DNA of 64,000 nt, taken from positions 62,001 through 126,000 of the forward strand of contig NZ_JAOYTH010000013.1 in the NCBI RefSeq assembly GCF_025847205.1, written 5' to 3'. Each line of letters starts with the position of its first letter. Position 1 is the stretch's first letter. Both the position numbers and the translations under genes were made by a program. Positions 1 through 64,000 of this stretch are shown here, piece by piece. The notes under the pieces were generated by a model. That model saw only the letters and a program-made list of their open reading frames with translations, made no database searches and had not been told where the DNA came from. This DNA is from Pararhizobium sp. YC-54. GTDB lineage: Bacteria > Pseudomonadota > Alphaproteobacteria > Rhizobiales > Rhizobiaceae.

Positions 1-1
1 G

Positions 2-709
2 ACGCTGAAAACAAATCCGGCCGTGGCCCAGGTGCCGGTGATCTTCATGACCGGGCTGACGGAAACCGAGCACGTCGTCCACGCGCTGGAATCCGGCGGT
101 GTCGATTACCTTTCCAAGCCGATCAATATCGATGAGCTGCGCGCCCGCATCCGCGTCCATCTCGCCAATGCGCGCTCGGCGCAAAGCGCGCGTGTCGCAC
201 TGGACGCGGCAGGGCGGCATCTGCTCGCCGTGCGAAGCAACGGCACCATCCAGTGGTCGACACCGCAGGCAACCCGGCTGGTCAATGCGGCGACGGGACG
301 CGATGACGGACTGGACACGCTCGCCGTCCACATCCGTCAATGGCTGCGGGAGCGCGAGAAACACGGCGTGTCCAGGGACGGCCCGCTGATGATCCACCAG
401 AATGGTCAGCCAGTGCTGCAGCTTGCCTATCTCGGCGTAATCGGCGGGGACGAGTTCCTGTTCCGGCTGACCGGCATCAGCCAGACCAGCGACGACGAAA
501 TCCTCCGGCAGAATTTCTCGCTGACAGTGCGTGAGGCACAGGTCCTGCTGTGGATCGCCAAGGGCAAATCCAACCGTGACATCGGCGAAATCCTGGGCCT
601 GAGCGCTCGCACGGTCAACAAGCATCTGGAACAGATCTACGTAAAGCTCGGCGTCGAAAACCGTGCATCTGCCGCCGTCAAGGCGGCGAATGCGCTGCGC
701 CAGGAATAA
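2..709 (+). CDS. LuxR-family response regulator, 5' end cut by the window
   Basis: Two-component response regulator and DNA-binding transcription factor. The reading frame is open to the window edge, so the N-terminal half of the receiver, with the phospho-acceptor Asp, lies outside. What is visible: the end of a receiver domain (FMTG, then GGVDYLSKPI, which carries the conserved Lys), a middle segment of about 100 residues of PAS-like size, and a C-terminal LuxR/GerE helix-turn-helix in the last 65 residues (LTVREAQVLLWIAKGKSNRDI and the ARTVNKHLEQIY recognition helix). The GTG at 23 is internal to the receiver and is not the real start. The cognate kinase is probably upstream, off the window. 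The stop abuts the convergent dehydrogenase stop with no spacer. Regulated genes are unknown. Confidence 0.85.
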   Translation, partial: TLKTNPAVAQVPVIFMTGLTETEHVVHALESGGVDYLSKPINIDELRARIRVHLANARSAQSARVALDAAGRHLLAVRSNGTIQWSTPQATRLVNAATGRDDGLDTLAVHIRQWLREREKHGVSRDGPLMIHQNGQPVLQLAYLGVIGGDEFLFRLTGISQTSDDEILRQNFSLTVREAQVLLWIAKGKSNRDIGEILGLSARTVNKHLEQIYVKLGVENRASAAVKAANALRQE

Positions 710-1684
710 TCACGCGACCCTGTCGGGCGGCTCGCGGCCCTCGAAGAAAGCCGTGATGTTTTCCACGACCTTCATGCCCATGGCGGTACGCGTTTCTTCC
801 GTCGCACTGCCCAGATGCGGCAGGAGAACGACATTTTGCAGAGCACGCAACCGCCCGGGAACGTTGGGTTCAACTTCGAAGACATCCAGTCCGGCGCCGC
901 GGATAATACCCGTTTCCAATGCGTGGATCAGCGCCGTCTCATCGACAACATCGCCACGGGCGGTGTTGATGAGATAGGCTTCCGGCTTCATCACCGCCAG
1001 ACGTTGCGGATTGATCAGATGCCGGTTTTCACCGCCGCCCGGGCAATGCAGCGAGACGAAATCGGCGGCCGCCAGCACGTCCTCGACGGTTTCAAGCTGG
1101 CGTGCGCCACACCAGGCGGCTTCCGCCGGATCGATCCTCGACCGGTTGTAAAAGACGACATCCATGTCGAAACCGAAATGGCAGCGTTTCGCCATCGCCT
1201 TGCCGATCCGGCCGAAGCCGACGATCCCCAGCGTCTTTCCAGTCACCTTGGTGCCGATCATGTGTGTCGGACGCCAGCCGGTCCATTGCCCGGCGCGAAC
1301 TTCGCGTTCCCCCTCGCCCGTCCGGCGGGCAACCGACAAGAGCAGCGCCATGGCGATATCGGCGGTGCAGTCCGTGAGCACGCCTGGCGTATTGGTGACA
1401 GTAACGCCGTAATGCCCGGCCGCCGCGATATCGATATGATTGTAGCCGACACCAAAGTTTCCAAGGATCCTCGTGCGGATATCGCCGCCTTCGAACAGCG
1501 AAGCCGGCAGACGGTCGGACACCGTCGGCAGGACCGCATCGAATGACCGAAGCGCGCCGGCAAGAGCGGCGGCATCCATGGCCACATCCGATGCGTTGAA
1601 AGACGCATCGAACTGCGCGGCGAGCACGCGCTCGACCGCATCGGGCCAGCGGCGGGTGACAAGGATGCGTGGTTTTTCGGTCAT
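710..1684 (-). CDS. D-2-hydroxyacid dehydrogenase (glyoxylate/hydroxypyruvate reductase-like)
   Basis: Cytoplasmic NAD(P)-dependent D-isomer 2-hydroxyacid dehydrogenase of 324 aa, the usual family length. The N-terminal part of the catalytic domain is at about 1-100. The Rossmann dinucleotide motif is GIVGFGRIGKAMAKR (about 150-165). The family signature Arg lies in LINTARGDVVDE (about 235), the Glu in GLDVFEVEP, and the active-site His in LLPHLGSAT (about 285). Members reduce glyoxylate, hydroxypyruvate or other 2-ketoacids; the substrate is not decidable here. The gene lies downstream of the liv operon but behind its terminator. It has a perfect inverted repeat about 40 bp upstream of its start, so it is probably transcribed on its own. 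The convergent neighbour ends at the adjacent base. Confidence 0.88.
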   Translation of the reverse strand: MTEKPRILVTRRWPDAVERVLAAQFDASFNASDVAMDAAALAGALRSFDAVLPTVSDRLPASLFEGGDIRTRILGNFGVGYNHIDIAAAGHYGVTVTNTPGVLTDCTADIAMALLLSVARRTGEGEREVRAGQWTGWRPTHMIGTKVTGKTLGIVGFGRIGKAMAKRCHFGFDMDVVFYNRSRIDPAEAAWCGARQLETVEDVLAAADFVSLHCPGGGENRHLINPQRLAVMKPEAYLINTARGDVVDETALIHALETGIIRGAGLDVFEVEPNVPGRLRALQNVVLLPHLGSATEETRTAMGMKVVENITAFFEGREPPDRVA

Positions 1685-1720
1685 CGGCGGCTCCGAACAA
1701 GGTGGTCTTGCGCTGACAAA

Positions 1721-1753
1721 TAGAGCGCTTCGTCTTTAAACGGAAGCGCTCTA
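1721..1753. repeat. Perfect 11-bp inverted repeat upstream of the hydroxyacid dehydrogenase
   Basis: TAGAGCGCTTC at 1721-1731 is exactly mirrored by GAAGCGCTCTA at 1743-1753 around an 11-nt spacer containing TTTAAA. Each arm also contains the palindrome AGCGCT. It lies 37 bp from the start of the dehydrogenase gene. It may be an operator, or a member of a short dispersed palindromic family with a TTTAAAC-type centre; one copy in this window cannot tell which. Confidence 0.7.
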
Positions 1754-1834
1754 ACACAGGAACGGCGTCAATCCACCGGCCCGTTTGGTTGAAACGTCAT
1801 CGCCGGAACCGGCCCATCGAACACGACGGGCAAG

Positions 1835-1866
1835 AACACAAAAAGGCCCGGCAATGCCGGGCCTTT
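1835..1866 (-). terminator. Intrinsic terminator of the liv operon
   Basis: Read on the minus strand, a perfect GC-rich stem (AAAGGCCCGGC pairing with GCCGGGCCTTT, loop of three, 1842-1866) is followed by a T-rich tract ending near 1835. It starts 37 bp past the livK stop. Confidence 0.85.
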
Positions 1867-1903
1867 CGCGGTCCACAAGGACCGATAAGCAGATCCGGAA
1901 CGA

Positions 1904-3022
1904 CTATTCGTTCTGGAAGTAGCTGTACTTGCCGTCGTCACCCTTCTTCCAGGTGTACATGACGTAGTCCGGACGGGTGATGTCGCCCTTGTCGTCATAG
2001 CCGAATTCGCCGATGACGGTGTGGAACGGACCCTTGCCCTTGATGTTCTCGGCAACAGCCTGCGGGTCGTTGCCGCCGGTGGTCTTGGCAGCTTCTGCGA
2101 TGACCTGCAGGGCAGCATAGGAGTAGAGCGTGTAGGCTTCCGGTTCGAAACCAGCGGCGCGGAACTTTTCAACCAGTTCCTTTGCGGCCGGGTTCTTGCG
2201 CGGATCCGGAGCGAACGTCATCAGCGTGCCGTCAACAGCATCGCCAGCGATCGAAGCAAGTTCGTTCGAAACGATACCGTCGCCGGACAGCAGCGTGGCC
2301 TTCAGGCCCTGGTCGGCCATCTGGCGCATGATGAGACCGGCTTCCGTGTGCAGACCGCCGTAGTAAACCAGCGATACGCCGGCTTCCTTCATCTTGGCGA
2401 TCAGGGCCGAGAAGTCCTTGTCGCCTGCCGTGATACCTTCGTAGACGACTTCCTTGACGCCGGCTTCGTTCATGGCAGCCTTGGTCAGGTCAGCGAGGCC
2501 CTGGCCATAAGGTGTCTTGTCGTGAACGACGGCAACCTTGGCGTCCTTGAAGTTTGCGGCGATGTAAGCACCGGCAACGGCACCCTGCTGGTCGTCACGG
2601 CCGCAGGTACGGAAGGTGTTCCACAGACCACGCTCGGTGAAGACCGGGTTGGTGGACGCAGGAGTGATCTGCAAGATGCCGTTTTCAGCGTAGACTTCCG
2701 AAGCCGGGATCGAAACGCCGGAGTTGAAGTGGCCGATGACGAACTTGACGCCGTCGGCAACGAACTTGTTGGCAACGGAAACGCCCTGCTTCGGATCGGA
2801 AACGTCGTCGCCGAGCACGACCTTGATCTGTTCGCCATTGATACCGCCGGCGGCATTGATATCAGCTGCGGCCTGTTCGGCACCCTTCTGGAGCTGCGCG
2901 CCGAAAGCTGCGTTCGGGCCTGTCAACGGGCCAGCAACACCAACCAGCAGGTCAGCCCATGCAGTGCCGCTGAAAGCGACCATTGCAGTCAGCGCAACAG
3001 CTGACAAAAGTGACTTTTTCAT
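1904..3022 (-). CDS. livK: Branched-chain amino acid ABC transporter substrate-binding protein
   Basis: Periplasmic type-I binding protein of 372 aa that delivers Leu/Ile/Val (or related amino acids) to the LivHM/LivGF importer. It has a Sec signal peptide (MKK, hydrophobic stretch, likely cleavage after AWA at about residue 23). The mature protein has the Peripla_BP_6 pattern: [15 protein letters not shown] at the start, [12 protein letters not shown] at about 60, and [15 protein letters not shown] at about 95. The ATG is preceded by a GGGAG Shine-Dalgarno. It is the last gene of the liv operon, 123 bp after DUF6867, and is followed by a strong terminator. That spacing suggests it may also have its own promoter for high expression. 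The exact ligand is inferred from family membership only. Confidence 0.92.
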
Positions 3023-3145
3023 CTTGTTACTCCCAAAAAAATTGAGCGGGTGCCTTTTTGGAACCAGTCACGATACCCACCATAACCGTGCCGGTGTTCT
3101 TATATCCGCATCAGCGTGTAAGACGCCTTTGCGGGGTTCCCTCTG

Positions 3146-3490
3146 TCATTTGGCCTTCCACGAAAACGGCGAAACCTTTTCGTAAAGCCAGTAGTAATTG
3201 TTGGTCATCTGCTGCGTACGGTAGTAGCGGTAACCAGCCGTAGCAAACAGCAAAAGGACGATCGTGTCCACGACATAGTACTGTAAAGTCAACATGCTGC
3301 CGTTGAAAAGCGCGTGATGGATGAAGCGGATCGCCACACCCAGAAGTAGCGTATAGAACACCAGGACCCCATAGTTTTTCCAGCCTTCGGCAGCGCTCTT
3401 TCCGGTGCGCCATGCCGTCCAGCCGCCCATCACGACGGTGATAAGCAGAAAGTACAGAACCGAGGGTTCTTCGTAGAGAATGCCTTGCAT
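3146..3490 (-). CDS. DUF6867 family membrane protein in the liv operon
   Basis: Small membrane protein of 114 aa. I chose the ATG at 3490 because AAGGGGAGA sits 7-10 bases upstream; the open frame extends to 3580 without a convincing ribosome site. After a short N-terminal stretch (MQGILYEEPS) there are about three hydrophobic segments (about 11-30, 45-65 and 75-95), with an Arg/Tyr-rich stretch (YRYYRTQQ) and a C-terminal tail ending FSWKAK. It is recognised as the family I know as DUF6867, which occurs next to rhizobial liv genes. The function is not established. Its position between livF and livK suggests an accessory role in this importer, but that is inference. Confidence 0.75.
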   Translation of the reverse strand: MQGILYEEPSVLYFLLITVVMGGWTAWRTGKSAAEGWKNYGVLVFYTLLLGVAIRFIHHALFNGSMLTLQYYVVDTIVLLLFATAGYRYYRTQQMTNNYYWLYEKVSPFSWKAK

Positions 3491-3610
3491 TCCGTTTCTC
3501 CCCTTCAAGGCGCTGTGCGGGCATCGAGCCGCACGGGAACGCCTTCCATATGCCGAATGTGTAAACCGGTCCGCGCCCAAGGAGCCCTCAGCCCGCGGTC
3601 CGGAATGCCA

Positions 3611-4336
3611 TCAATGATGGCCGCCCTCGAGATAGGCGGCGCGCACTTCCGGATTGGCGAGCAATTCCTTGCCGCTGCCGCTCATCGTCACCTTGCCGTT
3701 GACCATGACGTAACCACGGTGCGACAGCTTCAAGGCCGCAAAGGCGTTCTGCTCGACGAGGAACACGGTCAGGCCTTCCTCTTCATTGAGCTTCTTGATC
3801 GCAGCGAAAATGCCCTTGACGATCAGCGGCGCAAGCCCAAGCGACGGCTCGTCGAGAAGCAGCAGCTTCGGACGCGCCATCAGCGCGCGGCCGATCGACA
3901 GCATTTGCTGCTCGCCGCCCGACAACGTTCCGCCACGCTGCGCCTGACGCTCTTTCAGCCGCGGGAAAAGTGTGAAGATCTTTTCCACGTCCTCGTTGAA
4001 ATGCTTCAGATTGTCGAGGCTCGCGCCCATCTGAAGATTTTCCAACACAGTCATGCGCGGGAAGATGCGTCGGCCTTCCGGGGACTGGGCAACGCGCAGC
4101 CGCGCAATTTCGTGCGTCGGCATCCGGGTGATGTCCTGACCGTCGAAGGTCACCGTACCGGTCTTTGCCTGCGGGCTGCCGCAGATGGTCATCATCAGCG
4201 TCGACTTGCCGGCACCGTTGGCGCCGATCATGCAGACGATCTCGCCGCGCTTGACTTCGACATCGACGCCAGCGAGCGCACGAATATTGCCGTAATAGGT
4301 CTCGACGGCTTTTACATTCAGGAGGGTATCGCTCAT
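3611..4336 (-). CDS. livF: Branched-chain amino acid ABC transporter ATP-binding protein LivF
   Basis: One of the two cytoplasmic ATPases of the liv importer, 241 aa. Walker A is GANGAGKST (about 38-46). The ABC signature is TLSGGEQQML (about 137), Walker B is LLLLDEPSLGLAP (about 158), and the switch His is replaced by the LivF-typical VEQN (about 195). LivF proteins lack the extra loop found in LivG, which matches the shorter length. The ATG overlaps the livG stop as TGATG, so translation is probably coupled. DUF6867 follows after 120 bp. Confidence 0.95.
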   Translation of the reverse strand: MSDTLLNVKAVETYYGNIRALAGVDVEVKRGEIVCMIGANGAGKSTLMMTICGSPQAKTGTVTFDGQDITRMPTHEIARLRVAQSPEGRRIFPRMTVLENLQMGASLDNLKHFNEDVEKIFTLFPRLKERQAQRGGTLSGGEQQMLSIGRALMARPKLLLLDEPSLGLAPLIVKGIFAAIKKLNEEEGLTVFLVEQNAFAALKLSHRGYVMVNGKVTMSGSGKELLANPEVRAAYLEGGHH

Positions 4337-5214
4337 CAGTGCGTGTCTCCCGGCGCGATTTCCGCGATCTGTTCGATCACCTCTTCGACCTCATCATCTT
4401 CAACACCGAGGTAGGCGGCAATAACCTTCGGATCGTGCTTCACAAAGTCCGGATTGCCGTCGGAAATCTTCTGGCCGTATTCCAGCACCACGACATGGTC
4501 GGAGATTTCCATGACCACCGCCATGTCATGCTCGATCAAAAGGATCGACGTTTCCGTGTCCTTGCGGATGCTGCGCAGCAACTCGTTGAGGGCAAGGGAT
4601 TCACGCGGATTAAGGCCGGCTGCAGGTTCGTCGAGACAAAGGAATTCCGGCCCCGTGCACATGGCGCGGGCGATTTCCAGGCGGCGCTGTGCGCCGTATG
4701 GCAGATCGCCGGCAGGATCGTCGGCGCGGTCCGTCAAATTTGCCTTGTCAAGCCAGTACTTTGCACGCTCGATCGATTCGCCGACCGCCGCCTTGTAGGT
4801 CGGGAAGCCGAGCAGGCCGAGGATGGTATAGCCAGAAGCCAGCATCAGCTTGTTGTGCTGGGCGACCAAAAGGTTCTCCAGAACCGTCAGGCCCGAGAAC
4901 AATCGGATGTTCTGGAAGGTACGGGCCACCTTGGCGTCGCGATTGACCTCGAAATCCGACATGCGTTCGAGCAGATATTCCTTGCCCGCTTTCTGCCGCA
5001 TCGTGATCATGCCCATCGTCGGCTTGTAGAAGCCGGTGATGCAGTTGAAGACTGTCGTCTTGCCGGCGCCGTTCGGGCCGATGAGCGCGGTGATGTCGCC
5101 GCGATAGGCTTCGAACGACAGGTCGTTGATGGCCATCAGGCCGCCAAACCGCATCGACAGATGCTCGACTTTGAGGATTGGATCTTTTGTCATTGTATCT
5201 GTCTCGAGGGCCAT
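4336..5214 (-). CDS. livG: Branched-chain amino acid ABC transporter ATP-binding protein LivG
   Basis: Second ATPase of the liv importer, 292 aa. The start at 5214 overlaps the livM stop as TGATG and fits family length; the open frame continues upstream inside livM without meaning. An alternative start, MTKDP, is seven codons later. Walker A is GPNGAGKTTVF. The LivG-specific insertion follows, with ARTFQNIRLFSGLTVLEN. The signature is degenerate (LPYGAQRRLEIARAM), as is normal for LivG. Walker B is FLCLDEPAAGLNP and the switch region is LLIEHDM. The C-terminus is long and acidic (DDEVEEVIEQ), a variant seen in alphaproteobacteria. Confidence 0.94.
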   Translation of the reverse strand: MALETDTMTKDPILKVEHLSMRFGGLMAINDLSFEAYRGDITALIGPNGAGKTTVFNCITGFYKPTMGMITMRQKAGKEYLLERMSDFEVNRDAKVARTFQNIRLFSGLTVLENLLVAQHNKLMLASGYTILGLLGFPTYKAAVGESIERAKYWLDKANLTDRADDPAGDLPYGAQRRLEIARAMCTGPEFLCLDEPAAGLNPRESLALNELLRSIRKDTETSILLIEHDMAVVMEISDHVVVLEYGQKISDGNPDFVKHDPKVIAAYLGVEDDEVEEVIEQIAEIAPGDTH

Positions 5215-6605
5215 CAGCCGTGCCCTTCCTTGGTAAAGCTGCCCGATACACTCTTGCGTTCCTTCAGGAATGCCGTGGGTTCGCGCGAGCCGACAAAGCC
5301 GCGTGGTTTCCACACCATGACAATGATCATGGCCAGGCCGAAGATCAGCATGCGGTAGAGTTCCGGGGTGAAATCGGGGCCGAAAATCCGTTTCAGGAAA
5401 TCCATTTCACGCAGCAGTTCGGTACCGCCGATCATCAAGGTCGCGGCAACGGCGATGCCAACCAGAGACCCCATGCCGCCGAGAACGACGATTGCGAGAA
5501 TGATCGCGGATTCCAGGAAGACGAAGGATTCCGGCGACACGAAGCCCTGGCGGACGGCAAAGAACGAACCTGCAATCCCCCCGAACATCGCGCCGGTAGC
5601 AAATGCCGTCAGCTTCGTCGTCACCGTATTGATGCCGAGCGAACGGCAGGCGATTTCGTCCTCGCGCAGCGCTTCCCAGGCCCGGCCGATCGGCATGCGC
5701 CGCAGGCGGATCGTGACGAAGGCGGCAAGCATGCAGAGCGCCAGGGCCAGATAGAAGAGGAAAATCTTGTAGTAGGCCGACGACATCGGCAGGCCGAATG
5801 CCTTGGCGAAATTATTCGTGGCACTGACATCGAAGGACCAGATGCCGAAGACGCTTGCCTTGGCGATACCCGAGATACCGAAGGTGCCCTTGGTGACCTC
5901 TGTCCAGTTGATCAGAACCAACCGGATGATTTCCCCGAAGGCGAGCGTCACGATCGCCAGATAGTCACCCTTGAGGCGCAGCACCGGGAAACCGAGGATC
6001 GTGCCCCACAGCGCAGCCAGGATGCCGGCCATTGGCAGGAGCAGCCAGAAGGACAGGCCGAGGTAGGAAGACAAGAGCGCGTAGGAATAGGCACCGACCG
6101 CATAGAAGGCGACATAACCGAGATCGAGAAGGCCGGCGAGGCCGACGACGATGTTCAACCCCCAGGCCAGCAACACATAGATGAGGATCTGGATGCCGAA
6201 GTTGTCGACCCATTTTAGCGAGCCCTGAAAACCGAAAAGCGCGACCATCAGTATCGGATAGACAACGAGGGCAGCGACAGCGAGCAGGCCGAAATTGCGC
6301 GCAACGAAGCCCGCCTCCCGCTCGGCTGCCGGAGCTGCAGCCTTCGCCGCCCTGCGCGTTTCGAACCAGGGGCGAACATAGGCGACCGCCAGGAAACGTC
6401 CGACCATGGCAATCGCGACAAAGGTCGCCAAAAGGCCCCAGCGCTGGACGAGGACGAGTTCATTCAGGATGTTCTGGTCGGTCTTCAGACCGACATAGAG
6501 CACGAAGAGACCAAGCGCGACGATGCCAGCATAAAAAGCCTCGCGCAGAGCCCGCACCATCAGATTGCTGCCGGCGCTCTCGGTAGTGTTGGTAATGTTT
6601 GCCAT
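5214..6605 (-). CDS. livM: Branched-chain amino acid ABC transporter permease LivM
   Basis: Inner-membrane permease of 463 aa. The first 120 or so residues form the LivM N-terminal extension (DUF3382 type) with two membrane segments. The core permease begins near [29 protein letters not shown] (about 145) and carries the EAA-like loop [20 protein letters not shown] at about 330, the contact site for the ATPases. It ends with LRMLIFG-type transmembrane helices and a hydrophilic tail. It starts 4 bp after the livH stop and overlaps the livG start, so it is co-translated with both. Confidence 0.94.
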
Positions 6606-6609
6606 GAAA

Positions 6610-7512
6610 TTATACCTTCTCGACTTCCGGCCGACCCAGAATACCAGATGGCTTGAAAATCAGCACGACGGCGAGGATCGAGAATGTCGCGACATCCTTG
6701 TAGTCGATGGTGAAATAGGCGGACCACAGCGACTCGATGAGGCCGATCATCAAACCGCCCAGCACGGCACCCGGCAGCGAGCCGATGCCACCCAGAACGG
6801 CGGCCGTGAAAGCCTTGACGCCCGGCGTAAAGCCGTCGGTGAAGACGATGACGCCGTAATACATCAGGTACATGGTACCGGCGACGGCAGCCAGCGCCGC
6901 GCCCATGACGAAGGTGATCGAGATCGTCTTGTCGACGTCGATACCCAGCAGCGCCGCCATCTTGCGGTCCTGCTCGGTTGCGCGCTGTGCGCGTCCAAGC
7001 GGCGTATGATTGACGATGTACCAGAAGATCGTCAGCAGAACCGCTGTAACCATGACAATGATGATCTGTTTCAGCGAGATCGAAATGCCGAAAACATCGT
7101 AAACCGACGATACCAGCGGTGGCACCGGCTTGTTGCGCGGGCCCTGCGTCACCTGAATGAAGTTCGACAGCGCGATGGACATGCCGATCGCGGTGATCAG
7201 CGGCGCCAGACGAAACGAACCGCGCAAGGGCCGGTAGGCCATTTTTTCAATGACCCAGTTCCACAGTCCCGTCATCAGCATCGCCACGACGATCATGACG
7301 AACAGCGCAAGCGCGATCGGAATTCCACCGAACAGCCCAACAAGAACCAGGTAAACGATGAGCGCTGCAAAACCGCCAAGCATGAATATATCGCCGTGGG
7401 CGAAGTTTACCATGCCGATAATGCCGTAAACCATTGTATAACCAATGGCAATCAAACCGTAAATCGAGCCAAGAGTCAGCCCATTGACGAGCTGCTGGAC
7501 AAAATACTCCAT
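6610..7512 (-). CDS. livH: Branched-chain amino acid ABC transporter permease LivH
   Basis: First gene of the liv operon; inner-membrane permease of 300 aa. The ATG at 7512 gives the canonical LivH N-terminus ([20 protein letters not shown]), and a GGGGGA ribosome site lies upstream; the frame stays open to 7611 without support. About eight hydrophobic segments are present. The EAA-type loop [20 protein letters not shown] is near residue 195. With LivM it forms the membrane channel. The promoter must lie in the 7513-7810 gap. Confidence 0.94.
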
Positions 7513-7810
7513 CAATATCCCCCGGGTCTGATCCTCGTAGGCCAGACCTCTTCTTTTCGTGGCTCTTTCTGAGCCCTTTCGATAGGGGATTCCATAATGC
7601 TTTCGAACCAAAAGTGAAGCTTAAAATGATGCTTTCCTGAATTTCTTTCCCAATTTAGTGAGATTGACGCTTAAACAGCCAAAAAATCAAAAATGTAGCA
7701 GTTTGAGGCATGTTTTCGAGCATCAAACCGTGATTCCTACGGCCATCAGCACAAACCGGCCGGCCGGCACGAACAGCACCAGCCAGCCTCTGGGATCGTG
7801 GCCAAACCGG
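7513..7810. other. Intergenic region upstream of livH
   Basis: 298 bp with no convincing gene. The half near livH is AT-richer (7600-7720) and should hold the liv promoter. An imperfect inverted repeat (GTTTGA at 7701-7706 with TCAAAC at 7723-7728) is followed, on the minus strand, by two T-runs and might end transcription from the upstream flavoprotein gene. I could not fix a sigma-70 or sigma-54 promoter with confidence. Confidence 0.4.
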
Positions 7811-10237
7811 TCAGGATCGCATGCGCGAACCATTGGCATCGAAAAGCGGTTGCGCCTGCAAACGGGCGGGCAGCATTTCGCCCAGCAACTCAACCTGCCA
7901 ACCCTCGGTTTCGTCCGCAACCTCCTTCGGCACATAGCCGATGGCGACGGAAACGCCGGATGTGTGGGCGTAACCGCCCGATGTCACCCAGCCGCAGACC
8001 TTGCCATTCAGGAAAATCGGCTCGTCGCCGATGACATCGGCGTCTTTGGCTTCGATGACGAAGGTTCGCAGGCGCAGCGTGCCGCCTTCCGCCTTTTCCT
8101 TCGCCGCCGCCTGCTTGCCAATGAAATCCGCATCCTTCTTCAAGGCAACGAATCGCCCGAGCCCGGCTTCGAACGGACCGTAGAGCGGCCGGTACTCGCG
8201 CGACCAGCTGCCGAAGGATTTTTCGACACGAAGCGCGTTGAGCGCACGCAAGCCGAACGGCTTGATATTGAACCCGGCGCCGGCCTCCATGATCAGGTCA
8301 TAGAGATAGCGCTGATATTCCGGCTTCATCCAGATCTCGTAGCCGAGATCGCCGGTATAGCTGACCCGGCCGACGGTCGCCGGCGCCATGCCGAGATCCA
8401 TGCGGCGGATATCCATGAAGGGGAATGCCTCGTCGGACATATCGAGATGCGTCAACTTGGCAATCAGCGCGCGCGAATTCGGCCCGGCAATCGACAGACC
8501 GACCAGCTGCAGGTTCAGCGCCGTCAGCATGACCGAGCCGTCCTTGGGCAAATGGCTCTCGAACCAGCGCATATGATAGTCTTCGGCGATGCCGGAGCCG
8601 ATGAGCAGGAAGTCCCCTTCCGCAAGCTTTGCCAGCGTGAAATCGCCGATCAGCTTGCCGTCGTCCTTCAGCATCGGTGCAAGCGACATGCGGCCCTTCG
8701 CCGGAATACGGCAGGTCAGCATCCGGTCGAGCCAGGCCTGTGCCCCCTTGCCGGTGATCGCATATTTGGCGAAGCCGGACGTTTCCATCAGACCGACGCT
8801 GTCGCGCACGGCCTTGGCTTCGGCACCGACGACGTCGAAATCGTTGGAACGGCGCCAGGAGAACTTGTCCTCTTCGCCCTTCGGGGCAAACCAGAGCGCT
8901 GATTCGAGCCCGTAGGAAGCACCGAAGACGGCACCCGCATCCTTCAGTCTGTCGTAGATCGGCGTGGTCAGGAACGGACGGGCGCCCGGCAGTTCCTCGT
9001 TCGGATAGCGGATCGAGAAGCGGCGGGAATAGTTTTCGCGGACCTTCGCGTTGGTGAAGCCGAGCGTGGCGAAATCGCCGTAGCGCGACACGTCCATCGC
9101 GAATACGTCAAAACCCGGATCGCCGTAGATGATCCAGTTGGCCAGCGCCAGGCCAACGCCGCCGCCCTGGCTGAACCCGGCCATGACGGCGCAGGCCGAC
9201 CAGTAGTTGGTGAGCCCACGCACCGGACCGACCAGCGGGTTGCCGTCCGGCGAGAAGGTGAAGGGTCCGTTGATGATCTTCTTGATGCCGGCATTGTTGA
9301 AGGCCGGGAAATGGCGGAAGCCGACTTCGAGTTCCGGCGTGATACGCTCGATATCCTCGGCCAGCAGCTCATGGCCGAAATCCCACGGCGTGGTCACCGG
9401 CGACCACGGACGGCAGGCCTTTTCATAGGTGCCCATCAGCATGCCGTTGCGTTCCTGGCGCAGATAGATCTCGCCGTCGAAATCGACGCAGTGCATCAGT
9501 TCCTTGCCAGCGGTCTGGTTGAACTCGATGACCTCGGGCATATCCTCGGTGATCAGGTACATGTGCTCCATCGCCAGCACCGGCAGCTCGAGACCGGTCA
9601 TGCGGCCGACTTCGCGGGCCCAGAGACCGGCAGCATTGACGACATGCTCGGCGATGATCTCGCCCTTGTTGGTGATGACCCGCCAGGAACCATCTTCCCG
9701 TTGGACGAGGTCTTCCACCTTGGTGTGCAGATAGATGTCGGCGCCATTCTTCTTGGCGGATTTCGCATAGGCATGCGTGGTGCCGTAGGGATCGAGATGG
9801 CCTTCGACCGGATCGAACACGGCGCCGACGAACTGCGAGGGATCGAGCAGCGGCATCAGCTCATGCGCTTCCCTGGGCGTCAAAAGCTCGGCTTCCAGCC
9901 CCATGTAGCGGCCTTTGGCGAGGATCGACTTCATCCAGTCGAACCGCTCCCTGGTCGCAGCCAGCATCATGCCGGAGGTCATGTGCAGGCCGATGTCCTG
10001 GCCGGAATAGTCCTGGATTTCCTTGTAGAGCTCGACCGTATATTTCTGCAGCTTGGCGACGTTCGGGTCGCCATTGATCGTGTGCATGCCGCCGGCCGCG
10101 TGCCACGTCGAACCGGAGGTGAGCTCCGAACGCTCCAGAAGAACGACATCGGTCCAGCCGAATTTCGTCAGGTGATAAAGGATCGAGCAACCGACGACGC
10201 CGCCGCCGATAACGACGACCCTGGCATGGCTTTTCAT
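7811..10237 (-). CDS. FAD-dependent dimethylglycine/sarcosine dehydrogenase-like protein with GcvT domain
   Basis: Two-domain flavoprotein of 808 aa. The N-terminal DAO fold starts with the dinucleotide motif VVVIGGGVVGCSILYHL (about 7-23). It carries STWHAAGG, whose His (residue 46) is the covalent FAD site in dimethylglycine dehydrogenases. The C-terminal half (about 430-800) is an aminomethyltransferase/GcvT fold, with SYTGDLGYEIW, the FGLRALNALRVEK segment and a C-terminal barrel, which binds tetrahydrofolate in relatives. Expected reaction: oxidative N-demethylation of dimethylglycine or a related N-methyl amine, passing the one-carbon unit to folate. It lies 194 bp downstream of soxG on the same strand behind a possible terminator. 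The ribosome site GGAGAA precedes the ATG. The exact substrate is not decided by sequence. Confidence 0.85.
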   Translation of the reverse strand: MKSHARVVVIGGGVVGCSILYHLTKFGWTDVVLLERSELTSGSTWHAAGGMHTINGDPNVAKLQKYTVELYKEIQDYSGQDIGLHMTSGMMLAATRERFDWMKSILAKGRYMGLEAELLTPREAHELMPLLDPSQFVGAVFDPVEGHLDPYGTTHAYAKSAKKNGADIYLHTKVEDLVQREDGSWRVITNKGEIIAEHVVNAAGLWAREVGRMTGLELPVLAMEHMYLITEDMPEVIEFNQTAGKELMHCVDFDGEIYLRQERNGMLMGTYEKACRPWSPVTTPWDFGHELLAEDIERITPELEVGFRHFPAFNNAGIKKIINGPFTFSPDGNPLVGPVRGLTNYWSACAVMAGFSQGGGVGLALANWIIYGDPGFDVFAMDVSRYGDFATLGFTNAKVRENYSRRFSIRYPNEELPGARPFLTTPIYDRLKDAGAVFGASYGLESALWFAPKGEEDKFSWRRSNDFDVVGAEAKAVRDSVGLMETSGFAKYAITGKGAQAWLDRMLTCRIPAKGRMSLAPMLKDDGKLIGDFTLAKLAEGDFLLIGSGIAEDYHMRWFESHLPKDGSVMLTALNLQLVGLSIAGPNSRALIAKLTHLDMSDEAFPFMDIRRMDLGMAPATVGRVSYTGDLGYEIWMKPEYQRYLYDLIMEAGAGFNIKPFGLRALNALRVEKSFGSWSREYRPLYGPFEAGLGRFVALKKDADFIGKQAAAKEKAEGGTLRLRTFVIEAKDADVIGDEPIFLNGKVCGWVTSGGYAHTSGVSVAIGYVPKEVADETEGWQVELLGEMLPARLQAQPLFDANGSRMRS

Positions 10238-10396
10238 GGATATTCTCCGGTTTCGGGACGCCCCGCGAAAGAGCTTTCCGGTCGATGAAGCAAACTCTTG
10301 GCTATCAAAACCGTACCGGCAAAGCCGCGCCGGTTAAAGATATCTCAGCGAACAGGTCTTGCTCATTCCCGCCATCGGCTCCTTCAACTGCGCCGT

Positions 10397-10418
10397 AAAA
10401 GCGTCACGCGATGACGCA
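10397..10418 (-). terminator. Possible terminator after soxG
   Basis: Minus-strand hairpin GCGTCA/TGACGC with a five-base loop (10401-10417), followed by TTTTA. It lies 14 bp past the soxG stop. The stem is only six pairs, so termination may be partial. Confidence 0.5.
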
Positions 10419-10431
10419 TTTACCCCTCGCG

Positions 10432-10992
10432 CTATCCTTGCGCGGAAAAATCGGCAGAGAGATCGAATTCCCGCCCCATCACTCTCAGATCATTAAAGAG
10501 CGCGACGGCAAAGCTGCGCATGACGATCAATTCGAACTCGTTCTCGCCGGTTCTGGCCAGATTGACGCTGATATGGCCGCAAAGAACGTTCGATGACGTG
10601 CCGATTTCAAACACGGCGGGATGCAGATCCGAGGCAATCCCCTTGGCAAGGATGCGCCGGACGTTGGGCCCGGAGAGCCTGAAAACGATCCGGCCATCGC
10701 TCTGATCGACAATGTAGGCAGTCTCGGCGAGCAGCAGCGAAAGATTGCGGTGCAGCTCCTCCGGCGTTTCGGACTGCGACAGGATCAGCCATTCGCCGGG
10801 ACCGGTAAAACGGACCTGCACATCGCCTGACGCCGCCAATCCCGCCGCCACGGCTGCCTCTTCCCCGTCCATCGCCATCACGGCGGCGATCGCCATGGCG
10901 CGCGGAATGTCCAGGTGATCGACCGCACGAATGCCGGGTTCGAGCGGCAGCAGGTCTTCAAGGGGATGGCGGGAAATGTAGGTTCTGGTCAT
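10432..10992 (-). CDS. soxG: Sarcosine oxidase gamma subunit
   Basis: Small subunit of heterotetrameric sarcosine oxidase, 186 aa. I prefer the ATG at 10992 (MTRTYISRHPLE), preceded by GAGGCG, over the ATG at 11007, which has no ribosome site and would overlap soxA. The SoxG/GcvT-like fold shows VRFTGPGEWLIL (about 70) and a LSLLLAETAYIVDQSDG / FRLSGPNVRRILAKG pair (about 90-125). It ends near FDLSADFSAQG. In the known enzyme, gamma packs against alpha and has no cofactor. It is the last gene of soxBDAG, 7 bp after soxA. Confidence 0.88.
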   Translation of the reverse strand: MTRTYISRHPLEDLLPLEPGIRAVDHLDIPRAMAIAAVMAMDGEEAAVAAGLAASGDVQVRFTGPGEWLILSQSETPEELHRNLSLLLAETAYIVDQSDGRIVFRLSGPNVRRILAKGIASDLHPAVFEIGTSSNVLCGHISVNLARTGENEFELIVMRSFAVALFNDLRVMGREFDLSADFSAQG

Positions 10993-10999
10993 GTCCGCC

Positions 11000-13957
11000 T
11001 CAAGCATTCAGCTTCGTATTGCCGGGATCGACGAACACCGGGCTGCTGACCTCCGCCACAACCTCGGTGCCGGCCAGCTTGTCCCAGACGACGATGCGCT
11101 CGCCATAGCGCTCGCGGCCTGACTTCAGGAAGGCAAGCGCGATGCCGTGTCCAAGCGTCGGCGAAAAACAGGCGGAGCTGACATAGCCCTGATCGTTCAG
11201 CGTCGAGGGTTTTGCACCTTCGCGCAAGAGATGCGCACCGGCCCGGATATGCTGATCCGGCTCCACCGGCTTCAACCCGACCATCTGCATGCGATCGGCG
11301 GCCGTCAGCCCATAGCGCGTCGATAGCCGCTTGCCGATGAAATCCGGTTTTTGTGCCGAGACCATGCGGCCGAAGCCCGCATCGTCCGGTGTCACTCGAC
11401 CGTCGAATTCGGCATGGGTGACGTGGCCCTTTTCGATACGCAACACGTTCAGCGCCTCAAGGCCATAGGGGCAAATTCCATGCGCCCTGCCCTCTTCCAT
11501 GATCGCATCTGCAACGGCTTCGCCAAGGCCTGCCGGCACCGCCAGTTCGTAGGCCAGTTCGCCGGAAAACGAGATTCGGAACAGCCGCGCCTTGATGCCG
11601 CCCTTCAGGGTGACAATGCCAGCGGCAAGAAACGGAAACGCCGCACCCGATATATCGTCCTCGACAAGCGCCTGCACCACGAGCCGCGCTTTCGGTCCGG
11701 CAATCGCCATCTGCGCCCATTGATCTGTCGATGAGCAGAAGCGGGCCTTGAGCTCCGGCCAGAGCACCTGCGCGCAATATTCCATATGGGACATGACGCC
11801 GCCGGCCAGCGCCGTTGTGGTGGTCATGACGAAGTGCCCGGGCGACAGACGGCTGGTGGTGCCATCGTCATAAACCATGCCGTCCTCGCGCAGCATCAAT
11901 CCGTAACGGGCCTTGCCGACCGGCAGTTTCAGGAACGGATTGCAATAAAGGCGGTTGAGAAACTCGGCGGCATCAGGCCCGAAAATCTCGATCTTGCCGA
12001 GCGTCGAGACATCGCAGAGACCGACATTCTCGCGAATGTTGAGCACTTCACGGTCGGTGCTTTCGCGCCAGTCCTTCTCACCGGACTGGGCAAAATAAGC
12101 CGGTCGAAACCAGAGACCGGAATCGACGAAGACAGCGCCATGCCTCTGCGCCCAGCCGTAAAGCGGCGATTTGCGCACCGGGGCCGCCTGTTCGTCGCGG
12201 GCGGTGCCCGCCAGCGCACCGAAGGCCACCGGCGTATAGAACGGCCGGAAGGTGGTGGTGCCGACATCGGCCGGGCTGATACCCTGCATGGCGGCCAGAA
12301 GGCCGGTGGCATTGATGCCGGAGAGCTTGCCCTGATCGGTGGCCATGCCGTTCGTCGTATAGCGCTTGGCATGCTCGACATGGCCAAAGCCTTCGCGCAG
12401 GGCAAGCCCGATATCCTTGACGTGGACATCGTTCTGGAAATCGACAAAGGCTTTCGCCTTGGCGCCCGGAGAATACCATAGCGCCGTGAACGAGGGATCG
12501 GCTTCTCCGTCCACGGCAGGCTGCGCCTGCACGGCGGCCGAAAATCCGAGATCGGCAGCGATGGCCGCCGCCTTTTCCGCGCCATCCTTCAGGCAGCCGG
12601 CCAGGGTGTAGCGTCCCGCTGCCGCCCCGGCGACAACAAACCCGTTACCGACATCGGGAGCAAGAAAAGTCTTCAGTTCCTCCGACCAGACGGCCTTGGC
12701 ACCGCGCTGGCAGGCAAGATGAATGGCCGGGTTCCAGCCGCCGGACATGCCGATCGCGTCGCAGGCAATCGTTTGCTCAAAGCCGCAACGTTCGACAACG
12801 GCACCGGACACACGTTTGTGTCCCTTCGTGTCGATAACGCAGGCCGATTGAATGACGCGGACGCCATCCGGCGCAACATCGGAAACATCGGTTCGGCTGT
12901 CGATAATGGCTGTGACCTCGATCCCGCGTGCCGCGAGAACGGCTGCGGTCCGGTAGCCGGCACTGCCATTGGTGAAAATCGCCACCGACTTGCCGGCGGC
13001 AACGCCAAAACGATTGGCATAGGTGCGCATCGCCCCGGCCATCATCACGCCCGGCCTGTCGTTACCGCCGAAAACCAGCGGCCGCTCTTCGGCGCCGGCC
13101 GCCAGTATCGCCCGCTTGGCAACGATGCGCCAGAGCCGCTCGACCGGCAGCTTCTCCTGGGGCGCTGCCACATGCTTCTGCACCCGCTCGACCGCGCCAA
13201 ACACATTATCGTCGTACCAGCCGAAAACGGTGGTGCGCGGCATCATCGTCACGTTCGGCAAGGACCGGAGTTCGGCGAGCGCCATTTCCGCAAAATCCGG
13301 CGCGGAAACGCCGCCGATATGCGCCGTCTCGGCAAGCAGCGAACCGCCGAGCCTGAAATCCTCGTCCGCCAGGATGACCCGCACCCCGGCGCGTCCGGCA
13401 ACCAATGCCGCCATCAATCCCGTCGGGCCGGCGCCGATAACCAGCAGATCGCAATGCGCCCAGCACTTCTCATAGGCTTGCGGATCGCGCTCCAAAACCG
13501 CACGCCCGAGCCCGGCCGCCTTGCGGATGATCGGTTCGTAGACCTTTTCCCAGAAGGCCGCCGGCCACATGAACGTCTTGTAGTAGAACCCGGCACCGAG
13601 GAACGGCGACAACAGGCCATTCAGCGCGCCAAAATCGTATTTCAGCGACGGAAAGCGGTTCTGGCTGCGGGCGTCGAGCCCGAAATAAAGTTCGGCAACC
13701 GTCGCCTTGGTATTCGGGTCGCTGCCAGCCCCCTTGCCGATCGTGACCAGCGCATTCGGCTCGGACGCTCCGGCGGTGACGATGCCGCGCGGCCGGTGAT
13801 ATTTGAAGCTGCGGCCGACCAGAAGCTGATCATTGGCGAGCAGCGCGGAGGCCAGCGTATCGCCGGCAAATCCCGTCAAATTCCGGCCATCGAACCGGAA
13901 ATCGAGCGGCGCGCGGCGATCGATCAGGCCACCCGAGGCGAGGCGATAGGCGGTCAT
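11000..13957 (-). CDS. soxA: Sarcosine oxidase alpha subunit
   Basis: Large subunit of 985 aa, the normal size. Order of parts: an N-terminal ferredoxin-like fold without cluster cysteines (about 1-100: FRFDGRNLTGFAGDTL and GRSFKYHRPRG), an NAD-binding Rossmann region with LVIGAGPTGLMAALVAGRAG at about 172, a second nucleotide-binding half with a lone GVMMAGAMRTYANRFG element, and a C-terminal GcvT-type domain (about 600-985) that binds tetrahydrofolate in the known enzyme. SoxA passes the imine product of sarcosine oxidation to folate as 5,10-methylene-THF. It overlaps the soxD stop by 4 bp (ATGA). Confidence 0.95.
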   Translation of the reverse strand: MTAYRLASGGLIDRRAPLDFRFDGRNLTGFAGDTLASALLANDQLLVGRSFKYHRPRGIVTAGASEPNALVTIGKGAGSDPNTKATVAELYFGLDARSQNRFPSLKYDFGALNGLLSPFLGAGFYYKTFMWPAAFWEKVYEPIIRKAAGLGRAVLERDPQAYEKCWAHCDLLVIGAGPTGLMAALVAGRAGVRVILADEDFRLGGSLLAETAHIGGVSAPDFAEMALAELRSLPNVTMMPRTTVFGWYDDNVFGAVERVQKHVAAPQEKLPVERLWRIVAKRAILAAGAEERPLVFGGNDRPGVMMAGAMRTYANRFGVAAGKSVAIFTNGSAGYRTAAVLAARGIEVTAIIDSRTDVSDVAPDGVRVIQSACVIDTKGHKRVSGAVVERCGFEQTIACDAIGMSGGWNPAIHLACQRGAKAVWSEELKTFLAPDVGNGFVVAGAAAGRYTLAGCLKDGAEKAAAIAADLGFSAAVQAQPAVDGEADPSFTALWYSPGAKAKAFVDFQNDVHVKDIGLALREGFGHVEHAKRYTTNGMATDQGKLSGINATGLLAAMQGISPADVGTTTFRPFYTPVAFGALAGTARDEQAAPVRKSPLYGWAQRHGAVFVDSGLWFRPAYFAQSGEKDWRESTDREVLNIRENVGLCDVSTLGKIEIFGPDAAEFLNRLYCNPFLKLPVGKARYGLMLREDGMVYDDGTTSRLSPGHFVMTTTTALAGGVMSHMEYCAQVLWPELKARFCSSTDQWAQMAIAGPKARLVVQALVEDDISGAAFPFLAAGIVTLKGGIKARLFRISFSGELAYELAVPAGLGEAVADAIMEEGRAHGICPYGLEALNVLRIEKGHVTHAEFDGRVTPDDAGFGRMVSAQKPDFIGKRLSTRYGLTAADRMQMVGLKPVEPDQHIRAGAHLLREGAKPSTLNDQGYVSSACFSPTLGHGIALAFLKSGRERYGERIVVWDKLAGTEVVAEVSSPVFVDPGNTKLNA

Positions 13958-14232
13958 CGGCCTGCCTCCCGCGCGGCGGACGCAGCATCCGCAACCGAGA
14001 ACACCTCATGGGTAAATGTATCGCGCTCGACCACCAGCCAGCGCCGACAGCCGGCGGCATGCTGCCAATGTTCACGGTAGCGCCCGCGCGGGTTGCTGCG
14101 GATATGAACATAATCGTTCCAGGCCTCGTCCGAAGCTTCCGGATCGGGGCGAACCAGCGACGCATCACCCCGGATCGAAAATTCTTCCTTCGGCCGGACG
14201 CCGCAATGCGGGCAGTGGATGAGGCTTGCCAT
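13954..14232 (-). CDS. soxD: Sarcosine oxidase delta subunit
   Basis: Zinc-binding small subunit, 92 aa. The expected ligands are present: Cys7 and Cys10 in HCPHC, and His58 plus Cys62 in HWQHAAGC, matching the Cys2-His-Cys site of known SoxD. The NDYVHIRSNPRG segment and RRWLVVERDT are family hallmarks. The start lies 8 bp past soxB and the stop overlaps soxA by 4 bp. No anomalies. Confidence 0.94.
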   Translation of the reverse strand: MASLIHCPHCGVRPKEEFSIRGDASLVRPDPEASDEAWNDYVHIRSNPRGRYREHWQHAAGCRRWLVVERDTFTHEVFSVADAASAAREAGR

Positions 14233-14240
14233 TCAGGGTC

Positions 14241-15491
14241 TCAATGCAGGTTGGGCTGGGGGCCAGCACCGTGTTCATCAATCGGATAGCCGCGCTCGAA
14301 GCGATCAAGGCGCAGGAAACGGGCAACGGGATGGGTTTCGTTCTTGGCAATCAGATGCGCAAAACACCAGCCGGAGGCCGGCGTCGCCTTGAAGCCGCCG
14401 TAACACCAGCCGCAGTTCAGGTAGAGGTTGTCGATCGGCGTGTGGCTGATGATCGGCGAGCCGTCCATGCTCATATCCATGACGCCGCCCCAGGAACGCA
14501 GCACGCGCACGCGCGATAGGCCGGGGATCATCGTCACCCCCTCCTCCATCACATGCTCGACCGTCGCCAGATTGCCGCGCTGGGCATAGGAATTGTAGCC
14601 GTCGATCTCGGCGCCAAAGACGAGACCGCCCTTGTCCGACTGGGAAATATAGAAATGCCCGGCGCCATAGGTGATGACGTGCTTGATGGCTGGCTTCAGC
14701 CCCTCGGTGACGAAGGCCTGCAGCACATGGCTCTCGATCGGCAGCTTCAGGTCCGCCATCTCGCCGACGCGCGAGGTGTTGCCGGCTGCCGCCAGCCCAA
14801 GCTTGCCGCAACCGATGAAACCCTTCGATGTCTCGACACCGGTGACCACGCCATTGTCGCGGCGAATGCCCGTGACTTCGCAATTCTGGATGAGATCGAC
14901 GCCGAGGCGGTCGGCGGCGCGGGCATAGCCCCAGGCAACGGCATCGTGACGCGCCGTGCCGCCGCGTTTCTGCAACAGACCGCCCATGATCGGAAACCGG
15001 GCATGATCGAAATTCAGGAAGGGCAGCATCTTCTTCAACGCTGTCCGGTCGAGCAACTCGGCCGGGACACCCTCCATCCACATGGCATTGCCGCGACGGA
15101 TATAGGCGTCACGCTGGCCGTCATTGTGGTAGAGGTTGATGATGCCGCGCTGCGACAGCATGGCGTTGTAGTTGAGATCCTGCTCCATGCCCTCCCAGAG
15201 TTTCATCGAAAACTCGTAGAACGGCTCGTTGCCCGGCAGCAGGTAGTTGGAGCGCACGATGGTGGTGTTGCGGCCGACATTGCCCGAGCCGAGATAGCCC
15301 TTCTCCAGCACCGCGATGTTCTTCAGGCCGAATTCCCTGGCGAGATAATAGGCCGTCGCGAGCCCATGGCCGCCGCCGCCGACGATGATCACATCGTAGA
15401 AGGGTTTTGGTTCGGGCTGGCGCCAGGCCGGCTTCCAGTTGACGTTGCCCGTCAGCGCGTTCTTGACGATCGAGAATGCCGAATAACGCAT
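14241..15491 (-). CDS. soxB: Sarcosine oxidase beta subunit
   Basis: Catalytic subunit of 416 aa that oxidises sarcosine to glycine and a one-carbon unit with O2 as acceptor. The FAD motif is VIIVGGGGHGLATAYYLA (about 34-51). The GGTARHDAVAWGYARAAD segment includes His182, the likely counterpart of the His that binds FMN covalently in the known beta subunit. The C-terminal flavin contact is LNCGWCYGGFKATPASG (about 365). First gene of soxBDAG. The promoter must lie in the 15492-15793 gap shared with divergent cysQ. Confidence 0.95.
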   Translation of the reverse strand: MRYSAFSIVKNALTGNVNWKPAWRQPEPKPFYDVIIVGGGGHGLATAYYLAREFGLKNIAVLEKGYLGSGNVGRNTTIVRSNYLLPGNEPFYEFSMKLWEGMEQDLNYNAMLSQRGIINLYHNDGQRDAYIRRGNAMWMEGVPAELLDRTALKKMLPFLNFDHARFPIMGGLLQKRGGTARHDAVAWGYARAADRLGVDLIQNCEVTGIRRDNGVVTGVETSKGFIGCGKLGLAAAGNTSRVGEMADLKLPIESHVLQAFVTEGLKPAIKHVITYGAGHFYISQSDKGGLVFGAEIDGYNSYAQRGNLATVEHVMEEGVTMIPGLSRVRVLRSWGGVMDMSMDGSPIISHTPIDNLYLNCGWCYGGFKATPASGWCFAHLIAKNETHPVARFLRLDRFERGYPIDEHGAGPQPNLH

Positions 15492-15793
15492 GCCAGTCCC
15501 AACTCACCTTAATCCATGTTGCAACGCACATTTGCATATGCCGCAACCGGCGCAAAGACGCCCCCAAGCAAAGCCCGGCGAAATGCGCTGCGCCACACAG
15601 CCGCAGCTCTATCCGAACACAACCCGGGACACAGTGCCAAATGCGGCACAGTCGGCAAAATTTCACGCGCGAGACTTGAAAAGACCGGTAAGGAATGTGG
15701 ATGTATAATCCGCGTTCCGGATGTTGGAATTCAACATCCGCGGGAAATTTGGACACCATGGCCGCGGACGGCAGGAAGGCACAGGAAGCAAAC
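15492..15793. promoter_or_regulatory. Divergent promoter region between soxB and cysQ
   Basis: 302 bp without a gene. A perfect -10 hexamer TATAAT lies at 15704-15709, correctly oriented for cysQ; a good -35 at normal spacing was not found. A perfect 5-bp inverted repeat, GTGCC-AAATGC-GGCAC, lies at 15634-15649 and is followed by a further CGGCA 4 bp on. It could be the operator for an amine-responsive (AraC/GlxA-like) regulator of the sox operon; that role is inferred. Confidence 0.5.
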
Positions 15794-16570
15794 ATGCTCG
15801 ACATTCTGGAAAGAGCGGCGGTGGCTGCGGGGAAAGCGATCCTCGACGTCTATCATGCCGGACCGGAAGTCAGCTACAAGGCCGACTGTTCCCCCGTCAC
15901 CGATGCCGACGAGAGCGCCGAAAAGATCATCCTCGACTGTCTGGCAGCCGCGTTTCCCGATATCCCTGTCGTGGCCGAGGAAGCCGTTGCCGCCGGCCAT
16001 ATCCCCGACATCGAGGGCAAGTCCTTCTTCCTTGTCGATCCGCTCGACGGCACCAAGGAATTCGTCGGCCGCAACGGCGATTTCACCGTCAATATCGCGC
16101 TGATCGAAAAGGGCGAACCGGTCGCCGGCGTCGTTTATGCGCCGGCACTCGGCATTCTCTATGCCGCCACCCGCAACAAGGCAAAAAAAGCCGTGGTGAC
16201 AGGCCAGCACGATATCGGCACGCCAACGATCATCGGCTGCCGTAGCCGCGGTGACCGGCTGGTGGCGCTGGCGAGCAAGCATCACAACAGCCTGGAAACC
16301 ATCGCCTACCTCGCCGAACACGGCATCACCGATTATGAAGCGATCGGCTCGTCGCTGAAATTCTGCCTCCTCGCCGAAGGCCTCGCCGACATCTACCCAC
16401 GCCTCAGCCGGACGATGGAATGGGACACGGCCGCCGGCGACGCGGTGCTGCGGGCAGCCGGCGGCGAAACGGTGACCATGGATGGCAACCCGCTCGCCTA
16501 CGGCAAACGCAACCAGACGACTGACGTCGATTTCGCCAACCCCTATTTCGTCTCGCGCGGCAAGAACTGA
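15794..16570 (+). CDS. cysQ: 3'(2'),5'-bisphosphate nucleotidase CysQ
   Basis: Mg-dependent inositol-monophosphatase-fold enzyme of 258 aa that removes the 3'-phosphate from PAP/PAPS and supports sulfate assimilation. The start is at 15794 because AGGAAG lies 6 bp upstream and the N-terminus MLDILERAAVAAGKAIL matches the family; upstream in-frame ATGs (15695, 15758) lack ribosome sites. Metal-ligand motifs are VAEE (about 67), DPLDGTKEFVGRNGDF (about 85-100) and WDTAAGDAVLRAAGG (about 213). The substrate within the CysQ/IMPase family is inferred from overall similarity. A perfect TATAAT lies about 85 bp upstream. Divergent from soxB. Confidence 0.9.
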   Translation: MLDILERAAVAAGKAILDVYHAGPEVSYKADCSPVTDADESAEKIILDCLAAAFPDIPVVAEEAVAAGHIPDIEGKSFFLVDPLDGTKEFVGRNGDFTVNIALIEKGEPVAGVVYAPALGILYAATRNKAKKAVVTGQHDIGTPTIIGCRSRGDRLVALASKHHNSLETIAYLAEHGITDYEAIGSSLKFCLLAEGLADIYPRLSRTMEWDTAAGDAVLRAAGGETVTMDGNPLAYGKRNQTTDVDFANPYFVSRGKN

Positions 16571-16737
16571 CGCTGCTCACCGGGCCGCTGCCCGGCGAAA
16601 ATTTCCGGCGGCACCGGTGAATGGACGGGCATGTCCTTTGCCAATTTCCGTTGACAAACAACGCAGCAGCCGGCCGCCCATCCCCCCTGCTGCAACTGCG
16701 GATACCCTTCTCCTCACCGCAAAGGAGAACGGACCCG

Positions 16738-17769
16738 ATGAGCGAAGCAACCGTCAACCTGGAACTGCCCTATATCCTGCCGTCGCAGGCGCAAAAGCAC
16801 GTCACCCACAATGAAGCCCTGCAGCGCCTCGATGCACTGACGCAATTGACGATCACCGCTTCGCTCTCGACCCCGCCGTCCGACCCACAGGAAGGAACGT
16901 GTTTCAATGTCACGGCGTCACCAACCGGAGCATGGGCCGGAAAGAGCGGCAAGCTCGCCTTCCGCCAGGATGGCGACTGGATCTTCATCACCCCGAAGGA
17001 CGGCTGGCGCGGCTGGTTCACGGCCGAAGACAAGCTCAAGATCCACGACGGCACGAACTGGGCCGTCTTCGACGCCATCGGCACGCCGGCGTTTCTCGGC
17101 ATCAACACCACCGCCGACAGCACCAACCGGCTCGCTGTCGCAGCGGCCGCCACACTTTTGACCCATGACGGCAGTGGGCATCAGATCAAGGTCAACAAGG
17201 CAGCGGCAGGTGATACGGCAAGCCTGCTGTTCCAGACAGGCTGGTCCGGCCGCGCCGAAATGGGTTTGACCGGCTCGAACGAATTTGCCGTGAAGGTCAG
17301 CGCCAACGGCTCCACCTGGACCTCGGCATTGAGCATCACCGCACAGGGCCAGATCCGCATGCCACAGCGACCATTGGTGCGCGCCACGCGCGGCGGCGGC
17401 GTGCTGACGCCAACGTCGGGTTCTCAGACCGGATTTTCCACCCTGAGCGTCAATCAGGGCGGCTTCACGCTGGGCGCCGCGGTTGCCGGCGGCGGTAGCC
17501 GGCTGATCGTACCGGTCGCGGGCCCCTATCTCATCTGCCTTGGTGTCGAGGCCAATCCAGCCGGTGCCTTTTCGGTCACCGTGAAAGTCAATGGCACCAC
17601 AGTCGTTGCCAGCGTCAACGACAACGACGCAGCCTCCGCATCCTATGGCAATTGTGCCATCGGCATGGCGATCCTCAACGCCAACGACTGGCTGGTGCTG
17701 GAACATACCGGAACCACACCGCTCGATTTCGCCTATGACAAGACGGAATTGACCGTGGTGATGCTGTAG
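16738..17769 (+). CDS. DUF2793 domain protein (phage-tail/GTA-like), orphan
   Basis: 343 aa. The start is the ATG at 16738, preceded by AAAGGAGA. The N-terminal 110 or so residues are the DUF2793 domain (LPYILPSQAQKHVTHNEAL at 9-27, and the tryptophan-rich GWRGWFTAEDKLKIHDGTNW). A low-complexity Ala/Thr/Gly middle follows. The C-terminal 125 or so residues, all beta-prone (from GVLTPTSGSQTGF to the last residue), resemble a C1q/TNF-like jelly roll of the kind found at phage fibre tips. DUF2793 occurs in tail regions of alphaproteobacterial phages and gene-transfer agents. No other phage gene is nearby, so this is a stand-alone copy, either a remnant or domesticated. It runs into the convergent RND gene 8 bp after its stop. 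Confidence 0.75.
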   Translation: MSEATVNLELPYILPSQAQKHVTHNEALQRLDALTQLTITASLSTPPSDPQEGTCFNVTASPTGAWAGKSGKLAFRQDGDWIFITPKDGWRGWFTAEDKLKIHDGTNWAVFDAIGTPAFLGINTTADSTNRLAVAAAATLLTHDGSGHQIKVNKAAAGDTASLLFQTGWSGRAEMGLTGSNEFAVKVSANGSTWTSALSITAQGQIRMPQRPLVRATRGGGVLTPTSGSQTGFSTLSVNQGGFTLGAAVAGGGSRLIVPVAGPYLICLGVEANPAGAFSVTVKVNGTTVVASVNDNDAASASYGNCAIGMAILNANDWLVLEHTGTTPLDFAYDKTELTVVML

Positions 17770-17777
17770 GGGCGCAG

Positions 17778-20700
17778 TCAGACCGGCACAGCATCTTCCG
17801 CGGACGCGATCTCCGACCCATCGAGCGTCACCTCCTCGGTTCTTTCCGGCGGCTTGATGCGGAACCAGGCAAGGTAGAGTGCGGGCAGGAACAGCAGCGT
17901 CAGGACGGTGCCGACAATGATGCCGCCCATCATCGCATAGGCCATCGGTCCCCAGAAAATTTCCCGGGCGATCGGGATCAATGCCAGGCTGGCGGCGGCG
18001 GCCGTCAGCATGATCGGCCGCATCCGGTGTTCCGTCGCCTCCTGAACCGCCTGCCATGGCGGCACGCCCTCGGTGCGCAGTTGTTCGATCTGCACCACCA
18101 GGATCACGGAATTTCGAATCAGGATGCCGATCAGCGCCAAAATGCCGAGAATGGCGACGAAGCCCATCGGCGAATTGCTTGACAAGAGTGCCGCCACCAC
18201 CCCGATCAGCGCCAGCGGCGCCACCGCGAAGACGAGGAACAGCCGCGAAAAACTCTGCAGCTGGATCATCAGGATCGTCGCCATCACAAACAGCATCAAC
18301 GGCACGACGGCGGCAATCGGCGCCTGGCTCTTGGCGCTTTCCTCGACGCTGCCGCCCACCTCGATCTTGTATCCGGGCGGCAATTTTTTCGCATAGGCCG
18401 CCACCTCCTGCGACAGCTGGTCAACGATGGTCGCCGGCTGTGTCGCGTCGCGAATACCGGCCTTGACGGTGAGCGTCGGCAAGCGCGACCGGCGCCAGAC
18501 GACGGGTTGCTCTATCTCGTAGCGGAAGCTTGCGACTGCGGCGAGCGGCACGGAATTGCCGCTGGTGCCCGGCAGCTGCAAGTCGCGCAGCGTCTCGATC
18601 GACTGGCGCTCGGAAACCTTGGCGCGGGCAACGACGTTGATCAGGTAGATATCGTCGCGAACCTGGGTCACGGTCGTTCCGCCGACGATGCCGTTGAGAG
18701 CGGACGCGATGTCCTGCGAGGTGACGCCGAGCTGGCGGGCCTTGTCCTGAAGGACATCCACCTTGATGACGCGGGCGGGTTCGTTCCAGTCGTAGACGAC
18801 GTCGCCAAGCAACGGGTTGCGGCCGAGAACGCTGCCGAGTTCGAGCGCATGCTCGCGAACCTTGCCGATATCCGGGCCGCTGACCCTGTACTGCACGGGA
18901 CGGCCGACCGGCGGACCGATATCGAGCAGCTTCACATAGGCATCGGTGCCGACGAACGTTTCCTTCAGGTATTTCTGCAGATCGGCTCGCAGCTTGTCGC
19001 GCACGTCAAGGCTTTTGGTAACGATGATCGTCTGGCCGAACGACGTATCCGGAGGCTGAACATCGAAGGACAGGACGAACCGCACGGCGCCCTCTCCGAC
19101 ATAGGTGGACCAGCGCTCGACATCGGGATTGCCGACGAGCTTGTCCTGCTCGAACTTCGCCATCTGCGCGTTCGTTTCGGTAATTGAAGCATTCTGCGGC
19201 AACGACCAGTCGACGATCAGTTCGAGACGGTCCGACGACGGGAAGAACTGCTGCTGAACCCGGCTCATGCCAAACAGCGACAGGCAGAAGACCGCCACCG
19301 TCAAGGCGATCGTCGTCCATTTCCAGCGCATGCACCAGCCAAGAAGGCGGGAGAACAGCCCTGCAACCCGGCCTTTTTTCTCGTGATGCTGCTTCATGGT
19401 TTTCGGCAGGATGGTAACGCCGAGCAGCGGCGCAAACACCACCGCGACGATCCAGGAAACCACCAGCGAAACGGCAATGACGACGAACAGTGTGAAGGTG
19501 AATTCGCCGGCGGCGCTGTTGTTGAGGCCGACGGGAATGAAGCTGGCTACGGTGACCAGCGTGCCTGTCAGCATCGGAAACGCCGTGGACGTATAGACAT
19601 AGGTCGCCGCCTTGCGCAGGGAATCGCCGACCTCCAGCCGCGCCACCATCATTTCCACCGCGATCATTGCATCATCGACGAGAAGCCCCAGCGCGATGAT
19701 CAGCGCCCCGAGCGAAATCCGCTGCAGCGAAATGTCGAAATAGGACATGACGACGAAGGTGATGGCCAGTGTCAGCGGGATCGACAGGGCAACGACAAGC
19801 CCCGCCCGGACGCCGAGGCTGACGAAGCTGACGAGAAGGACGATGACGACGGCCTCCGCCAGGCCGCGGGTGAAGCCTGATACGGCTTCCTCGACGATCA
19901 GCGGCTGATCGGAGACCAGATGGACGCCGACGCCGACCGGCAGTTCCGCCGCGACCTGGCTGATCTTCTCCTCGACATGATCGCCGAATTCCAGAAGATT
20001 GGCGCCCTGCTTCATGCCGATGGCAAGGCCGATCGCCGCCTGGCCGTTGAACCGGAACAGCGACGCCGGCGGATCGGTATAACCGCGCGTGATGGTGGCG
20101 ATATCGGTGAGGCGGAAGAAGCGGTCGTTGACCTGCAGATTGACGGCCCGCAGGCTGTCTTCCGACGAGAACTGGCCGTTGACGCGAACGCTGACCCGTT
20201 CTCCCTTTGCCTGCACGACGCCGGAAGGCTCAATCGCATTCTGTGCCTGCAGGGTGGCAACCACCTCGTTCTGGTTGATTCCAAGAGCGGCCAGTTGCCG
20301 TGTCGAGAACTCGAGATAGATCACCTCGTCCTGCGCGCCGACGATATCGACCTTGCCGATATTCGGAACCGTCAGAATTTCCCGGCGCGCGGTCTCGACA
20401 TAATCGCGCAATTGCCTCTGGGTCAGCCCGTCGGCGGTAAACGCGTAGATATTGCCGAACACGTCGCCGAAGCGGTCGTTGAAAGCCGGCCCGACGACGC
20501 CGGACGGAAACTGGCCGCGAATATCGCCGATCATGTTGCGCACGGTCACCCAGATCGAGGCGACATCCCTCGCCTTCGTCGTGTCCTTGAGATTGACGAA
20601 GACCAGTGTCTGACCGGGCGTTGTGATACTGCGCGTGTAATCAAGCGATTCCAGCTCCTCGAGCTTGCGCTCGATGCGTTCAGTGACTTGCCGCGTGGTT

Positions 20701-20882
20701 TCCTCGACCGAGGCGCCCGGCCATTGCGCCGAGATCGTCATGGTCTTGATGGTAAAGGACGGATCCTCCTCTCGGCCGAGGCTCAGATAGGAGAAGAAAC
20801 CAAGCAGGGCGAAGACGATCATGAAATACCAGACCATCGATGCGTGATCGAGCGCCCAGTCTGAAAGATTGAATTTCCTCAT
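17778..20882 (-). CDS. RND-family efflux transporter, inner-membrane permease
   Basis: Proton-driven resistance-nodulation-division pump of 1034 aa, full length. N-terminal TM1 begins MRKFNLSDWALDHASMVWYF. The large periplasmic porter loops and TM2-6 follow. The proton-relay Asp pair is in TM4 (GLLVDDAMIAVEMMV, about 400), and the second half repeats the architecture with a C-terminal TM bundle (ILALIGILIRNSVILV). The motif pattern is HAE-1/multidrug-like rather than heavy-metal type, but the substrate cannot be read. The start overlaps the adaptor gene by 4 bp (ATGA). No outer-membrane channel gene is adjacent, so it must use one encoded elsewhere. Confidence 0.93.
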   Translation of the reverse strand: MRKFNLSDWALDHASMVWYFMIVFALLGFFSYLSLGREEDPSFTIKTMTISAQWPGASVEETTRQVTERIERKLEELESLDYTRSITTPGQTLVFVNLKDTTKARDVASIWVTVRNMIGDIRGQFPSGVVGPAFNDRFGDVFGNIYAFTADGLTQRQLRDYVETARREILTVPNIGKVDIVGAQDEVIYLEFSTRQLAALGINQNEVVATLQAQNAIEPSGVVQAKGERVSVRVNGQFSSEDSLRAVNLQVNDRFFRLTDIATITRGYTDPPASLFRFNGQAAIGLAIGMKQGANLLEFGDHVEEKISQVAAELPVGVGVHLVSDQPLIVEEAVSGFTRGLAEAVVIVLLVSFVSLGVRAGLVVALSIPLTLAITFVVMSYFDISLQRISLGALIIALGLLVDDAMIAVEMMVARLEVGDSLRKAATYVYTSTAFPMLTGTLVTVASFIPVGLNNSAAGEFTFTLFVVIAVSLVVSWIVAVVFAPLLGVTILPKTMKQHHEKKGRVAGLFSRLLGWCMRWKWTTIALTVAVFCLSLFGMSRVQQQFFPSSDRLELIVDWSLPQNASITETNAQMAKFEQDKLVGNPDVERWSTYVGEGAVRFVLSFDVQPPDTSFGQTIIVTKSLDVRDKLRADLQKYLKETFVGTDAYVKLLDIGPPVGRPVQYRVSGPDIGKVREHALELGSVLGRNPLLGDVVYDWNEPARVIKVDVLQDKARQLGVTSQDIASALNGIVGGTTVTQVRDDIYLINVVARAKVSERQSIETLRDLQLPGTSGNSVPLAAVASFRYEIEQPVVWRRSRLPTLTVKAGIRDATQPATIVDQLSQEVAAYAKKLPPGYKIEVGGSVEESAKSQAPIAAVVPLMLFVMATILMIQLQSFSRLFLVFAVAPLALIGVVAALLSSNSPMGFVAILGILALIGILIRNSVILVVQIEQLRTEGVPPWQAVQEATEHRMRPIMLTAAAASLALIPIAREIFWGPMAYAMMGGIIVGTVLTLLFLPALYLAWFRIKPPERTEEVTLDGSEIASAEDAVPV

Positions 20883-21958
20883 GAGCCTGCCCCGTCTTCA
20901 ACTTTGACTGCCTGACCTTCCTCAAGGCTGTGCACGCCGGCCGTCACCACGCGGATACCGGCCTCGATGCCGGAGGTGATGACGGTCCCGTTGCCCGCTT
21001 GCGGTCCGGTGACCACTTCGCGGGCCTTGACCGTTCCGCCGCCTTCATCGACCACCCAGACATAGGATTTGCCATCGCGCAGAAAAACGGCCGTTGCCGG
21101 CAGCAGCACCTGTTCGACGACGGCCTCCTCGAGCGAGGCGGTGATCGTGGTTCCCAGCCGGAAGCTGGCCGGGGGATTTTTAAGCGCGATCTTGACGCGG
21201 CGCGTTCGTGTTGCCGGATCCGCCGCCGGTGCGACCTCGCGGACCTTGCCGGCGACCATCTTGGCGGGGTCGATCTGCAGGGAAACCGAAAATGGGGTAC
21301 CCACGGGGAAAAGCGCATTGCCGTCCGGGACGTCAACCACGGCGTCCCGGGCTTCCGGCCGGGCAACGGTGACAACGGTAGCGCCCGCCGCGACGACCTG
21401 GCCCACCTCCGCTCCCGTCTGGGTGACCACGCCGTCAAATGCGGCTTTGACCTGGGTGTAGGAAAGCTGCTCCTCGGCCTTCGACAGGGCCGAGCGCGAC
21501 TGGATGACCGACGCCTCGGCCGCCGCACTCGCCTGCTCCGTACTTTCCACCGTGGCCTGTGTTTCGGTGCCGACCTTGAACAACGCCCGGGTGCGCCGCT
21601 CGACCGAAACGGCATTGGCAAGCGTCGCCTCCGCGTTGGCCAGATCGGCCCGTGCCGATCCGACGGCAAGCTCAAGCGCTGTCGGATCGAGAGCCGCCAA
21701 TAGCTGGCCCCGGGTCACCGTGTCGCCGATATCGACGTCCCGGGCAACCAGCAGGCCTGTCACGCGAGGCCCAAAGATAGTCTGGACCTTCGGCTGTACG
21801 GTGCCGGCAAAGCTCGGAACGGGCCGGCGCTGCGGAACGACGATTTGCGACAGCACGGGGCGGATCAGCGGTTCGCCCTTCTCTTCGTCTTTCTGGCATC
21901 CCGCAAGGATCAAAAGCATGATGGGCGCGAAGAGCAGTCCCAGCGATATCCGGTTCAT
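20879..21958 (-). CDS. RND efflux periplasmic adaptor (HlyD-type lipoprotein), proximal copy
   Basis: Membrane-fusion protein of 359 aa. A lipoprotein signal peptide with a clear lipobox, LAGC (Cys at about 21), anchors it to the inner membrane. The lipoyl/barrel-sandwich halves (VTGLLVARDVDIGDTVTRGQ at about 70; AAFDGVVTQTGAEVGQVV at about 170) flank an alpha-helical hairpin rich in Ala/Glu (about 95-160). The beta-barrel and membrane-proximal domains follow. It would link the RND trimer to an outer-membrane channel. It overlaps the other adaptor by 4 bp upstream and the pump by 4 bp downstream, so all three are co-translated. Confidence 0.92.
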   Translation of the reverse strand: MNRISLGLLFAPIMLLILAGCQKDEEKGEPLIRPVLSQIVVPQRRPVPSFAGTVQPKVQTIFGPRVTGLLVARDVDIGDTVTRGQLLAALDPTALELAVGSARADLANAEATLANAVSVERRTRALFKVGTETQATVESTEQASAAAEASVIQSRSALSKAEEQLSYTQVKAAFDGVVTQTGAEVGQVVAAGATVVTVARPEARDAVVDVPDGNALFPVGTPFSVSLQIDPAKMVAGKVREVAPAADPATRTRRVKIALKNPPASFRLGTTITASLEEAVVEQVLLPATAVFLRDGKSYVWVVDEGGGTVKAREVVTGPQAGNGTVITSGIEAGIRVVTAGVHSLEEGQAVKVEDGAGS

Positions 21959-23088
21959 TTCGCCTGCTCCTTGATGACATCGACCGCCTGGCCAGGACGC
22001 AGCATCTTTCCCCCCTCGACGACCACGGCTTCGCCCTTGGCAATCCCTTCGGAAATCAGCACGCGGCCTATCTCGTAGGACGCCACCGTCACCGGCTTGC
22101 GGCTGACCGTGCCGTCCTTGCCATCGACCACCCAGACGGCCGGTTTTCCGTCCAGCGCAGAAAGCGAGGTCCAGGGCAGGATGATCAGCTTTGCCGGCTT
22201 GGAACTGGCAAATCCGGTTACCGGTGCGCCAAGCGTCATGCGATCGGGCGTCGTGTCCATGGCGATCTTGACGCGCACGGTTCCCGTAGCGGTATCGATC
22301 GTCGGTGAAATTTCGCTGATCGTTCCTTCTGTTTCGACCGAGGGATCACTGATCAGCGCCAGTTTGATTTTCGACTCAGCCGGCTTTTCGAAAAGCAGCG
22401 ATTCGTAAACATCGAAGATCGCGTCGCGCGGGCCGTCGCGCGCGACGGCGTACATGGTTTGCGCGGCCTGAACCACCTGGCCGGTCTCGGCGTTGCGCGC
22501 GGTGATGATGCCGTCGGCGTCGGCGCGCAGTTGCGTATAGGACAACGCATCGCGGGACGTGCCGAGCAGCGCTTTCGACGAAGCGAGCGATCCCTGGGCT
22601 GTCTGAAGAGCCGTCTGTGCCTGATCGAAAGTTTCCTGTGTGGTGGAATTCTTCGCCAGCAGAGACTTCTGCCGCTCGAAGGAGGCAGAAGCCTGCCGAA
22701 CCTGAGCCTCTGCTGCCCGCACCGCCGCCTCGGCAGATTCGACATCGGCTTTCTGCTCGCTTGGATCGATACGCGCCAGAACCTCGCCGGCCGTCACATG
22801 CGATCCGACGTCCGCGAGCCATTCGGTTATCTGGCCGCTGACGCGAAACGAAAGATTGGTCTGGACATGGGCGGCAACCTCGCCGGTCAGCATCACGCTC
22901 TGCCGGTGATCGACGAACTCCGCGCTCTGCACCCGCACCGCCGTTTTGGCCGTCTCCGGTGGTTTGGTTTCGCCCTCGCAGGACGCCAGGGCCAAGGCCG
23001 CGAACGATGCAATGCACCATCCGGAAAGACGGAGTTTTCGTTTTTCGCTCATCTGCGCCCGCTCATCCCGACACTCAAGCCGAACCAT
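21955..23088 (-). CDS. RND efflux periplasmic adaptor (HlyD-type lipoprotein), distal copy
   Basis: Second membrane-fusion protein, 377 aa from the ATG at 23088, which has GAGGGG 9 bp upstream. An ATG at 23052 (MSEKRKLRLSG) would give a more typical lipoprotein signal and cannot be excluded. The lipobox is LASC. The lipoyl halves show ITEWLADVGSHVTAGEVLARIDP and LRADADGIITARNAETGQVVQAAQT around a coiled-coil hairpin (QVRQASASFERQKSLL and following). It is related to, but clearly diverged from, the next gene, so this is an old duplication or a hetero-adaptor pair. First gene of the three-gene pump operon. Confidence 0.9.
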   Translation of the reverse strand: MVRLECRDERAQMSEKRKLRLSGWCIASFAALALASCEGETKPPETAKTAVRVQSAEFVDHRQSVMLTGEVAAHVQTNLSFRVSGQITEWLADVGSHVTAGEVLARIDPSEQKADVESAEAAVRAAEAQVRQASASFERQKSLLAKNSTTQETFDQAQTALQTAQGSLASSKALLGTSRDALSYTQLRADADGIITARNAETGQVVQAAQTMYAVARDGPRDAIFDVYESLLFEKPAESKIKLALISDPSVETEGTISEISPTIDTATGTVRVKIAMDTTPDRMTLGAPVTGFASSKPAKLIILPWTSLSALDGKPAVWVVDGKDGTVSRKPVTVASYEIGRVLISEGIAKGEAVVVEGGKMLRPGQAVDVIKEQAK

Positions 23089-23301
23089 TTATTGTGGCCC
23101 CTCAATATACACGACCCGCACCAATGACAAGCCGATAGGGCCGGCTGAAAGCACTCCTCGCGAGGAGGAAGCCGAACATGCCGTCCCCGCGTTGACGGTC
23201 ATACTGCAGAAGCTAAGCGGATTTTTTGGACAGGCATAGCGAAAACCGCCGGTTGAGCGGCGCAGGCCCCGGAGGAACCCGGAGTGCTGGAAAACGCGGT
23301 T
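23089..23301. promoter_or_regulatory. Upstream region of the RND pump operon
   Basis: 213 bp between the adaptor start and the stop of the receiver gene (both minus strand). It contains a perfect 14-bp palindrome, CTCCTCG-CGAGGAG, at 23154-23167, about 66 bp before the first adaptor start. It could be a repressor site for the pump; no regulator gene of the TetR or MarR type sits beside it. Confidence 0.4.
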
Positions 23302-23712
23302 CTAAGGCCGCCCGGCCGCGGCGAGAAGGCCTGATATCGAGATTTCGTCGAAAGGCTTGGTGATGCGGGATATCTCCCGCAACGGGACGGGAAAGATGAG
23401 GTCATCGCCATAACCGCTGACAAAACCAAAGGCCATGCCGCGTTCGATCAGGATGCCGGCGAAGTCAAAGCTCGTGTGCGAACCCAGATTGACGTCGAGA
23501 AGGGCAAAGTCGAAGGACTGCTGTTCAATCAGGAACTCAGCTTCCGCGACGCTGCAGGCAATCTCGACATGTTCGATACCAAGAGACCTTAAGATATCTT
23601 CGGCTTCCATCGCGATGATCAAATTGTCTTCCAGCACCAGCACGCGCTTGATCGACACTGGAATTTCCGTAAGCGCCACCGATAAGGATCCTGTCTGCAA
23701 ATCATCCTGCAC
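23302..23712 (-). CDS. Stand-alone response-regulator receiver protein
   Basis: Single receiver domain with no output domain, 136 aa from a GTG at 23712. A GTG at 23679, with AGGA upstream, would give 125 aa; the start is uncertain. Receiver residues: acidic pair in VLVLEDNLIIAMEAEDIL, phospho-acceptor Asp in FALLDVNLGSHTSF, Ser/Thr in FVSGYGDD, and Lys in ITKPFDE. This is the short form common next to rhizobial HWE/HisKA_2 kinases, where it acts as a phosphate shuttle or sink. No kinase is adjacent in this window. It lies between a Crp-type regulator and the RND operon. Confidence 0.85.
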   Translation of the reverse strand: MQDDLQTGSLSVALTEIPVSIKRVLVLEDNLIIAMEAEDILRSLGIEHVEIACSVAEAEFLIEQQSFDFALLDVNLGSHTSFDFAGILIERGMAFGFVSGYGDDLIFPVPLREISRITKPFDEISISGLLAAAGRP

Positions 23713-23807
23713 TGTTGAAGTGCGGGAACCGACAAGTATGACAAGAACGCGGTAGTGACATTTAAATAAGACATGTCCCGGCGCAATATTGACGGGCCGC
23801 TGGCGCT

Positions 23808-24563
23808 TCAGATGAACGGACGGAGCTTTTCGTGATATCCCTCCCAGCCCGATATTTTCATCAGCCCTTCATCATCCAGAATATCGCAGCCGCGATCGGC
23901 CCAGCGGATCAGCTTGCGTTCACCGAGTTTTTTCAACGTCTTGTTGGTGTGGACAATGGAAAGCCCGAGCGTATCGGCCACATGCTGCTGGGTGATCGGA
24001 AGGGAGACACGTTCGCCTTTGAACAAACTGCTTGCCTTGGCGCGCTGAAACAGGAAAGCCAGCAGATACGCCGCCCGCTCAAGCGCCGACCGGCGCCCGA
24101 TACTCAGGAGGTTTTCATCGAGAATGCGCTCCTCCTGCGCGGCAATCCAGGTCAGATCATAGGCAAGGTCGGGGTAGTTCCGGTAAAGCGTACCGAGCTT
24201 GTCGCGTTCGAAAACGCACAGGGTCACCGGTGAAAGCGCTTCGATCGAATGCTGCATCTCGCCCATGAGGCTGCCCTGCAAACCGATCAGATCCCCCGGC
24301 ATCATGTAATTGAGGATTTGCCGGCGGCCGTCATCGAGCGTCTTGTAGCGAAAGCCCCAGCCCGAGAGTACCGTGAACAGATGGGCGCTGTGCGATCCCT
24401 CAACCAGAATCGTGGTTCCCGCATCGACTGCCAGTTCGCCGGTCTTGAAGTTTGAAACGAACTCCAGTTCATCCGGCTTGAACTCGCGGAAATGCGGCAG
24501 CGCCCGCAAAGGACATTGCTCGCACGGCGTCTGTCGGTTGTTCCGGGTCTTCGGCGCGGCCAT
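23808..24563 (-). CDS. Crp/Fnr family transcriptional regulator
   Basis: 251 aa from the ATG at 24563, which has AAAGGAA as ribosome site; the open frame extends to 24659 without support. Near the N-terminus only two cysteines are present (CEQCPLRALPHF), fewer than an FNR-type iron-sulfur cluster needs, so it is unlikely to be a classical oxygen-sensing FNR. The cyclic-nucleotide-binding-like barrel is at about 30-145 (ILVEGSHSAHLFTVLSGWGF and GDLIGLQGSLMGE). The C-terminal Crp helix-turn-helix is at about 180-230 (PITQQHVADTLGLSIVHTNK). Divergent from the SDR gene. Effector and targets are not known. Confidence 0.87.
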   Translation of the reverse strand: MAAPKTRNNRQTPCEQCPLRALPHFREFKPDELEFVSNFKTGELAVDAGTTILVEGSHSAHLFTVLSGWGFRYKTLDDGRRQILNYMMPGDLIGLQGSLMGEMQHSIEALSPVTLCVFERDKLGTLYRNYPDLAYDLTWIAAQEERILDENLLSIGRRSALERAAYLLAFLFQRAKASSLFKGERVSLPITQQHVADTLGLSIVHTNKTLKKLGERKLIRWADRGCDILDDEGLMKISGWEGYHEKLRPFI

Positions 24564-24726
24564 CGGGTTCCTTTGCGGCGATGTCTGGACGAGAAAGCAG
24601 GACTTTGAATTCTCTTGAAAATTAGTACCGGATGTTCTTTCGGCAAGGGGACGGCCCACGGCAATGGTGGACTTCTCTATCCGGCCCGCCTAGTTTTCCG
24701 TCTCAGATCATGTCCCCGAAAATGAG

Positions 24727-25602
24727 ATGGAAGCGATGAATCACCCAGCCTTTGCCAGCAACCATGTCGCCGTCGTGACCGGAGCTGCATCCGGTATCGG
24801 TCTTGCCGCCGCCCGGCGCTTTGCGGGCCTCGGCATGAATGTCGTTCTCGCCGATCTGCCGGGCGAGCGATTGGACAAGGCAGCTGAGGAAACAGCCGCC
24901 ATTTCCCCACATGGTCCCAGCAGCGTGATCGCAATCGCGGCTGACGTATCGAGCACCGATTCGCTAACGGCTCTGGAAGCTGGAGCAATCGCGCGGTTTG
25001 GCCGCGTGCATGTGTTGATGAACAATGCCGGTATCCAGCCCGGCAGCTCGATGTTCTCAGCGCAGGATGCGTGGGAAAAGGTCTTCGCCGTCAATCTCTG
25101 GGGCGTCATCAACGGCTCCCGCATCTTTGCGCCGGCGATGATCGCCCACGGTCAGACCGGGCTGATCATCAATACCGGCTCCAAGCAGGGCATCACCACA
25201 CCACCCGGCGATCCCGCCTACAATGTGACCAAGGCAGGCGTCAAAGCCTTTACCGAGGCCCTGCAGCACGAGCTGCGCAACACCCCCGGCTGCAACATCA
25301 CCGCGCATCTGCTGATCCCAGGCTTCGTCTATACAGGGCTGACCGCAAACGGCCGGACCGAAAAACCGGCGGCTGCCTGGACCTCTCAGGAAACCGTCGA
25401 TTTCATGATGCAGAGCCTTAAAGGCGGCGATTTCTACATCCTGTGCCCGGACAACGACGTCGCGCGTCCGACCGATGAAAAACGCATTCTCTGGGCAGCC
25501 GGCGATATCATCGAGAACCGCCCGCCCTTGTCACGCTGGCATCCCGACCACGCCGACGCATTCAAGGCGTTTTTGACGAAAGACCGGCCGAAGATCCGCT
25601 AA
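24727..25602 (+). CDS. Short-chain dehydrogenase/reductase (SDR)
   Basis: Classical SDR of 291 aa. The cofactor motif is TGAASGIGLAAA (about 19-30). The NNAG motif is in VLMNNAGIQPGS (about 100). The catalytic Ser lies in INTGSKQGITTPPG, and the Tyr-x3-Lys pair is in AYNVTKAG (about 162-166). The Asp after beta-2 (LADLPGERL) suggests NAD preference. The C-terminus is longer than usual (FYILCPDNDVARPTDEKRILWAAGD), a feature of a subgroup annotated only as SDR oxidoreductase. The start could also be the ATG at 24736, which has GGAAG close upstream. Divergent from the Crp-type regulator, which is a candidate controller. Substrate unknown. Confidence 0.88.
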   Translation: MEAMNHPAFASNHVAVVTGAASGIGLAAARRFAGLGMNVVLADLPGERLDKAAEETAAISPHGPSSVIAIAADVSSTDSLTALEAGAIARFGRVHVLMNNAGIQPGSSMFSAQDAWEKVFAVNLWGVINGSRIFAPAMIAHGQTGLIINTGSKQGITTPPGDPAYNVTKAGVKAFTEALQHELRNTPGCNITAHLLIPGFVYTGLTANGRTEKPAAAWTSQETVDFMMQSLKGGDFYILCPDNDVARPTDEKRILWAAGDIIENRPPLSRWHPDHADAFKAFLTKDRPKIR

Positions 25603-25721
25603 GCTTGCAGCAACCGGCACGATTTGAATGTCCATAAAGTGGACGATGTGTTCACGCCGCAGGACTGGCACAACACTTCGTTTGCTGCTTTTCTGCGGCC
25701 AGATTCAACAGGTTTCATGAC

Positions 25722-27278
25722 ATGACGAGCGGCATCCACCACATCACCCTGATCACCCGCAAGGTGCAGCCCAATGTCGATTTCTATGCCGGCTTTCTCG
25801 GCCTGCGCCTCGTCAAGCGGACGGCGGGTTTCGAAGATGAAGCCCAGCTGCATCTGTTCTACGGCGATGCTGCCGGCTCGCCGGGATCGCTGGTGTCGTT
25901 CCTCGTCTGGGAAGACGGTGCGCCCGGCCGCGTCGGCCACGGCCAGCCGAGCGAGATCGCCTTTGCCATTGCGCCTGACAGCATCGGCTTCTGGCTGACC
26001 CGGGCTCTCAGGTACAATGTAACGGCAACCGGCCCGACGCATGAATTCGGCGAGCCGGTCATTCGGCTGAAGGACCCGGATGGCGTCATCGTCAAGCTTG
26101 TCGGCACCGGGGCCGTGACAGCCCCTGCTCTCTATTCAACCCCCGATATCCCGCAGGAAGACGCGATCCGGCGGCTGCGCGGCGCAACGATCCTGACGGC
26201 CACGCCCGATGGCACCGCCGCCTTCGTCATCAGGCATTTCGGCTATGCCGAGGCAGACAGGACGGATGCGATCCGGCGCCTCGTATCGGCCTCCGGCGAT
26301 ATCATCGATGTCCGCGACGCCGGCGGCTTCTGGACGGCAGCGCCCGGCACCGGCACCATCGACCATATTGCCTTCCGCGCCACGAGCAAGGCGGCGGTCA
26401 ACGATGTCCGCATGCAGCTCGAGGCGGAAGATGCCGGTCAGATCAATGCCCATGACCGCAAGTATTTCTATTCGCTCTATGTCCGCGAGCCGGGCGGGAC
26501 GCTGTTCGAATTCGCCACCGATGCGCCGGGCATGACGGTGGACGAGAGCCCGGAAACAATCGGGACGAAACTGTTCGTGCCCGAGCATTTCGGCGGAAAC
26601 CTCGAAGACAATCTCGTCATGCTGCCGCAATTCGCGCTGCCCGGCGAGGAGCGTTTCACGCAGCGCGACCTGCCGTTCATTCATCGCCTGCATCAGGCGG
26701 ACAATCCCGACGGCAGCACCTTGGTGCTTCTGCACGGCAGCGGCGCCAATGAAACCAGCCTGCTGCCGCTTGGCCGTCAGATCGCCCCGAACGCGCTGCT
26801 CTTGAGCCTGAGGGGCCGCAGCACCGAGGAAGGCCACCCGCGCTTCTTCCGCAGGATCACGCCGTTCACCTTCGACCAGAAGGATATTGCCTCGGAGGCC
26901 GAAGCCTTCGTCGCGATGATCGAGGGGGCTGTGTCAGCCTATGGCCTCGACCGCGAAAAGATGATTTTCGTCGGCTATTCCAACGGCGCCAACATGCTGA
27001 TCGCAACCATGCTGCTGCATCCGGGAGTGATCCGGAAGGCCGCGCTGCTGCGGATGATGAACCCTTTGGATACGGTGCCGGAAGCCGATCTTTCCGGCAC
27101 GGAAATCCTGACGGTGACGGGAAAGACCGACGGTTACTCCCGCTACGCTCCACCGCTGCAGGCCGTCTTGCGCAACGCGGGGGCGACACTCGCGACCGTC
27201 ACGCTGAATGCCGGCCACGAGATCGGCAGGATGGACGCAGAGGCCGTCCGGGAATGGTTGAAAACAAGCGAGGGCTGA
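25722..27278 (+). CDS. Fused VOC ring-cleaving dioxygenase-like and alpha/beta hydrolase protein (MhqO-MhqD type)
   Basis: 518-residue protein made of two parts that are usually separate. Residues 1 to about 305 contain two vicinal-oxygen-chelate units (MTSGIHHITLITRKVQPNVDF at the start; a second unit around GTIDHIAFRATSKAAVNDVR), as in MhqO/glyoxalase-type dioxygenases. Metal-ligand candidates are His in GIHHIT and DHIAF, and Glu in GTLFEFATD. From about 325 comes a carboxylesterase/phospholipase-like hydrolase. Its oxyanion segment is VLLHGSGANE, the nucleophile elbow GYSNGAN (about 427), the Asp GKTDGYSRY and the His GHEIG. In Bacillus, separate MhqO and MhqD proteins are induced by hydroquinones and quinones. 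Here one chain would hold both steps. Next to a flavin reductase and a second MhqO. Confidence 0.85.
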   Translation: MTSGIHHITLITRKVQPNVDFYAGFLGLRLVKRTAGFEDEAQLHLFYGDAAGSPGSLVSFLVWEDGAPGRVGHGQPSEIAFAIAPDSIGFWLTRALRYNVTATGPTHEFGEPVIRLKDPDGVIVKLVGTGAVTAPALYSTPDIPQEDAIRRLRGATILTATPDGTAAFVIRHFGYAEADRTDAIRRLVSASGDIIDVRDAGGFWTAAPGTGTIDHIAFRATSKAAVNDVRMQLEAEDAGQINAHDRKYFYSLYVREPGGTLFEFATDAPGMTVDESPETIGTKLFVPEHFGGNLEDNLVMLPQFALPGEERFTQRDLPFIHRLHQADNPDGSTLVLLHGSGANETSLLPLGRQIAPNALLLSLRGRSTEEGHPRFFRRITPFTFDQKDIASEAEAFVAMIEGAVSAYGLDREKMIFVGYSNGANMLIATMLLHPGVIRKAALLRMMNPLDTVPEADLSGTEILTVTGKTDGYSRYAPPLQAVLRNAGATLATVTLNAGHEIGRMDAEAVREWLKTSEG

Positions 27279-27353
27279 TATCCCGCCCAGACTGCTGACA
27301 AAGTCGTTTCCAATCATCGACCAGTCATGGGGAAAGTTAGGCGATACCCCCCT

Positions 27354-27469
27354 TCATTCCCGTGCTCCTCACGGGAATCTAGCCAGCCCAAGTCCTTGGG
27401 CTGAAAGGTTTTTTTGACCCGACGGACGTCGGGTCACTGGATCCCCGCCACAAGGGCGAGGATGACGGA
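27354..27469. repeat. Palindromic intergenic repeat, family C (copy 1)
   Basis: Intergenic element between two convergent genes. It has several nested inverted repeats: TTCCCGTG/CACGGGAA at the left, AGCCCAAG/CTTGGGCT in the middle, GACCCGACG/CGTCGGGTC after it, and a right end reading GGATCCCCGCC then AAGGGCGAGGATGACGGA. The right end and the CCCAAGTCCTTGGGC core recur almost unchanged at 56652-56805. No coding potential. Its position after two converging genes would allow it to act as a bidirectional terminator or mRNA-end structure. Confidence 0.8.
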
Positions 27470-27549
27470 GAATGGGATTTCCGCTTGTCAAACCACCCTT
27501 TTCGGGGTTTGTCAGCATTCAGAGCCGGGACTGATGTTCCCGCCGAAGC

Positions 27550-28107
27550 CTAGGCCGATTTTCCAGCCACATAGTCTGCAAAGGCCTCGACGAAGCTCTT
27601 CAGCCTTACCTTGGCCTCTTCGTCGATCAGCTGCCCGTCCTTGTCGAACAGCGAAGCCGCTTTCGGCAGCATCAGCCGCTTGCCGGACCAGAGGTCGGCG
27701 CCGAGCGTGCGCAGCACGGACAGCCAGGCATTCTGGCTGAGCAATGTCCCGAAAGGTCCCGGCGAGGTGCCGGCAATGGCAAAGGCACGTCCGGCAAAGA
27801 CGTTCGGTGCGCCGGTCATCGACGAACTCACCCAGTCGATGGCGTTCTTGAAGACGCCCGGTATCGAATTGTTGTATTCCGGCGTGAACAGGATGACGCC
27901 ATCGGCAGCGGCGATCTGGTCCTTCAGCAGCTGCACGGCCTCCGGCACGCCTTCCCGCTCAACATCGGCGTTGTAGAGCGGAATGCCCTCGATGGTGCCC
28001 GAAGTGAACGTCACACCCTCAGGCGCAAGCCCAAGGGCTGTTTTCAGAAGCGCGGTGTTGAACGACGCCTTGCGCAGGCTTCCGGAAATGCCGATCAGTT
28101 TTGTCAT
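27550..28107 (-). CDS. NADPH-dependent FMN reductase / quinone reductase (ChrR-like)
   Basis: Flavodoxin-fold reductase of 185 aa. The start is the ATG at 28107, with AAGGGA 9 bp upstream; an ATG two codons earlier is equally in frame. The FMN phosphate loop is SGSLRKASFN (about 8-17). The flavin ring contact is TPEYNNSIPGVFKNAIDW (about 75-92), the hallmark shared with ChrR/YieF and related quinone reductases. Expected role: two-electron reduction of quinones, which avoids semiquinones, or supply of reduced flavin. It is transcribed towards the fusion gene. The terminator of the upstream mhqO-like gene means it needs its own promoter. Function in quinone defence is inferred from neighbours. 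Confidence 0.88.
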   Translation of the reverse strand: MTKLIGISGSLRKASFNTALLKTALGLAPEGVTFTSGTIEGIPLYNADVEREGVPEAVQLLKDQIAAADGVILFTPEYNNSIPGVFKNAIDWVSSSMTGAPNVFAGRAFAIAGTSPGPFGTLLSQNAWLSVLRTLGADLWSGKRLMLPKAASLFDKDGQLIDEEAKVRLKSFVEAFADYVAGKSA

Positions 28108-28164
28108 TCGCATGAATCCCTTTTGCTTTGCTGGAAGCATGCTGCGAAATACGGAAAAGTACAG

Positions 28165-28193
28165 ACAAAAAGCCGGGAGTTGTGCTCCCGGCC
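28165..28193 (-). terminator. Intrinsic terminator of the MhqO-like gene
   Basis: Minus-strand stem GCCGGGAG/CTCCCGGC with a five-base loop (28172-28192), followed directly by TTTTT. It begins 13 bp past the stop of the dioxygenase gene. Textbook Rho-independent form. Confidence 0.88.
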
Positions 28194-28205
28194 TGGTTTC
28201 ACCGT

Positions 28206-29159
28206 TTAGACCAGCGGCTTCAGCCGTGCCTCGATCTGGACGCGCTTGTGCTCCAGGAACGGCGGCAGCGACAGGCCTTCGCCGAGCGTTTCCATCGACT
28301 CGTCCACGGCAAAGCCGGGGCCGTCGGTGGCGATCTCGAACAGGATGCCGTTCGGCTCGCGGAAATAGAGCGAGCGGAAATAGAACCGCTCGACCTCGCC
28401 GCTCGACGGCAGGCGGAAGTCCTGCAGACGTTCGGTCCATGCGTGCAGCGCGGCTTCATCCGGTGCGCGGAACGCGACGTGATGGACAGCGCCTGCACCT
28501 TGCCGGGCAGCCGGCAGACCGGGTTGAACCGCAACATGCAGTTCGGCGGCCGGGCCACCTTCACCCATCGAGAACACATGCACCTCGCCGTCGCCATCCG
28601 GCGACGGGTACTGGCGCTGCCTTGTCATGTTCATCACCTGCTCCAGAACCGATTGCGTATTGGTGATATCCGGAACGCTCATGGTGATCGGACCGAGCCC
28701 CTTGATCTGATGTTCGGCCGGAACCGGGCTGCGATCCCACGGATGCGAGGGTGCAAGCCCGCCATCATCGATCAGCCGGAAACGCTGGCCTTCGCCATCT
28801 TCGAAATCAAGCGATAGGCGGCCGTCGATCTCGATGACATCGCCGGACGTGATGTTCAGCTCGCCGAACCGGGCCTTCCACCATTCGATGCTCTCAGGAC
28901 TGCCGACGCGAAGCCCGGTGCGCGAAACGCTATGGGTGCCACGGGTCTCCCGGTTCACCGGCCAGTCGAAAAAGGTCAGGTCGGTGCCCGGCGTTGCCTC
29001 GCCGTCGGCGTAGAACAGGTGATAGGCGGTGGTGTCGTCCTGGTTGACGGTCTTCTTGACCAGCCGCATGCCGAGGATCTGCGTGTAGAAACGCAGGTTT
29101 TCCCTGGCATTCGCAGTGATCGCCGTCAGATGATGAATTCCTGTCAGTTGCAAGCTCAT
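28206..29159 (-). CDS. VOC ring-cleaving dioxygenase (MhqO-like)
   Basis: 317 aa from the ATG at 29159, which has a GGAGGC ribosome site; the frame stays open to 29327 without support. Two VOC units: [22 protein letters not shown] at the start and a second around [17 protein letters not shown] (about 205). Metal-ligand candidates are His in GIHHLT, His in VHHVAF and Glu in [14 protein letters not shown] (about 270). It ends [19 protein letters not shown], the typical MhqO/PcpA-like tail. It is similar in plan to the first half of the fusion protein at 25722 but is a separate gene with its own operator palindrome (29237-29255) and terminator. Likely substrate: hydroquinone-type aromatics, by family. 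Confidence 0.9.
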
Positions 29160-29236
29160 GGCTGCCTCCATTCGTGAGTATGAGGCGAATATCGGGCGTA
29201 GCGGCCGTTTAATAAAGAGGCCCGACACGGACAGAA

Positions 29237-29255
29237 TGTTCACCACATGTGAACA
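29237..29255. promoter_or_regulatory. Operator-like palindrome upstream of the MhqO-like gene
   Basis: TGTTCAC at 29237-29243 is perfectly mirrored by GTGAACA at 29249-29255 around CACAT. It lies 78-96 bp before the dioxygenase start. The 19-bp length with 7-bp arms suits a dimeric MarR/TetR/LysR-type regulator; none is encoded beside it. A TGTTCAC half-site also occurs at 25649-25655, upstream of the fusion gene. Confidence 0.65.
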
Positions 29256-29331
29256 ATGATTCAAGCCCTGCCACTTGAAATGGGCTTTAGAAATGGTTTT
29301 CCAAGCCCAGCCAAAACCAGGAACCATCGGA

Positions 29332-30114
29332 TCAGGCGCGGCGTATCAGATCGGTGATATAGGTGTTTTCGGTTTTCGAAACCTGGAAATCGGCAGGATC
29401 AAGCGACACGATCATCAGCGCCTCACCATGGGACGCAGCGCTTGCCAGAAGGCTGCCGTCCGGAGCCGCCACGCGCGACGATCCGGCGAAGGTGAAGCGC
29501 TCGTCGGCACCGCAATGATTGATGTAGGCGACGAAGACCTGGTTCTCGAAGGCCCGTGTCCGGATCATGTGATCGGCGATGAACGTGCCGGAATAGCCGG
29601 CCGGCAACGCCGTCGGCACCAGCACGGCATCGGCGCCTGCCAAAGCCAGTCGCCGGACGTTTTCCGGAAACTCGACGTCGTAGCAGATCAGCATGCCGCA
29701 TCTGACGCCGCGATGGTCAAACAGCACGGTGCTCGGCTCGGCGGCCGCAAACAACGCCCGCTCATAATCGCCATAGAGATTGGACTTGCGGTAAACGACA
29801 GGGGCAGCAGGGCCATCGACATAAACCGCGCTGTTGAAAATGGTTCCATCCGCCTTTTCGGCGAAACCGGCAATGATCGCGATACCAGTTTCCGCAGAAA
29901 TCGCCTGCAGCCGCGTCACCAGCGGACCATCTGCCGGCTCCGCCAGGTCGCGGATGACATCGCCGGCGCCGTAGCCGGTAAGCCCGAGCTCGGGCATGAC
30001 AAGCAGGCTTGCGCCCGTGGCTGCCGCCTCCTTCGCCGCCTGCTCGATGCGTGCAAGGTTGGCGGCGACGTCGCCGCTTTTCGATTTCATCTGCAGGGCG
30101 GCGAGCGTGATCAT
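29332..30114 (-). CDS. Carbon-nitrogen hydrolase (nitrilase superfamily)
   Basis: 260-residue amidohydrolase. The catalytic triad is visible: Glu42 ([11 protein letters not shown]), Lys110 ([12 protein letters not shown]) and Cys144 ([12 protein letters not shown]). The length and motifs fit branches that cleave amides or N-carbamoyl groups rather than true nitriles. It is the last gene of a five-gene ABC operon of polyamine type and overlaps the permease stop by 4 bp. It therefore probably hydrolyses the imported compound or a product of it, such as an amide or carbamoyl-amine. A short inverted repeat (29281-29309) follows the stop but lacks a good T-tract. Substrate not decided. Confidence 0.87.
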
Positions 30115-30911
30115 GTATCGTCCGATGACATGGCGCCGAGCAGCTTCGGCAGATCACCGAACCGCGCGACAAGGGAGAAAATGACGGCTGCCGTTACCAC
30201 GAACAGGATCGTCACGGAAGCCATCGTCGGCGTGTAGCCGTAGCGCAGCGCGTTGAAGATCTTGATCGGCAGCGTTTCCATGGTGAAGCCGACGGTCATG
30301 TAGGCAACGATATATTCGTTGAGCGACAGCACGAAGGCAAACGCATAACCCGAGACGATATAGGGCAGGATCAGCGGCAGGACGACGGTGCGGAAAATCG
30401 TCTTGTCATCGGCGCCCATCGTTGCCGCGGCCTCGACCAGCGAACGGTCGATCGCGGTGAAGCCGAGCGACAGGGTGACCAGCGGCAGCGTCACGAAGAA
30501 GATCGCGTGGCTGACGACGGCCGTCCATGGCTGGCCGTAGAAGCCCGTGGTCGCCCAGAAAGTCAGCAGGCCAAGTGCTGTAATGACCGGCGGCAGCGTG
30601 AACGGGGCGATGCCGAGGAGCTGGAAAATATTCGCCCAGGGCGCGATGCGCCGCCACAAGAACCAGGCGAGCGGCAGCGCGATCGCCACCGCCAATGCCG
30701 CCGACAGGATCGCCAGCGTCAGCGAGGCAAACAGTGCATTGCGCCATTCCGGATTGAGAAAGATTTCGCCGTACCAGGACAGCGAAAAACCTTTTGGCGG
30801 AAAGGCGAGCGTCTGCTTTTCGTTCACCGAAACACCGGCAACGACGATCATCGGCAGCGCCAGAAACAGGCCGATCAGGAAGAAATAGACTTTGCTCAGC
30901 GCTCCGGTCAT
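30111..30911 (-). CDS. ABC transporter permease, PotC-like
   Basis: Inner-membrane permease of 266 aa with about six membrane helices, starting MTGALSKVYFFLIGLFLALPM. The EAA loop is DRSLVEAAATMGADDKTIFRTVVLP (about 160-185) and contacts the ATPase. Family: spermidine/putrescine, iron or thiamine-type importers (binding-protein-dependent permease, PotC side). It overlaps the other permease upstream and the nitrilase downstream by 4 bp each, so the operon is tightly translated. Confidence 0.92.
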   Translation of the reverse strand: MTGALSKVYFFLIGLFLALPMIVVAGVSVNEKQTLAFPPKGFSLSWYGEIFLNPEWRNALFASLTLAILSAALAVAIALPLAWFLWRRIAPWANIFQLLGIAPFTLPPVITALGLLTFWATTGFYGQPWTAVVSHAIFFVTLPLVTLSLGFTAIDRSLVEAAATMGADDKTIFRTVVLPLILPYIVSGYAFAFVLSLNEYIVAYMTVGFTMETLPIKIFNALRYGYTPTMASVTILFVVTAAVIFSLVARFGDLPKLLGAMSSDDT

Positions 30912-31762
30912 GCGGCGTCTCCCTTGCGCCCGGCAAGAACGGTCAAGGCCACGAGGCCAAGTGTTACCAGGACCAGGAAAACGGCCATCGCCGCTGCGAA
31001 CGGCATGTTCGACTGGTAGATCGCCTGATCGGTAATCAGCACCGACAGTGTCCAGTGTTGCGGACGGCCGAGAAGCTGGGGCAAGAGATAGGAACCGAGC
31101 GCGAAGATGAAGACCATGATCAGGGTCGCGGTAATGGTATTGCGCAGGGCCGGAATGACGACCGTGAAGAACGCCTTGACCGGCGAGGCCCCAAGCGTGC
31201 GGGCCGCTTCCGTCAGCGTCGGATCAAGCCGGACGAGCGCCGGATAGAGCACCAGCACCGTATAGGGAAAGGCCTGGTAGACCATGCCGGTCAAGACCGC
31301 GCCAAAACTCGGCAAAAGGGCCTTCGCCTCGCTCATGATGCCGGCCATGACCAGAAGATTGGTAATCCCGGCGGTGCGCGAAAACAGCGTCGACCAGGCA
31401 AAGCCGATGATGACTTCCGACAGCGACAGAACCGACAGCAGCGCCACCAGCCAGACGATCTGCACTTTTCGCGCCATGCGGGTCAAAAGATAGGTGAAGG
31501 GAACGGCAAGCACGACGCAGCAGATCGCCACCGTCACCGCCAGCATCAGCGAGAAGCCGAGCACATTGGCGAAGAACAGGCTGAGGAACCGCTGGTAATT
31601 GGCCAGTTCGAAGGCCGGCACATAAAAGCCGCCCTGCTGGCGCTGGAAGAACGAGACGGCAATCATCGTCGCAAAGGGCACGACGAAGAAGACGATGAGC
31701 ATCATCGCCGGGAAGAACAGCGGGCCGTAGTCACCGAGTTTCTGCGGGGCTTCGCGTCTCAT
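30908..31762 (-). CDS. ABC transporter permease, PotB-like
   Basis: Inner-membrane permease of 284 aa with about six helices. It begins with a short cytoplasmic stretch (MRREAPQKLGDYGPL). The EAA loop is DPTLTEAARTLGASPVKAFFTVVIP (about 180-205). It pairs with the PotC-like permease to form the channel. Start and stop each overlap the neighbouring operon gene by 4 bp. Confidence 0.92.
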   Translation of the reverse strand: MRREAPQKLGDYGPLFFPAMMLIVFFVVPFATMIAVSFFQRQQGGFYVPAFELANYQRFLSLFFANVLGFSLMLAVTVAICCVVLAVPFTYLLTRMARKVQIVWLVALLSVLSLSEVIIGFAWSTLFSRTAGITNLLVMAGIMSEAKALLPSFGAVLTGMVYQAFPYTVLVLYPALVRLDPTLTEAARTLGASPVKAFFTVVIPALRNTITATLIMVFIFALGSYLLPQLLGRPQHWTLSVLITDQAIYQSNMPFAAAMAVFLVLVTLGLVALTVLAGRKGDAA

Positions 31763-32796
31763 TTGGCCAGCACCACGCAGACGTCGGGAAGCAGGACGAC
31801 GCCGACCGGCTGGCCGACGGTGACGTCGGGCCGGGCGCGCGGTGTCGAGACCGCGACGATCTGACGGCCGGCGATATCGACGAAGGTTTCGATCGTACCG
31901 CCGAGATCGCGCACGAATGTCACGGTGCCGGACAGCGCACCATCGGCGGGCGCCGTCAGGTGCACGTCTTCCGGCCGGATCGACAGCGTCGCCTTGCGGG
32001 TGTCGGCCCCGAGAAACACGCCGGAAACCGGCTGGCCGAGCACGGTGACGCGGCCCGTGCCGTCGGCTTCAGCCTCGAGAAGATTGGTCGAACCGATGAA
32101 ATCGGCAACGAACGTATCGGCCGGACGGCGATAGATCTCGATCGGCGATGCGGCCTGGCGGATTTCGCCGCCCTTCATGACCACGACCGTATCGGCCATG
32201 GTCATCGCCTCGCGCTGGTCATGGGTGACGACGATGGTGGTGATGCCGAGTTTTTGCTGCAGCTGGCGCAGTTCCACCTGCATCGCCTCGCGCAGCTTGG
32301 CGTCCAGCGCCGACAGCGGCTCGTCGAGCAGGAAAAGTTTGGGCGAGATCGCCAGTGCCCGGGCAATGGCAACACGCTGACGCTGGCCGCCGGAGAGTTT
32401 TGCCACCGGCCGGTCGGCATAGCCGGAGAGATGGATCATCGACAGAAGTTCATCGACCCGCTTTTTCTGGTCTTCCTTCGGCACGCCGCGGATGCGCAAG
32501 GGATAGGCGATGTTCTCGCCGACGGTCAGATGCGGAAACAGCGCCAGCGACTGGAACACCATGCCGAGATTGCGCTTGTGGGTTGGCACATTCGTGATGT
32601 CCTCGCCATCCAGCCGGATGGCGCCGCCGGTCGGCAGGTCGAGCCCCGCGATCATCCTGAGCAGCGTGGTCTTGCCGCAACCGGACGGTCCGAGCATGCA
32701 GACAAACGTGCCATGCGGCACCGTCAGCTCGACATTGTTGACCGCGGTGAAAGTCCCGAATTCCTTCGTGACATTGTTGAGGGCCAGGCCTGACAT
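31759..32796 (-). CDS. ABC transporter ATP-binding protein, PotA-like
   Basis: Cytoplasmic ATPase of 345 aa. Walker A is GPSGCGKTTLLRMI (about 37-50), signature KLSGGQRQRVAIARAL (about 133-148), Walker B LFLLDEPLSALD, and switch TIVVTHDQREA. The C-terminal TOBE domain (about 270-345) ends VGVVLLPDVCVVLAK. Long PotA/MalK-type ATPase that energises the two permeases. The gene starts 254 bp after the binding-protein stop. That gap is filled mostly by a 184-bp inverted-repeat element, so the transcript from the binding protein must pass through it. Confidence 0.93.
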   Translation of the reverse strand: MSGLALNNVTKEFGTFTAVNNVELTVPHGTFVCMLGPSGCGKTTLLRMIAGLDLPTGGAIRLDGEDITNVPTHKRNLGMVFQSLALFPHLTVGENIAYPLRIRGVPKEDQKKRVDELLSMIHLSGYADRPVAKLSGGQRQRVAIARALAISPKLFLLDEPLSALDAKLREAMQVELRQLQQKLGITTIVVTHDQREAMTMADTVVVMKGGEIRQAASPIEIYRRPADTFVADFIGSTNLLEAEADGTGRVTVLGQPVSGVFLGADTRKATLSIRPEDVHLTAPADGALSGTVTFVRDLGGTIETFVDIAGRQIVAVSTPRARPDVTVGQPVGVVLLPDVCVVLAK

Positions 32797-32842
32797 GAGT
32801 TTCCTTTATTGCTTCTCAAAAAGCCGACTGAGTGTGGAGTTT

Positions 32843-33026
32843 ACCCCCCTCTGTCACTTCGTGACATCTCCCCCTCAAGGGGGGAGATCATTCTTTTCCC
32901 TTGTTCTAAACAGCGTAAGGGACGCACAACGTCCGCGGCTGATCTCCCCCCTTGAGGGGGAGATGTCGGCCCCCGGGTCTTGCCCTTGGCAAGCCCGAGG
33001 ACAGGCTCAGCCGACAGGGGGGGTGT
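32843..33026. repeat. RIME-like intergenic mosaic element with perfect 27-bp inverted repeat
   Basis: Element between the binding-protein and ATPase genes. A 27-bp arm at 32863-32889 (starting GACATCTCCCCC) is exactly mirrored at 32941-32967. Outer parts are also near-mirrors (ACCCCCCTCTGTC at the left, CCGACAGGGGGGGT at the right). It resembles the rhizobial intergenic mosaic elements I know as RIME. In RNA it would form a long hairpin between the first and second operon genes, well placed to give more binding protein than membrane parts. Confidence 0.85.
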
Positions 33027-33050
33027 CCTTGCTCTGTCAGAATTGAAACA

Positions 33051-34139
33051 TCAACCGACGATCAGTTCGGTCCATTTCTGGTTCAGCCAATCCGACTTCG
33101 TCTGGTAGAGATCGTAACGCGGAATGATCGGCTCGATATCGGACGACACGGCAGCGAATTCCGCATCCGTCAGGTCGGTCAGCTCGCGCTTGACCGTCGG
33201 CGAGGTGCCGACCTTGCGCGACAGCAGCGCCTGGATCGACGGCTGGCTCATATAGTCGATGAACACATGGGCTTCCTCGACCTTGGTGGATGCACGCGAC
33301 AAGGCCCAGCAGCCACTGTCCTGAATGCCGCCTTCCTTCGGGAAGGTCGAGCGGACGGGATTGCCGTCGGCAGCAGCAAGGCCGGTGACGTCGTGGTAAT
33401 ACTGGCCCATCGGGATTTCGCCCGATTTCAGCGCCTGTTCGAACTGGGCTTCGTCGCGATACCAGAGGCGAACATTCGGCTTGACTTCGGCAAGCTTGTC
33501 GAAGGCCTTCTGGATGCCCTCTTCCGTGTCGAGCGCATTGGTGCCGCCAAAAAAGGTCTTTGCCGTCACTTCGAGCAGGAAGGAATTGGAAACCAGCGCC
33601 AGCAGGCCGAGCTTGTCGGCGTTTGCCGGATCCCAGAACGCCTGCCAGGAGGTCGGGGCTTCCTTGTAGACGTCGGTGTTGGTGACCAGCGTGATGTACC
33701 AGGAAACGGCGCCGATACCGGCAACGCGGCCGTCCGGATACTTGTTGACGAAGCGATCGATCAGGTTTGCACCGTTCGGGATCTTTGCCATGTCGAGCGG
33801 CGCCCAAAGCTCGGTCGCCTGCCCCTTCAGCATCGCCACCTGCGACATCATCGAGACATCGGCCGGAGCCTGGCCTGCCTTGGCGGCCTGATCGAGCTGT
33901 ACCAGCCAGGCTTCGCCGGTCGGCTCGGCAACCGCTTCGATAGCGATGCCGGTGGCCTTGGTGAAATCCGGGAAGATGTTCTTGTCGAACGAATCCTTGA
34001 AGTAACCGCCGTAGACGCCGACTTTCAGCGACTTGTCCTGCGCGCGCAGGATCGAGGGCATGGCCAGCATCGATGCGCCGGCAAGACCGGCACCCAGCAC
34101 GGCGCGGCGGCTGATCGTCTGTTTGAGGAATTCAGTCAT
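33051..34139 (-). CDS. ABC transporter substrate-binding protein, PotD/iron-type
   Basis: Periplasmic binding protein of 362 aa, first gene of the operon. The start is the ATG at 34139 (one codon after another ATG), with AGGAGA 7 bp upstream. It carries a twin-arginine signal (TISRRAVLGAGLAGASMLAM; cleavage after LRA at about residue 33), so it is exported folded. The mature part starts KSLKVGVYGGYFKDSF and shows family SBP_bac_8-type segments (DVSMMSQVAML; GQYYHDVTGLAAADG). Ligand class is polyamine, small amine or metal-organic by family; not decidable. Adjacent permeases, ATPase and nitrilase are on the same strand. Confidence 0.9.
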   Translation of the reverse strand: MTEFLKQTISRRAVLGAGLAGASMLAMPSILRAQDKSLKVGVYGGYFKDSFDKNIFPDFTKATGIAIEAVAEPTGEAWLVQLDQAAKAGQAPADVSMMSQVAMLKGQATELWAPLDMAKIPNGANLIDRFVNKYPDGRVAGIGAVSWYITLVTNTDVYKEAPTSWQAFWDPANADKLGLLALVSNSFLLEVTAKTFFGGTNALDTEEGIQKAFDKLAEVKPNVRLWYRDEAQFEQALKSGEIPMGQYYHDVTGLAAADGNPVRSTFPKEGGIQDSGCWALSRASTKVEEAHVFIDYMSQPSIQALLSRKVGTSPTVKRELTDLTDAEFAAVSSDIEPIIPRYDLYQTKSDWLNQKWTELIVG

Positions 34140-34231
34140 CATCGTTCTCCTGTTTTGCCGGTGCCGATTTTTCAGCTTCCGGTTTGTTCCCAATTTTATA
34201 GCGGACTGCAAGCCCGGAATGACATTTTCGG

Positions 34232-34879
34232 TCAATGTTTTAGAGCGCGAAGCTCCAGCATCTTTGCATATCGCGTCAGCGGAAAACACAGTGCAAAATA
34301 GATCAGGGCAACGAAGCCATAGACCTTGAACGGTTCAAAGGTCGCATTGTTGATCGCATTCGAAGTCCTCACCAGTTCCTCAAATCCGATGATCGATGTC
34401 AAGGCGGTGCTCTTGATGAGCTGCACCAGAAAACCGACCGTCGGCGCCCGTGTCATCGCAAAGGCCTGCGGCAGGATGATCAGCCGCAATTGCTTCAGAT
34501 AATGCAGGCCGAGACTGCTGCCTGCATCCCACTGTCCCAAGGGTACGGCCTGCACGCCGCCGCGCCAGATTTCCGCCAGAAACGCGCTCGCGCAAAGCGT
34601 AAGCCCCAGCACGGCGGCCGTCCAGGGTTCGATACGGAACCCGAGCAGCGGCAGGCCGAAGAACAGCAGGAACAGCTGCATCAGAAGCGGCGTGCCCTGA
34701 AACAGGCCGATGTAATATTCGGCAAACCGCTGCACCCAGCGCCGTTTGGAAATCCGCATGAACAGGATGACCAGGCCGACGACGGTGCCGCCGACAAAGG
34801 CGACCACTGACAGCAGGATCGTCCAGCGCGCGGCCAACAGCAAGTTGCGGATGATGTCCCAAAGGGTGAATTCGATCAC
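34232..34879 (-). CDS. Polar amino acid ABC transporter permease (second)
   Basis: HisM/GlnP-type permease of 215 aa with about five helices. The N-terminus MIEFTLWDIIRNLLLAARWTI is typical, and the EAA loop is QWDAGSSLGLHYLKQLRLIILP (about 115-140). The pattern GLFQGTPLLMQLFLLFFGLP is the family signature. The start overlaps the partner permease by 4 bp. It is the last gene of the group. No HisP/GlnQ-type ATPase follows; the next genes belong to a different importer. Confidence 0.92.
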   Translation of the reverse strand: MIEFTLWDIIRNLLLAARWTILLSVVAFVGGTVVGLVILFMRISKRRWVQRFAEYYIGLFQGTPLLMQLFLLFFGLPLLGFRIEPWTAAVLGLTLCASAFLAEIWRGGVQAVPLGQWDAGSSLGLHYLKQLRLIILPQAFAMTRAPTVGFLVQLIKSTALTSIIGFEELVRTSNAINNATFEPFKVYGFVALIYFALCFPLTRYAKMLELRALKH

Positions 34880-35544
34880 GACACGCCTCCGGACAGAAAA
34901 CGGTTGCCGCCGGCAACAAGCAGGCGGCGCAGGCCGATGCTCATGGCGAGGTAGACGAGCGTGACGATGAAATAGGTCTCGAAGGCGCGGAATGTACGCG
35001 CCTGCAGCAGGTCGGCCTCATAGGTGAGTTCGCGCACGGCAATCTGCGAAACGACGGCGGATTCCAGCATCATGATGACGATCTGGCTGGTCAGCGCCGG
35101 ATAAATCACCTTCAAGGCCTGCGGCAGCACGATCTTGATGAACACCAGGCGGGGCCGCAGACCGAGTGCAAGTGCGGCCTCCCTCTGTCCCTTCGGCACC
35201 GCATCGAGACCGGCGCCGACGATCTCGGTCGTATAGGCCGTCATGTTCAAGGTCATCGCCAGGATTGCGGCGACGATCGGATCGAGCCGGATGCCGAGGC
35301 TAGGCAGCCCGAAGAAGATGAAGAACAGCTGCACCAGAAACGGCGTATTGCGGATAAGCTCGACATAACCGGCAATCGCGCGGCGTAGCAGAGCATGGCG
35401 GCTGCGCCGCGCTGCGGCGCCCAGGACGCTGAGCACGATGCCGGCGACAGCCGACACCGCGATCAGGAAGATCGTCATGGCTGCGCCGCTTGCGATCAGG
35501 GTGATCGCGTCGTCCAGCCAGCCGAAATCGAGCACATAGCCCAA
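34876..35544 (-). CDS. Polar amino acid ABC transporter permease (first)
   Basis: Partner permease of 222 aa. The family signature is VELIRNTPFLVQLFFIFFGLP (about 62-82), and the EAA loop is GQREAALALGLRPRLVFIKIVLP (about 118-140). The gene starts 4 bp after the binding-protein stop and overlaps the next permease by 4 bp. The two permeases are non-identical and probably form a heterodimer. Confidence 0.92.
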   Translation of the reverse strand: MGYVLDFGWLDDAITLIASGAAMTIFLIAVSAVAGIVLSVLGAAARRSRHALLRRAIAGYVELIRNTPFLVQLFFIFFGLPSLGIRLDPIVAAILAMTLNMTAYTTEIVGAGLDAVPKGQREAALALGLRPRLVFIKIVLPQALKVIYPALTSQIVIMMLESAVVSQIAVRELTYEADLLQARTFRAFETYFIVTLVYLAMSIGLRRLLVAGGNRFLSGGVS

Positions 35545-35548
35545 AGGA

Positions 35549-36355
35549 TCAATCCTTCAGGTTTTCAGGATTGAGCGGAACCTTCAGCCACGCTTCCGAG
35601 CTCGCGTTCAGCTTGCCGTCGGCCAGCATCTTGGCAACGGCATCGTTGATCGCCGCCTTCAACCGGTCTTCACCCTTGTTGAGCGCCAAGTGCGACGGCG
35701 ACGTCAGAAGCTGGAATTTCTGCTCCGGCTTCAGGGCTTCCTGGCGGGCGAGAACCTGCGCGCCGACATCGTTGCCGACGACCATCAGCTCGGTCTGGCC
35801 GGAGATGAAGGCCTGGATCACCGAGTTATAGTTGTCGAAACGCTTGATGTCGGCATCCTTGGGGGCTGCTTCCGTCAGCGACGTGTCTTCCAGCGTGCCG
35901 CGGTTGACCGCGATGCTCTTGCCGGCAAGGTCTTCCTTGCCCTTCACGTCCATGGCCGCCGGGCCGATCACGGCGATGTAGTAAGGTGCGTAGGCCGCGG
36001 CAAAATCGATGACCTCGGCACGTTCCTTGCTGTAGCCGACGCTGACCAGCACATCGACACGCTTTTCGGTGAGGTACGGAATACGGTTCTGGCCGGTGAC
36101 CGGCACCGGAACCAGCTTCACCTTCAGGCTGTCGGCAATGTACTGCGCAACATCGATGTCATAGCCCTTGAGGCTCATGTCGGCGCTGGCCGAGGAGAAG
36201 GGCGGGAAATCGGCAAAGACGCCGACATGGAGCTCGCCCGCCTTGGTGATATCGTCGATGGCATCGGCGCTAGCCGCGGATGCAAAACCGAGAACGGCGC
36301 CACTGAGCATCAGGGCGGCGGTGAAGGCGGATTTCAGGTTTGAAAGATTGGTCAT
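35549..36355 (-). CDS. Polar amino acid ABC transporter substrate-binding protein
   Basis: Periplasmic family-3 binding protein of 268 aa. The start is at 36355 with AAGGGGA upstream; the open frame continues through the repeat element but is not used. Sec signal with cleavage near ASA-DAIDD (about residue 29). The mature start is DDITKAGELHVGVFADFPPFSSASADMSLKGYDIDVAQYIAD, the classic SBP_bac_3 pattern with the ligand-binding Asp. The ligand is a polar or cationic amino acid or a guanidino compound. The agmatinase-family gene directly upstream makes a guanidino ligand attractive, but that is inference. Confidence 0.92.
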   Translation of the reverse strand: MTNLSNLKSAFTAALMLSGAVLGFASAASADAIDDITKAGELHVGVFADFPPFSSASADMSLKGYDIDVAQYIADSLKVKLVPVPVTGQNRIPYLTEKRVDVLVSVGYSKERAEVIDFAAAYAPYYIAVIGPAAMDVKGKEDLAGKSIAVNRGTLEDTSLTEAAPKDADIKRFDNYNSVIQAFISGQTELMVVGNDVGAQVLARQEALKPEQKFQLLTSPSHLALNKGEDRLKAAINDAVAKMLADGKLNASSEAWLKVPLNPENLKD

Positions 36356-36411
36356 TTTATTCCCCTTTGTGATTTTTGTTTGCGATAGGCACGGCTGAGT
36401 ATGTGGCTTTT

Positions 36412-36525
36412 GCCCCTCACCCCACCCCTCTCCCCGCAAACGGGGAGAGGGAGGAGACAGAGTTTGCGGCATATCCCTTCTCCCCGCTCGCGGGGAGAAG
36501 GTGGCCGACAGGCCGGATGAGGGGC
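36412..36525. repeat. Palindromic intergenic repeat, family A (copy 1)
   Basis: 114-bp element with ends GCCCCTCA (36412-36419) and TGAGGGGC (36518-36525). It holds two internal hairpins, CTCCCCG-CAAA-CGGGGAG and CTTCTCCCCGC-TCG-GCGGGGAGAAG-like. The same design recurs at 48497-48605 and 53822-53937. It lies between the agmatinase-like stop and the binding-protein start. Confidence 0.85.
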
Positions 36526-36540
36526 CGCCGGCCGAAAAAC

Positions 36541-37602
36541 TCAATCCCGCGTGCCGTTGACGAACGGGCTGAACACCATGAGGCTGAGGATTTCGAACAG
36601 GACCTGCGAGCCGACATGGGCGGTATTGGTGGTCGAATCGTACTGAGGCGCGACCTCAACGACATCGCCGCCGACGAGATTGACGCCCTTGAGGCCGCGG
36701 ATCAGTTCCAGCACTTCGCGGGTGGTAAGACCGCCGATTTCCGGCGTGCCGGTGCCCGGCGCAAAGCTCGGATCGACGCTGTCAATGTCGAAGGACAGAT
36801 AGGTCGGGCCATCGCCGACGATCGTCCTGGCCTTCTCGATGATGGCGGGAATGCCCATGCCGGTCACTTCCTCGGCGTGGATGACGGTCATGCCGGACTC
36901 GTAGGAGAATTCCCACAGATATTCCGCCGAACCGCGAATGCCGATCTGGACGGTCCGCGTCGGATCGAGCACACCGTCGAGAACCGCATTGCGGAACGGT
37001 CCGCCATGGTGGAATTTCGTCTGGTCGAAGGCACCGCCCGTATCGCAGTGCGCGTCGATATGGATCATGCCGACCGGGCGCTTCTTGCCGACAGCCTTCA
37101 GGATCGGATGGGTCATCGAATGATCGCCACCGACCGAGAGCGGCACCACGCCGGCATCGACGATCTGGTTGATGCGTTTTTCGATATCGTCATGGCTGAG
37201 TTCCAGCCGGTAGCGGCTCTGGAACGGCACGTCGCCGATATCGGCCACGCGCAGGTCGTGCACCGGAGCGCAGCCGAGCACATGGTTATAGGGACCGATA
37301 CGCTCGATGGTGCGCATGGCGCGCGGCCCGAAACGCGAGCCCGGACGGTTGGTGACGCCGAGATCCATCGGCACGCCGACGATGGCGACCTGCAGGTTGC
37401 CGAAATCCGGCTCGTTGGCATCAACAGGCATATGCGGCGCCATCAGGAACGTCGGAACGCCCGAGTAAGGCGCAAGACGCGTGCCGCTCTTGGAGAAGAT
37501 CTTGTCGGCGACCTTGCGGAAGGTCGGGTCGAACATCTCGCCGCCATGGGCTTCGCCGTATTTTGCCTTCAGTTCGTTGAGCTTGCTGTTATCCCACGGC
37601 AT
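36541..37602 (-). CDS. Agmatinase/ureohydrolase family protein (agmatine or other guanidino substrate)
   Basis: Arginase-superfamily Mn2+ hydrolase of 353 aa, longer than E. coli SpeB by an N-terminal extension. The start is at 37602 (MPWDNSKLNELKAKY), with AGGAGG 9-10 bp upstream. The metal site shows SVGGDHSMTHP (His), GMIHIDAHCDTG (Asp-x-His-x-Asp) and LSFDIDSVDPSFAPGTGTPE (Asp-x-Asp). It removes urea from a guanidino compound: agmatine gives putrescine, or related substrates such as guanidinobutyrate. Family motifs do not fix which. The amino-acid importer lies downstream, and a LysR regulator is divergent upstream with palindromes between (37775-37829). Confidence 0.88.
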   Translation of the reverse strand: MPWDNSKLNELKAKYGEAHGGEMFDPTFRKVADKIFSKSGTRLAPYSGVPTFLMAPHMPVDANEPDFGNLQVAIVGVPMDLGVTNRPGSRFGPRAMRTIERIGPYNHVLGCAPVHDLRVADIGDVPFQSRYRLELSHDDIEKRINQIVDAGVVPLSVGGDHSMTHPILKAVGKKRPVGMIHIDAHCDTGGAFDQTKFHHGGPFRNAVLDGVLDPTRTVQIGIRGSAEYLWEFSYESGMTVIHAEEVTGMGIPAIIEKARTIVGDGPTYLSFDIDSVDPSFAPGTGTPEIGGLTTREVLELIRGLKGVNLVGGDVVEVAPQYDSTTNTAHVGSQVLFEILSLMVFSPFVNGTRD

Positions 37603-37857
37603 GTCCGCTTGACCTCCTGTTGGACCTGGAGACGTGCGATTTTGGGCGGTTACCGGGCCTGATAATGAGGTGCGCCCGCCGTCAAAAGCCGAAAAACCGC
37701 CACTGTTTGCCAGAGATGGTCCCGGTTGCATGTTCCCCAGGCTTTTGCCTTTGTTGCTCACATTAGGAAACAATTTGATTGGAAAATCAATTGACATTGT
37801 TATAGCGTTTGGTGTGAGAAATTCTCACATAATTCTTCACCGCCCGGAGCCGCTTTC
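37603..37857. promoter_or_regulatory. Divergent control region of the ureohydrolase and LysR genes
   Basis: 255 bp. Two clean inverted repeats: TTGATT-GGAA-AATCAA at 37775-37790 and TGTGAGAA-A-TTCTCACA at 37813-37829. A consensus -35 TTGACA lies at 37791-37796 between them, facing the LysR gene; the -10 is weak. The 17-bp TGTGAGAAATTCTCACA site is a good LysR-type (T-N11-A-like) box candidate. Confidence 0.6.
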
Positions 37858-38904
37858 TTGTCGAGTCGCCTGCCCCCGCTGAACCCCTTGCGCGCTTTCG
37901 AGGCGACGGCCCGGCGTGGCTCGGTTTCGGCTGCGGCACGCGAGCTCAATGTCACGCACGGGGCGATCAGCCATCAGATAAGAGCGCTGGAATTGTCCTT
38001 CAACGCGACCCTGTTCGAGCGTGGCGGCAAGCGGCTGAAACTGACGTCGCAGGGGGCCCTGCTTCTTCCCGCCGTCACCCACGCCTTCGAGGGTATTGCC
38101 GCCGCCACCGCCGCGATGACCCGCCCGACGACCAGCGGCGAGCTGCGCATCGTCTGCGTGCCGGCCCTTCTGTCCTTCTGGATGATTCCGCGCCTGCACC
38201 AGTTCACCGAACAGTTTCCGGACGTGCAGCTGACACTGATCGCCTCCAACGATGTGGCCAACCTGTTTTCCGGCGATGTCGATGTCTGCCTGCTCTATGG
38301 CGACGGAAACTGGCCGGATTGCTGGGCACGGCTGTGGAGCCGGCTGGAACTGTTTCCGGTCGTCAGCCCCACCCTCCTCAACATGCGGCCACTGCGTTCG
38401 CTGCGCGACCTGCGCGACCATGTCATCCTGCACGGCGACGACGGACGCGAATGGAACACCTGGCTTGCCGCCGCCGACGGCATCGGCATCCAGCGCGGCC
38501 GCCAGCATTTCATGAGCGACGCCAGGCTGTCGACGGAGGCTGCCCTGCACAACCAGGGCGTGGCGCTCGGCGATACGATCACGGCCGGCAGCCTGATTGC
38601 CAAGGGCGAATTGATCGCGCCCTTCGATCTCACCGTGCCGGCCAACGACGCCTTCTACGTCGCCTGCCGCAACGAGATCCGCGCCGCCCCCATCGTCAAG
38701 GTCTTCATCGACTGGCTGTTTTCAGCCCTTGAAAACGACCCCATGCCGGAGCTACAGACCTCGGCACGCACCATCATCCGCGCCCGCGCCCAAAAAGCCG
38801 GCACCCCGGAACGCTTACCCGCCAAGGACAGCTTTCAGCCCGTATCCTCCCCGGCTCGCACCAGGCGTCCGCAGCCGGCGCCGAAACGCAGAGCCAAATC
38901 TTAA
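37858..38904 (+). CDS. LysR-family transcriptional regulator (GcvA-like)
   Basis: 348 aa from a TTG start at 37858, preceded by GGAG 8 bp upstream. Winged helix-turn-helix at about 6-65 (NPLRAFEATARRGSVSAAAREL and THGAISHQIRALE). The effector domain is at about 90-295. The last 45 residues are an unusual Arg/Ala/Pro-rich tail, longer than in most LysR proteins and perhaps disordered. Divergent from the ureohydrolase operon and upstream of an aminotransferase on its own strand, so it probably controls one or both. Effector unknown, possibly the guanidino compound or an amino acid. Confidence 0.9.
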   Translation: MSSRLPPLNPLRAFEATARRGSVSAAARELNVTHGAISHQIRALELSFNATLFERGGKRLKLTSQGALLLPAVTHAFEGIAAATAAMTRPTTSGELRIVCVPALLSFWMIPRLHQFTEQFPDVQLTLIASNDVANLFSGDVDVCLLYGDGNWPDCWARLWSRLELFPVVSPTLLNMRPLRSLRDLRDHVILHGDDGREWNTWLAAADGIGIQRGRQHFMSDARLSTEAALHNQGVALGDTITAGSLIAKGELIAPFDLTVPANDAFYVACRNEIRAAPIVKVFIDWLFSALENDPMPELQTSARTIIRARAQKAGTPERLPAKDSFQPVSSPARTRRPQPAPKRRAKS

Positions 38905-38938
38905 GCACAGCCAAGCCGCAAAACTACAGGACAATCCG

Positions 38939-40117
38939 ATGCCGCATTTCAATCCGCTGATCGCCAAGCTCTCGCCGCCGCCAGTGCCTTCCGTCCTCGC
39001 CTGGGCCAAGGCCTATGACGGGTCGCGCGGACCGCTGATCGATCTCAGCCAAGCCGTGCCCGGCTATCCGGCCCATCCGGACATGCTGAACTGGCTGGGC
39101 GAAGCGGCTTCTTCTCCCGCCTTCACCGGCTATGGCGCGATCGAAGGCGAAGAGGTTTTGCGCAGCGCCTATGCCGCCCATGTTTCCGGCCTCTACAATG
39201 CCCCGGTCGGCGCTGCAAACATCCACGTCACCTCCGGCTGCAACCAGGCCTTCATCTGCACGGTCATGGCGATTGCCGGTGCCGGCGATACGGTCCTGAT
39301 GACCAACCCCTTCTATTTTAACCAGGAAACAACGCTGGCCATGCTCGGCATCGGCATCGAACTGGTGCCTTGCGACGCGAGCGACGGCTTTCTGCCCGAT
39401 ATCGACGCCATCGCCTCAGCACTCAAGCCCGGCGTCCGCGCCCTGGCGCTGGTTACGCCTAACAACCCGACAGGCTCGGTCTATCCGCCGGCGCTGCTGC
39501 GCCGTATCTATGATCTTTGCCGCGCCAACGGCACCTGGCTGATCCTCGACGAAACCTATCGCGACTTCCTTCCCGAAGGCAGCGGCGCGCCGCACGATCT
39601 TCTATCGATCAAAGGGTGGCAGGACACACTTATCTGCCTCTACAGCTTCTCCAAATCCTTCTGCATTCCCGGCCACCGGCTTGGCGCCATCACGGCGGGG
39701 CCTGCCGTCGTCGAGCAGGTCGCCAAGATCATGGACAATCTGCAGATTTGCGCCCCGCGCTCGGCCCAGGCAGCTGTTGCCAAGGCGATCCCGGCACTCG
39801 TCGAATGGAGAGCCGGCAACCGCGCCGAAATCGCTGCCCGGGCTGAAGCACTGAAGCAGGTGATGAGCAAGCTGAAGGGCTGGAAGCTGCAGGCGATCGG
39901 CGCCTATTTCGCCTATATCCGCCATCCCTATCCGGATATCCGCTCGGAATTCGTCGCGGAAAAGCTGGCGAAGATCGCCGGTATCGTCTGCCTGCCCGGC
40001 GATTATTTCGGCGAGGGCCAGGAAGGCTACCTGCGCTTTGCTTTTGCCAACGCCGACGCCCCGACGATCCTCAAGCTCGAGGAACGGCTTTCGGGCTTCA
40101 ATCTGCCGGGTATCTGA
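38939..40117 (+). CDS. PLP-dependent aminotransferase, class I/II
   Basis: Cytoplasmic aminotransferase of 392 aa. The start is the ATG at 38939 (MPHFNPLIAKLSPPPVPS), 34 bp after the LysR stop with AGGACA upstream; the frame is open further back, inside the LysR gene. Fold-type I hallmarks: SGCNQAF (phosphate-binding region, about 98), TPNNPTGSVYPP (about 173), DETYRDF (Asp holding the pyridine N, about 203) and SFSKSFCIPGHRLG, with the PLP Lys at about 235. The amino donor is unknown; neighbours suggest a role in arginine or polyamine-derived metabolism. Confidence 0.9.
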   Translation: MPHFNPLIAKLSPPPVPSVLAWAKAYDGSRGPLIDLSQAVPGYPAHPDMLNWLGEAASSPAFTGYGAIEGEEVLRSAYAAHVSGLYNAPVGAANIHVTSGCNQAFICTVMAIAGAGDTVLMTNPFYFNQETTLAMLGIGIELVPCDASDGFLPDIDAIASALKPGVRALALVTPNNPTGSVYPPALLRRIYDLCRANGTWLILDETYRDFLPEGSGAPHDLLSIKGWQDTLICLYSFSKSFCIPGHRLGAITAGPAVVEQVAKIMDNLQICAPRSAQAAVAKAIPALVEWRAGNRAEIAARAEALKQVMSKLKGWKLQAIGAYFAYIRHPYPDIRSEFVAEKLAKIAGIVCLPGDYFGEGQEGYLRFAFANADAPTILKLEERLSGFNLPGI

Positions 40118-40127
40118 CCAAAGAGGT

Positions 40128-41036
40128 TCAGCCGCGGCGGGCGATCAGGATGCCGGCAAGCACGATCACCCCGCCGATTGCCTGCATCAGCCCGACGGGT
40201 TCGCTGAGCAGCAGCCAGGCGAGGATCGCCGCCACGACCGGCTGCAACAGCAGCGTCAGCGACGAAAACGCCGGCGGCAGGAAGGCAAGCGCATAGATGA
40301 TCAGCCCCTGCCCGCCGGCATGGCTGATGAAGGCAAGGCCGAACAGGATGGCCCAGCCGAACAGCGCCGTCGGCATGAAGCTCGCCTCGAAGAAAAAAGC
40401 GAGCGGGAACATGCAGACGGCTGCCGAGCCCGTGCTCCAGATCATGATGCGATTGGTGGAAAAACGGCTGCGCAGCCGGCCGATTGACAGGATGTACCCG
40501 GCATAGAACACCGCCGCCAGCGCCGCAGTCGCATCGCCTGCCAGTTGCCCGTCGCCGAGCGCCATCGGCCCGCCCTTGAGGATCACCACGCCGGCCAGCG
40601 CGGTTGCCAGACCGGCGATGAAGACGCCGCTGACGCGGGCGCGAAACAGAAGCCATGAGCCGAGCGTCACGAAGATCGGCGCCAGATTGGCCAGCAGCGT
40701 TGCGTTGGCAACCGAGGTCATGTGCAGCGCCAGATGCCAGGCGGCGAGATCGACGGCAAGAAACACACCGGGAACGACAAGCAGGCCGTAATCCGCCAAA
40801 CCGGCTGGCCGCTGATCGGTGACGGTGTTCGCCGTTGCCCTCGACCAGATCAGCAACGGCAGAAGCGCAAGCGCCACCCGCCAGAACGCCGTCGCCATCG
40901 GCCCGACTTCCGACAATCGGACGAAAATAGGAGAGCCACCGATTGCCGCACCGCCGATCAGGAGCGCGGCCAGCGCAAGGCGATTGGCCGAGGAGGATGC
41001 CGGTTTCGACAACGAGGGGAGTGCAGTCTCTGACAC
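40128..41036 (-). CDS. EamA/DMT-family membrane transporter
   Basis: 302-residue drug/metabolite exporter with about ten hydrophobic helices in two EamA repeats (about 20-150 and 160-295). I use a GTG start at 41036 with an excellent GGAGGA site; the frame is open to 41255 but the upstream residues are not membrane-like. Repeat one holds IGGSPIFVRLSEVGPMATAFWRVALALLPL; repeat two ends LLLSEPVGLMQAIGGVIVLAGILIARRG. It is convergent with the aminotransferase (10 bp between stops). Such proteins export amino acids or metabolites; the substrate is not deducible. Confidence 0.9.
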   Translation of the reverse strand: MSETALPSLSKPASSSANRLALAALLIGGAAIGGSPIFVRLSEVGPMATAFWRVALALLPLLIWSRATANTVTDQRPAGLADYGLLVVPGVFLAVDLAAWHLALHMTSVANATLLANLAPIFVTLGSWLLFRARVSGVFIAGLATALAGVVILKGGPMALGDGQLAGDATAALAAVFYAGYILSIGRLRSRFSTNRIMIWSTGSAAVCMFPLAFFFEASFMPTALFGWAILFGLAFISHAGGQGLIIYALAFLPPAFSSLTLLLQPVVAAILAWLLLSEPVGLMQAIGGVIVLAGILIARRG

Positions 41037-41211
41037 GGGCGCTGTCCTCCAGAGTTTGACGCAATTCCGAACGCAAAACCGCTGCGCACTTTTGCTGGAA
41101 TGGCTCCATGGTCCGGCGCGGCGCAATCCGCCCGCACGATAACGCATCGCAGGTATCAGAACGCCTCGCCGGGAAACAGCGACTTCTCCTGATGGAATGA
41201 TGAGAATTCGT

Positions 41212-41246
41212 GAACAAATGCCCGCAAGCACTTCGCCTGCGGGCAT
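41212..41246 (-). terminator. Terminator of the aldehyde dehydrogenase gene
   Basis: Minus-strand stem ATGCCCGCA/TGCGGGCAT (41218-41246) followed by TTTGTT. It lies about 26 bp past the dehydrogenase stop. Confidence 0.7.
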
Positions 41247-41272
41247 GATTTTCAATTCAAGCAGAGCTAATG

Positions 41273-42706
41273 TCAGGCGGCGTCCGGCCGGTGCACCGTC
41301 TTCACCTCGAGGAAATCCTCGAGCCCGAACATGCCGCCTTCGCGGCCGTTACCGGATTGCTTGTAGCCACCGAACGGGCTGCCGTAGCGATGCGGACCGC
41401 CATTGATATGCACCATGCCGGCGCGAAGCCGCGAAGCGACACGTTCGGCACGCTTGGGATCACCGGTCTGGACATAGGCGGCCAGACCGTAATTAGTGTC
41501 GTTGGCGATCTCGATTGCTTCCTCTTCCGTCTCGAACGGCATGATGGCCAGCACCGGACCGAACACTTCTTCCCGGGCGATGCGCATGGTGTTGTTTACA
41601 TCGGCGAAGATCGTCGGCTTGACGAAATAGCCGGTCTTGAAGCCCTGTGGCTTGCCCGCACCTCCAACCAGAAGGCGGGCGCCTTCGGCGATACCCGCCT
41701 CGATCAGCGCCTGAACGCGGCCGAACTGGACGTCGCTGACCAGCGGTCCGATATGGCTGCCCTCCTCCGCCGGATTACCGACCTTGGCCTCTTTGCCCAC
41801 CCGCGTGGCGATCTCGACAGCCTTGTCATAGACCGACTTCTGCACCAGCAGGCGTGTCGGCGCATCGCAGGACTGGCCGGAATTGTTGAAGCATTCCAGC
41901 ACGCTGCCGGCGACGCGATCTTCGAGGTCCGCATCTTCGAAGACGATGTTCGGCGACTTGCCGCCGAGTTCCAGCGTGACGCGCTTGACCGTTTCGGCCG
42001 CATCCTTGCTGACGGCAATGCCGGCGCGGGTCGAGCCCGTGAACGACATCATGTCGACGTCCTTGTGCCTGGAGAGAGCAGCACCGACATTCAGGCCATC
42101 GCCGTTGACGAGGTTGAACGTCCCTGCCGGGAAGCCGGCCTCATGCACCATTTCCGCATAAAGCATTGCGTTCAGCGGCGTGAATTCGGACGGCTTCAGC
42201 ACGCAGGTCGAGCCGGTCGCAAGGGCCGGAACGACCTTCAGCGCGATCTGGTTGATCGGCCAGTTCCAGGGCGTGATGAGGCCGCAGACGCCGATCGGCT
42301 CGCGCAACATGACGTCGCCGTTCGGCAGCACTTCGCGCGTGTGCAGGCGCTTCAGCGCATCGATGAAACCCTGAAGATGGCCAACGCCGACATCGGCCTG
42401 CTGTTCGCGGCTCATCGTCAACGGCGCGCCAAGCTCAAGCGTGATGGTCTGCGCCATTTCCTCGTAGCGGCGCGTGTAGATGGCGAGCAGCTTTTCCAGA
42501 AGCGCCAGCCGCTCTTCCGTCGTTGTCCGGCTATAGGTGACAAATGCCTTTTTGGCGGCGGCAACGGCGCGATCGATGTCGCCGGCGGTTCCCATGGAAA
42601 TCACCGCGACCGGCTTTTCCGTCGCCGGGTTCAGGACCTCGAGATCGTTTGCAACGAGCGGGGCGACCCATTCGCCGTTGATGTAGAATTTGCGTTTATC
42701 GAGCAT
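41273..42706 (-). CDS. NAD(P)-dependent aldehyde dehydrogenase
   Basis: ALDH superfamily, 477 aa. Start MLDKRKFYINGEWV with a GGAAGGA site. The cofactor region is PWNWPINQIALKVVPALATG (about 145), the catalytic Glu lies in VTLELGGKSPNI (about 251) and the catalytic Cys in NNSGQSCDAPTRLL (about 285). EEVFGPVLAIM is near 380. It oxidises an aldehyde to an acid in the cytoplasm. The MBL-fold hydrolase gene lies 15 bp upstream on the same strand, so the two are co-transcribed. Substrate open; candidates include aminoaldehydes from polyamine breakdown, by context only. Confidence 0.9.
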   Translation of the reverse strand: MLDKRKFYINGEWVAPLVANDLEVLNPATEKPVAVISMGTAGDIDRAVAAAKKAFVTYSRTTTEERLALLEKLLAIYTRRYEEMAQTITLELGAPLTMSREQQADVGVGHLQGFIDALKRLHTREVLPNGDVMLREPIGVCGLITPWNWPINQIALKVVPALATGSTCVLKPSEFTPLNAMLYAEMVHEAGFPAGTFNLVNGDGLNVGAALSRHKDVDMMSFTGSTRAGIAVSKDAAETVKRVTLELGGKSPNIVFEDADLEDRVAGSVLECFNNSGQSCDAPTRLLVQKSVYDKAVEIATRVGKEAKVGNPAEEGSHIGPLVSDVQFGRVQALIEAGIAEGARLLVGGAGKPQGFKTGYFVKPTIFADVNNTMRIAREEVFGPVLAIMPFETEEEAIEIANDTNYGLAAYVQTGDPKRAERVASRLRAGMVHINGGPHRYGSPFGGYKQSGNGREGGMFGLEDFLEVKTVHRPDAA

Positions 42707-42721
42707 GCTTTTTCCTTCCCG

Positions 42722-43456
42722 TCAGATCGTCTTCTGTTTTTCGTTCAGCCAGCCGGTAATCAGCTGGCGGTAGCGTTCACCGCTGAAGCTTGGAAAATGA
42801 CCGCCATGCACGATGCGGGCGGGAATTTTCAACAGGCGCTCCATCGAGGCGAGATAGTCTCCGGCATTGGAATGATAGGTATCCTCGATCAGCGGACCGT
42901 CATAGAGGATATCGCCGGAGAACAGAATTTCAGTCGCCTTTTCGTAAAGCGCAATACCCCCTGGGGAGTGGCGGGGCGTATGGATGACCTTAAACACCCG
43001 GTCGCCGAGGTCGATCACATCGCCATCGTCGAGGATGCGCGTCGCCGGCGCCTTTTTTACGGCATAGCATTTCGAGCAGTAGGGCTCGGGCGGCAGCGCG
43101 TCGAAGATATCGTCGGTGACATAGGGATCGGCGAGCGTGTTTTGCCGCGTCGGATTGGCAAGCAGGTCGGCTTCGGCGGAATGGACGGCGCGGCATTCGA
43201 ACTCGTGATGGCAGCCGATATGGTCGAAATGCGTGTGGCTGGCGACGGCAATCAGATCGCGCTCGGTGACAAGCGGTACGTATTCCCTCAGCGAAACGAC
43301 GCCCATGCCGCTATCGACCAGCATATCCCGGTCGCGGCCGCGCACATGCCAGACGTTGCAGCGATAGAATTCCTGGATAAACGGCTCGGAAATGGCGGTG
43401 ACGTCGTCATTAAGACGCCCCACCTGATACCATTTGTCCGCGCTGATCCGCTGCAT
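42722..43456 (-). CDS. MBL-fold metallo-hydrolase
   Basis: Metallo-beta-lactamase-fold hydrolase of 244 aa. The metal motif is SHTHFDHIG (HxHxDH, about 77). The later metal-ligand His is in IHTPRHSPGGIALY (about 155), and the bridging Asp is in ILFSGDILYDGP (about 178). The final His is in RIVHGGHFPSF (about 218). Glyoxalase-II-like layout, hydrolysing a thioester, lactone or ester; the exact substrate is not known. First gene of a pair with the aldehyde dehydrogenase. A repeat element lies upstream. Confidence 0.88.
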   Translation of the reverse strand: MQRISADKWYQVGRLNDDVTAISEPFIQEFYRCNVWHVRGRDRDMLVDSGMGVVSLREYVPLVTERDLIAVASHTHFDHIGCHHEFECRAVHSAEADLLANPTRQNTLADPYVTDDIFDALPPEPYCSKCYAVKKAPATRILDDGDVIDLGDRVFKVIHTPRHSPGGIALYEKATEILFSGDILYDGPLIEDTYHSNAGDYLASMERLLKIPARIVHGGHFPSFSGERYRQLITGWLNEKQKTI

Positions 43457-43507
43457 TTCAGTATCCGTTTCAAACTTGCCACAGCGATTGCTCCGGCCTC
43501 GATGACC

Positions 43508-43609
43508 CCCCTCCCCCTTGTGGGGAGGGTTGGGGACGGGATTTCCTTTTCAAAAGAAAGAACCCCTCCCTTCCGCTTCGCTCCGACCCTGCCCACAAGG
43601 GGGAGGGTT
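43508..43609. repeat. Inverted-repeat element, family B
   Basis: Left arm CCCTCCCCCTTGTGGGGAGG (to 43530) and right arm ACCCTGCCCACAAGGGGGAG (43586-43609) are near-perfect mirrors with one mismatch (about 21 of 22). The centre contains TTTTCAAAAGAAAG. Related in style, not sequence, to family A. Confidence 0.8.
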
Positions 43610-43780
43610 AGGTCTCCGAAGGCAAGGCTACGATATCGGCGAGACTGACGGCAAGGGGGACGATCTGGCCGTCTACCGCCGCCGTGGATTGCCGCATAGG
43701 AGGAGCGGGAACGATCGTTTCGAAAGACAGGATGACGGCGCATGGCTTGCCGTCCACGAACACCTGTCCCGTACATCCTG

Positions 43781-43819
43781 AAAAAACGAAAGCCCCCGCA
43801 TCCAAATGGATCAGGGGCT
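43781..43819 (-). terminator. Terminator after the 49-residue membrane-protein gene
   Basis: Minus-strand hairpin with outer arms AGCCCC/GGGGCT and inner arms ATCCA/TGGAT (43791-43819), followed by TTCGTTTTTT. It lies 29 bp past the small gene's stop, which supports that gene as real. Confidence 0.8.
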
Positions 43820-43847
43820 CAAGGGAAACATCAGAATATCTATCAGC

Positions 43848-43997
43848 TCAGATCGCGCCACAGACCAGCGCGGTCACGAACAAAAAGGCGGCGGCCAACG
43901 CAGTGCCCTGCGCCGCGAGTGTCCAGGAAAAATGCGGCACCGGGTGCGCGCCATAGCCCGCCTGGCTCTTCTGCATGACTGGTTTCGAACCTTGCAT
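43848..43997 (-). CDS. Small single-span membrane protein (49 aa), unknown function
   Basis: The ATG at 43997 has a strong GGAGGA site 5 bp upstream, and a textbook terminator lies just downstream, so this is a self-contained transcription unit. The protein starts MQGSKPVMQKSQAGYGAHPV, with a cytoplasm-like Gln/Lys/His-rich head. It ends with one hydrophobic helix of about 21 residues (TALAAAFLFVTALVCGAI at the C-terminus). The open frame continues upstream to 44075 without ribosome-site support. Upstream DNA (44050-44110) is unusually AT-rich and is probably its promoter. Function unknown. Confidence 0.65.
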   Translation of the reverse strand: MQGSKPVMQKSQAGYGAHPVPHFSWTLAAQGTALAAAFLFVTALVCGAI

Positions 43998-44161
43998 CCT
44001 GTCCTCCACTTGAGTGTTGCAGATATCCTGCCGCTGTTTCGGCATCGGCCTGTGCTTTTCTCCTATATTTTCCATCTAGTTTATAGATATTATTTTCTGC
44101 CTTATGTGCCGTGGAAGAAAAAACCAACCTTCCAGCGCGTCAAAGATAACGCTGCTGCCGC

Positions 44162-45079
44162 CTAATGTTTCCGCTCATGCTCCCTTTGCTGGACAAGCCG
44201 GGACCAGCGTTCGCTGAACCATGGCGTCAAAAGGGAAACGTCGGCCTTGTTGTGCGGCTCGGTCAGCGCGCTATCCGCCTCTCTGGATGTCCATACCTTG
44301 AACGTCGTCAGCTCATGCTTGCCGAATGTCTGGATCAGGGGAATATCGGCGGCATCCCGTCCGCGCGCGACGACGACACGGCCGATCCGCGGAATGTTGT
44401 GTCGCGCATCGAACGTGTACCAGCGATCGTCGAGGAACACTTCGAACCAGGCATTGAAATCCATCGGAGCCGGATTGTCCGTCACACCGATGTCGCCCAT
44501 GTAGCCGTTGACATAGCGCGCCGGCATATTCATGCAGCGGCACAGCGTCACGGCAAGATGCGCGTAATCGCGGCACACCCCTGCCCTTTCCTCATGCGCC
44601 TCCATGGCGGTGCGAAGAGAGGGTTTGTAACCATAGCTGAAGGTCAGGCGCTGATGGACGTAGTCGCATATCGCCTGAACCCGTGCCCAACCAGGTTCGA
44701 TTTCGCCGAAAAGGCGCCAGGCAAGGGCACCGAAACGATCGGTTTCGCAATAACGGCTGGCAGACAGATAGGGCAGGCATTCCGGCGGCAATTTTTCAAC
44801 GGCGACCGCCGCCGCGCCAGGATTAACCGGGTCGGGATGGCCGCCATCCTTGATCACCGCGTCATAAGTGAGATTCAGTCCGCCTGCCGGTACGACCATC
44901 CGCATGCAGATATTGCCGAAAGGGTCGGTCACCTCTCCCATTTTCACCACCGGATCCGAAATCGGTCCGCGCTCGCTGACGATGTCTGGCCGCCTCGCAA
45001 GATCAACGGAAAGAAAGGTCATCATCGGGGTCGGCTGACTACAGCGGATGCCTATCTCGTATCCCAACCGAATGAACAT
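44162..45079 (-). CDS. Transglutaminase-like protein
   Basis: 305 aa from the ATG at 45079 with GGAGGT upstream; the open frame extends to 45190 without support. The N-terminal half is the beta-rich domain of bacterial transglutaminase-like proteins (MFIRLGYEIGIRC; VVPAGGLNLTYDAVI). The transglutaminase core is at about 160-265, with the catalytic Cys in RAGVCRDYAHLAV (about 180) and His in FDARHNIPRIGR (about 243). In place of the FHAW often seen, it has FNAWFEVF. This group is common in proteobacteria and is probably a protease or amide hydrolase, not a cross-linker. Substrate unknown. Confidence 0.86.
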   Translation of the reverse strand: MFIRLGYEIGIRCSQPTPMMTFLSVDLARRPDIVSERGPISDPVVKMGEVTDPFGNICMRMVVPAGGLNLTYDAVIKDGGHPDPVNPGAAAVAVEKLPPECLPYLSASRYCETDRFGALAWRLFGEIEPGWARVQAICDYVHQRLTFSYGYKPSLRTAMEAHEERAGVCRDYAHLAVTLCRCMNMPARYVNGYMGDIGVTDNPAPMDFNAWFEVFLDDRWYTFDARHNIPRIGRVVVARGRDAADIPLIQTFGKHELTTFKVWTSREADSALTEPHNKADVSLLTPWFSERWSRLVQQREHERKH

Positions 45080-45205
45080 GGGCCACCTCCAACGCAGGAA
45101 CGGACATCGTGTGGATTTGTTCCCGTCTCCGGACTGGAAAAAGGGCCGACAAGCCACCGGCGCGGCAACAGCGCGGCGGCGGCTTTTCACCCGACAGGCA
45201 TGCCG

Positions 45206-46474
45206 CTAAACGACCAGCAGCGCCCGCAGATCGTTGACATTGGTGCCGGTCGGACCGGGCACGAAAAGATCGCCGCTGGCGTTGAACGCGCTCCAGGCAT
45301 CGTGACGGGCAAGATGATCGCTTGGATCGGCGCCGGCGGCCCGCATGCGGGCTATGGTCGAGCCGTCGGTAAAGGCACCGGCATTGTCTTCCGATCCATC
45401 AATGCCGTCCGTATCGGCGGCCAGCGCATGAATTCCGCCAATGCCATCGATATCCAGCGCGAGCGAGAGCAGGAACTCGCTGTTGCGGCCGCCCTTGCCA
45501 GACGCATCGCCCGAGATCGTCACGGTGGTTTCGCCGCCGGAGAGGATGACGACGGGCTTTGAGAACGGCCGGTTGCGCAGCGCCGTTTCCCGCGCGATCG
45601 CCGCATGCATCCGGCCGATATCGCGCGCTTCACCCTCGATCGCATCCGACAGGATCACCGCCTCGATACCAAACGAGCGCGCTCTTGCCGCCGCAGCTTC
45701 AAGCGAGACGCTGGCTGACGCAATGATGTGATGCCGCTGGTTGGCGAACGCAGGATGATCGGGATGTGGCGCAGATGCGTGTTCCGACCGCAGATGCCGC
45801 ATGACCGCATCAGGCAGCACCATGCCGTAGCGCGTGACAATGGCTAAGGCATCGTCCGGGGTGGACATATCCGCAATCGTCGGTCCAGACGCCACAAAGG
45901 CAGGATTATCACCCGGCACATCGGAGACGATCAGGCTCACGACCCGCGCAGGGGCTGCGGCAAAAGCCAGCCGCCCGCCCTTGATGCGCGAGACATGCTT
46001 GCGCACGACATTCATCGCCGAAATCGGCGCGCCGGAGGCAAGCAGCGCCTTGTTGACCGCGATTTCGTCAGCCAATGTCAGGCCTTCGGGCGGCGCAGGC
46101 AAGAGCGAAGAGCCGCCACCGGAAATCAGCGCGACGACCAGATCATCCGGTGTTAGGCGTTCGACAAGCCGCAGCAATTCCGCCGATCCCGCAAGCCCAG
46201 CCTCATCAGGCACCGGATGAGCCGACTGCAGGACGCGGATGCGCTCGCAGGCCGCGACCGGACCATGCCGCGCCACAACTGCGCCTTCCAATGGTCCGTC
46301 CCACAGGCTTTCGAACGCCGCCGCCATCTGGCTTGCGGCCTTGCCGGCGCCGACGACAATGGTCCGCCCCTTGGGCCGTTCTGGCAGATGGGCGCGAATG
46401 GCTGCCAGCGGATCGGCGGCGCCTACGGCTGCATCAAACAGGCTGATCAGAAAGGCACGGGGTTCAAATGTCAT
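45206..46474 (-). CDS. Glycerate 2-kinase / hydroxypyruvate reductase family protein (TtuD/GckA-like)
   Basis: Two-domain MOFRL-family protein of 422 aa. The N-terminal DUF4147 domain is at about 5-240 (VVGAGKAASQMAAAFE, VALISGGGSSLLPAP). The C-terminal MOFRL domain is at about 310-420 (LSGGETTVTI, SGKGGRNSEF, DTDGIDGS, ending GTNVNDLRALLV). The family phosphorylates D-glycerate to 2-phosphoglycerate; older names call it hydroxypyruvate reductase. It sits 6 bp after the Dabb gene and downstream of a GMC dehydrogenase, consistent with a pathway that ends in glycerate. Same strand as both. Confidence 0.9.
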   Translation of the reverse strand: MTFEPRAFLISLFDAAVGAADPLAAIRAHLPERPKGRTIVVGAGKAASQMAAAFESLWDGPLEGAVVARHGPVAACERIRVLQSAHPVPDEAGLAGSAELLRLVERLTPDDLVVALISGGGSSLLPAPPEGLTLADEIAVNKALLASGAPISAMNVVRKHVSRIKGGRLAFAAAPARVVSLIVSDVPGDNPAFVASGPTIADMSTPDDALAIVTRYGMVLPDAVMRHLRSEHASAPHPDHPAFANQRHHIIASASVSLEAAAARARSFGIEAVILSDAIEGEARDIGRMHAAIARETALRNRPFSKPVVILSGGETTVTISGDASGKGGRNSEFLLSLALDIDGIGGIHALAADTDGIDGSEDNAGAFTDGSTIARMRAAGADPSDHLARHDAWSAFNASGDLFVPGPTGTNVNDLRALLVV

Positions 46475-46480
46475 GCGAGA

Positions 46481-46795
46481 TCAGCCTGCAATCTCGAAAT
46501 CATAGACGAAGACCCCATCGACGCCGCCTTCGGTGGCAGCGACGATCCGGCCGGCAGCCTTCCCGTGGTCTGGATGGGAAATATACGTGTCCCGGGCAGC
46601 CGCGTCGGCAAAATCAATGATGAAGCCGCCAGTATAGCCCTTCCCCAAGCCTTCAGGGCTGACATTCGGGCCGATATCGATGGCGAGGTATCCGGGAACC
46701 AGCCGTTGCAACGCGGCAATATCCGAGAGGATCGAGGCTCTCTCGGCATCCGAAACGGCCGTCTTGAAGCGGATGAAGACACAGTGGCGGATCAT
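46481..46795 (-). CDS. Dabb-family (stress-responsive A/B barrel) protein
   Basis: 104 aa from the ATG at 46795 with AGGAG upstream; the frame is open 19 codons further without support. Ferredoxin-like A/B barrel: [12 protein letters not shown] at the start, [19 protein letters not shown] in the middle, [16 protein letters not shown] then [11 protein letters not shown], the family pattern of a single-domain dimer. Dabb proteins range from enzymes to proteins of unknown role. It lies between a GMC oxidoreductase (10 bp) and a glycerate kinase-type gene (6 bp), so it belongs to their operon. Confidence 0.85.
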
Positions 46796-46805
46796 GGCGG
46801 AACTC

Positions 46806-48461
46806 CTATTGGATGTCGGCACGCGCCCGCGGGCGCTGGTCGTTGCGTTCATGGGAAAAGATCACCGCCGGCAACGGCTGCCGGTCGCGGATGATGTCCG
46901 ATCCCTTTTCGCCCATCATGATCGTCGGGCCATTGGTATTGCAAGAGGGAACACGCGGCATGACGGAACTGTCACAGACGCGAAGGCCGTCAAGGCCGTG
47001 CACCTTGAGATCAAGCCCGACGACGGCGTCCGCGCCCGTGCCCATCTTGCAGGTTCCCACCGGGTGATGATCGGTCTTCGCATTGGCGCAACCGTAGTCG
47101 AACAGTTCGTCATCGGTCATCACCTTCGGCCCCGGCAGCCGCTCGGCCATGATGAAGGGTTTCAGCGCGGCCTGCTGGAAGATTTCGCGGGCGATCTTCA
47201 AGCCTTCGAGCGACATGTTGCGGTCGTGCGGATCGCTCCAGTAATTCGGATCGATCAGTGGCGCTGCCGCAGGGTCAGCGGATGACAGCCGCACCGTGCC
47301 GCGCGAGCGTGGATGCAAATAAGCGGAATTCAGCGTCACGCCGGCATTCTTCAGCTTCTCGACACCCGCTTCGATACCTGAGCCCAAACCCAGGTGGAAC
47401 TGGATATCCGGCGAGCGCGCGTTCGGATCGGCATACCAGAAGCCGCCAGTCTCAAACAGCGACGAGGCGACCGGACCGGAGCGGAACAGCACATATTGCA
47501 GCCCTGCCCAAAGCGTGCGGTGCAGTTTGGCGACGCCATCATAGGTGTGGTCGCCCGTGCATTCGGAAATGACGAACAGGTCGAGATGGTCTTGCAGGTT
47601 GGAGCCGACGCCCGGCAGGTCGTGTTTCACATCGACACCGACGGATCGCAGGTGACCGGCCGGACCGATGCCCGACTGCTGCAGCAGTTTCGGCGATCCG
47701 ATGGCGCCGGAGGAGACGAGAACCTCCCGCTCGGCCCGGATCGTTTCCAACCCCCTGGCGGTTGCAACCTCGACGCCGACGGCGCGCCTCCCCTCCAGAA
47801 CGATCCGCGTCACCCGGGCGCCCAGCCGCACCGTCAGGTTCTTGCGATCCCTGATCGGAGTGAGATAGGCGAGCGACGCCGACGAGCGGCGGCGGTTGCG
47901 CTGGGTCAGCTGATAGAAGCCGACGCCGGCCTGCTGTATGCCGTTGAAATCATGATTATAGGGAATGCCGAGTTCCTGGCCGGCACGGATATAGGCGTCG
48001 CAGATCGGAAGCCCCGATACCGGCATGGAGACGCCGAGCGGCCCGCCATAGGAATGATAATCGTCGGCGAAACGCTGATTGTCTTCCGAGCGTTTGAAAT
48101 AGGGAAGCACGTTGCGATAGTCCCAGCCGGTGCAGCCGTCTTCGCTCGCCCAGAGATCGTAGTCGGCCGCATTGCCGCGCGTATAGAGCTGGGCGTTGAT
48201 CGACGAGCCGCCGCCGATCACCTTGGCCTGCGTATAGCGCAACACCCGGTTCTTCATGTGCTTCTGCGGCACGGTTTCCCAGCCCCAGCTGGCGACGCCC
48301 TTGGTCATCTTGGCAAAACCGGCGGGCATATGAAACAGCGGATTCCAGTCGCTGCCGCCGGCTTCCAACAGCAGCACCTTGACGTCGGCGTCTTCGGTCA
48401 GACGATTGGCAAGCACGCAACCGGCCGGTCCGGCCCCTGTGATGATATAGTCGTAGGTCAT
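46806..48461 (-). CDS. GMC-family FAD-dependent alcohol dehydrogenase (choline-dehydrogenase-like)
   Basis: 551 aa from the ATG at 48461 ([17 protein letters not shown]) with AAGGA upstream. The dinucleotide motif is at residues 7-20. GMC signature 1 falls near [20 protein letters not shown] (about 82) and signature 2 near [20 protein letters not shown] (about 250). The catalytic His is in [11 protein letters not shown] (about 470), and the second C-terminal motif is in [18 protein letters not shown]. The expected activity is oxidation of an alcohol to an aldehyde by an FAD enzyme linked to the respiratory chain. It leads an operon with Dabb and glycerate kinase-type genes. Confidence 0.9.
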
Positions 48462-48496
48462 GTCGTCGTCCTTAGAATCCGCTTGCCGAGGAGTTC

Positions 48497-48605
48497 GCCC
48501 CTCATCCGCCCTGTCGGGCACCTTCTCCCCGCAAACGGGGAGAAGGACTATGCCGCACGTCCGGTCGTCCCCTCTCCCCGTTCACGGGGAGAGGGCTAGG
48601 GTGAG
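48497..48605. repeat. Palindromic intergenic repeat, family A (copy 2)
   Basis: Same family as 36412-36525 in the opposite orientation. Starts GCCCCTCATCCGCC, holds hairpins CCTTCTCCCCG-CAAA-CGGGGAGAAGG and CCCTCTCCCCG-TTCA-CGGGGAGAGGG, and ends GGGTGAG. It separates the SDR stop from the GMC start. Confidence 0.85.
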
Positions 48606-48618
48606 TCACCCCTCCTCC

Positions 48619-49392
48619 TCACAACCGCCCGATCGCCAATCCACCGTCCGCATTGATCACCGTGCCGGTGGCAAAGCCGAAGCTGCCGCTGGCCAGTGCC
48701 GCGACCATGCCGCCGATATCATCCGCCTCGCCCCAGCGTTTCATCGGCACCAGCCCGCCATCGATCAGCGCGTCGTATTTGGCGGAAACGCCGGCTGTCA
48801 TGTCGGAGCGGATAATGCCCGGCCGCACTTCGAAAACGGCAATGCCGGTCTCGGCCAGCCGCAGCGCCAGCCCTTGCGAAAAGGCGGCGAGCCCCGCCTT
48901 GCTGATGCAATAGTCGAGACGTTCCGGCGAGCTCATCGTTGCAGAAACCGAGGTGATATTGATCACCGAACGATGCCGGCCGGGGGCGCCTGCCAGCATG
49001 GCCTTGACCACGGCCTGGGTGAAAAACACCGTGCCGCGCAGATTGGTGGCGACAATCGTGTCGAAATTTTCCGGCGCCAGATCGAGGAAATCGCCGCGTA
49101 CCACCGATGCCATGCCGGCATTGTTGACGAGGCACTCGATCGATCCGAATTGCGCCAAAACCGCATCGACCGTTGCCTGATGGCCGGAAAGATCGGAAAG
49201 ATCGGCCTTCAGGAAAATCGCTTTCGCACCGAGCGCCGCAAGGCCTTCCAGCACGCCGGATACCTGATCCGCATCACCGATACCGGTAATGACGATATCA
49301 AATCCGTCTTTCGCCAGCGCCTTGGCAATGCCAAGCCCAATGCCGCGGCGGCCGCCGGTGACGATGGCAACGGGACGTTTATGACCGGTCAT
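48619..49392 (-). CDS. SDR oxidoreductase, 3-oxoacyl-ACP-reductase-like
   Basis: Short-chain dehydrogenase of 257 aa. Cofactor motif VTGGRRGIGLGIA (about 11-23), whose RR favours NADP(H); NNAG motif (ECLVNNAGMASV, about 91); Ser in INITSVSATMSS; Tyr-x3-Lys in DYCISKAGLAAF (about 160-164). It acts on a sugar or polyol carbonyl by context. The start overlaps the GMC stop by 4 bp, so it is co-translated with an importer-linked GMC enzyme. It is the last gene of the sugar operon. Confidence 0.88.
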   Translation of the reverse strand: MTGHKRPVAIVTGGRRGIGLGIAKALAKDGFDIVITGIGDADQVSGVLEGLAALGAKAIFLKADLSDLSGHQATVDAVLAQFGSIECLVNNAGMASVVRGDFLDLAPENFDTIVATNLRGTVFFTQAVVKAMLAGAPGRHRSVINITSVSATMSSPERLDYCISKAGLAAFSQGLALRLAETGIAVFEVRPGIIRSDMTAGVSAKYDALIDGGLVPMKRWGEADDIGGMVAALASGSFGFATGTVINADGGLAIGRL

Positions 49393-50897
49393 GCCGCCAG
49401 ATCCTTTGACACGATATGATCGGCAACACGCAGCGCCTGCGCTGCGACCGTCAGCGCCGGATTGACGGCGGCCGAGGTCGGCAGGCAGCTGGCATCGACG
49501 ACGAACAGGTTTGGATGGTCGAAAGCCCGGCAGTAGACATTAAGCGGCGCCGATGCCGGATCGTTGCCCATGCGTACCGTGCCGCACTGGTGCGACGGCG
49601 TGCGCTTGTCGAAGGGCCGCGACAGCACAATCGGGAATCCGGCGCCTCTCAGCGCCTTTTTCAATTTCTTCACCAGCATCAGATGCGCATCCCAGTTGGT
49701 CCGCACCCATTGCAGGACGATGCGCTCGCCATCGACCATGATCCGGCTTTCCGGATGCGGAATGTCCTCGCTCATCGCATAGAAATCGATCGCATGCGCC
49801 GAGACCTGATTGAGCAGCCATTCCGGCATCAAGGGAAGGTTCGCTTTCAGGATCGGCCCGGAGATACGGCCAAGAAGCTGGACATTACCGAGCGGCGGCC
49901 CGCCCTCGCCATCCGAAAGATAATAGTCGTTGAAGCCGAATGTCTTCTGGTAGATCGAGGTGTTCTTGAAGAACGGCGAGATCGCCAGAACCGCGCTCGA
50001 ATTGTGGTTCATGAAATTGCGGCCGACCTGGTCGGAGCTGTTGGCCAGACCTTTCGGATGCATGGCATTGGCAGAGCGCAGCAACAGGACCGAGGACTGG
50101 ACCGCACCGGCAGACAAGATAACCAGTTTTGGCGACACCGTTTGCCCGGCACCATCCTTGACGTAGTGAACCGTCTCTATCCGCTCGCCGTCCGCCGCGG
50201 TCTCAAGCCGCGTCACCCGCGATCCGGTCTGGAGCCGGACATTCTTGTGTTGCAAGGCGACCGTCAGCGCCGCCGTTTCGGCATCCATCTTGCCGTCGAA
50301 ACTGTTGGGATGCGCATCCCACGGCGTCTTTGCCTTCGCCAGCCACCTGTCGATATCGATGCCCAGCGGCAGCGAATAGGGATGCAGGCCGTTTTGCTTC
50401 AGCTTGCCGCGCACCGACGCAATTGGCGGCTCGTCCGGCACCGGCGGGAAAGCATAGTCTTTTGAATGCACGGGCTCCGTCGGATCCTGCCCGAGCGCGC
50501 CGCGCACCTGATAAAGCTGTTCCGCCCGGCTGTACCAGGGCTCAAGCTCGTCATAGGCGAACGGCCAGGCAGGCGAGACGCCTTCCAGATGCGCCATCTC
50601 GGCGAAATCCTCGCGGCGGTAGCGCACCATCACCGCCCCGAAGAATTTCGAATTGCCGCCGACATTGTAGTAATTGCCGGGATTGAAGCTCTTCCCGTCC
50701 GTTTCGTACCAAAATTCCTTTGGCCGGAAATGGCCGCGCTGGAAGATTGCCCGCTGGTCGCGGTTTTCCGGCCGGTCCTCGATGTGACCGCCGGCCTCCA
50801 GGATCAGGATGTCGGCGCCGGAACCCGCAAGGGCAGAGGCGACCGTCGCCCCGCCGATGCCGGAACCGATGATGACGATATCGGGCTGCTTGATCAT
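49389..50897 (-). CDS. GMC-family oxidoreductase within a sugar-uptake operon
   Basis: 502 aa from the ATG at 50897 (MIKQPDIVIIGSGIGGATVA); the frame is open to 51092 without support. FAD motif at about 7-20. The substrate domain has a VGGNSKFFGAVMVRYRREDF core (about 87-106). The catalytic His pair is in SHQCGTVRMGNDP (about 440) and VNPALTVAAQALRVADH (about 480). It is shorter than, and not closely related to, the GMC gene at 46806. The architecture is like membrane- or cytochrome-linked sugar/polyol dehydrogenases, including glucoside-3-dehydrogenase-type GMCs; that assignment is a guess. It lies between the ATPase (8 bp upstream) and SDR genes of an ABC sugar operon. Confidence 0.87.
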   Translation of the reverse strand: MIKQPDIVIIGSGIGGATVASALAGSGADILILEAGGHIEDRPENRDQRAIFQRGHFRPKEFWYETDGKSFNPGNYYNVGGNSKFFGAVMVRYRREDFAEMAHLEGVSPAWPFAYDELEPWYSRAEQLYQVRGALGQDPTEPVHSKDYAFPPVPDEPPIASVRGKLKQNGLHPYSLPLGIDIDRWLAKAKTPWDAHPNSFDGKMDAETAALTVALQHKNVRLQTGSRVTRLETAADGERIETVHYVKDGAGQTVSPKLVILSAGAVQSSVLLLRSANAMHPKGLANSSDQVGRNFMNHNSSAVLAISPFFKNTSIYQKTFGFNDYYLSDGEGGPPLGNVQLLGRISGPILKANLPLMPEWLLNQVSAHAIDFYAMSEDIPHPESRIMVDGERIVLQWVRTNWDAHLMLVKKLKKALRGAGFPIVLSRPFDKRTPSHQCGTVRMGNDPASAPLNVYCRAFDHPNLFVVDASCLPTSAAVNPALTVAAQALRVADHIVSKDLAA

Positions 50898-50905
50898 GAC
50901 GAAAC

Positions 50906-52018
50906 TCAGCCGATGCGGCTCTGGCTTTGCGGATCGAAATACACCGCCTTGTCCAGGTTGAAGGCAAGCCGGGTGTTCTGTCCGGGCGCGATGCGGGCAT
51001 CGGCGCGAAGCCGCGCCACCACTTCCTTGCCGCCAAGCTTGGTGACTGCGAACGTATCGGAACCGGCCGGCTCCACCACCTCGATCAGGCAATCGCCTTC
51101 CACCAGCAGGCGGGCATTGCGATCGGCCCCATCGGGATCGGTCAGCGCTTCCGGCCGAATGCCGAAGACGACCTGCTTTCCGCTATAGGCGGCAAGACCG
51201 GCAACCTGGGCAACGGGCAGGTGCAAGGGCGCGGCATCCGGGCGCACCAGCGACACACGCAGGTCATTGCCGCCGCCCTCGACCGTGGCGGTCAGAAGGT
51301 TCATGGCCGGCGAGCCCATGAAATCGGCGACGAACAGATTGGCCGGATTGTTGTAGATTTCCGCCGGCGTGCCGAACTGCTGCAGGATGCCATCCTTCAG
51401 AACCGCGATCTTGGTCGCCAGCGTCATCGCCTCGATCTGGTCGTGCGTCACATAGACGATCGTCGTTTTCATGCGCTGATGCAGCCGCTTGATCTCGGTC
51501 CGCATGTCGACACGCAGTTTCGCATCGAGATTGGAGAGCGGCTCGTCGAACAGGAAGACCTGCGGATTGCGCACCAGCGCCCGGCCCATGGCGACACGCT
51601 GGCGCTGACCGCCCGACAGCTGGCTCGGCTTGCGGTCGAGCAGATGGCCGATCTGCAGCATGTCGGCGACCTGCTTGATCGCCTTGTCGCGCTCATCCTT
51701 CGGCACGCCACGGATCTCCATGCCGAAGGCGATGTTTCCGGCAACAGTCATGTTCGGGTAGAGCGCATAGGACTGGAAGACCATGGCGATGTCGCGCTTG
51801 GAGGGGTGCAGGCCCGCCACCGACTTGCCGTTGATCGCGATTTCACCCGAGGTAATCGGCTCAAGCCCGGCGATGGTGTTGAGCAATGTCGACTTGCCGC
51901 AGCCGGACGGGCCGACCAGCACCAGGAAGCCGCCCTCGTCGATTTCCAGATTGATGTTCTTGAGGATTTCCAGCGAGCCGTAGGACTTGCGCAGATCGGT
52001 GATTTTCAGAAAGGACAT
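50906..52018 (-). CDS. Sugar ABC transporter ATP-binding protein (UgpC/MsmK-like)
   Basis: Cytoplasmic ATPase of 370 aa. Walker A is GPSGCGKSTLLNTI (about 36-49), signature QLSGGQRQRVAMGRAL (about 133-148), Walker B VFLFDEPLSNLD and switch TIVYVTHDQIEA. The C-terminal TOBE/OB domain is at about 270-370. This carbohydrate-type ATPase pairs with the two permeases upstream. The stop is 8 bp before the GMC start; the start is 4 bp after the permease stop. Confidence 0.94.
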   Translation of the reverse strand: MSFLKITDLRKSYGSLEILKNINLEIDEGGFLVLVGPSGCGKSTLLNTIAGLEPITSGEIAINGKSVAGLHPSKRDIAMVFQSYALYPNMTVAGNIAFGMEIRGVPKDERDKAIKQVADMLQIGHLLDRKPSQLSGGQRQRVAMGRALVRNPQVFLFDEPLSNLDAKLRVDMRTEIKRLHQRMKTTIVYVTHDQIEAMTLATKIAVLKDGILQQFGTPAEIYNNPANLFVADFMGSPAMNLLTATVEGGGNDLRVSLVRPDAAPLHLPVAQVAGLAAYSGKQVVFGIRPEALTDPDGADRNARLLVEGDCLIEVVEPAGSDTFAVTKLGGKEVVARLRADARIAPGQNTRLAFNLDKAVYFDPQSQSRIG

Positions 52019-52022
52019 GGCT

Positions 52023-52904
52023 TTAACCCTTCACGGCGCCGGACATCAGTCCACGGACGAAGTAGCGGCCGGAAACGATGTAGACGACAAGCGTTGGCAG
52101 GGCGGCAAGGATCGCGCCTGCGAAATGGACATTGTATTCCTTCACCCCGGTGGAGGAGGAAACGAGATTGTTGAGCGCCACCGTCATCGGCGTCGAATTG
52201 GCACCGGAGAACGAGGCCCCGAACAGGAAGTCGTTCCAGATGTTGGTGAACTGCCAGATGACCGACACGACGATGATCGGACCCGACGACGGCAGAAGGA
52301 TGCGCCGGAATATCTGGAAGAAGCTGGCGCCATCGATCTGTGCCGCCCGCACCAGTTCGGTCGGGAACGCCTCGTAATAGTTGCGGAAATAAAGCGTCGT
52401 GAAGCCAAGGCCATAGACGATATGCACGAAGACGAGGCCGGTCGTTGTCCCGGCAAGACCGAAGATGCCGAGCATGCGCGCCATCGGGATCAAAACGATC
52501 TGGAACGGAATGAAGCAGGACAGAAGCAGCATGCCGAAGAAGACGCCGGAGCCCGGAAAGCGCCATTTGGTCAAGACGTAACCGTTCAGCGCTCCGACGA
52601 TCGTCGAAATGGCGACTGCGGGGACGACCATCAGGATCGAGTTGATGAAGAAGGGGCGCAGGCCCGTCGGCTGCACGCCGATCTGCGCCGTCGACCAGGC
52701 GGAGCGCCAGGGATCCAGCGTCCAGGTCATCGGCAGGTTGAGCATGCCGCCCTGGCGGATTTCGTCCAGCGGCTTGAAGGAATTGACCAGCATCACATAG
52801 AGCGGCAGCAGGGAATAGGCCGCAAACAGGATCAGCACGGTATAGATCAGGGCACGGGTCAGGCGGCTAGAAGAAATGGCGTTGTCAGGGCTCTGGACGC
52901 TCAT
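52023..52904 (-). CDS. Sugar ABC transporter permease (MalG-like)
   Basis: Inner-membrane permease of 293 aa, about six helices. I use the ATG at 52904 (MSVQSPDNAISSSRLTRALI), which overlaps the partner permease by 4 bp; the same frame stays open to 53309 inside the partner gene. The EAA loop is PTELVRAAQIDGASFFQIFRRILLP (about 185-210). It ends GRYFVRGLMSGAVKG, the typical MalG-family tail. Confidence 0.93.
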   Translation of the reverse strand: MSVQSPDNAISSSRLTRALIYTVLILFAAYSLLPLYVMLVNSFKPLDEIRQGGMLNLPMTWTLDPWRSAWSTAQIGVQPTGLRPFFINSILMVVPAVAISTIVGALNGYVLTKWRFPGSGVFFGMLLLSCFIPFQIVLIPMARMLGIFGLAGTTTGLVFVHIVYGLGFTTLYFRNYYEAFPTELVRAAQIDGASFFQIFRRILLPSSGPIIVVSVIWQFTNIWNDFLFGASFSGANSTPMTVALNNLVSSSTGVKEYNVHFAGAILAALPTLVVYIVSGRYFVRGLMSGAVKG

Positions 52905-53782
52905 GTGCGCTTCTCCCCTTTGATTTCGGAATAGAGGTAGGGAATGATGATCGAGAAGATCATCACCAGCATGATGATGGCCGAGGAAGCGCCAATGCCC
53001 ATCGAATTGCGGGTGAACGTGTAGGAATACATGAAGGTCGCCGGCAGTTCGGTCGCCTGCCCCGGCCCGCCGCCCGTCAGCGCCACGACAAGGTCGTAGG
53101 CCTTGATCGCGAGGTGGGCGAGCACGACGAAGGCCGACAGGAAGACCGGCCGCATCAGCGGAATGATGATGCGGCGATAGATCGTGGTCGTGGAGGCGCC
53201 ATCGATCTGCGCCGCCTTGATGATCTCGTTGTCGACGCCGCGCAGACCGGCGAGGAACATCGCCATGATGAAGCCGGTGGATTGCCAGACAGCGGCGATG
53301 ACGACGCAATAGATCGCGTAGTTCCGGTCCTTGATCCAGTTGAAGGTGAAGCTCTCCCAGCCCCAGAGATGCATGGTGTTTTCAAGCCCGATGCCCGGAT
53401 CGAGAAACCATTTCCAGGCTGTGCCCGTGACGATGAAGGAGAGCGCCATCGGATAGAGATAGATCGGTCTGAGCAAACCTTCGGCACGGATCTTCTGGTC
53501 CAGCAGAATGGCAAGCCCCAGCCCCAGCACCGAGCAGATGAGGATGTAAAGAGACGCGAAGATCGCCAGATTGGAAATCGCCCGCCACCAATGCGGCAGA
53601 GCCCAGAGCTTGGAGTAATTGCTTAAGCCCACGAAATTGTAGGAGGGCAGCATCTTGCTGTCGGTGACCGACAGATAGCCGGTATAGGCGATGAAGCCAT
53701 ACACGAAGACAATGACGATCAGAAAGCTTGGGGCAAGGACCAGTTTTGGCACAATGTCCTGCAGCCGGCTTCGGCTATCCAT
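52901..53782 (-). CDS. Sugar ABC transporter permease (MalF/UgpA-like)
   Basis: Inner-membrane permease of 293 aa, about six helices. The ATG at 53782 (MDSRSRLQDIVPKL) is the first sensible start; the frame runs back through the repeat element. The EAA loop is DNEIIKAAQIDGASTTTIYRRIIIP (about 185-208). Heterodimer partner of the next permease. The ribosome site is weak (GGTGGT), possibly compensated by the upstream hairpin or by coupling. Confidence 0.92.
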   Translation of the reverse strand: MDSRSRLQDIVPKLVLAPSFLIVIVFVYGFIAYTGYLSVTDSKMLPSYNFVGLSNYSKLWALPHWWRAISNLAIFASLYILICSVLGLGLAILLDQKIRAEGLLRPIYLYPMALSFIVTGTAWKWFLDPGIGLENTMHLWGWESFTFNWIKDRNYAIYCVVIAAVWQSTGFIMAMFLAGLRGVDNEIIKAAQIDGASTTTIYRRIIIPLMRPVFLSAFVVLAHLAIKAYDLVVALTGGGPGQATELPATFMYSYTFTRNSMGIGASSAIIMLVMIFSIIIPYLYSEIKGEKRT

Positions 53783-53821
53783 AGTGAACACCACCGTTGT
53801 ATGTGAATTGAATAAAGCAAG

Positions 53822-53937
53822 ATGCCCCTCACCCTGGCCCTCTCCCCGCAAGCGGGCAGAGGGGATTGCAGAGGTTCCCGCCTGGTCCTTCTCCCCGGAT
53901 GCGGGGAGAAGGTGCCCGAAGGGCGGATGAGGGGCAT
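53822..53937. repeat. Palindromic intergenic repeat, family A (copy 3)
   Basis: Ends ATGCCCCTCA (53822-53831) and TGAGGGGCAT (53928-53937) are perfect 10-bp mirrors, with internal hairpins around CCTCTCCCCGC and CCTTCTCCCC. It lies between the binding-protein stop and the first permease start inside the sugar operon, at the usual place for an mRNA-stability hairpin that raises binding-protein levels. Confidence 0.85.
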
Positions 53938-53951
53938 TGTTCGCAGAACGA

Positions 53952-55214
53952 TTACTGCGCAGCAGCAACAGCGGCCGGCAGTTCCTTGACGGCTTCGTCA
54001 GCGGTGAGTTCACCGTTGAATTGGCGCGTCACGACGTCATAGATCGCGTTCTTGACAGCAGCCGGGTTGGCATGGCCATGCGCCATGGAACCGAACAGCT
54101 TGCCGTTCTTGTCGGCATCGGCGAGATCGGCGATTGCCTTCTTGCCGCACGCGTCAAACGCTTCGTTCGGCACGTCGGTGCGGGCCGGGGCCGAGCCCTT
54201 GACCACGTTGAAGGCCGACTGGAAGGTCGGGCTTTCAATGGCCGACGCCATCTGCATCTGAGCCGGCACCTTGTCGGCGGCAACCTTGAACATCGCGAAC
54301 TGGTCGGAGTTGAAGGTCACGGAGCCTTGCGTTTCCGGGTAGCGCATGCAGACGAAGTCGGTGCCAGGCACCTTCTTGGCCTTGACGAACTCGCCCTTTG
54401 CCCAGTCGCCCATGAACTGCACGCCGGCCTTGCCTTCGATGACCATGGCGGAGGCGAGGTTCCAGTCGCGGCCGGAGAAGTTGTCGTCCACATAGGAGCG
54501 CAGCTTGGTCATGCGGGTGAAGGCTTCCTTCATCTTGTCGCCGCCGAGAGCCGCCGGATCGAGATCAATGAAGGCTGCCTTGTAAAAATCAGTGCCGAGC
54601 GACAGCACGACGGCGTCAAACAGCGTCGCGTCCTGCCACGGCTGGCCGCCGGCTGCGATCGGGGTGATGCCCTGTGCCTTGAAGTTGTCGAGCAGGGCGA
54701 TCAGTTCGTCCCAGTTCTGCGGCTCCTTGCCGCCGGCCTTGTCGAGTGCTGCCTTGTTGATCCACATCCAGTTGGTGGAGTGGACGTTGACCGGAGCAGC
54801 GATCCAGTGGCCGTCATACTTGGAGAATTTCTGCAGGGCCGCCGGGACGACCTTGTCCCAGCCTTCCTTGGCAGCGATGTCGTCGAGATTGCCGAGCGCA
54901 CCTTCCTTGGCCCAGTCGAGAATGTCGAAGCCGAGCATCTGCACCGCAGTCGGAGCATTGCCCGAGGTGACGCGGGCGCGCAGCACGGTCATGGCTTCCG
55001 TACCACCACCACCGGCAACCGGCATATCGGTCCAGGAAATGCCCTTGCTCTCCAGATCCTTCTTCAGGACATCCAGAGCAGCCGCTTCGCCGCCGGATGT
55101 CCACCAATGCAGAACTTCAACGCTTTCAGCAGCATGTGCGGCAGGACCGCCCATCACCGCGCTGCCCGTCATCATCAATGCTGCAATTGCTGTTGTCGTC
55201 ATAAACTTGCGCAT
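53952..55214 (-). CDS. Sugar ABC transporter substrate-binding protein
   Basis: Periplasmic family-1 binding protein of 420 aa, first gene of the sugar operon. The start is at 55214 with GGGAGGA upstream. Sec signal ([13 protein letters not shown], cleavage after AHA at about residue 28). The mature start is [20 protein letters not shown], typical of SBP_bac_1 carbohydrate binders, with [14 protein letters not shown] and MGDWAKGEF further on. Aromatic residues line up with sugar stacking, but the sugar is unknown. Its promoter overlaps an operator-like site (55325-55336). Confidence 0.92.
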
Positions 55215-55325
55215 CGTAATCCTCCCGTTTGCAAGTCGTGTAGCGAGAAGCTCCTCCCCGCCGTTGAATGCCATCCCCGCTAAAAACGAAGAAGCAATTG
55301 GTCTGCGGTCTCCACCGCTGGCTCA

Positions 55326-55355
55326 TTTAAAACGTTATAAACCCTAGCAAGTCAA
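55326..55355 (-). promoter_or_regulatory. Promoter of the sugar operon with overlapping operator
   Basis: Minus-strand -35 TTGACT (55350-55355) and -10 TTTAAA (55326-55331) with 18-bp spacing. The operator-like ATTTAAAACGTT at 55325-55336 covers the -10 region; the centre AACGTT (55331-55336) is the LacI-type palindrome centre. A bound repressor would block polymerase. Confidence 0.6.
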
Positions 55356-55461
55356 GCACTGCACATCTTCTGCCAAGCAATAGACTTAACACTCTGAAAT
55401 TGGATGCTTATAAGCTGATGAATCGATTCCGCACCGCAGCAAAGCTCCCGTGATAAGTATG

Positions 55462-55483
55462 ATTTAAAACGTTTGCACAAACG
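55462..55483. promoter_or_regulatory. Second LacI-type operator near the regulator gene
   Basis: ATTTAAAACGTTT at 55462-55474 repeats the first site almost exactly (12 bases in common). It runs into a perfect inverted repeat CGTTTG-CA-CAAACG at 55470-55483. It lies 66-87 bp before the LacI start, about 135 bp from the first site, a distance that could allow looping between two bound dimers. Confidence 0.6.
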
Positions 55484-55548
55484 CATTGCGCTTGCGTGCG
55501 TCTGACGTTACAAAAGCGCCTTGTCATCGCCTCAAGGGAGTATTTCAT

Positions 55549-56592
55549 TTGGCTGACACTCCCAAATCCTCCACCACCGGCACCAGGCTGAAAAGCGGCA
55601 AGCCAACCCTGCGCACCATTGCCGATCTGACAGGCTTTGCCGTGACAACGGTGTCGCGCGCGCTGGGCAATGCCCCGCAGATTTCGGCCGAGACCCGCAA
55701 GCGCGTCCACGAGGTGGCGGCCGAAATCGGCTACCTGCCGGATCGCGCCGCCCAGCGGCTGAAAACCGGCCGCACCAATGTCATCTGCGTCCTGCTCGAT
55801 CCGCACGAGGAAATCCTCGGCTACGGCTTTTCGCTGATGCACGGGCTTGCCAAGGCATTGCAGGACACGCCCTACCATCTGATCGTCATGCCGAACTTCA
55901 TTGACGGCGCCAACATCGATGCCGTGCGCCATATCGTGCGCAACGGCATGGCCGACGGTCTGATCTTCTCGCGCACCGAACCCTTCGATCCGCGCGTGCG
56001 GCTGCTGCTTGAAAACGGATTTCCGTTCGTCACGCACGGCAGGACCGAATTCACCACCCCGCACCCGTATGTCGACTACGACAATTTCTCGTTCGCCTAT
56101 GAGGCCACCAAACGGCTGATCGCCCGCGGCCGCCGCAAACCGATGATCATCCTGCCGCCCAAGCGCATGACCTTCTCGCAGCACCTGCTGCACGGCTTCA
56201 TGACCGCGGTCAGAGAAGCCGGTGTCGCCTACGAAATCCCCGACGAAATCGACCTCGACTGTCCCGTCGAGGAGATTCGCGACTACATGAGCCGGCGCGC
56301 CGGTCAGCCCGGCGCCCCCGACGGTTTTGCCTGCGGCGGTGAGGTCTCGGCGCTCGCGACCATCACCGGCATGAGCGACCACGGTCTGACGCTCGGGCTC
56401 GAATATGACATCGTCGCCAAGCGGACCTCGAAACTGCTCAGCCAGATCCAGCCGAAGGTCGAGACGATCTACGAGGACCTGACCGACACCGGCGAACAGA
56501 TGGGCCGCGTGCTTCTCGCCCGCATCGCCGGCGACGAGACGACCGGAATGCAGGTGCTGCTCAAGCCGCAAATCAGTTTTACGGCGGTGTGA
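55549..56592 (+). CDS. LacI-family transcriptional regulator of the sugar operon
   Basis: 347 aa from a TTG at 55549 with AAGGGAG 8 bp upstream; an ATG at 55486 is in frame but lacks a ribosome site. LacI helix-turn-helix at about 19-70 (TLRTIADLTGFAVTTVSRALG). The sugar-binding core is at about 78-345 (RTNVICVLLDPHEEILGYGF and following). Divergent from the binding-protein gene with two related operator-like sites between, so repression of the uptake operon, relieved by the imported sugar or a derivative, is the natural reading. Confidence 0.92.
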   Translation: MADTPKSSTTGTRLKSGKPTLRTIADLTGFAVTTVSRALGNAPQISAETRKRVHEVAAEIGYLPDRAAQRLKTGRTNVICVLLDPHEEILGYGFSLMHGLAKALQDTPYHLIVMPNFIDGANIDAVRHIVRNGMADGLIFSRTEPFDPRVRLLLENGFPFVTHGRTEFTTPHPYVDYDNFSFAYEATKRLIARGRRKPMIILPPKRMTFSQHLLHGFMTAVREAGVAYEIPDEIDLDCPVEEIRDYMSRRAGQPGAPDGFACGGEVSALATITGMSDHGLTLGLEYDIVAKRTSKLLSQIQPKVETIYEDLTDTGEQMGRVLLARIAGDETTGMQVLLKPQISFTAV

Positions 56593-56651
56593 GGCATATC
56601 CGGCATTTGTCCGGCGGCCTTTTTCTGAACCGTCAGGCTTTTGTTTTGCTT

Positions 56652-56805
56652 CGTCATCCCTGTCCCCGGGCTTGACCCGAGGGATGTCACAGGGATCCAG
56701 CGCGCCCAAGTCCTTGGGCGCAGAAGACAGCCTTCCGATAGAGTAGTCGTTCACGGCGCAGACGCGCCGTGGCTGGATCCCCGCCTCAAGGGCGAGGATG
56801 ACGGA
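56652..56805. repeat. Palindromic intergenic repeat, family C (copy 2)
   Basis: 154-bp element in the gap between convergent genes. Ends CGTCATCC (56652-56659) and GGATGACG (56796-56803) mirror each other. The core CGCCCAAGTCCTTGGGCG and the right end GGATCCCCGCC then AAGGGCGAGGATGACGGA match the copy at 27354-27469. No coding potential. The rest of the gap (56593-56651, 56806-56886) shows nothing I can name. Confidence 0.8.
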
Positions 56806-56886
56806 GGAAGGATTGGCGCCCTGCTCCAAATCTAAATTCAGTCTCATCACGCCCTCCTTTCCCTCATCGCCACAGTCCAAATCGCC

Positions 56887-58398
56887 TTACGAACGCGGCA
56901 TCCACATGGCCGTCCGGCCGCCGATATGCATGTTGAGCGTCTTGGTTTCGGTATAGTCTTCCACCGCATGGCGGCCGAGTTCGCGGCCAAGACCGGACTG
57001 GCGGTAGCCGCCGAAAGGCAGTTCGGACGCGCCGTCCATGAAAGTGTTCATCCACACCGTTCCGGCCCGCACCTTGCGGCCGATGGTCAGGCAGGTATCG
57101 AAATCGCGGCTCCAGACGCCGGCCGACAGGCCATAGTCGATGGAGTTTGCAATCTTGATCGCTTCCTCGGCCGTTTCGAAACTCAGAACCGAAAGCACCG
57201 GGCCGAACACTTCTTCGCGTGCCACCGCCATATCGGGCGTCACAGCCGAAAGAATGGTCGGCGACATGAACTGGCCGGAGCCGAGATCGAGCGAGGAACC
57301 GCCATGCGACACCGTCGCGCCGTTGCCGGAAGCAGCCGAGACATAGCCGACGATCTTTTCCAGATGCTGCGGCGTGATGATCGCGCCAACCTGCGTTTCA
57401 GGATCGAGCGGATCGCCGACCTTGACCCTGGCCGAAAGCTCGGCCACACGGCGAACGACTTCATCGGCGATGTCGCGATGGACGATCAGCCGCGAACCGG
57501 CATTGCAGCATTCGCCGGCGTTGAAATAGGCGCCGAACACCGCCGCATCGATGAAGTCGTCGAGATTGGCGTCCGGAAACACGATCTGCGGGTTCTTGCC
57601 GCCGAGTTCCAGCGATACCTTCTTCAAGGTTTGCGCCGCATTGGTCATGGTCAGCTTGCCGACCCCGGTCGAGCCCGTGAACGAGACCATGTCGACATCC
57701 GGATGCGAGGTCATGATCGCGCCGGCATCCGGGCCGGTACCGGTGATGATATTGACGACGCCGTCCGGAACGCCGGCGGCTTCGAGAATTTCGCCGAGAA
57801 CCAGCGTCGAGCCGGACGTCAGCTCGGACGGCTTGACCACCGTGGTGCAGCCGGCGGCCAGCGCAAACGGCAACTTCTGGCTGACGATCAGGAACGGGAA
57901 ATTCCACGGCGTGATGATCGAGACGACGCCGATCGCCTCGCGCAGGACAACGCCAAGTGTCCCGTCACCGAGCGTATTGTAGCTTTCGCCATGCAGGTCG
58001 CGGGCAAGGGCTGCGGCATAGCGCCAGATGTCGGCGGCACCGCCGAGTTCGCCCTTGGCCTGGCTGATCGGCTTGCCGGATTCGATGCAGTCGAGATAGG
58101 CCAGTTCATCGGCGCGCGCCGCAATCATGTCGGCTGCCCTCAGAAGGACCAGCGAACGCTCCGCTGCCGTCATGCGCGGCCATGGGCCGTCGTCAAACGC
58201 CCTGCGCGCGGCGGCAATCGCCCGCTCAGTATCGGCTTTCGTCGCGGCCGGGTAGCGGCTGACGGTAACACCATGGCCGGGTGCCACGCGCTCCAGCGTC
58301 CTGCCCTCGGCCGCATTCCCCCATTTGCCGTCGATCAGCATCTGGAACTCGCGTACCTTTGTGTCAGTCAAAGCCTTGGGCTTCACCAGAACCGTCAT
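56887..58398 (-). CDS. NAD(P)-dependent aldehyde dehydrogenase
   Basis: ALDH of 503 aa. The ATG at 58398 (MTVLVKPKAL) is preferred: AAGGGAG lies 7 bp upstream, and it overlaps the hydratase stop as TAATG. The ATG two codons earlier is too close to that site. Cofactor-binding PWNFPFLIVSQKLPFAL (about 165), Glu in VSLELGGKNPQIV (about 267) and catalytic Cys in YFNAGECCNAGSR (about 301). Last gene of a three-gene operon with a CoA-transferase and an enoyl-CoA hydratase, suggesting catabolism of a branched or aromatic-derived acid with an aldehyde intermediate. Confidence 0.91.
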   Translation of the reverse strand: MTVLVKPKALTDTKVREFQMLIDGKWGNAAEGRTLERVAPGHGVTVSRYPAATKADTERAIAAARRAFDDGPWPRMTAAERSLVLLRAADMIAARADELAYLDCIESGKPISQAKGELGGAADIWRYAAALARDLHGESYNTLGDGTLGVVLREAIGVVSIITPWNFPFLIVSQKLPFALAAGCTTVVKPSELTSGSTLVLGEILEAAGVPDGVVNIITGTGPDAGAIMTSHPDVDMVSFTGSTGVGKLTMTNAAQTLKKVSLELGGKNPQIVFPDANLDDFIDAAVFGAYFNAGECCNAGSRLIVHRDIADEVVRRVAELSARVKVGDPLDPETQVGAIITPQHLEKIVGYVSAASGNGATVSHGGSSLDLGSGQFMSPTILSAVTPDMAVAREEVFGPVLSVLSFETAEEAIKIANSIDYGLSAGVWSRDFDTCLTIGRKVRAGTVWMNTFMDGASELPFGGYRQSGLGRELGRHAVEDYTETKTLNMHIGGRTAMWMPRS

Positions 58399-59177
58399 TA
58401 CCATTCTCCCTTGAATTCCGCGGGGCGTTTGCCTGCAAAAGCCGCAACGCCTTCCTTCATGTCGCCGGTCTTGGCCGCCAGGATCGATCCCAGCGCCTCG
58501 ACGGCCGTACCGTTATCTTCACCATTGGCGGACGCGATCATCAGCTTGCAGATTTCCAGCGCTGCCGGGCCGCGCTTGGCGATACGGCCCGCATAATCCT
58601 TCGCCGCGTCCAGCACCGTTCCGGTCGCCACAACCGCATCGACCAGCCCCAGCGCCCTCGCCTCTTCCGCCGTAAACATCTCCCCGCCGAGCACCATCCG
58701 GCGCACGGCCTGCGCGCCAAACCGCGTGACCAGCCGCTGCGTGCCCGACCAGCCCGGCACCATGCCGAGGCTCGTTTCCGGCAGGCCGATCTTCACCTGC
58801 GTTTCCGCAATGCGGATATCCGCAGCCGCCGCCAGCTCCAGCCCGCCGCCGAGCGTATGGCCGTTGATCGCGGCGATCACCGGCATCCGCAAAGTCGCCA
58901 GCCGCTCGAACACCCGGTGGCCGAAGCGCACCCATTGATGGCCAAATTCGTTCGGGCTCATCGCCCCCCAGGCTTTGATATCGCCACCGGCGGAAAAGGC
59001 CTTGCCCTCGCCGGTTAGAATAACGACGCGCACGCTGGCATCCGCTTCGACCGTGTCGCAGGCAGCCGACAGCGCCTTCAGCATATCGATATCGAAGGCG
59101 TTCAGCTTTTCCGGCCGCGCAATCGTCAGGATAGCAATCGCACCGTCGATCTCGATGCGGATCCGTTCGTCAGCCAT
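58398..59177 (-). CDS. Enoyl-CoA hydratase/isomerase
   Basis: Crotonase-fold enzyme of 259 aa. The oxyanion hole is formed by GKAFSAGGDIKAW (about 58) and NGHTLGGGLELAAAADIRI (about 104). Both catalytic Glu positions are present (GLELA, about 113; GLPETSLGMVPG, about 133). The start overlaps the CoA-transferase stop by 8 bp; the stop overlaps the aldehyde dehydrogenase start by 1 bp. It hydrates, isomerises or hydrolyses a CoA thioester; the exact reaction cannot be chosen in this superfamily. Confidence 0.9.
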   Translation of the reverse strand: MADERIRIEIDGAIAILTIARPEKLNAFDIDMLKALSAACDTVEADASVRVVILTGEGKAFSAGGDIKAWGAMSPNEFGHQWVRFGHRVFERLATLRMPVIAAINGHTLGGGLELAAAADIRIAETQVKIGLPETSLGMVPGWSGTQRLVTRFGAQAVRRMVLGGEMFTAEEARALGLVDAVVATGTVLDAAKDYAGRIAKRGPAALEICKLMIASANGEDNGTAVEALGSILAAKTGDMKEGVAAFAGKRPAEFKGEW

Positions 59178-60783
59178 GCGACGCTCCTTCCAGCGTCCGG
59201 ATCGGTTTTTCCGGCAGCGTCAGGCCGATCGGCGCTTCATGGAACAGTGCTGCGTCCATGACCTTCAGCCTATCGGAAACGATCAGCGGAAATTCCGACT
59301 GGTCGAGAATATGCGCCTGCAGATCGACGCCCGGCGCGATCTCGGTCAGCATGATGCCCTGCGGCGTCAGCTTCATCACGCAGCGCTCGGTAACATAGGT
59401 AATGTCCTGACCCTGCTCGACAGCGCGGCGGCCGGAGAAGGTGACATGCTCGACCTCGTTGACCAGCTTCTTCAGCTTGCCTTCCTTCTCGATCACCAGC
59501 TTGCTATCGGCCATGGAGAGCTTCGCTCCGGCATTGAACATGCCGGAGAAGACGATCTTCTTTGCCCGCGCGGTGATATCGACGAAGCCGCCTGCTCCTG
59601 CCGTCACATGTGGCCGGAAGGACAATTTGGAGACGTTGACCGAGCCGGACTTGTCTATCTCAAGGAAGGACAGAAGCGAGGCATCGAAGCCCGCACCCTG
59701 AAAATAGGTGAACTGATAGGGCGACGGCATGAAGGCGTCGGCATTCGAGGCGCAGCCGAAGGCAAAATCGAGCAGCGGCACACCACCGACGGCACCCTGT
59801 TCGATGACCCAGGTGACCGAGCCGTGCAGACCTTCTTCGAGCAGGATACGCGGCACATTGGCCGAGATGCCGAAGCCGAGATTGACACAGGAACCACCCT
59901 GAAGCTCCTGCGCGACGCGGCGGGCGATGACCTTCTGGATATTGAATTCCGGCACGCGAAAGCTGTCGAGCGGCCGGAAGATTTCGCCTGAGATGGCTGG
60001 ATCGTAGTCCGTCAGCGTTGTCTGTTTCTGGTCCGGATCGACAATGACGTAATCCACCAGCATGCCCGGCACGCGAACGTCGTGGGGTTTGAGCGATCCC
60101 GACTTGGTGATGCGCTTGACCTGCGCAATGACGATGCCGCCATTGTTGCGGGCAGCCAGCGCCTGGTCGAGGCCGCCGAGATAGGCACCCTCATGCTCAT
60201 AGGTCAGGTTGCCACGCTCGTCGGCAGTCGTCGCCCGGATGATCGCCACCTGCGGCACGATCGCCTTGAAATACAGCCAATCCTCGCCCTCGAACTCCAT
60301 CTTCCTGACCACCGGCTCGGCCGCGGCCGACGCATTCATGGCGCAGCCCTGGCGCGAGGGATCGACAAAGGTATCGAGACCAATCTTGGTGAGCACGCCC
60401 GGACGCTTGGCAGCGGCTTCCCGGTGCATGTCGAACAGCACGCCGGACGGAATATTGTAGGCGGCAACCTCGTTGTTGCCGATCATCTGCCAGATCAGCG
60501 GTGGCTCCGACGTCGATGGGCCGGAGGGATAGGAACCGCCAATGATCTTTTTCAAAAGCCCCTTCTTGGCGATGTAGTCGACACCCTTGATGCCGCTCAT
60601 ATCGCCGGCGGCGATCGGATGCAGCGTGGTCAGATCGCGCGGGTGGCCGGTCGCATCAAAGCGCTCGCCAATGGCCTTCAGCATCAGGTCCGGGCAGCCG
60701 AGCCCGCTCGACGACGACACGGATACGATCGCTCCATCGGGGATCAAAGAGGCTGCCTCGGCCGGGGTGATATGCTTGCTCAT
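59170..60783 (-). CDS. Acyl-CoA:carboxylate CoA-transferase (YdiF-like, fused alpha-beta)
   Basis: Family I CoA-transferase of 537 aa with the alpha and beta halves in one chain. N-terminal half about 1-260 (MSKHITPAEAASLIPDGAIVSV, GLGCPDLMLKAIGERF). The C-terminal half carries the catalytic Glu in TWVIEQGAVGGVPL (about 326). Transfers CoA between short acyl groups or onto a 3-ketoacid. First gene of the CoA-transferase/hydratase/ALDH operon. A strong hairpin (60833-60857) lies just upstream. Confidence 0.9.
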   Translation of the reverse strand: MSKHITPAEAASLIPDGAIVSVSSSSGLGCPDLMLKAIGERFDATGHPRDLTTLHPIAAGDMSGIKGVDYIAKKGLLKKIIGGSYPSGPSTSEPPLIWQMIGNNEVAAYNIPSGVLFDMHREAAAKRPGVLTKIGLDTFVDPSRQGCAMNASAAAEPVVRKMEFEGEDWLYFKAIVPQVAIIRATTADERGNLTYEHEGAYLGGLDQALAARNNGGIVIAQVKRITKSGSLKPHDVRVPGMLVDYVIVDPDQKQTTLTDYDPAISGEIFRPLDSFRVPEFNIQKVIARRVAQELQGGSCVNLGFGISANVPRILLEEGLHGSVTWVIEQGAVGGVPLLDFAFGCASNADAFMPSPYQFTYFQGAGFDASLLSFLEIDKSGSVNVSKLSFRPHVTAGAGGFVDITARAKKIVFSGMFNAGAKLSMADSKLVIEKEGKLKKLVNEVEHVTFSGRRAVEQGQDITYVTERCVMKLTPQGIMLTEIAPGVDLQAHILDQSEFPLIVSDRLKVMDAALFHEAPIGLTLPEKPIRTLEGASHG

Positions 60784-60832
60784 AATCAGAACTCTGTCGA
60801 AATTATCGTGGTTGTCAGATGCGGCTTGGTCT

Positions 60833-60857
60833 CTCTTCTCCCCAGCGGGGAGAAGAG
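60833..60857. repeat. Solitary perfect hairpin of the family A type
   Basis: Stem CTCTTCTCCCC/GGGGAGAAGAG (11 perfect pairs) with a three-base loop. It matches the internal hairpin of the family A repeats (36412, 48497, 53822) without their ends. It lies 50 bp upstream of the CoA-transferase start and 65 bp past the Gfo/Idh stop. No T-tract. Confidence 0.75.
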
Positions 60858-60921
60858 GAAATCCGCCATCGCCGCTTGAAGATCAGAACGCGGCCGCTCG
60901 GTTGTGTCGTGTGCCATGACC

Positions 60922-62969
<2,048 letters not shown>

Positions 62970-63013
62970 GTTTTCCTCCCAGTTGAGGTCTGATTGCCTC
63001 AGCACTTGCCGCA

Positions 63014-63042
63014 AGATAATTGGAACGTTCCAATTTTGTCAA
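63014..63042 (-). promoter_or_regulatory. Repressor promoter with the operator in its spacer
   Basis: Minus-strand -35 TTGACA (63037-63042) and -10 TTATCT (63014-63019) at exactly 17-bp spacing. The perfect palindrome AATTGGAACGTTCCAATT (63018-63035) fills the spacer. The first transcribed base would be near 63007, leaving about 38 bases of leader before the GTG. Confidence 0.8.
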
Positions 63043-63246
63043 GCGGATTTCCTAAAAACTGGGCCGATCCACAGGCGGGCACGGACAAACGGAACGGACG
63101 AAAGAAATCAACATCGCATATCATATTGAAATACATACATAATATGAGAAGTTTGCACACTTTGGCGCGTGATGTATGGCTCACCGAAAACCCACAATCC
63201 CGCATAACGGGCGCAGTTCGACACCATCGCCTCAACAAATTTCCTC
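63043..63246. other. Rest of the divergent gap
   Basis: About 200 bp between the two promoters. It includes an AT-rich stretch (63110-63150) with CATATT/AATATG arms at 63122-63146. No gene or clear activator site identified. Confidence 0.4.
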
Positions 63247-63275
63247 TTGAAATTTGGAACGATCTAAATTATTCG
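63247..63275 (+). promoter_or_regulatory. DUF993 gene promoter with a degenerate operator in its spacer
   Basis: -35 TTGAAA (63247-63252) and -10 TATTCG (63270-63275) at 17-bp spacing. AATTTGGAACGATCTAAATT (63251-63270) is an imperfect palindrome sharing the TTGGAACG half of the repressor's own operator, in the same position relative to the promoter. Confidence 0.65.
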
Positions 63276-63302
63276 GCTTTCAGTGCCCAAGGAGGAGCCT
63301 GC

Positions 63303-64000
63303 ATGTCCCCCACCCTGCCGCTGCCGCGCGCCGATGGTTCGCTTGAGATCTACCGCCTGACCGGAACGCCCGTCACGCGGCCGCCAGCAGCCCCCGCTTT
63401 CAACCGTATCGCCTATGCGGCAGCACACGTCGTCTCCGATCCGTTGCGCGATCTTAACCCGTGGGGCCGTCCCGCGATCGATTGGGAGCGGACGATGGCG
63501 TTTCGCCACCATCTCTGGGCGCTGGGTTTCAAGATCGCCGAGGCGATGGATACGTCGCAGCGCGGCATGGGGCTGGATTGGGCGGGCGCCCAGGAACTGA
63601 TCCGCCGGTCGCTGACCGAAGCGCGGACCGTACCGGGCGCCGATCTCGCCTGTGGCGCCGGTACCGACCATCTTTCGCCCGCCGATACGCGCTCGCTCGA
63701 CGACGTGATCCGCGCCTATGAAACGCAGATCGGTTTCGTCGAAAAAGAAGGTGGGCGGTCGATCATGATGGCCAGCCGGGCGCTCGCCCGCATCGCCGCT
63801 TCGCCGGACGATTACCGGAAAGTCTATGGCCGCATCCTGTCGCAGACCAGGGACAAGGTCGTGCTGCATTGGCTCGGCGACATGTTCGATCCGCAGCTGA
63901 AGGGCTATTGGGGTTCGGAGAATTTCGACACCGCGCTTGAAACGGTCTTGTCGATCATCGCCGATAACAAGGCAAAGGTCGAAGGCATCAAGATCTCGCT
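63303..64000 (+). CDS. DUF993 (dihydrodipicolinate-synthase-like) protein, 3' end beyond the window
   Basis: First 232 codons of a gene that continues past the window end. ATG at 63303 with AAGGAGG 8-9 bp upstream. The N-terminus MSPTLPLPRADGSLEIYRL and the segment DPLRDLNPWGRPAIDWERTM (about 54-73) match the family I know as DUF993, proteins predicted to have a class-I aldolase (DHDPS) TIM barrel. HWLGDMFDPQLKGYWGS is near residue 185. Likely sugar-acid or keto-sugar cleavage, by fold only. It is the first gene of an operon under the LacI repressor encoded divergently. Confidence 0.82.
   Translation, partial: MSPTLPLPRADGSLEIYRLTGTPVTRPPAAPAFNRIAYAAAHVVSDPLRDLNPWGRPAIDWERTMAFRHHLWALGFKIAEAMDTSQRGMGLDWAGAQELIRRSLTEARTVPGADLACGAGTDHLSPADTRSLDDVIRAYETQIGFVEKEGGRSIMMASRALARIAASPDDYRKVYGRILSQTRDKVVLHWLGDMFDPQLKGYWGSENFDTALETVLSIIADNKAKVEGIKIS

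Follow-up and report, generated by a model that had tools for sequence, protein, structure and literature searches.

A single-chain VOC dioxygenase–alpha/beta hydrolase gene in Pararhizobium sp. YC-54 and its relatives

The ring-cleaving dioxygenases MhqO of B. subtilis and MhqE of S. aureus carry no attached hydrolase, and MhqD, a carboxylesterase/phospholipase, is encoded by a separate gene. A locus of Pararhizobium sp. YC-54 raises the question of whether the two enzyme types can be carried on one chain, and, if so, what such a chain would do. In the window, i.e. the whole stretch of 64,000 nucleotides that was analysed, positions 25722-27278 of the plus strand form one open reading frame (ORF) of 518 codons, open from its ATG; none of 2000 mononucleotide shuffles of this ORF remained open. 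The initial annotation had proposed that an MhqO-like and an MhqD-like part, both with intact catalytic sets, share this single 518-residue chain, and matches to both families bear out the frame, the folds and the ancestry. The features of the gene are given below, in which the residue counts refer to 277 rows, i.e. the distinct full-length proteins of at least 495 aa from the first two homologue searches and 80 named loci, with identical sequences merged.

25722..27278, + strand: fused VOC dioxygenase–alpha/beta hydrolase gene, 518 aa, from the ORF, matches to relatives of solved structure and alignment
25722..26633, + strand: N-terminal dioxygenase half, residues 1-304 (putative border), two VOC modules of MhqO/PcpA type
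25740..25742, + strand: His7 codon, predicted Fe(II) ligand (MhqO His11, PcpA His11), 276/277 rows
26361..26363, + strand: Asp214 codon, at the place of PcpA His226 and MhqO His217, marking the fused clade, Asp in 276/277 rows
26364..26366, + strand: His215 codon, predicted Fe(II) ligand (MhqO His218, PcpA His227), 276/277 rows
26508..26510, + strand: Glu263 codon, predicted Fe(II) ligand (MhqO Glu266, PcpA Glu276), 276/277 rows
26634..26663, + strand: linker ALPGEERFTQ, residues 305-314 (putative borders), constant length in relatives
26664..27275, + strand: C-terminal serine alpha/beta hydrolase half, residues 315-518, matching 3b5e, below the NCBIfam MhqD cut-off
26979..26981, + strand: Ser420 codon, predicted nucleophile (GYSNG), 276/277 rows
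27129..27131, + strand: Asp470 codon, predicted triad acid, 276/277 rows
27216..27218, + strand: His499 codon, predicted triad base, 274/277 rows (two gaps, one Pro)

Two enzyme families in one reading frame

A domain search of each half, as proposed in the initial annotation, matched the N-terminal half to B. subtilis MhqO (3oaj; residues 2-312, E 6.9e-51) and to PcpA, the 2,6-dichloro-p-hydroquinone 1,2-dioxygenase (4huz; residues 4-291, E 2.4e-26), and Pfam Glyoxalase scored above its cut-off at residues 4-124. According to one study (PMC12673573), the metal ligands of MhqO in 3OAJ are His11, His218 and Glu266, and these align with His7, His215 and Glu263 of the fused protein, which has the two VOC modules and the His/His/Glu ligand set of the MhqO/PcpA family. 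The ligands of PcpA, a member of the same family, i.e. His11, His227 and Glu276, as well as its His10, Thr13 and Tyr266, are also kept in the fused protein; PcpA Arg259, which the alignment placed opposite a gap, probably corresponds to Arg246 if that gap is shifted. Residues His6, Thr9, Arg246 and Tyr253 are each kept in 276/277 rows.

The closest solved relative of the C-terminal half is M. loti Mll8374 (3b5e; residues 315-513, E 4.4e-47), and residues 312-513 matched the carboxylesterase 2h1i (E 2.6e-28). With MhqD (NF047577; 2h1i) this half has in common the alpha/beta hydrolase fold, the GYSNG nucleophile motif and the Ser-Asp-His set, here Ser420-Asp470-His499 as assigned by homology. 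It scored 106.5 bits with the NCBIfam MhqD equivalog (NF047577) against a curated cut-off of 325, and 21.5 with Pfam Abhydrolase_2, just under the cut-off of 23. The labels MhqO-type and MhqD-type of the initial annotation hold as statements of fold and ancestry, but the hydrolase half is not an MhqD equivalog. Its claim that both catalytic sets are intact agrees with the retention of the metal ligands and the triad in 274-276 of the 277 relatives. The single row without H7, H215, E263, S420 and D470 is most likely that of Rhizobium sp. RCAM05350 (L094), whose fused gene is interrupted at codon 107 by a stop in the assembly.

A single polypeptide would thus combine two active enzymes that work one after the other. 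As a member of the MhqO/PcpA (p-hydroquinone 1,2-dioxygenase) family of Fe(II) extradiol-type enzymes, the N-terminal half would open the ring of an aromatic diol, and the C-terminal half, a Ser-Asp-His alpha/beta hydrolase, would cleave the ring-opened product or its ester; both sites would be active in this order, and the substrate would belong to the quinols or the lignin-type diphenols. We judge it reasonably probable from the sequence comparisons that an aromatic diol is ring-opened and then hydrolysed on one chain, and favour this reading because of published induction data and a proposal for MhqD. According to PMC6798810, mhqE and mhqD of S. aureus are strongly induced by methylhydroquinone; according to PMC12673573, the mhq genes of Paenibacillus are induced by DDVA, and MhqD of this organism is proposed to be a C-C hydrolase. 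Furthermore, the matches to relatives of solved structure span most of each half, both catalytic sets are retained, and purifying selection acts on the dioxygenase half, with dN/dS of 0.09-0.16 against five relatives for residues 1-304 (0.12-0.31 for residues 315-518). The gene order shared with unfused pairs, one of them in this genome, and the FMN reductase and second mhqO near many fused copies (see below) also speak for it. Counting against a reaction in series are the change from His to Asp at the 226 site, the closer grouping of the hydrolase half with free hydrolases than with paired MhqD, and the absence of all six sought neighbours from 31 of the best 80 of 386 loci (see below). In addition, PMC12673573 reports no activity of purified MhqO from Paenibacillus on hydroxy-DDVA, dihydroxy-DDVA, protocatechuate or catechol, and therefore even the substrate of free MhqO is unproven.

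Asp214 at the place of a second-shell histidine

Position 214 is Asp in all 149 fused rows, which include some identical or near-identical sequences, whereas it is His in 21/21 unfused rows, in MhqO (217) and in PcpA (226); seven further unfused dioxygenases also have His at the 226 site. The fused proteins, with Asp214 instead, thus depart from the conserved second-shell His of the MhqO/PcpA family. Four other residues, G36, E38, L43 and L61, are fixed in 149/149 fused rows, and another residue is found at these positions in most or all unfused proteins. A mutational study of PcpA reportedly showed that His226, His10, Thr13 and Arg259 matter, and we take the position of Asp214 to be that of this catalytically important His226. 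As the change from His to Asp is clade-wide, hydroquinone turnover by the fused protein cannot be assumed, and it is mainly because of Asp214 that we avoid the plain label of hydroquinone dioxygenase.

The exchange argues for an altered specificity of the fused dioxygenases; most likely, the replacement of His by Asp beside the second metal His would have changed the handling of the substrate or of protons. The fused proteins may even form a distinct subfamily, in which Asp in place of the catalytic second-shell His would confer a new ring-cleavage specificity and the unstable product would be passed to the attached hydrolase, a possibility that we put forward tentatively and that falls short of being probable. 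An alternative is that the dioxygenase chemistry has been lost or changed, so that the metal site stays, Asp214 turns the reaction into that of an isomerase or lyase or into hydrolysis, and most of the work falls to the hydrolase. The strict distribution of Asp and His between fused and unfused rows, the presence of Asp in 276/277 rows, the fixed changes at 36, 38, 43 and 61 and the reported catalytic role of PcpA His226 would all fit such a loss or change; nevertheless, we consider it unlikely, as the dioxygenase half evolves under purifying selection and retains the three metal ligands together with H6, T9, R246 and Y253 in all but one of the 277 rows.

Free dioxygenases of the Asp type were sought among the 30 proteins shorter than 440 aa (of 241 from the first two homologue searches), and none was convincing; the ends of these 30 proteins break off or diverge from the family, as judged by eye over the last 70 residues. 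On the other hand, a strict pairing of fusion with Asp is weakened by a fusion in Deinococcus radiophilus, described below, which retains His at the 226 site.

Spread, origin and joint of the fused form

The initial annotation had suggested a survey of how common the fused form is, and it proved to be common in relatives. In a protein search, the 7997 candidates sharing most words with the query were scored, giving 1883 matches; the 120 matches listed and the query have 507-540 aa, and the names among the matches listed include Pararhizobium, Rhizobium, Ensifer/Sinorhizobium, Shinella, Mycoplana, Phyllobacterium and Aminobacter. A half-length query added forms of ~505 aa in Paracoccus, Albidovulum, Litoreibacter, Ochrobactrum and Pseudochrobactrum. 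Whole fused frames, with partial and broken copies excluded, were found in 41/151 genomes of the family, 32/397 of the order, 2/385 of the class and 13/398 of the phylum, Pararhizobium sp. YC-54 being included each time and the four surveys having overlapping genomes and differing E-value limits. Rhizobiaceae carry the fused form widely, and it is also present in some Rhodobacter-type and other alphaproteobacteria; the idea that the fusion is a peculiarity of one genome was dismissed in view of the matches in many relatives. In the records the protein bears names such as 'VOC family protein', 'phospholipase/carboxylesterase', 'glyoxalase' and 'ring-cleaving dioxygenase'. We found no description of it in the literature as covered by titles and the starts of abstracts, most subscription journals lying outside this coverage, and the main text of a gene-fusion survey (PMC4921024) has no mention of dioxygenase, glyoxalase, carboxylesterase or ring-cleaving.

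Some copies deviate from the whole frame. Split, shortened or interrupted fused copies were seen at L067 (genome G033, where the gene is split between two frames), L094, L032 (G219) and L036 (G484), and reflect either decay or assembly error. A 360-aa fragment of the fused family (P0141) stands under a Salmonella Typhi label in a public source, probably because of a misassigned contig. What had been flagged as internal stops in two genomes of the order survey (G717 and G803) is the normal gene end. The same survey gave 16 genomes with a weaker match (33-42% identity) that spans one or two stops; the fused gene is also present in two of the 16, and the three loci that were opened (L033-L035) are unfused pairs.

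Unfused mhqO-mhqD pairs consist of the same two families, adjacent and in the same order, dioxygenase before hydrolase, as in the fused gene; unlike the latter, they encode two proteins, and those read have His at the 226 site. The genome of Pararhizobium sp. YC-54 itself holds such a pair (L002), its two genes being 12 bases apart. It also has two mhqO genes that stand alone: L003, which lies in the window, and L004, which adjoins a gene that by its look resembles isochorismatase. Plasmids of Meiothermus, Roseomonas and Bacillus also carry annotated pairs, and a VOC-type gene immediately precedes an alpha/beta hydrolase gene in Deinococcus gobiensis and Pararhizobium sp. A13. At L027 (G073) and L032 the fused gene closely follows an unfused mhqD-type hydrolase gene of the same orientation, which at L027 is itself preceded by part of an mhqO-type match. 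Three unannotated records labelled as Listeria/Enterococcus phage (OR846870, OR848203 and OR846677) contain an mhqO-mhqD-like stretch of ~29% identity, possibly host DNA.

In quickly built trees, with SH-aLRT as the support measure, all 49 fused rows of the dioxygenase tree fall in a single long-branched clade (SH-aLRT 100), inside a group (SH-aLRT 92) that also contains the L033-type pairs. The hydrolase tree unites the fused rows with the free Mll8374-type hydrolases in a clade (SH-aLRT 100) that is also long-branched and separate from the paired MhqD rows, and the free hydrolases form a clade of their own (SH-aLRT 99) inside it. No dioxygenase match was found near the free Mll8374-type hydrolases at any of 20 loci of 8 kb each. 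These are L068-L087, of which one representative has by eye a signal-peptide-like start. From the trees and these loci, a single fusion event from a gene pair is probable in the alphaproteobacteria; the free hydrolases, which differ from the fused half in having no dioxygenase on the same chain, would be either its source or its offspring.

The grouping with free hydrolases, apart from paired MhqD, and the 0/20 loci also lend themselves to an explanation in which the halves do not act in sequence: the fusion would fix stoichiometry or stability, and the hydrolase would have another substrate, as the free Mll8374-type enzymes may have. This we think distinctly improbable, since the same two families adjoin each other in other phyla and in other alphaproteobacteria.

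Another dioxygenase–hydrolase fusion, with His at the 226 site, is located on plasmid pRadio2 of D. radiophilus (L183:2486-4032), where the annotated ORF (L183:2989-4032) covers the second VOC module and the hydrolase, whereas the assembly has the front of the gene in a different frame. Over its hydrolase part, this fusion shares 79% identity with a free hydrolase of D. proteolyticus and 62% with the free one of D. gobiensis. A tree of the second module places it beside the fused clade (SH-aLRT 93), and the hydrolase tree, from which the D. proteolyticus and D. gobiensis hydrolases were left out, at the base of the fused-plus-free group (SH-aLRT 98). We lean towards a separate event in D. radiophilus, the alternative being one old shared fusion with later loss.

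Across the joint between the halves, the spacing from L301 to H321 is 21 residues in 276/277 rows, and P302, F304 and P307 are invariant in a 60-row alignment (A1) of fused relatives. Mean column identity is 0.73 for residues 300-314 and 0.68 for 305-314 versus 0.73 for 1-290, with 0.44 for 291-299 and 0.66 for the hydrolase; dN/dS of the 36 residues round the joint is 0.06-0.47 in four relatives and not computable in a fifth. That a missed stop or start leads to two proteins from 25722-27278 is hardly credible: residue 300 is Met in Pararhizobium sp. YC-54, but in only 84/277 rows, the joint has a constant length in all rows but one, and no ribosome site is visible by eye 5' of the in-frame starts at residues 271, 273, 286, 300, 334 and 335. 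An unrecognised start near residue 310, named in the initial annotation as a way in which the domains might be separated, is likewise unsupported and was dismissed, the relatives having no conserved internal start. Two Meiothermus VOC tails resemble the start of the linker, and therefore the linker looks like the dioxygenase's own tail attached to the hydrolase. Most likely, an mhqO-mhqD-type pair would have been joined directly in this way, and the fused line would then have spread in Rhizobiaceae and some other alphaproteobacteria.

Neighbourhood and significance of the fused gene

Four neighbours in the window were scanned for domains:

23808..24659, - strand: Crp/Fnr-type regulator gene, divergent from the SDR gene (domain scan)
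24727..25602, + strand: SDR oxidoreductase gene, upstream, 119 bases from the fused gene (domain scan)
27550..28113, - strand: 187-aa gene of the NAD(P)H-dependent FMN reductase type, neighbouring and convergent (Pfam FMN_red)
28206..29159, - strand: second mhqO-type dioxygenase gene, of 317 aa and not fused, with His at the 226 site (domain scan, alignment)

On the minus strand (27550-29159) the second mhqO is followed by the FMN reductase-type gene, both convergent with the fused gene. The FMN_red gene supplies the flavin/nitro-reductase near the dioxygenase that is typical of mhqNOD-type loci. A MarR-type regulator, as in mhqRED, is absent among the four scanned neighbours and among the 12 genes annotated in the S. 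meliloti region, where, on pSymB, the SDR counterpart and the fused gene overlap by 4 bases.

Neighbours were further sought within 6 kb at the 80 named loci, some flanks being cut by contig ends; these loci lean to close relatives, because they are the best 80 of 386. Among these best 80, the FMN reductase was found at 40, the second mhqO at 39, the SDR at 36, the Crp/Fnr regulator at 28, a response regulator at 28 and a counterpart of the window gene 29332-30114 at 26, and none of the six at the 31 loci mentioned above. A cluster of Rhizobium species has different neighbours round the fused gene, and a copy in Leisingera is surrounded by pirin and isochorismatase-type genes. The second mhqO and the flavin reductase, nearby at about half of the best 80 loci, fit a role in quinone or aromatic detoxification.

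MhqO and MhqD are widespread, and both their substrates and the reason for their co-occurrence are unsettled. The natural single-chain form, from which any benefit of handing over the ring-opened product would arise on one molecule, makes this question testable with one protein and one substrate screen, in which each site can be mutated separately. Furthermore, the clade-wide Asp offers a clean residue swap for the role of the second-shell His in p-hydroquinone dioxygenases.
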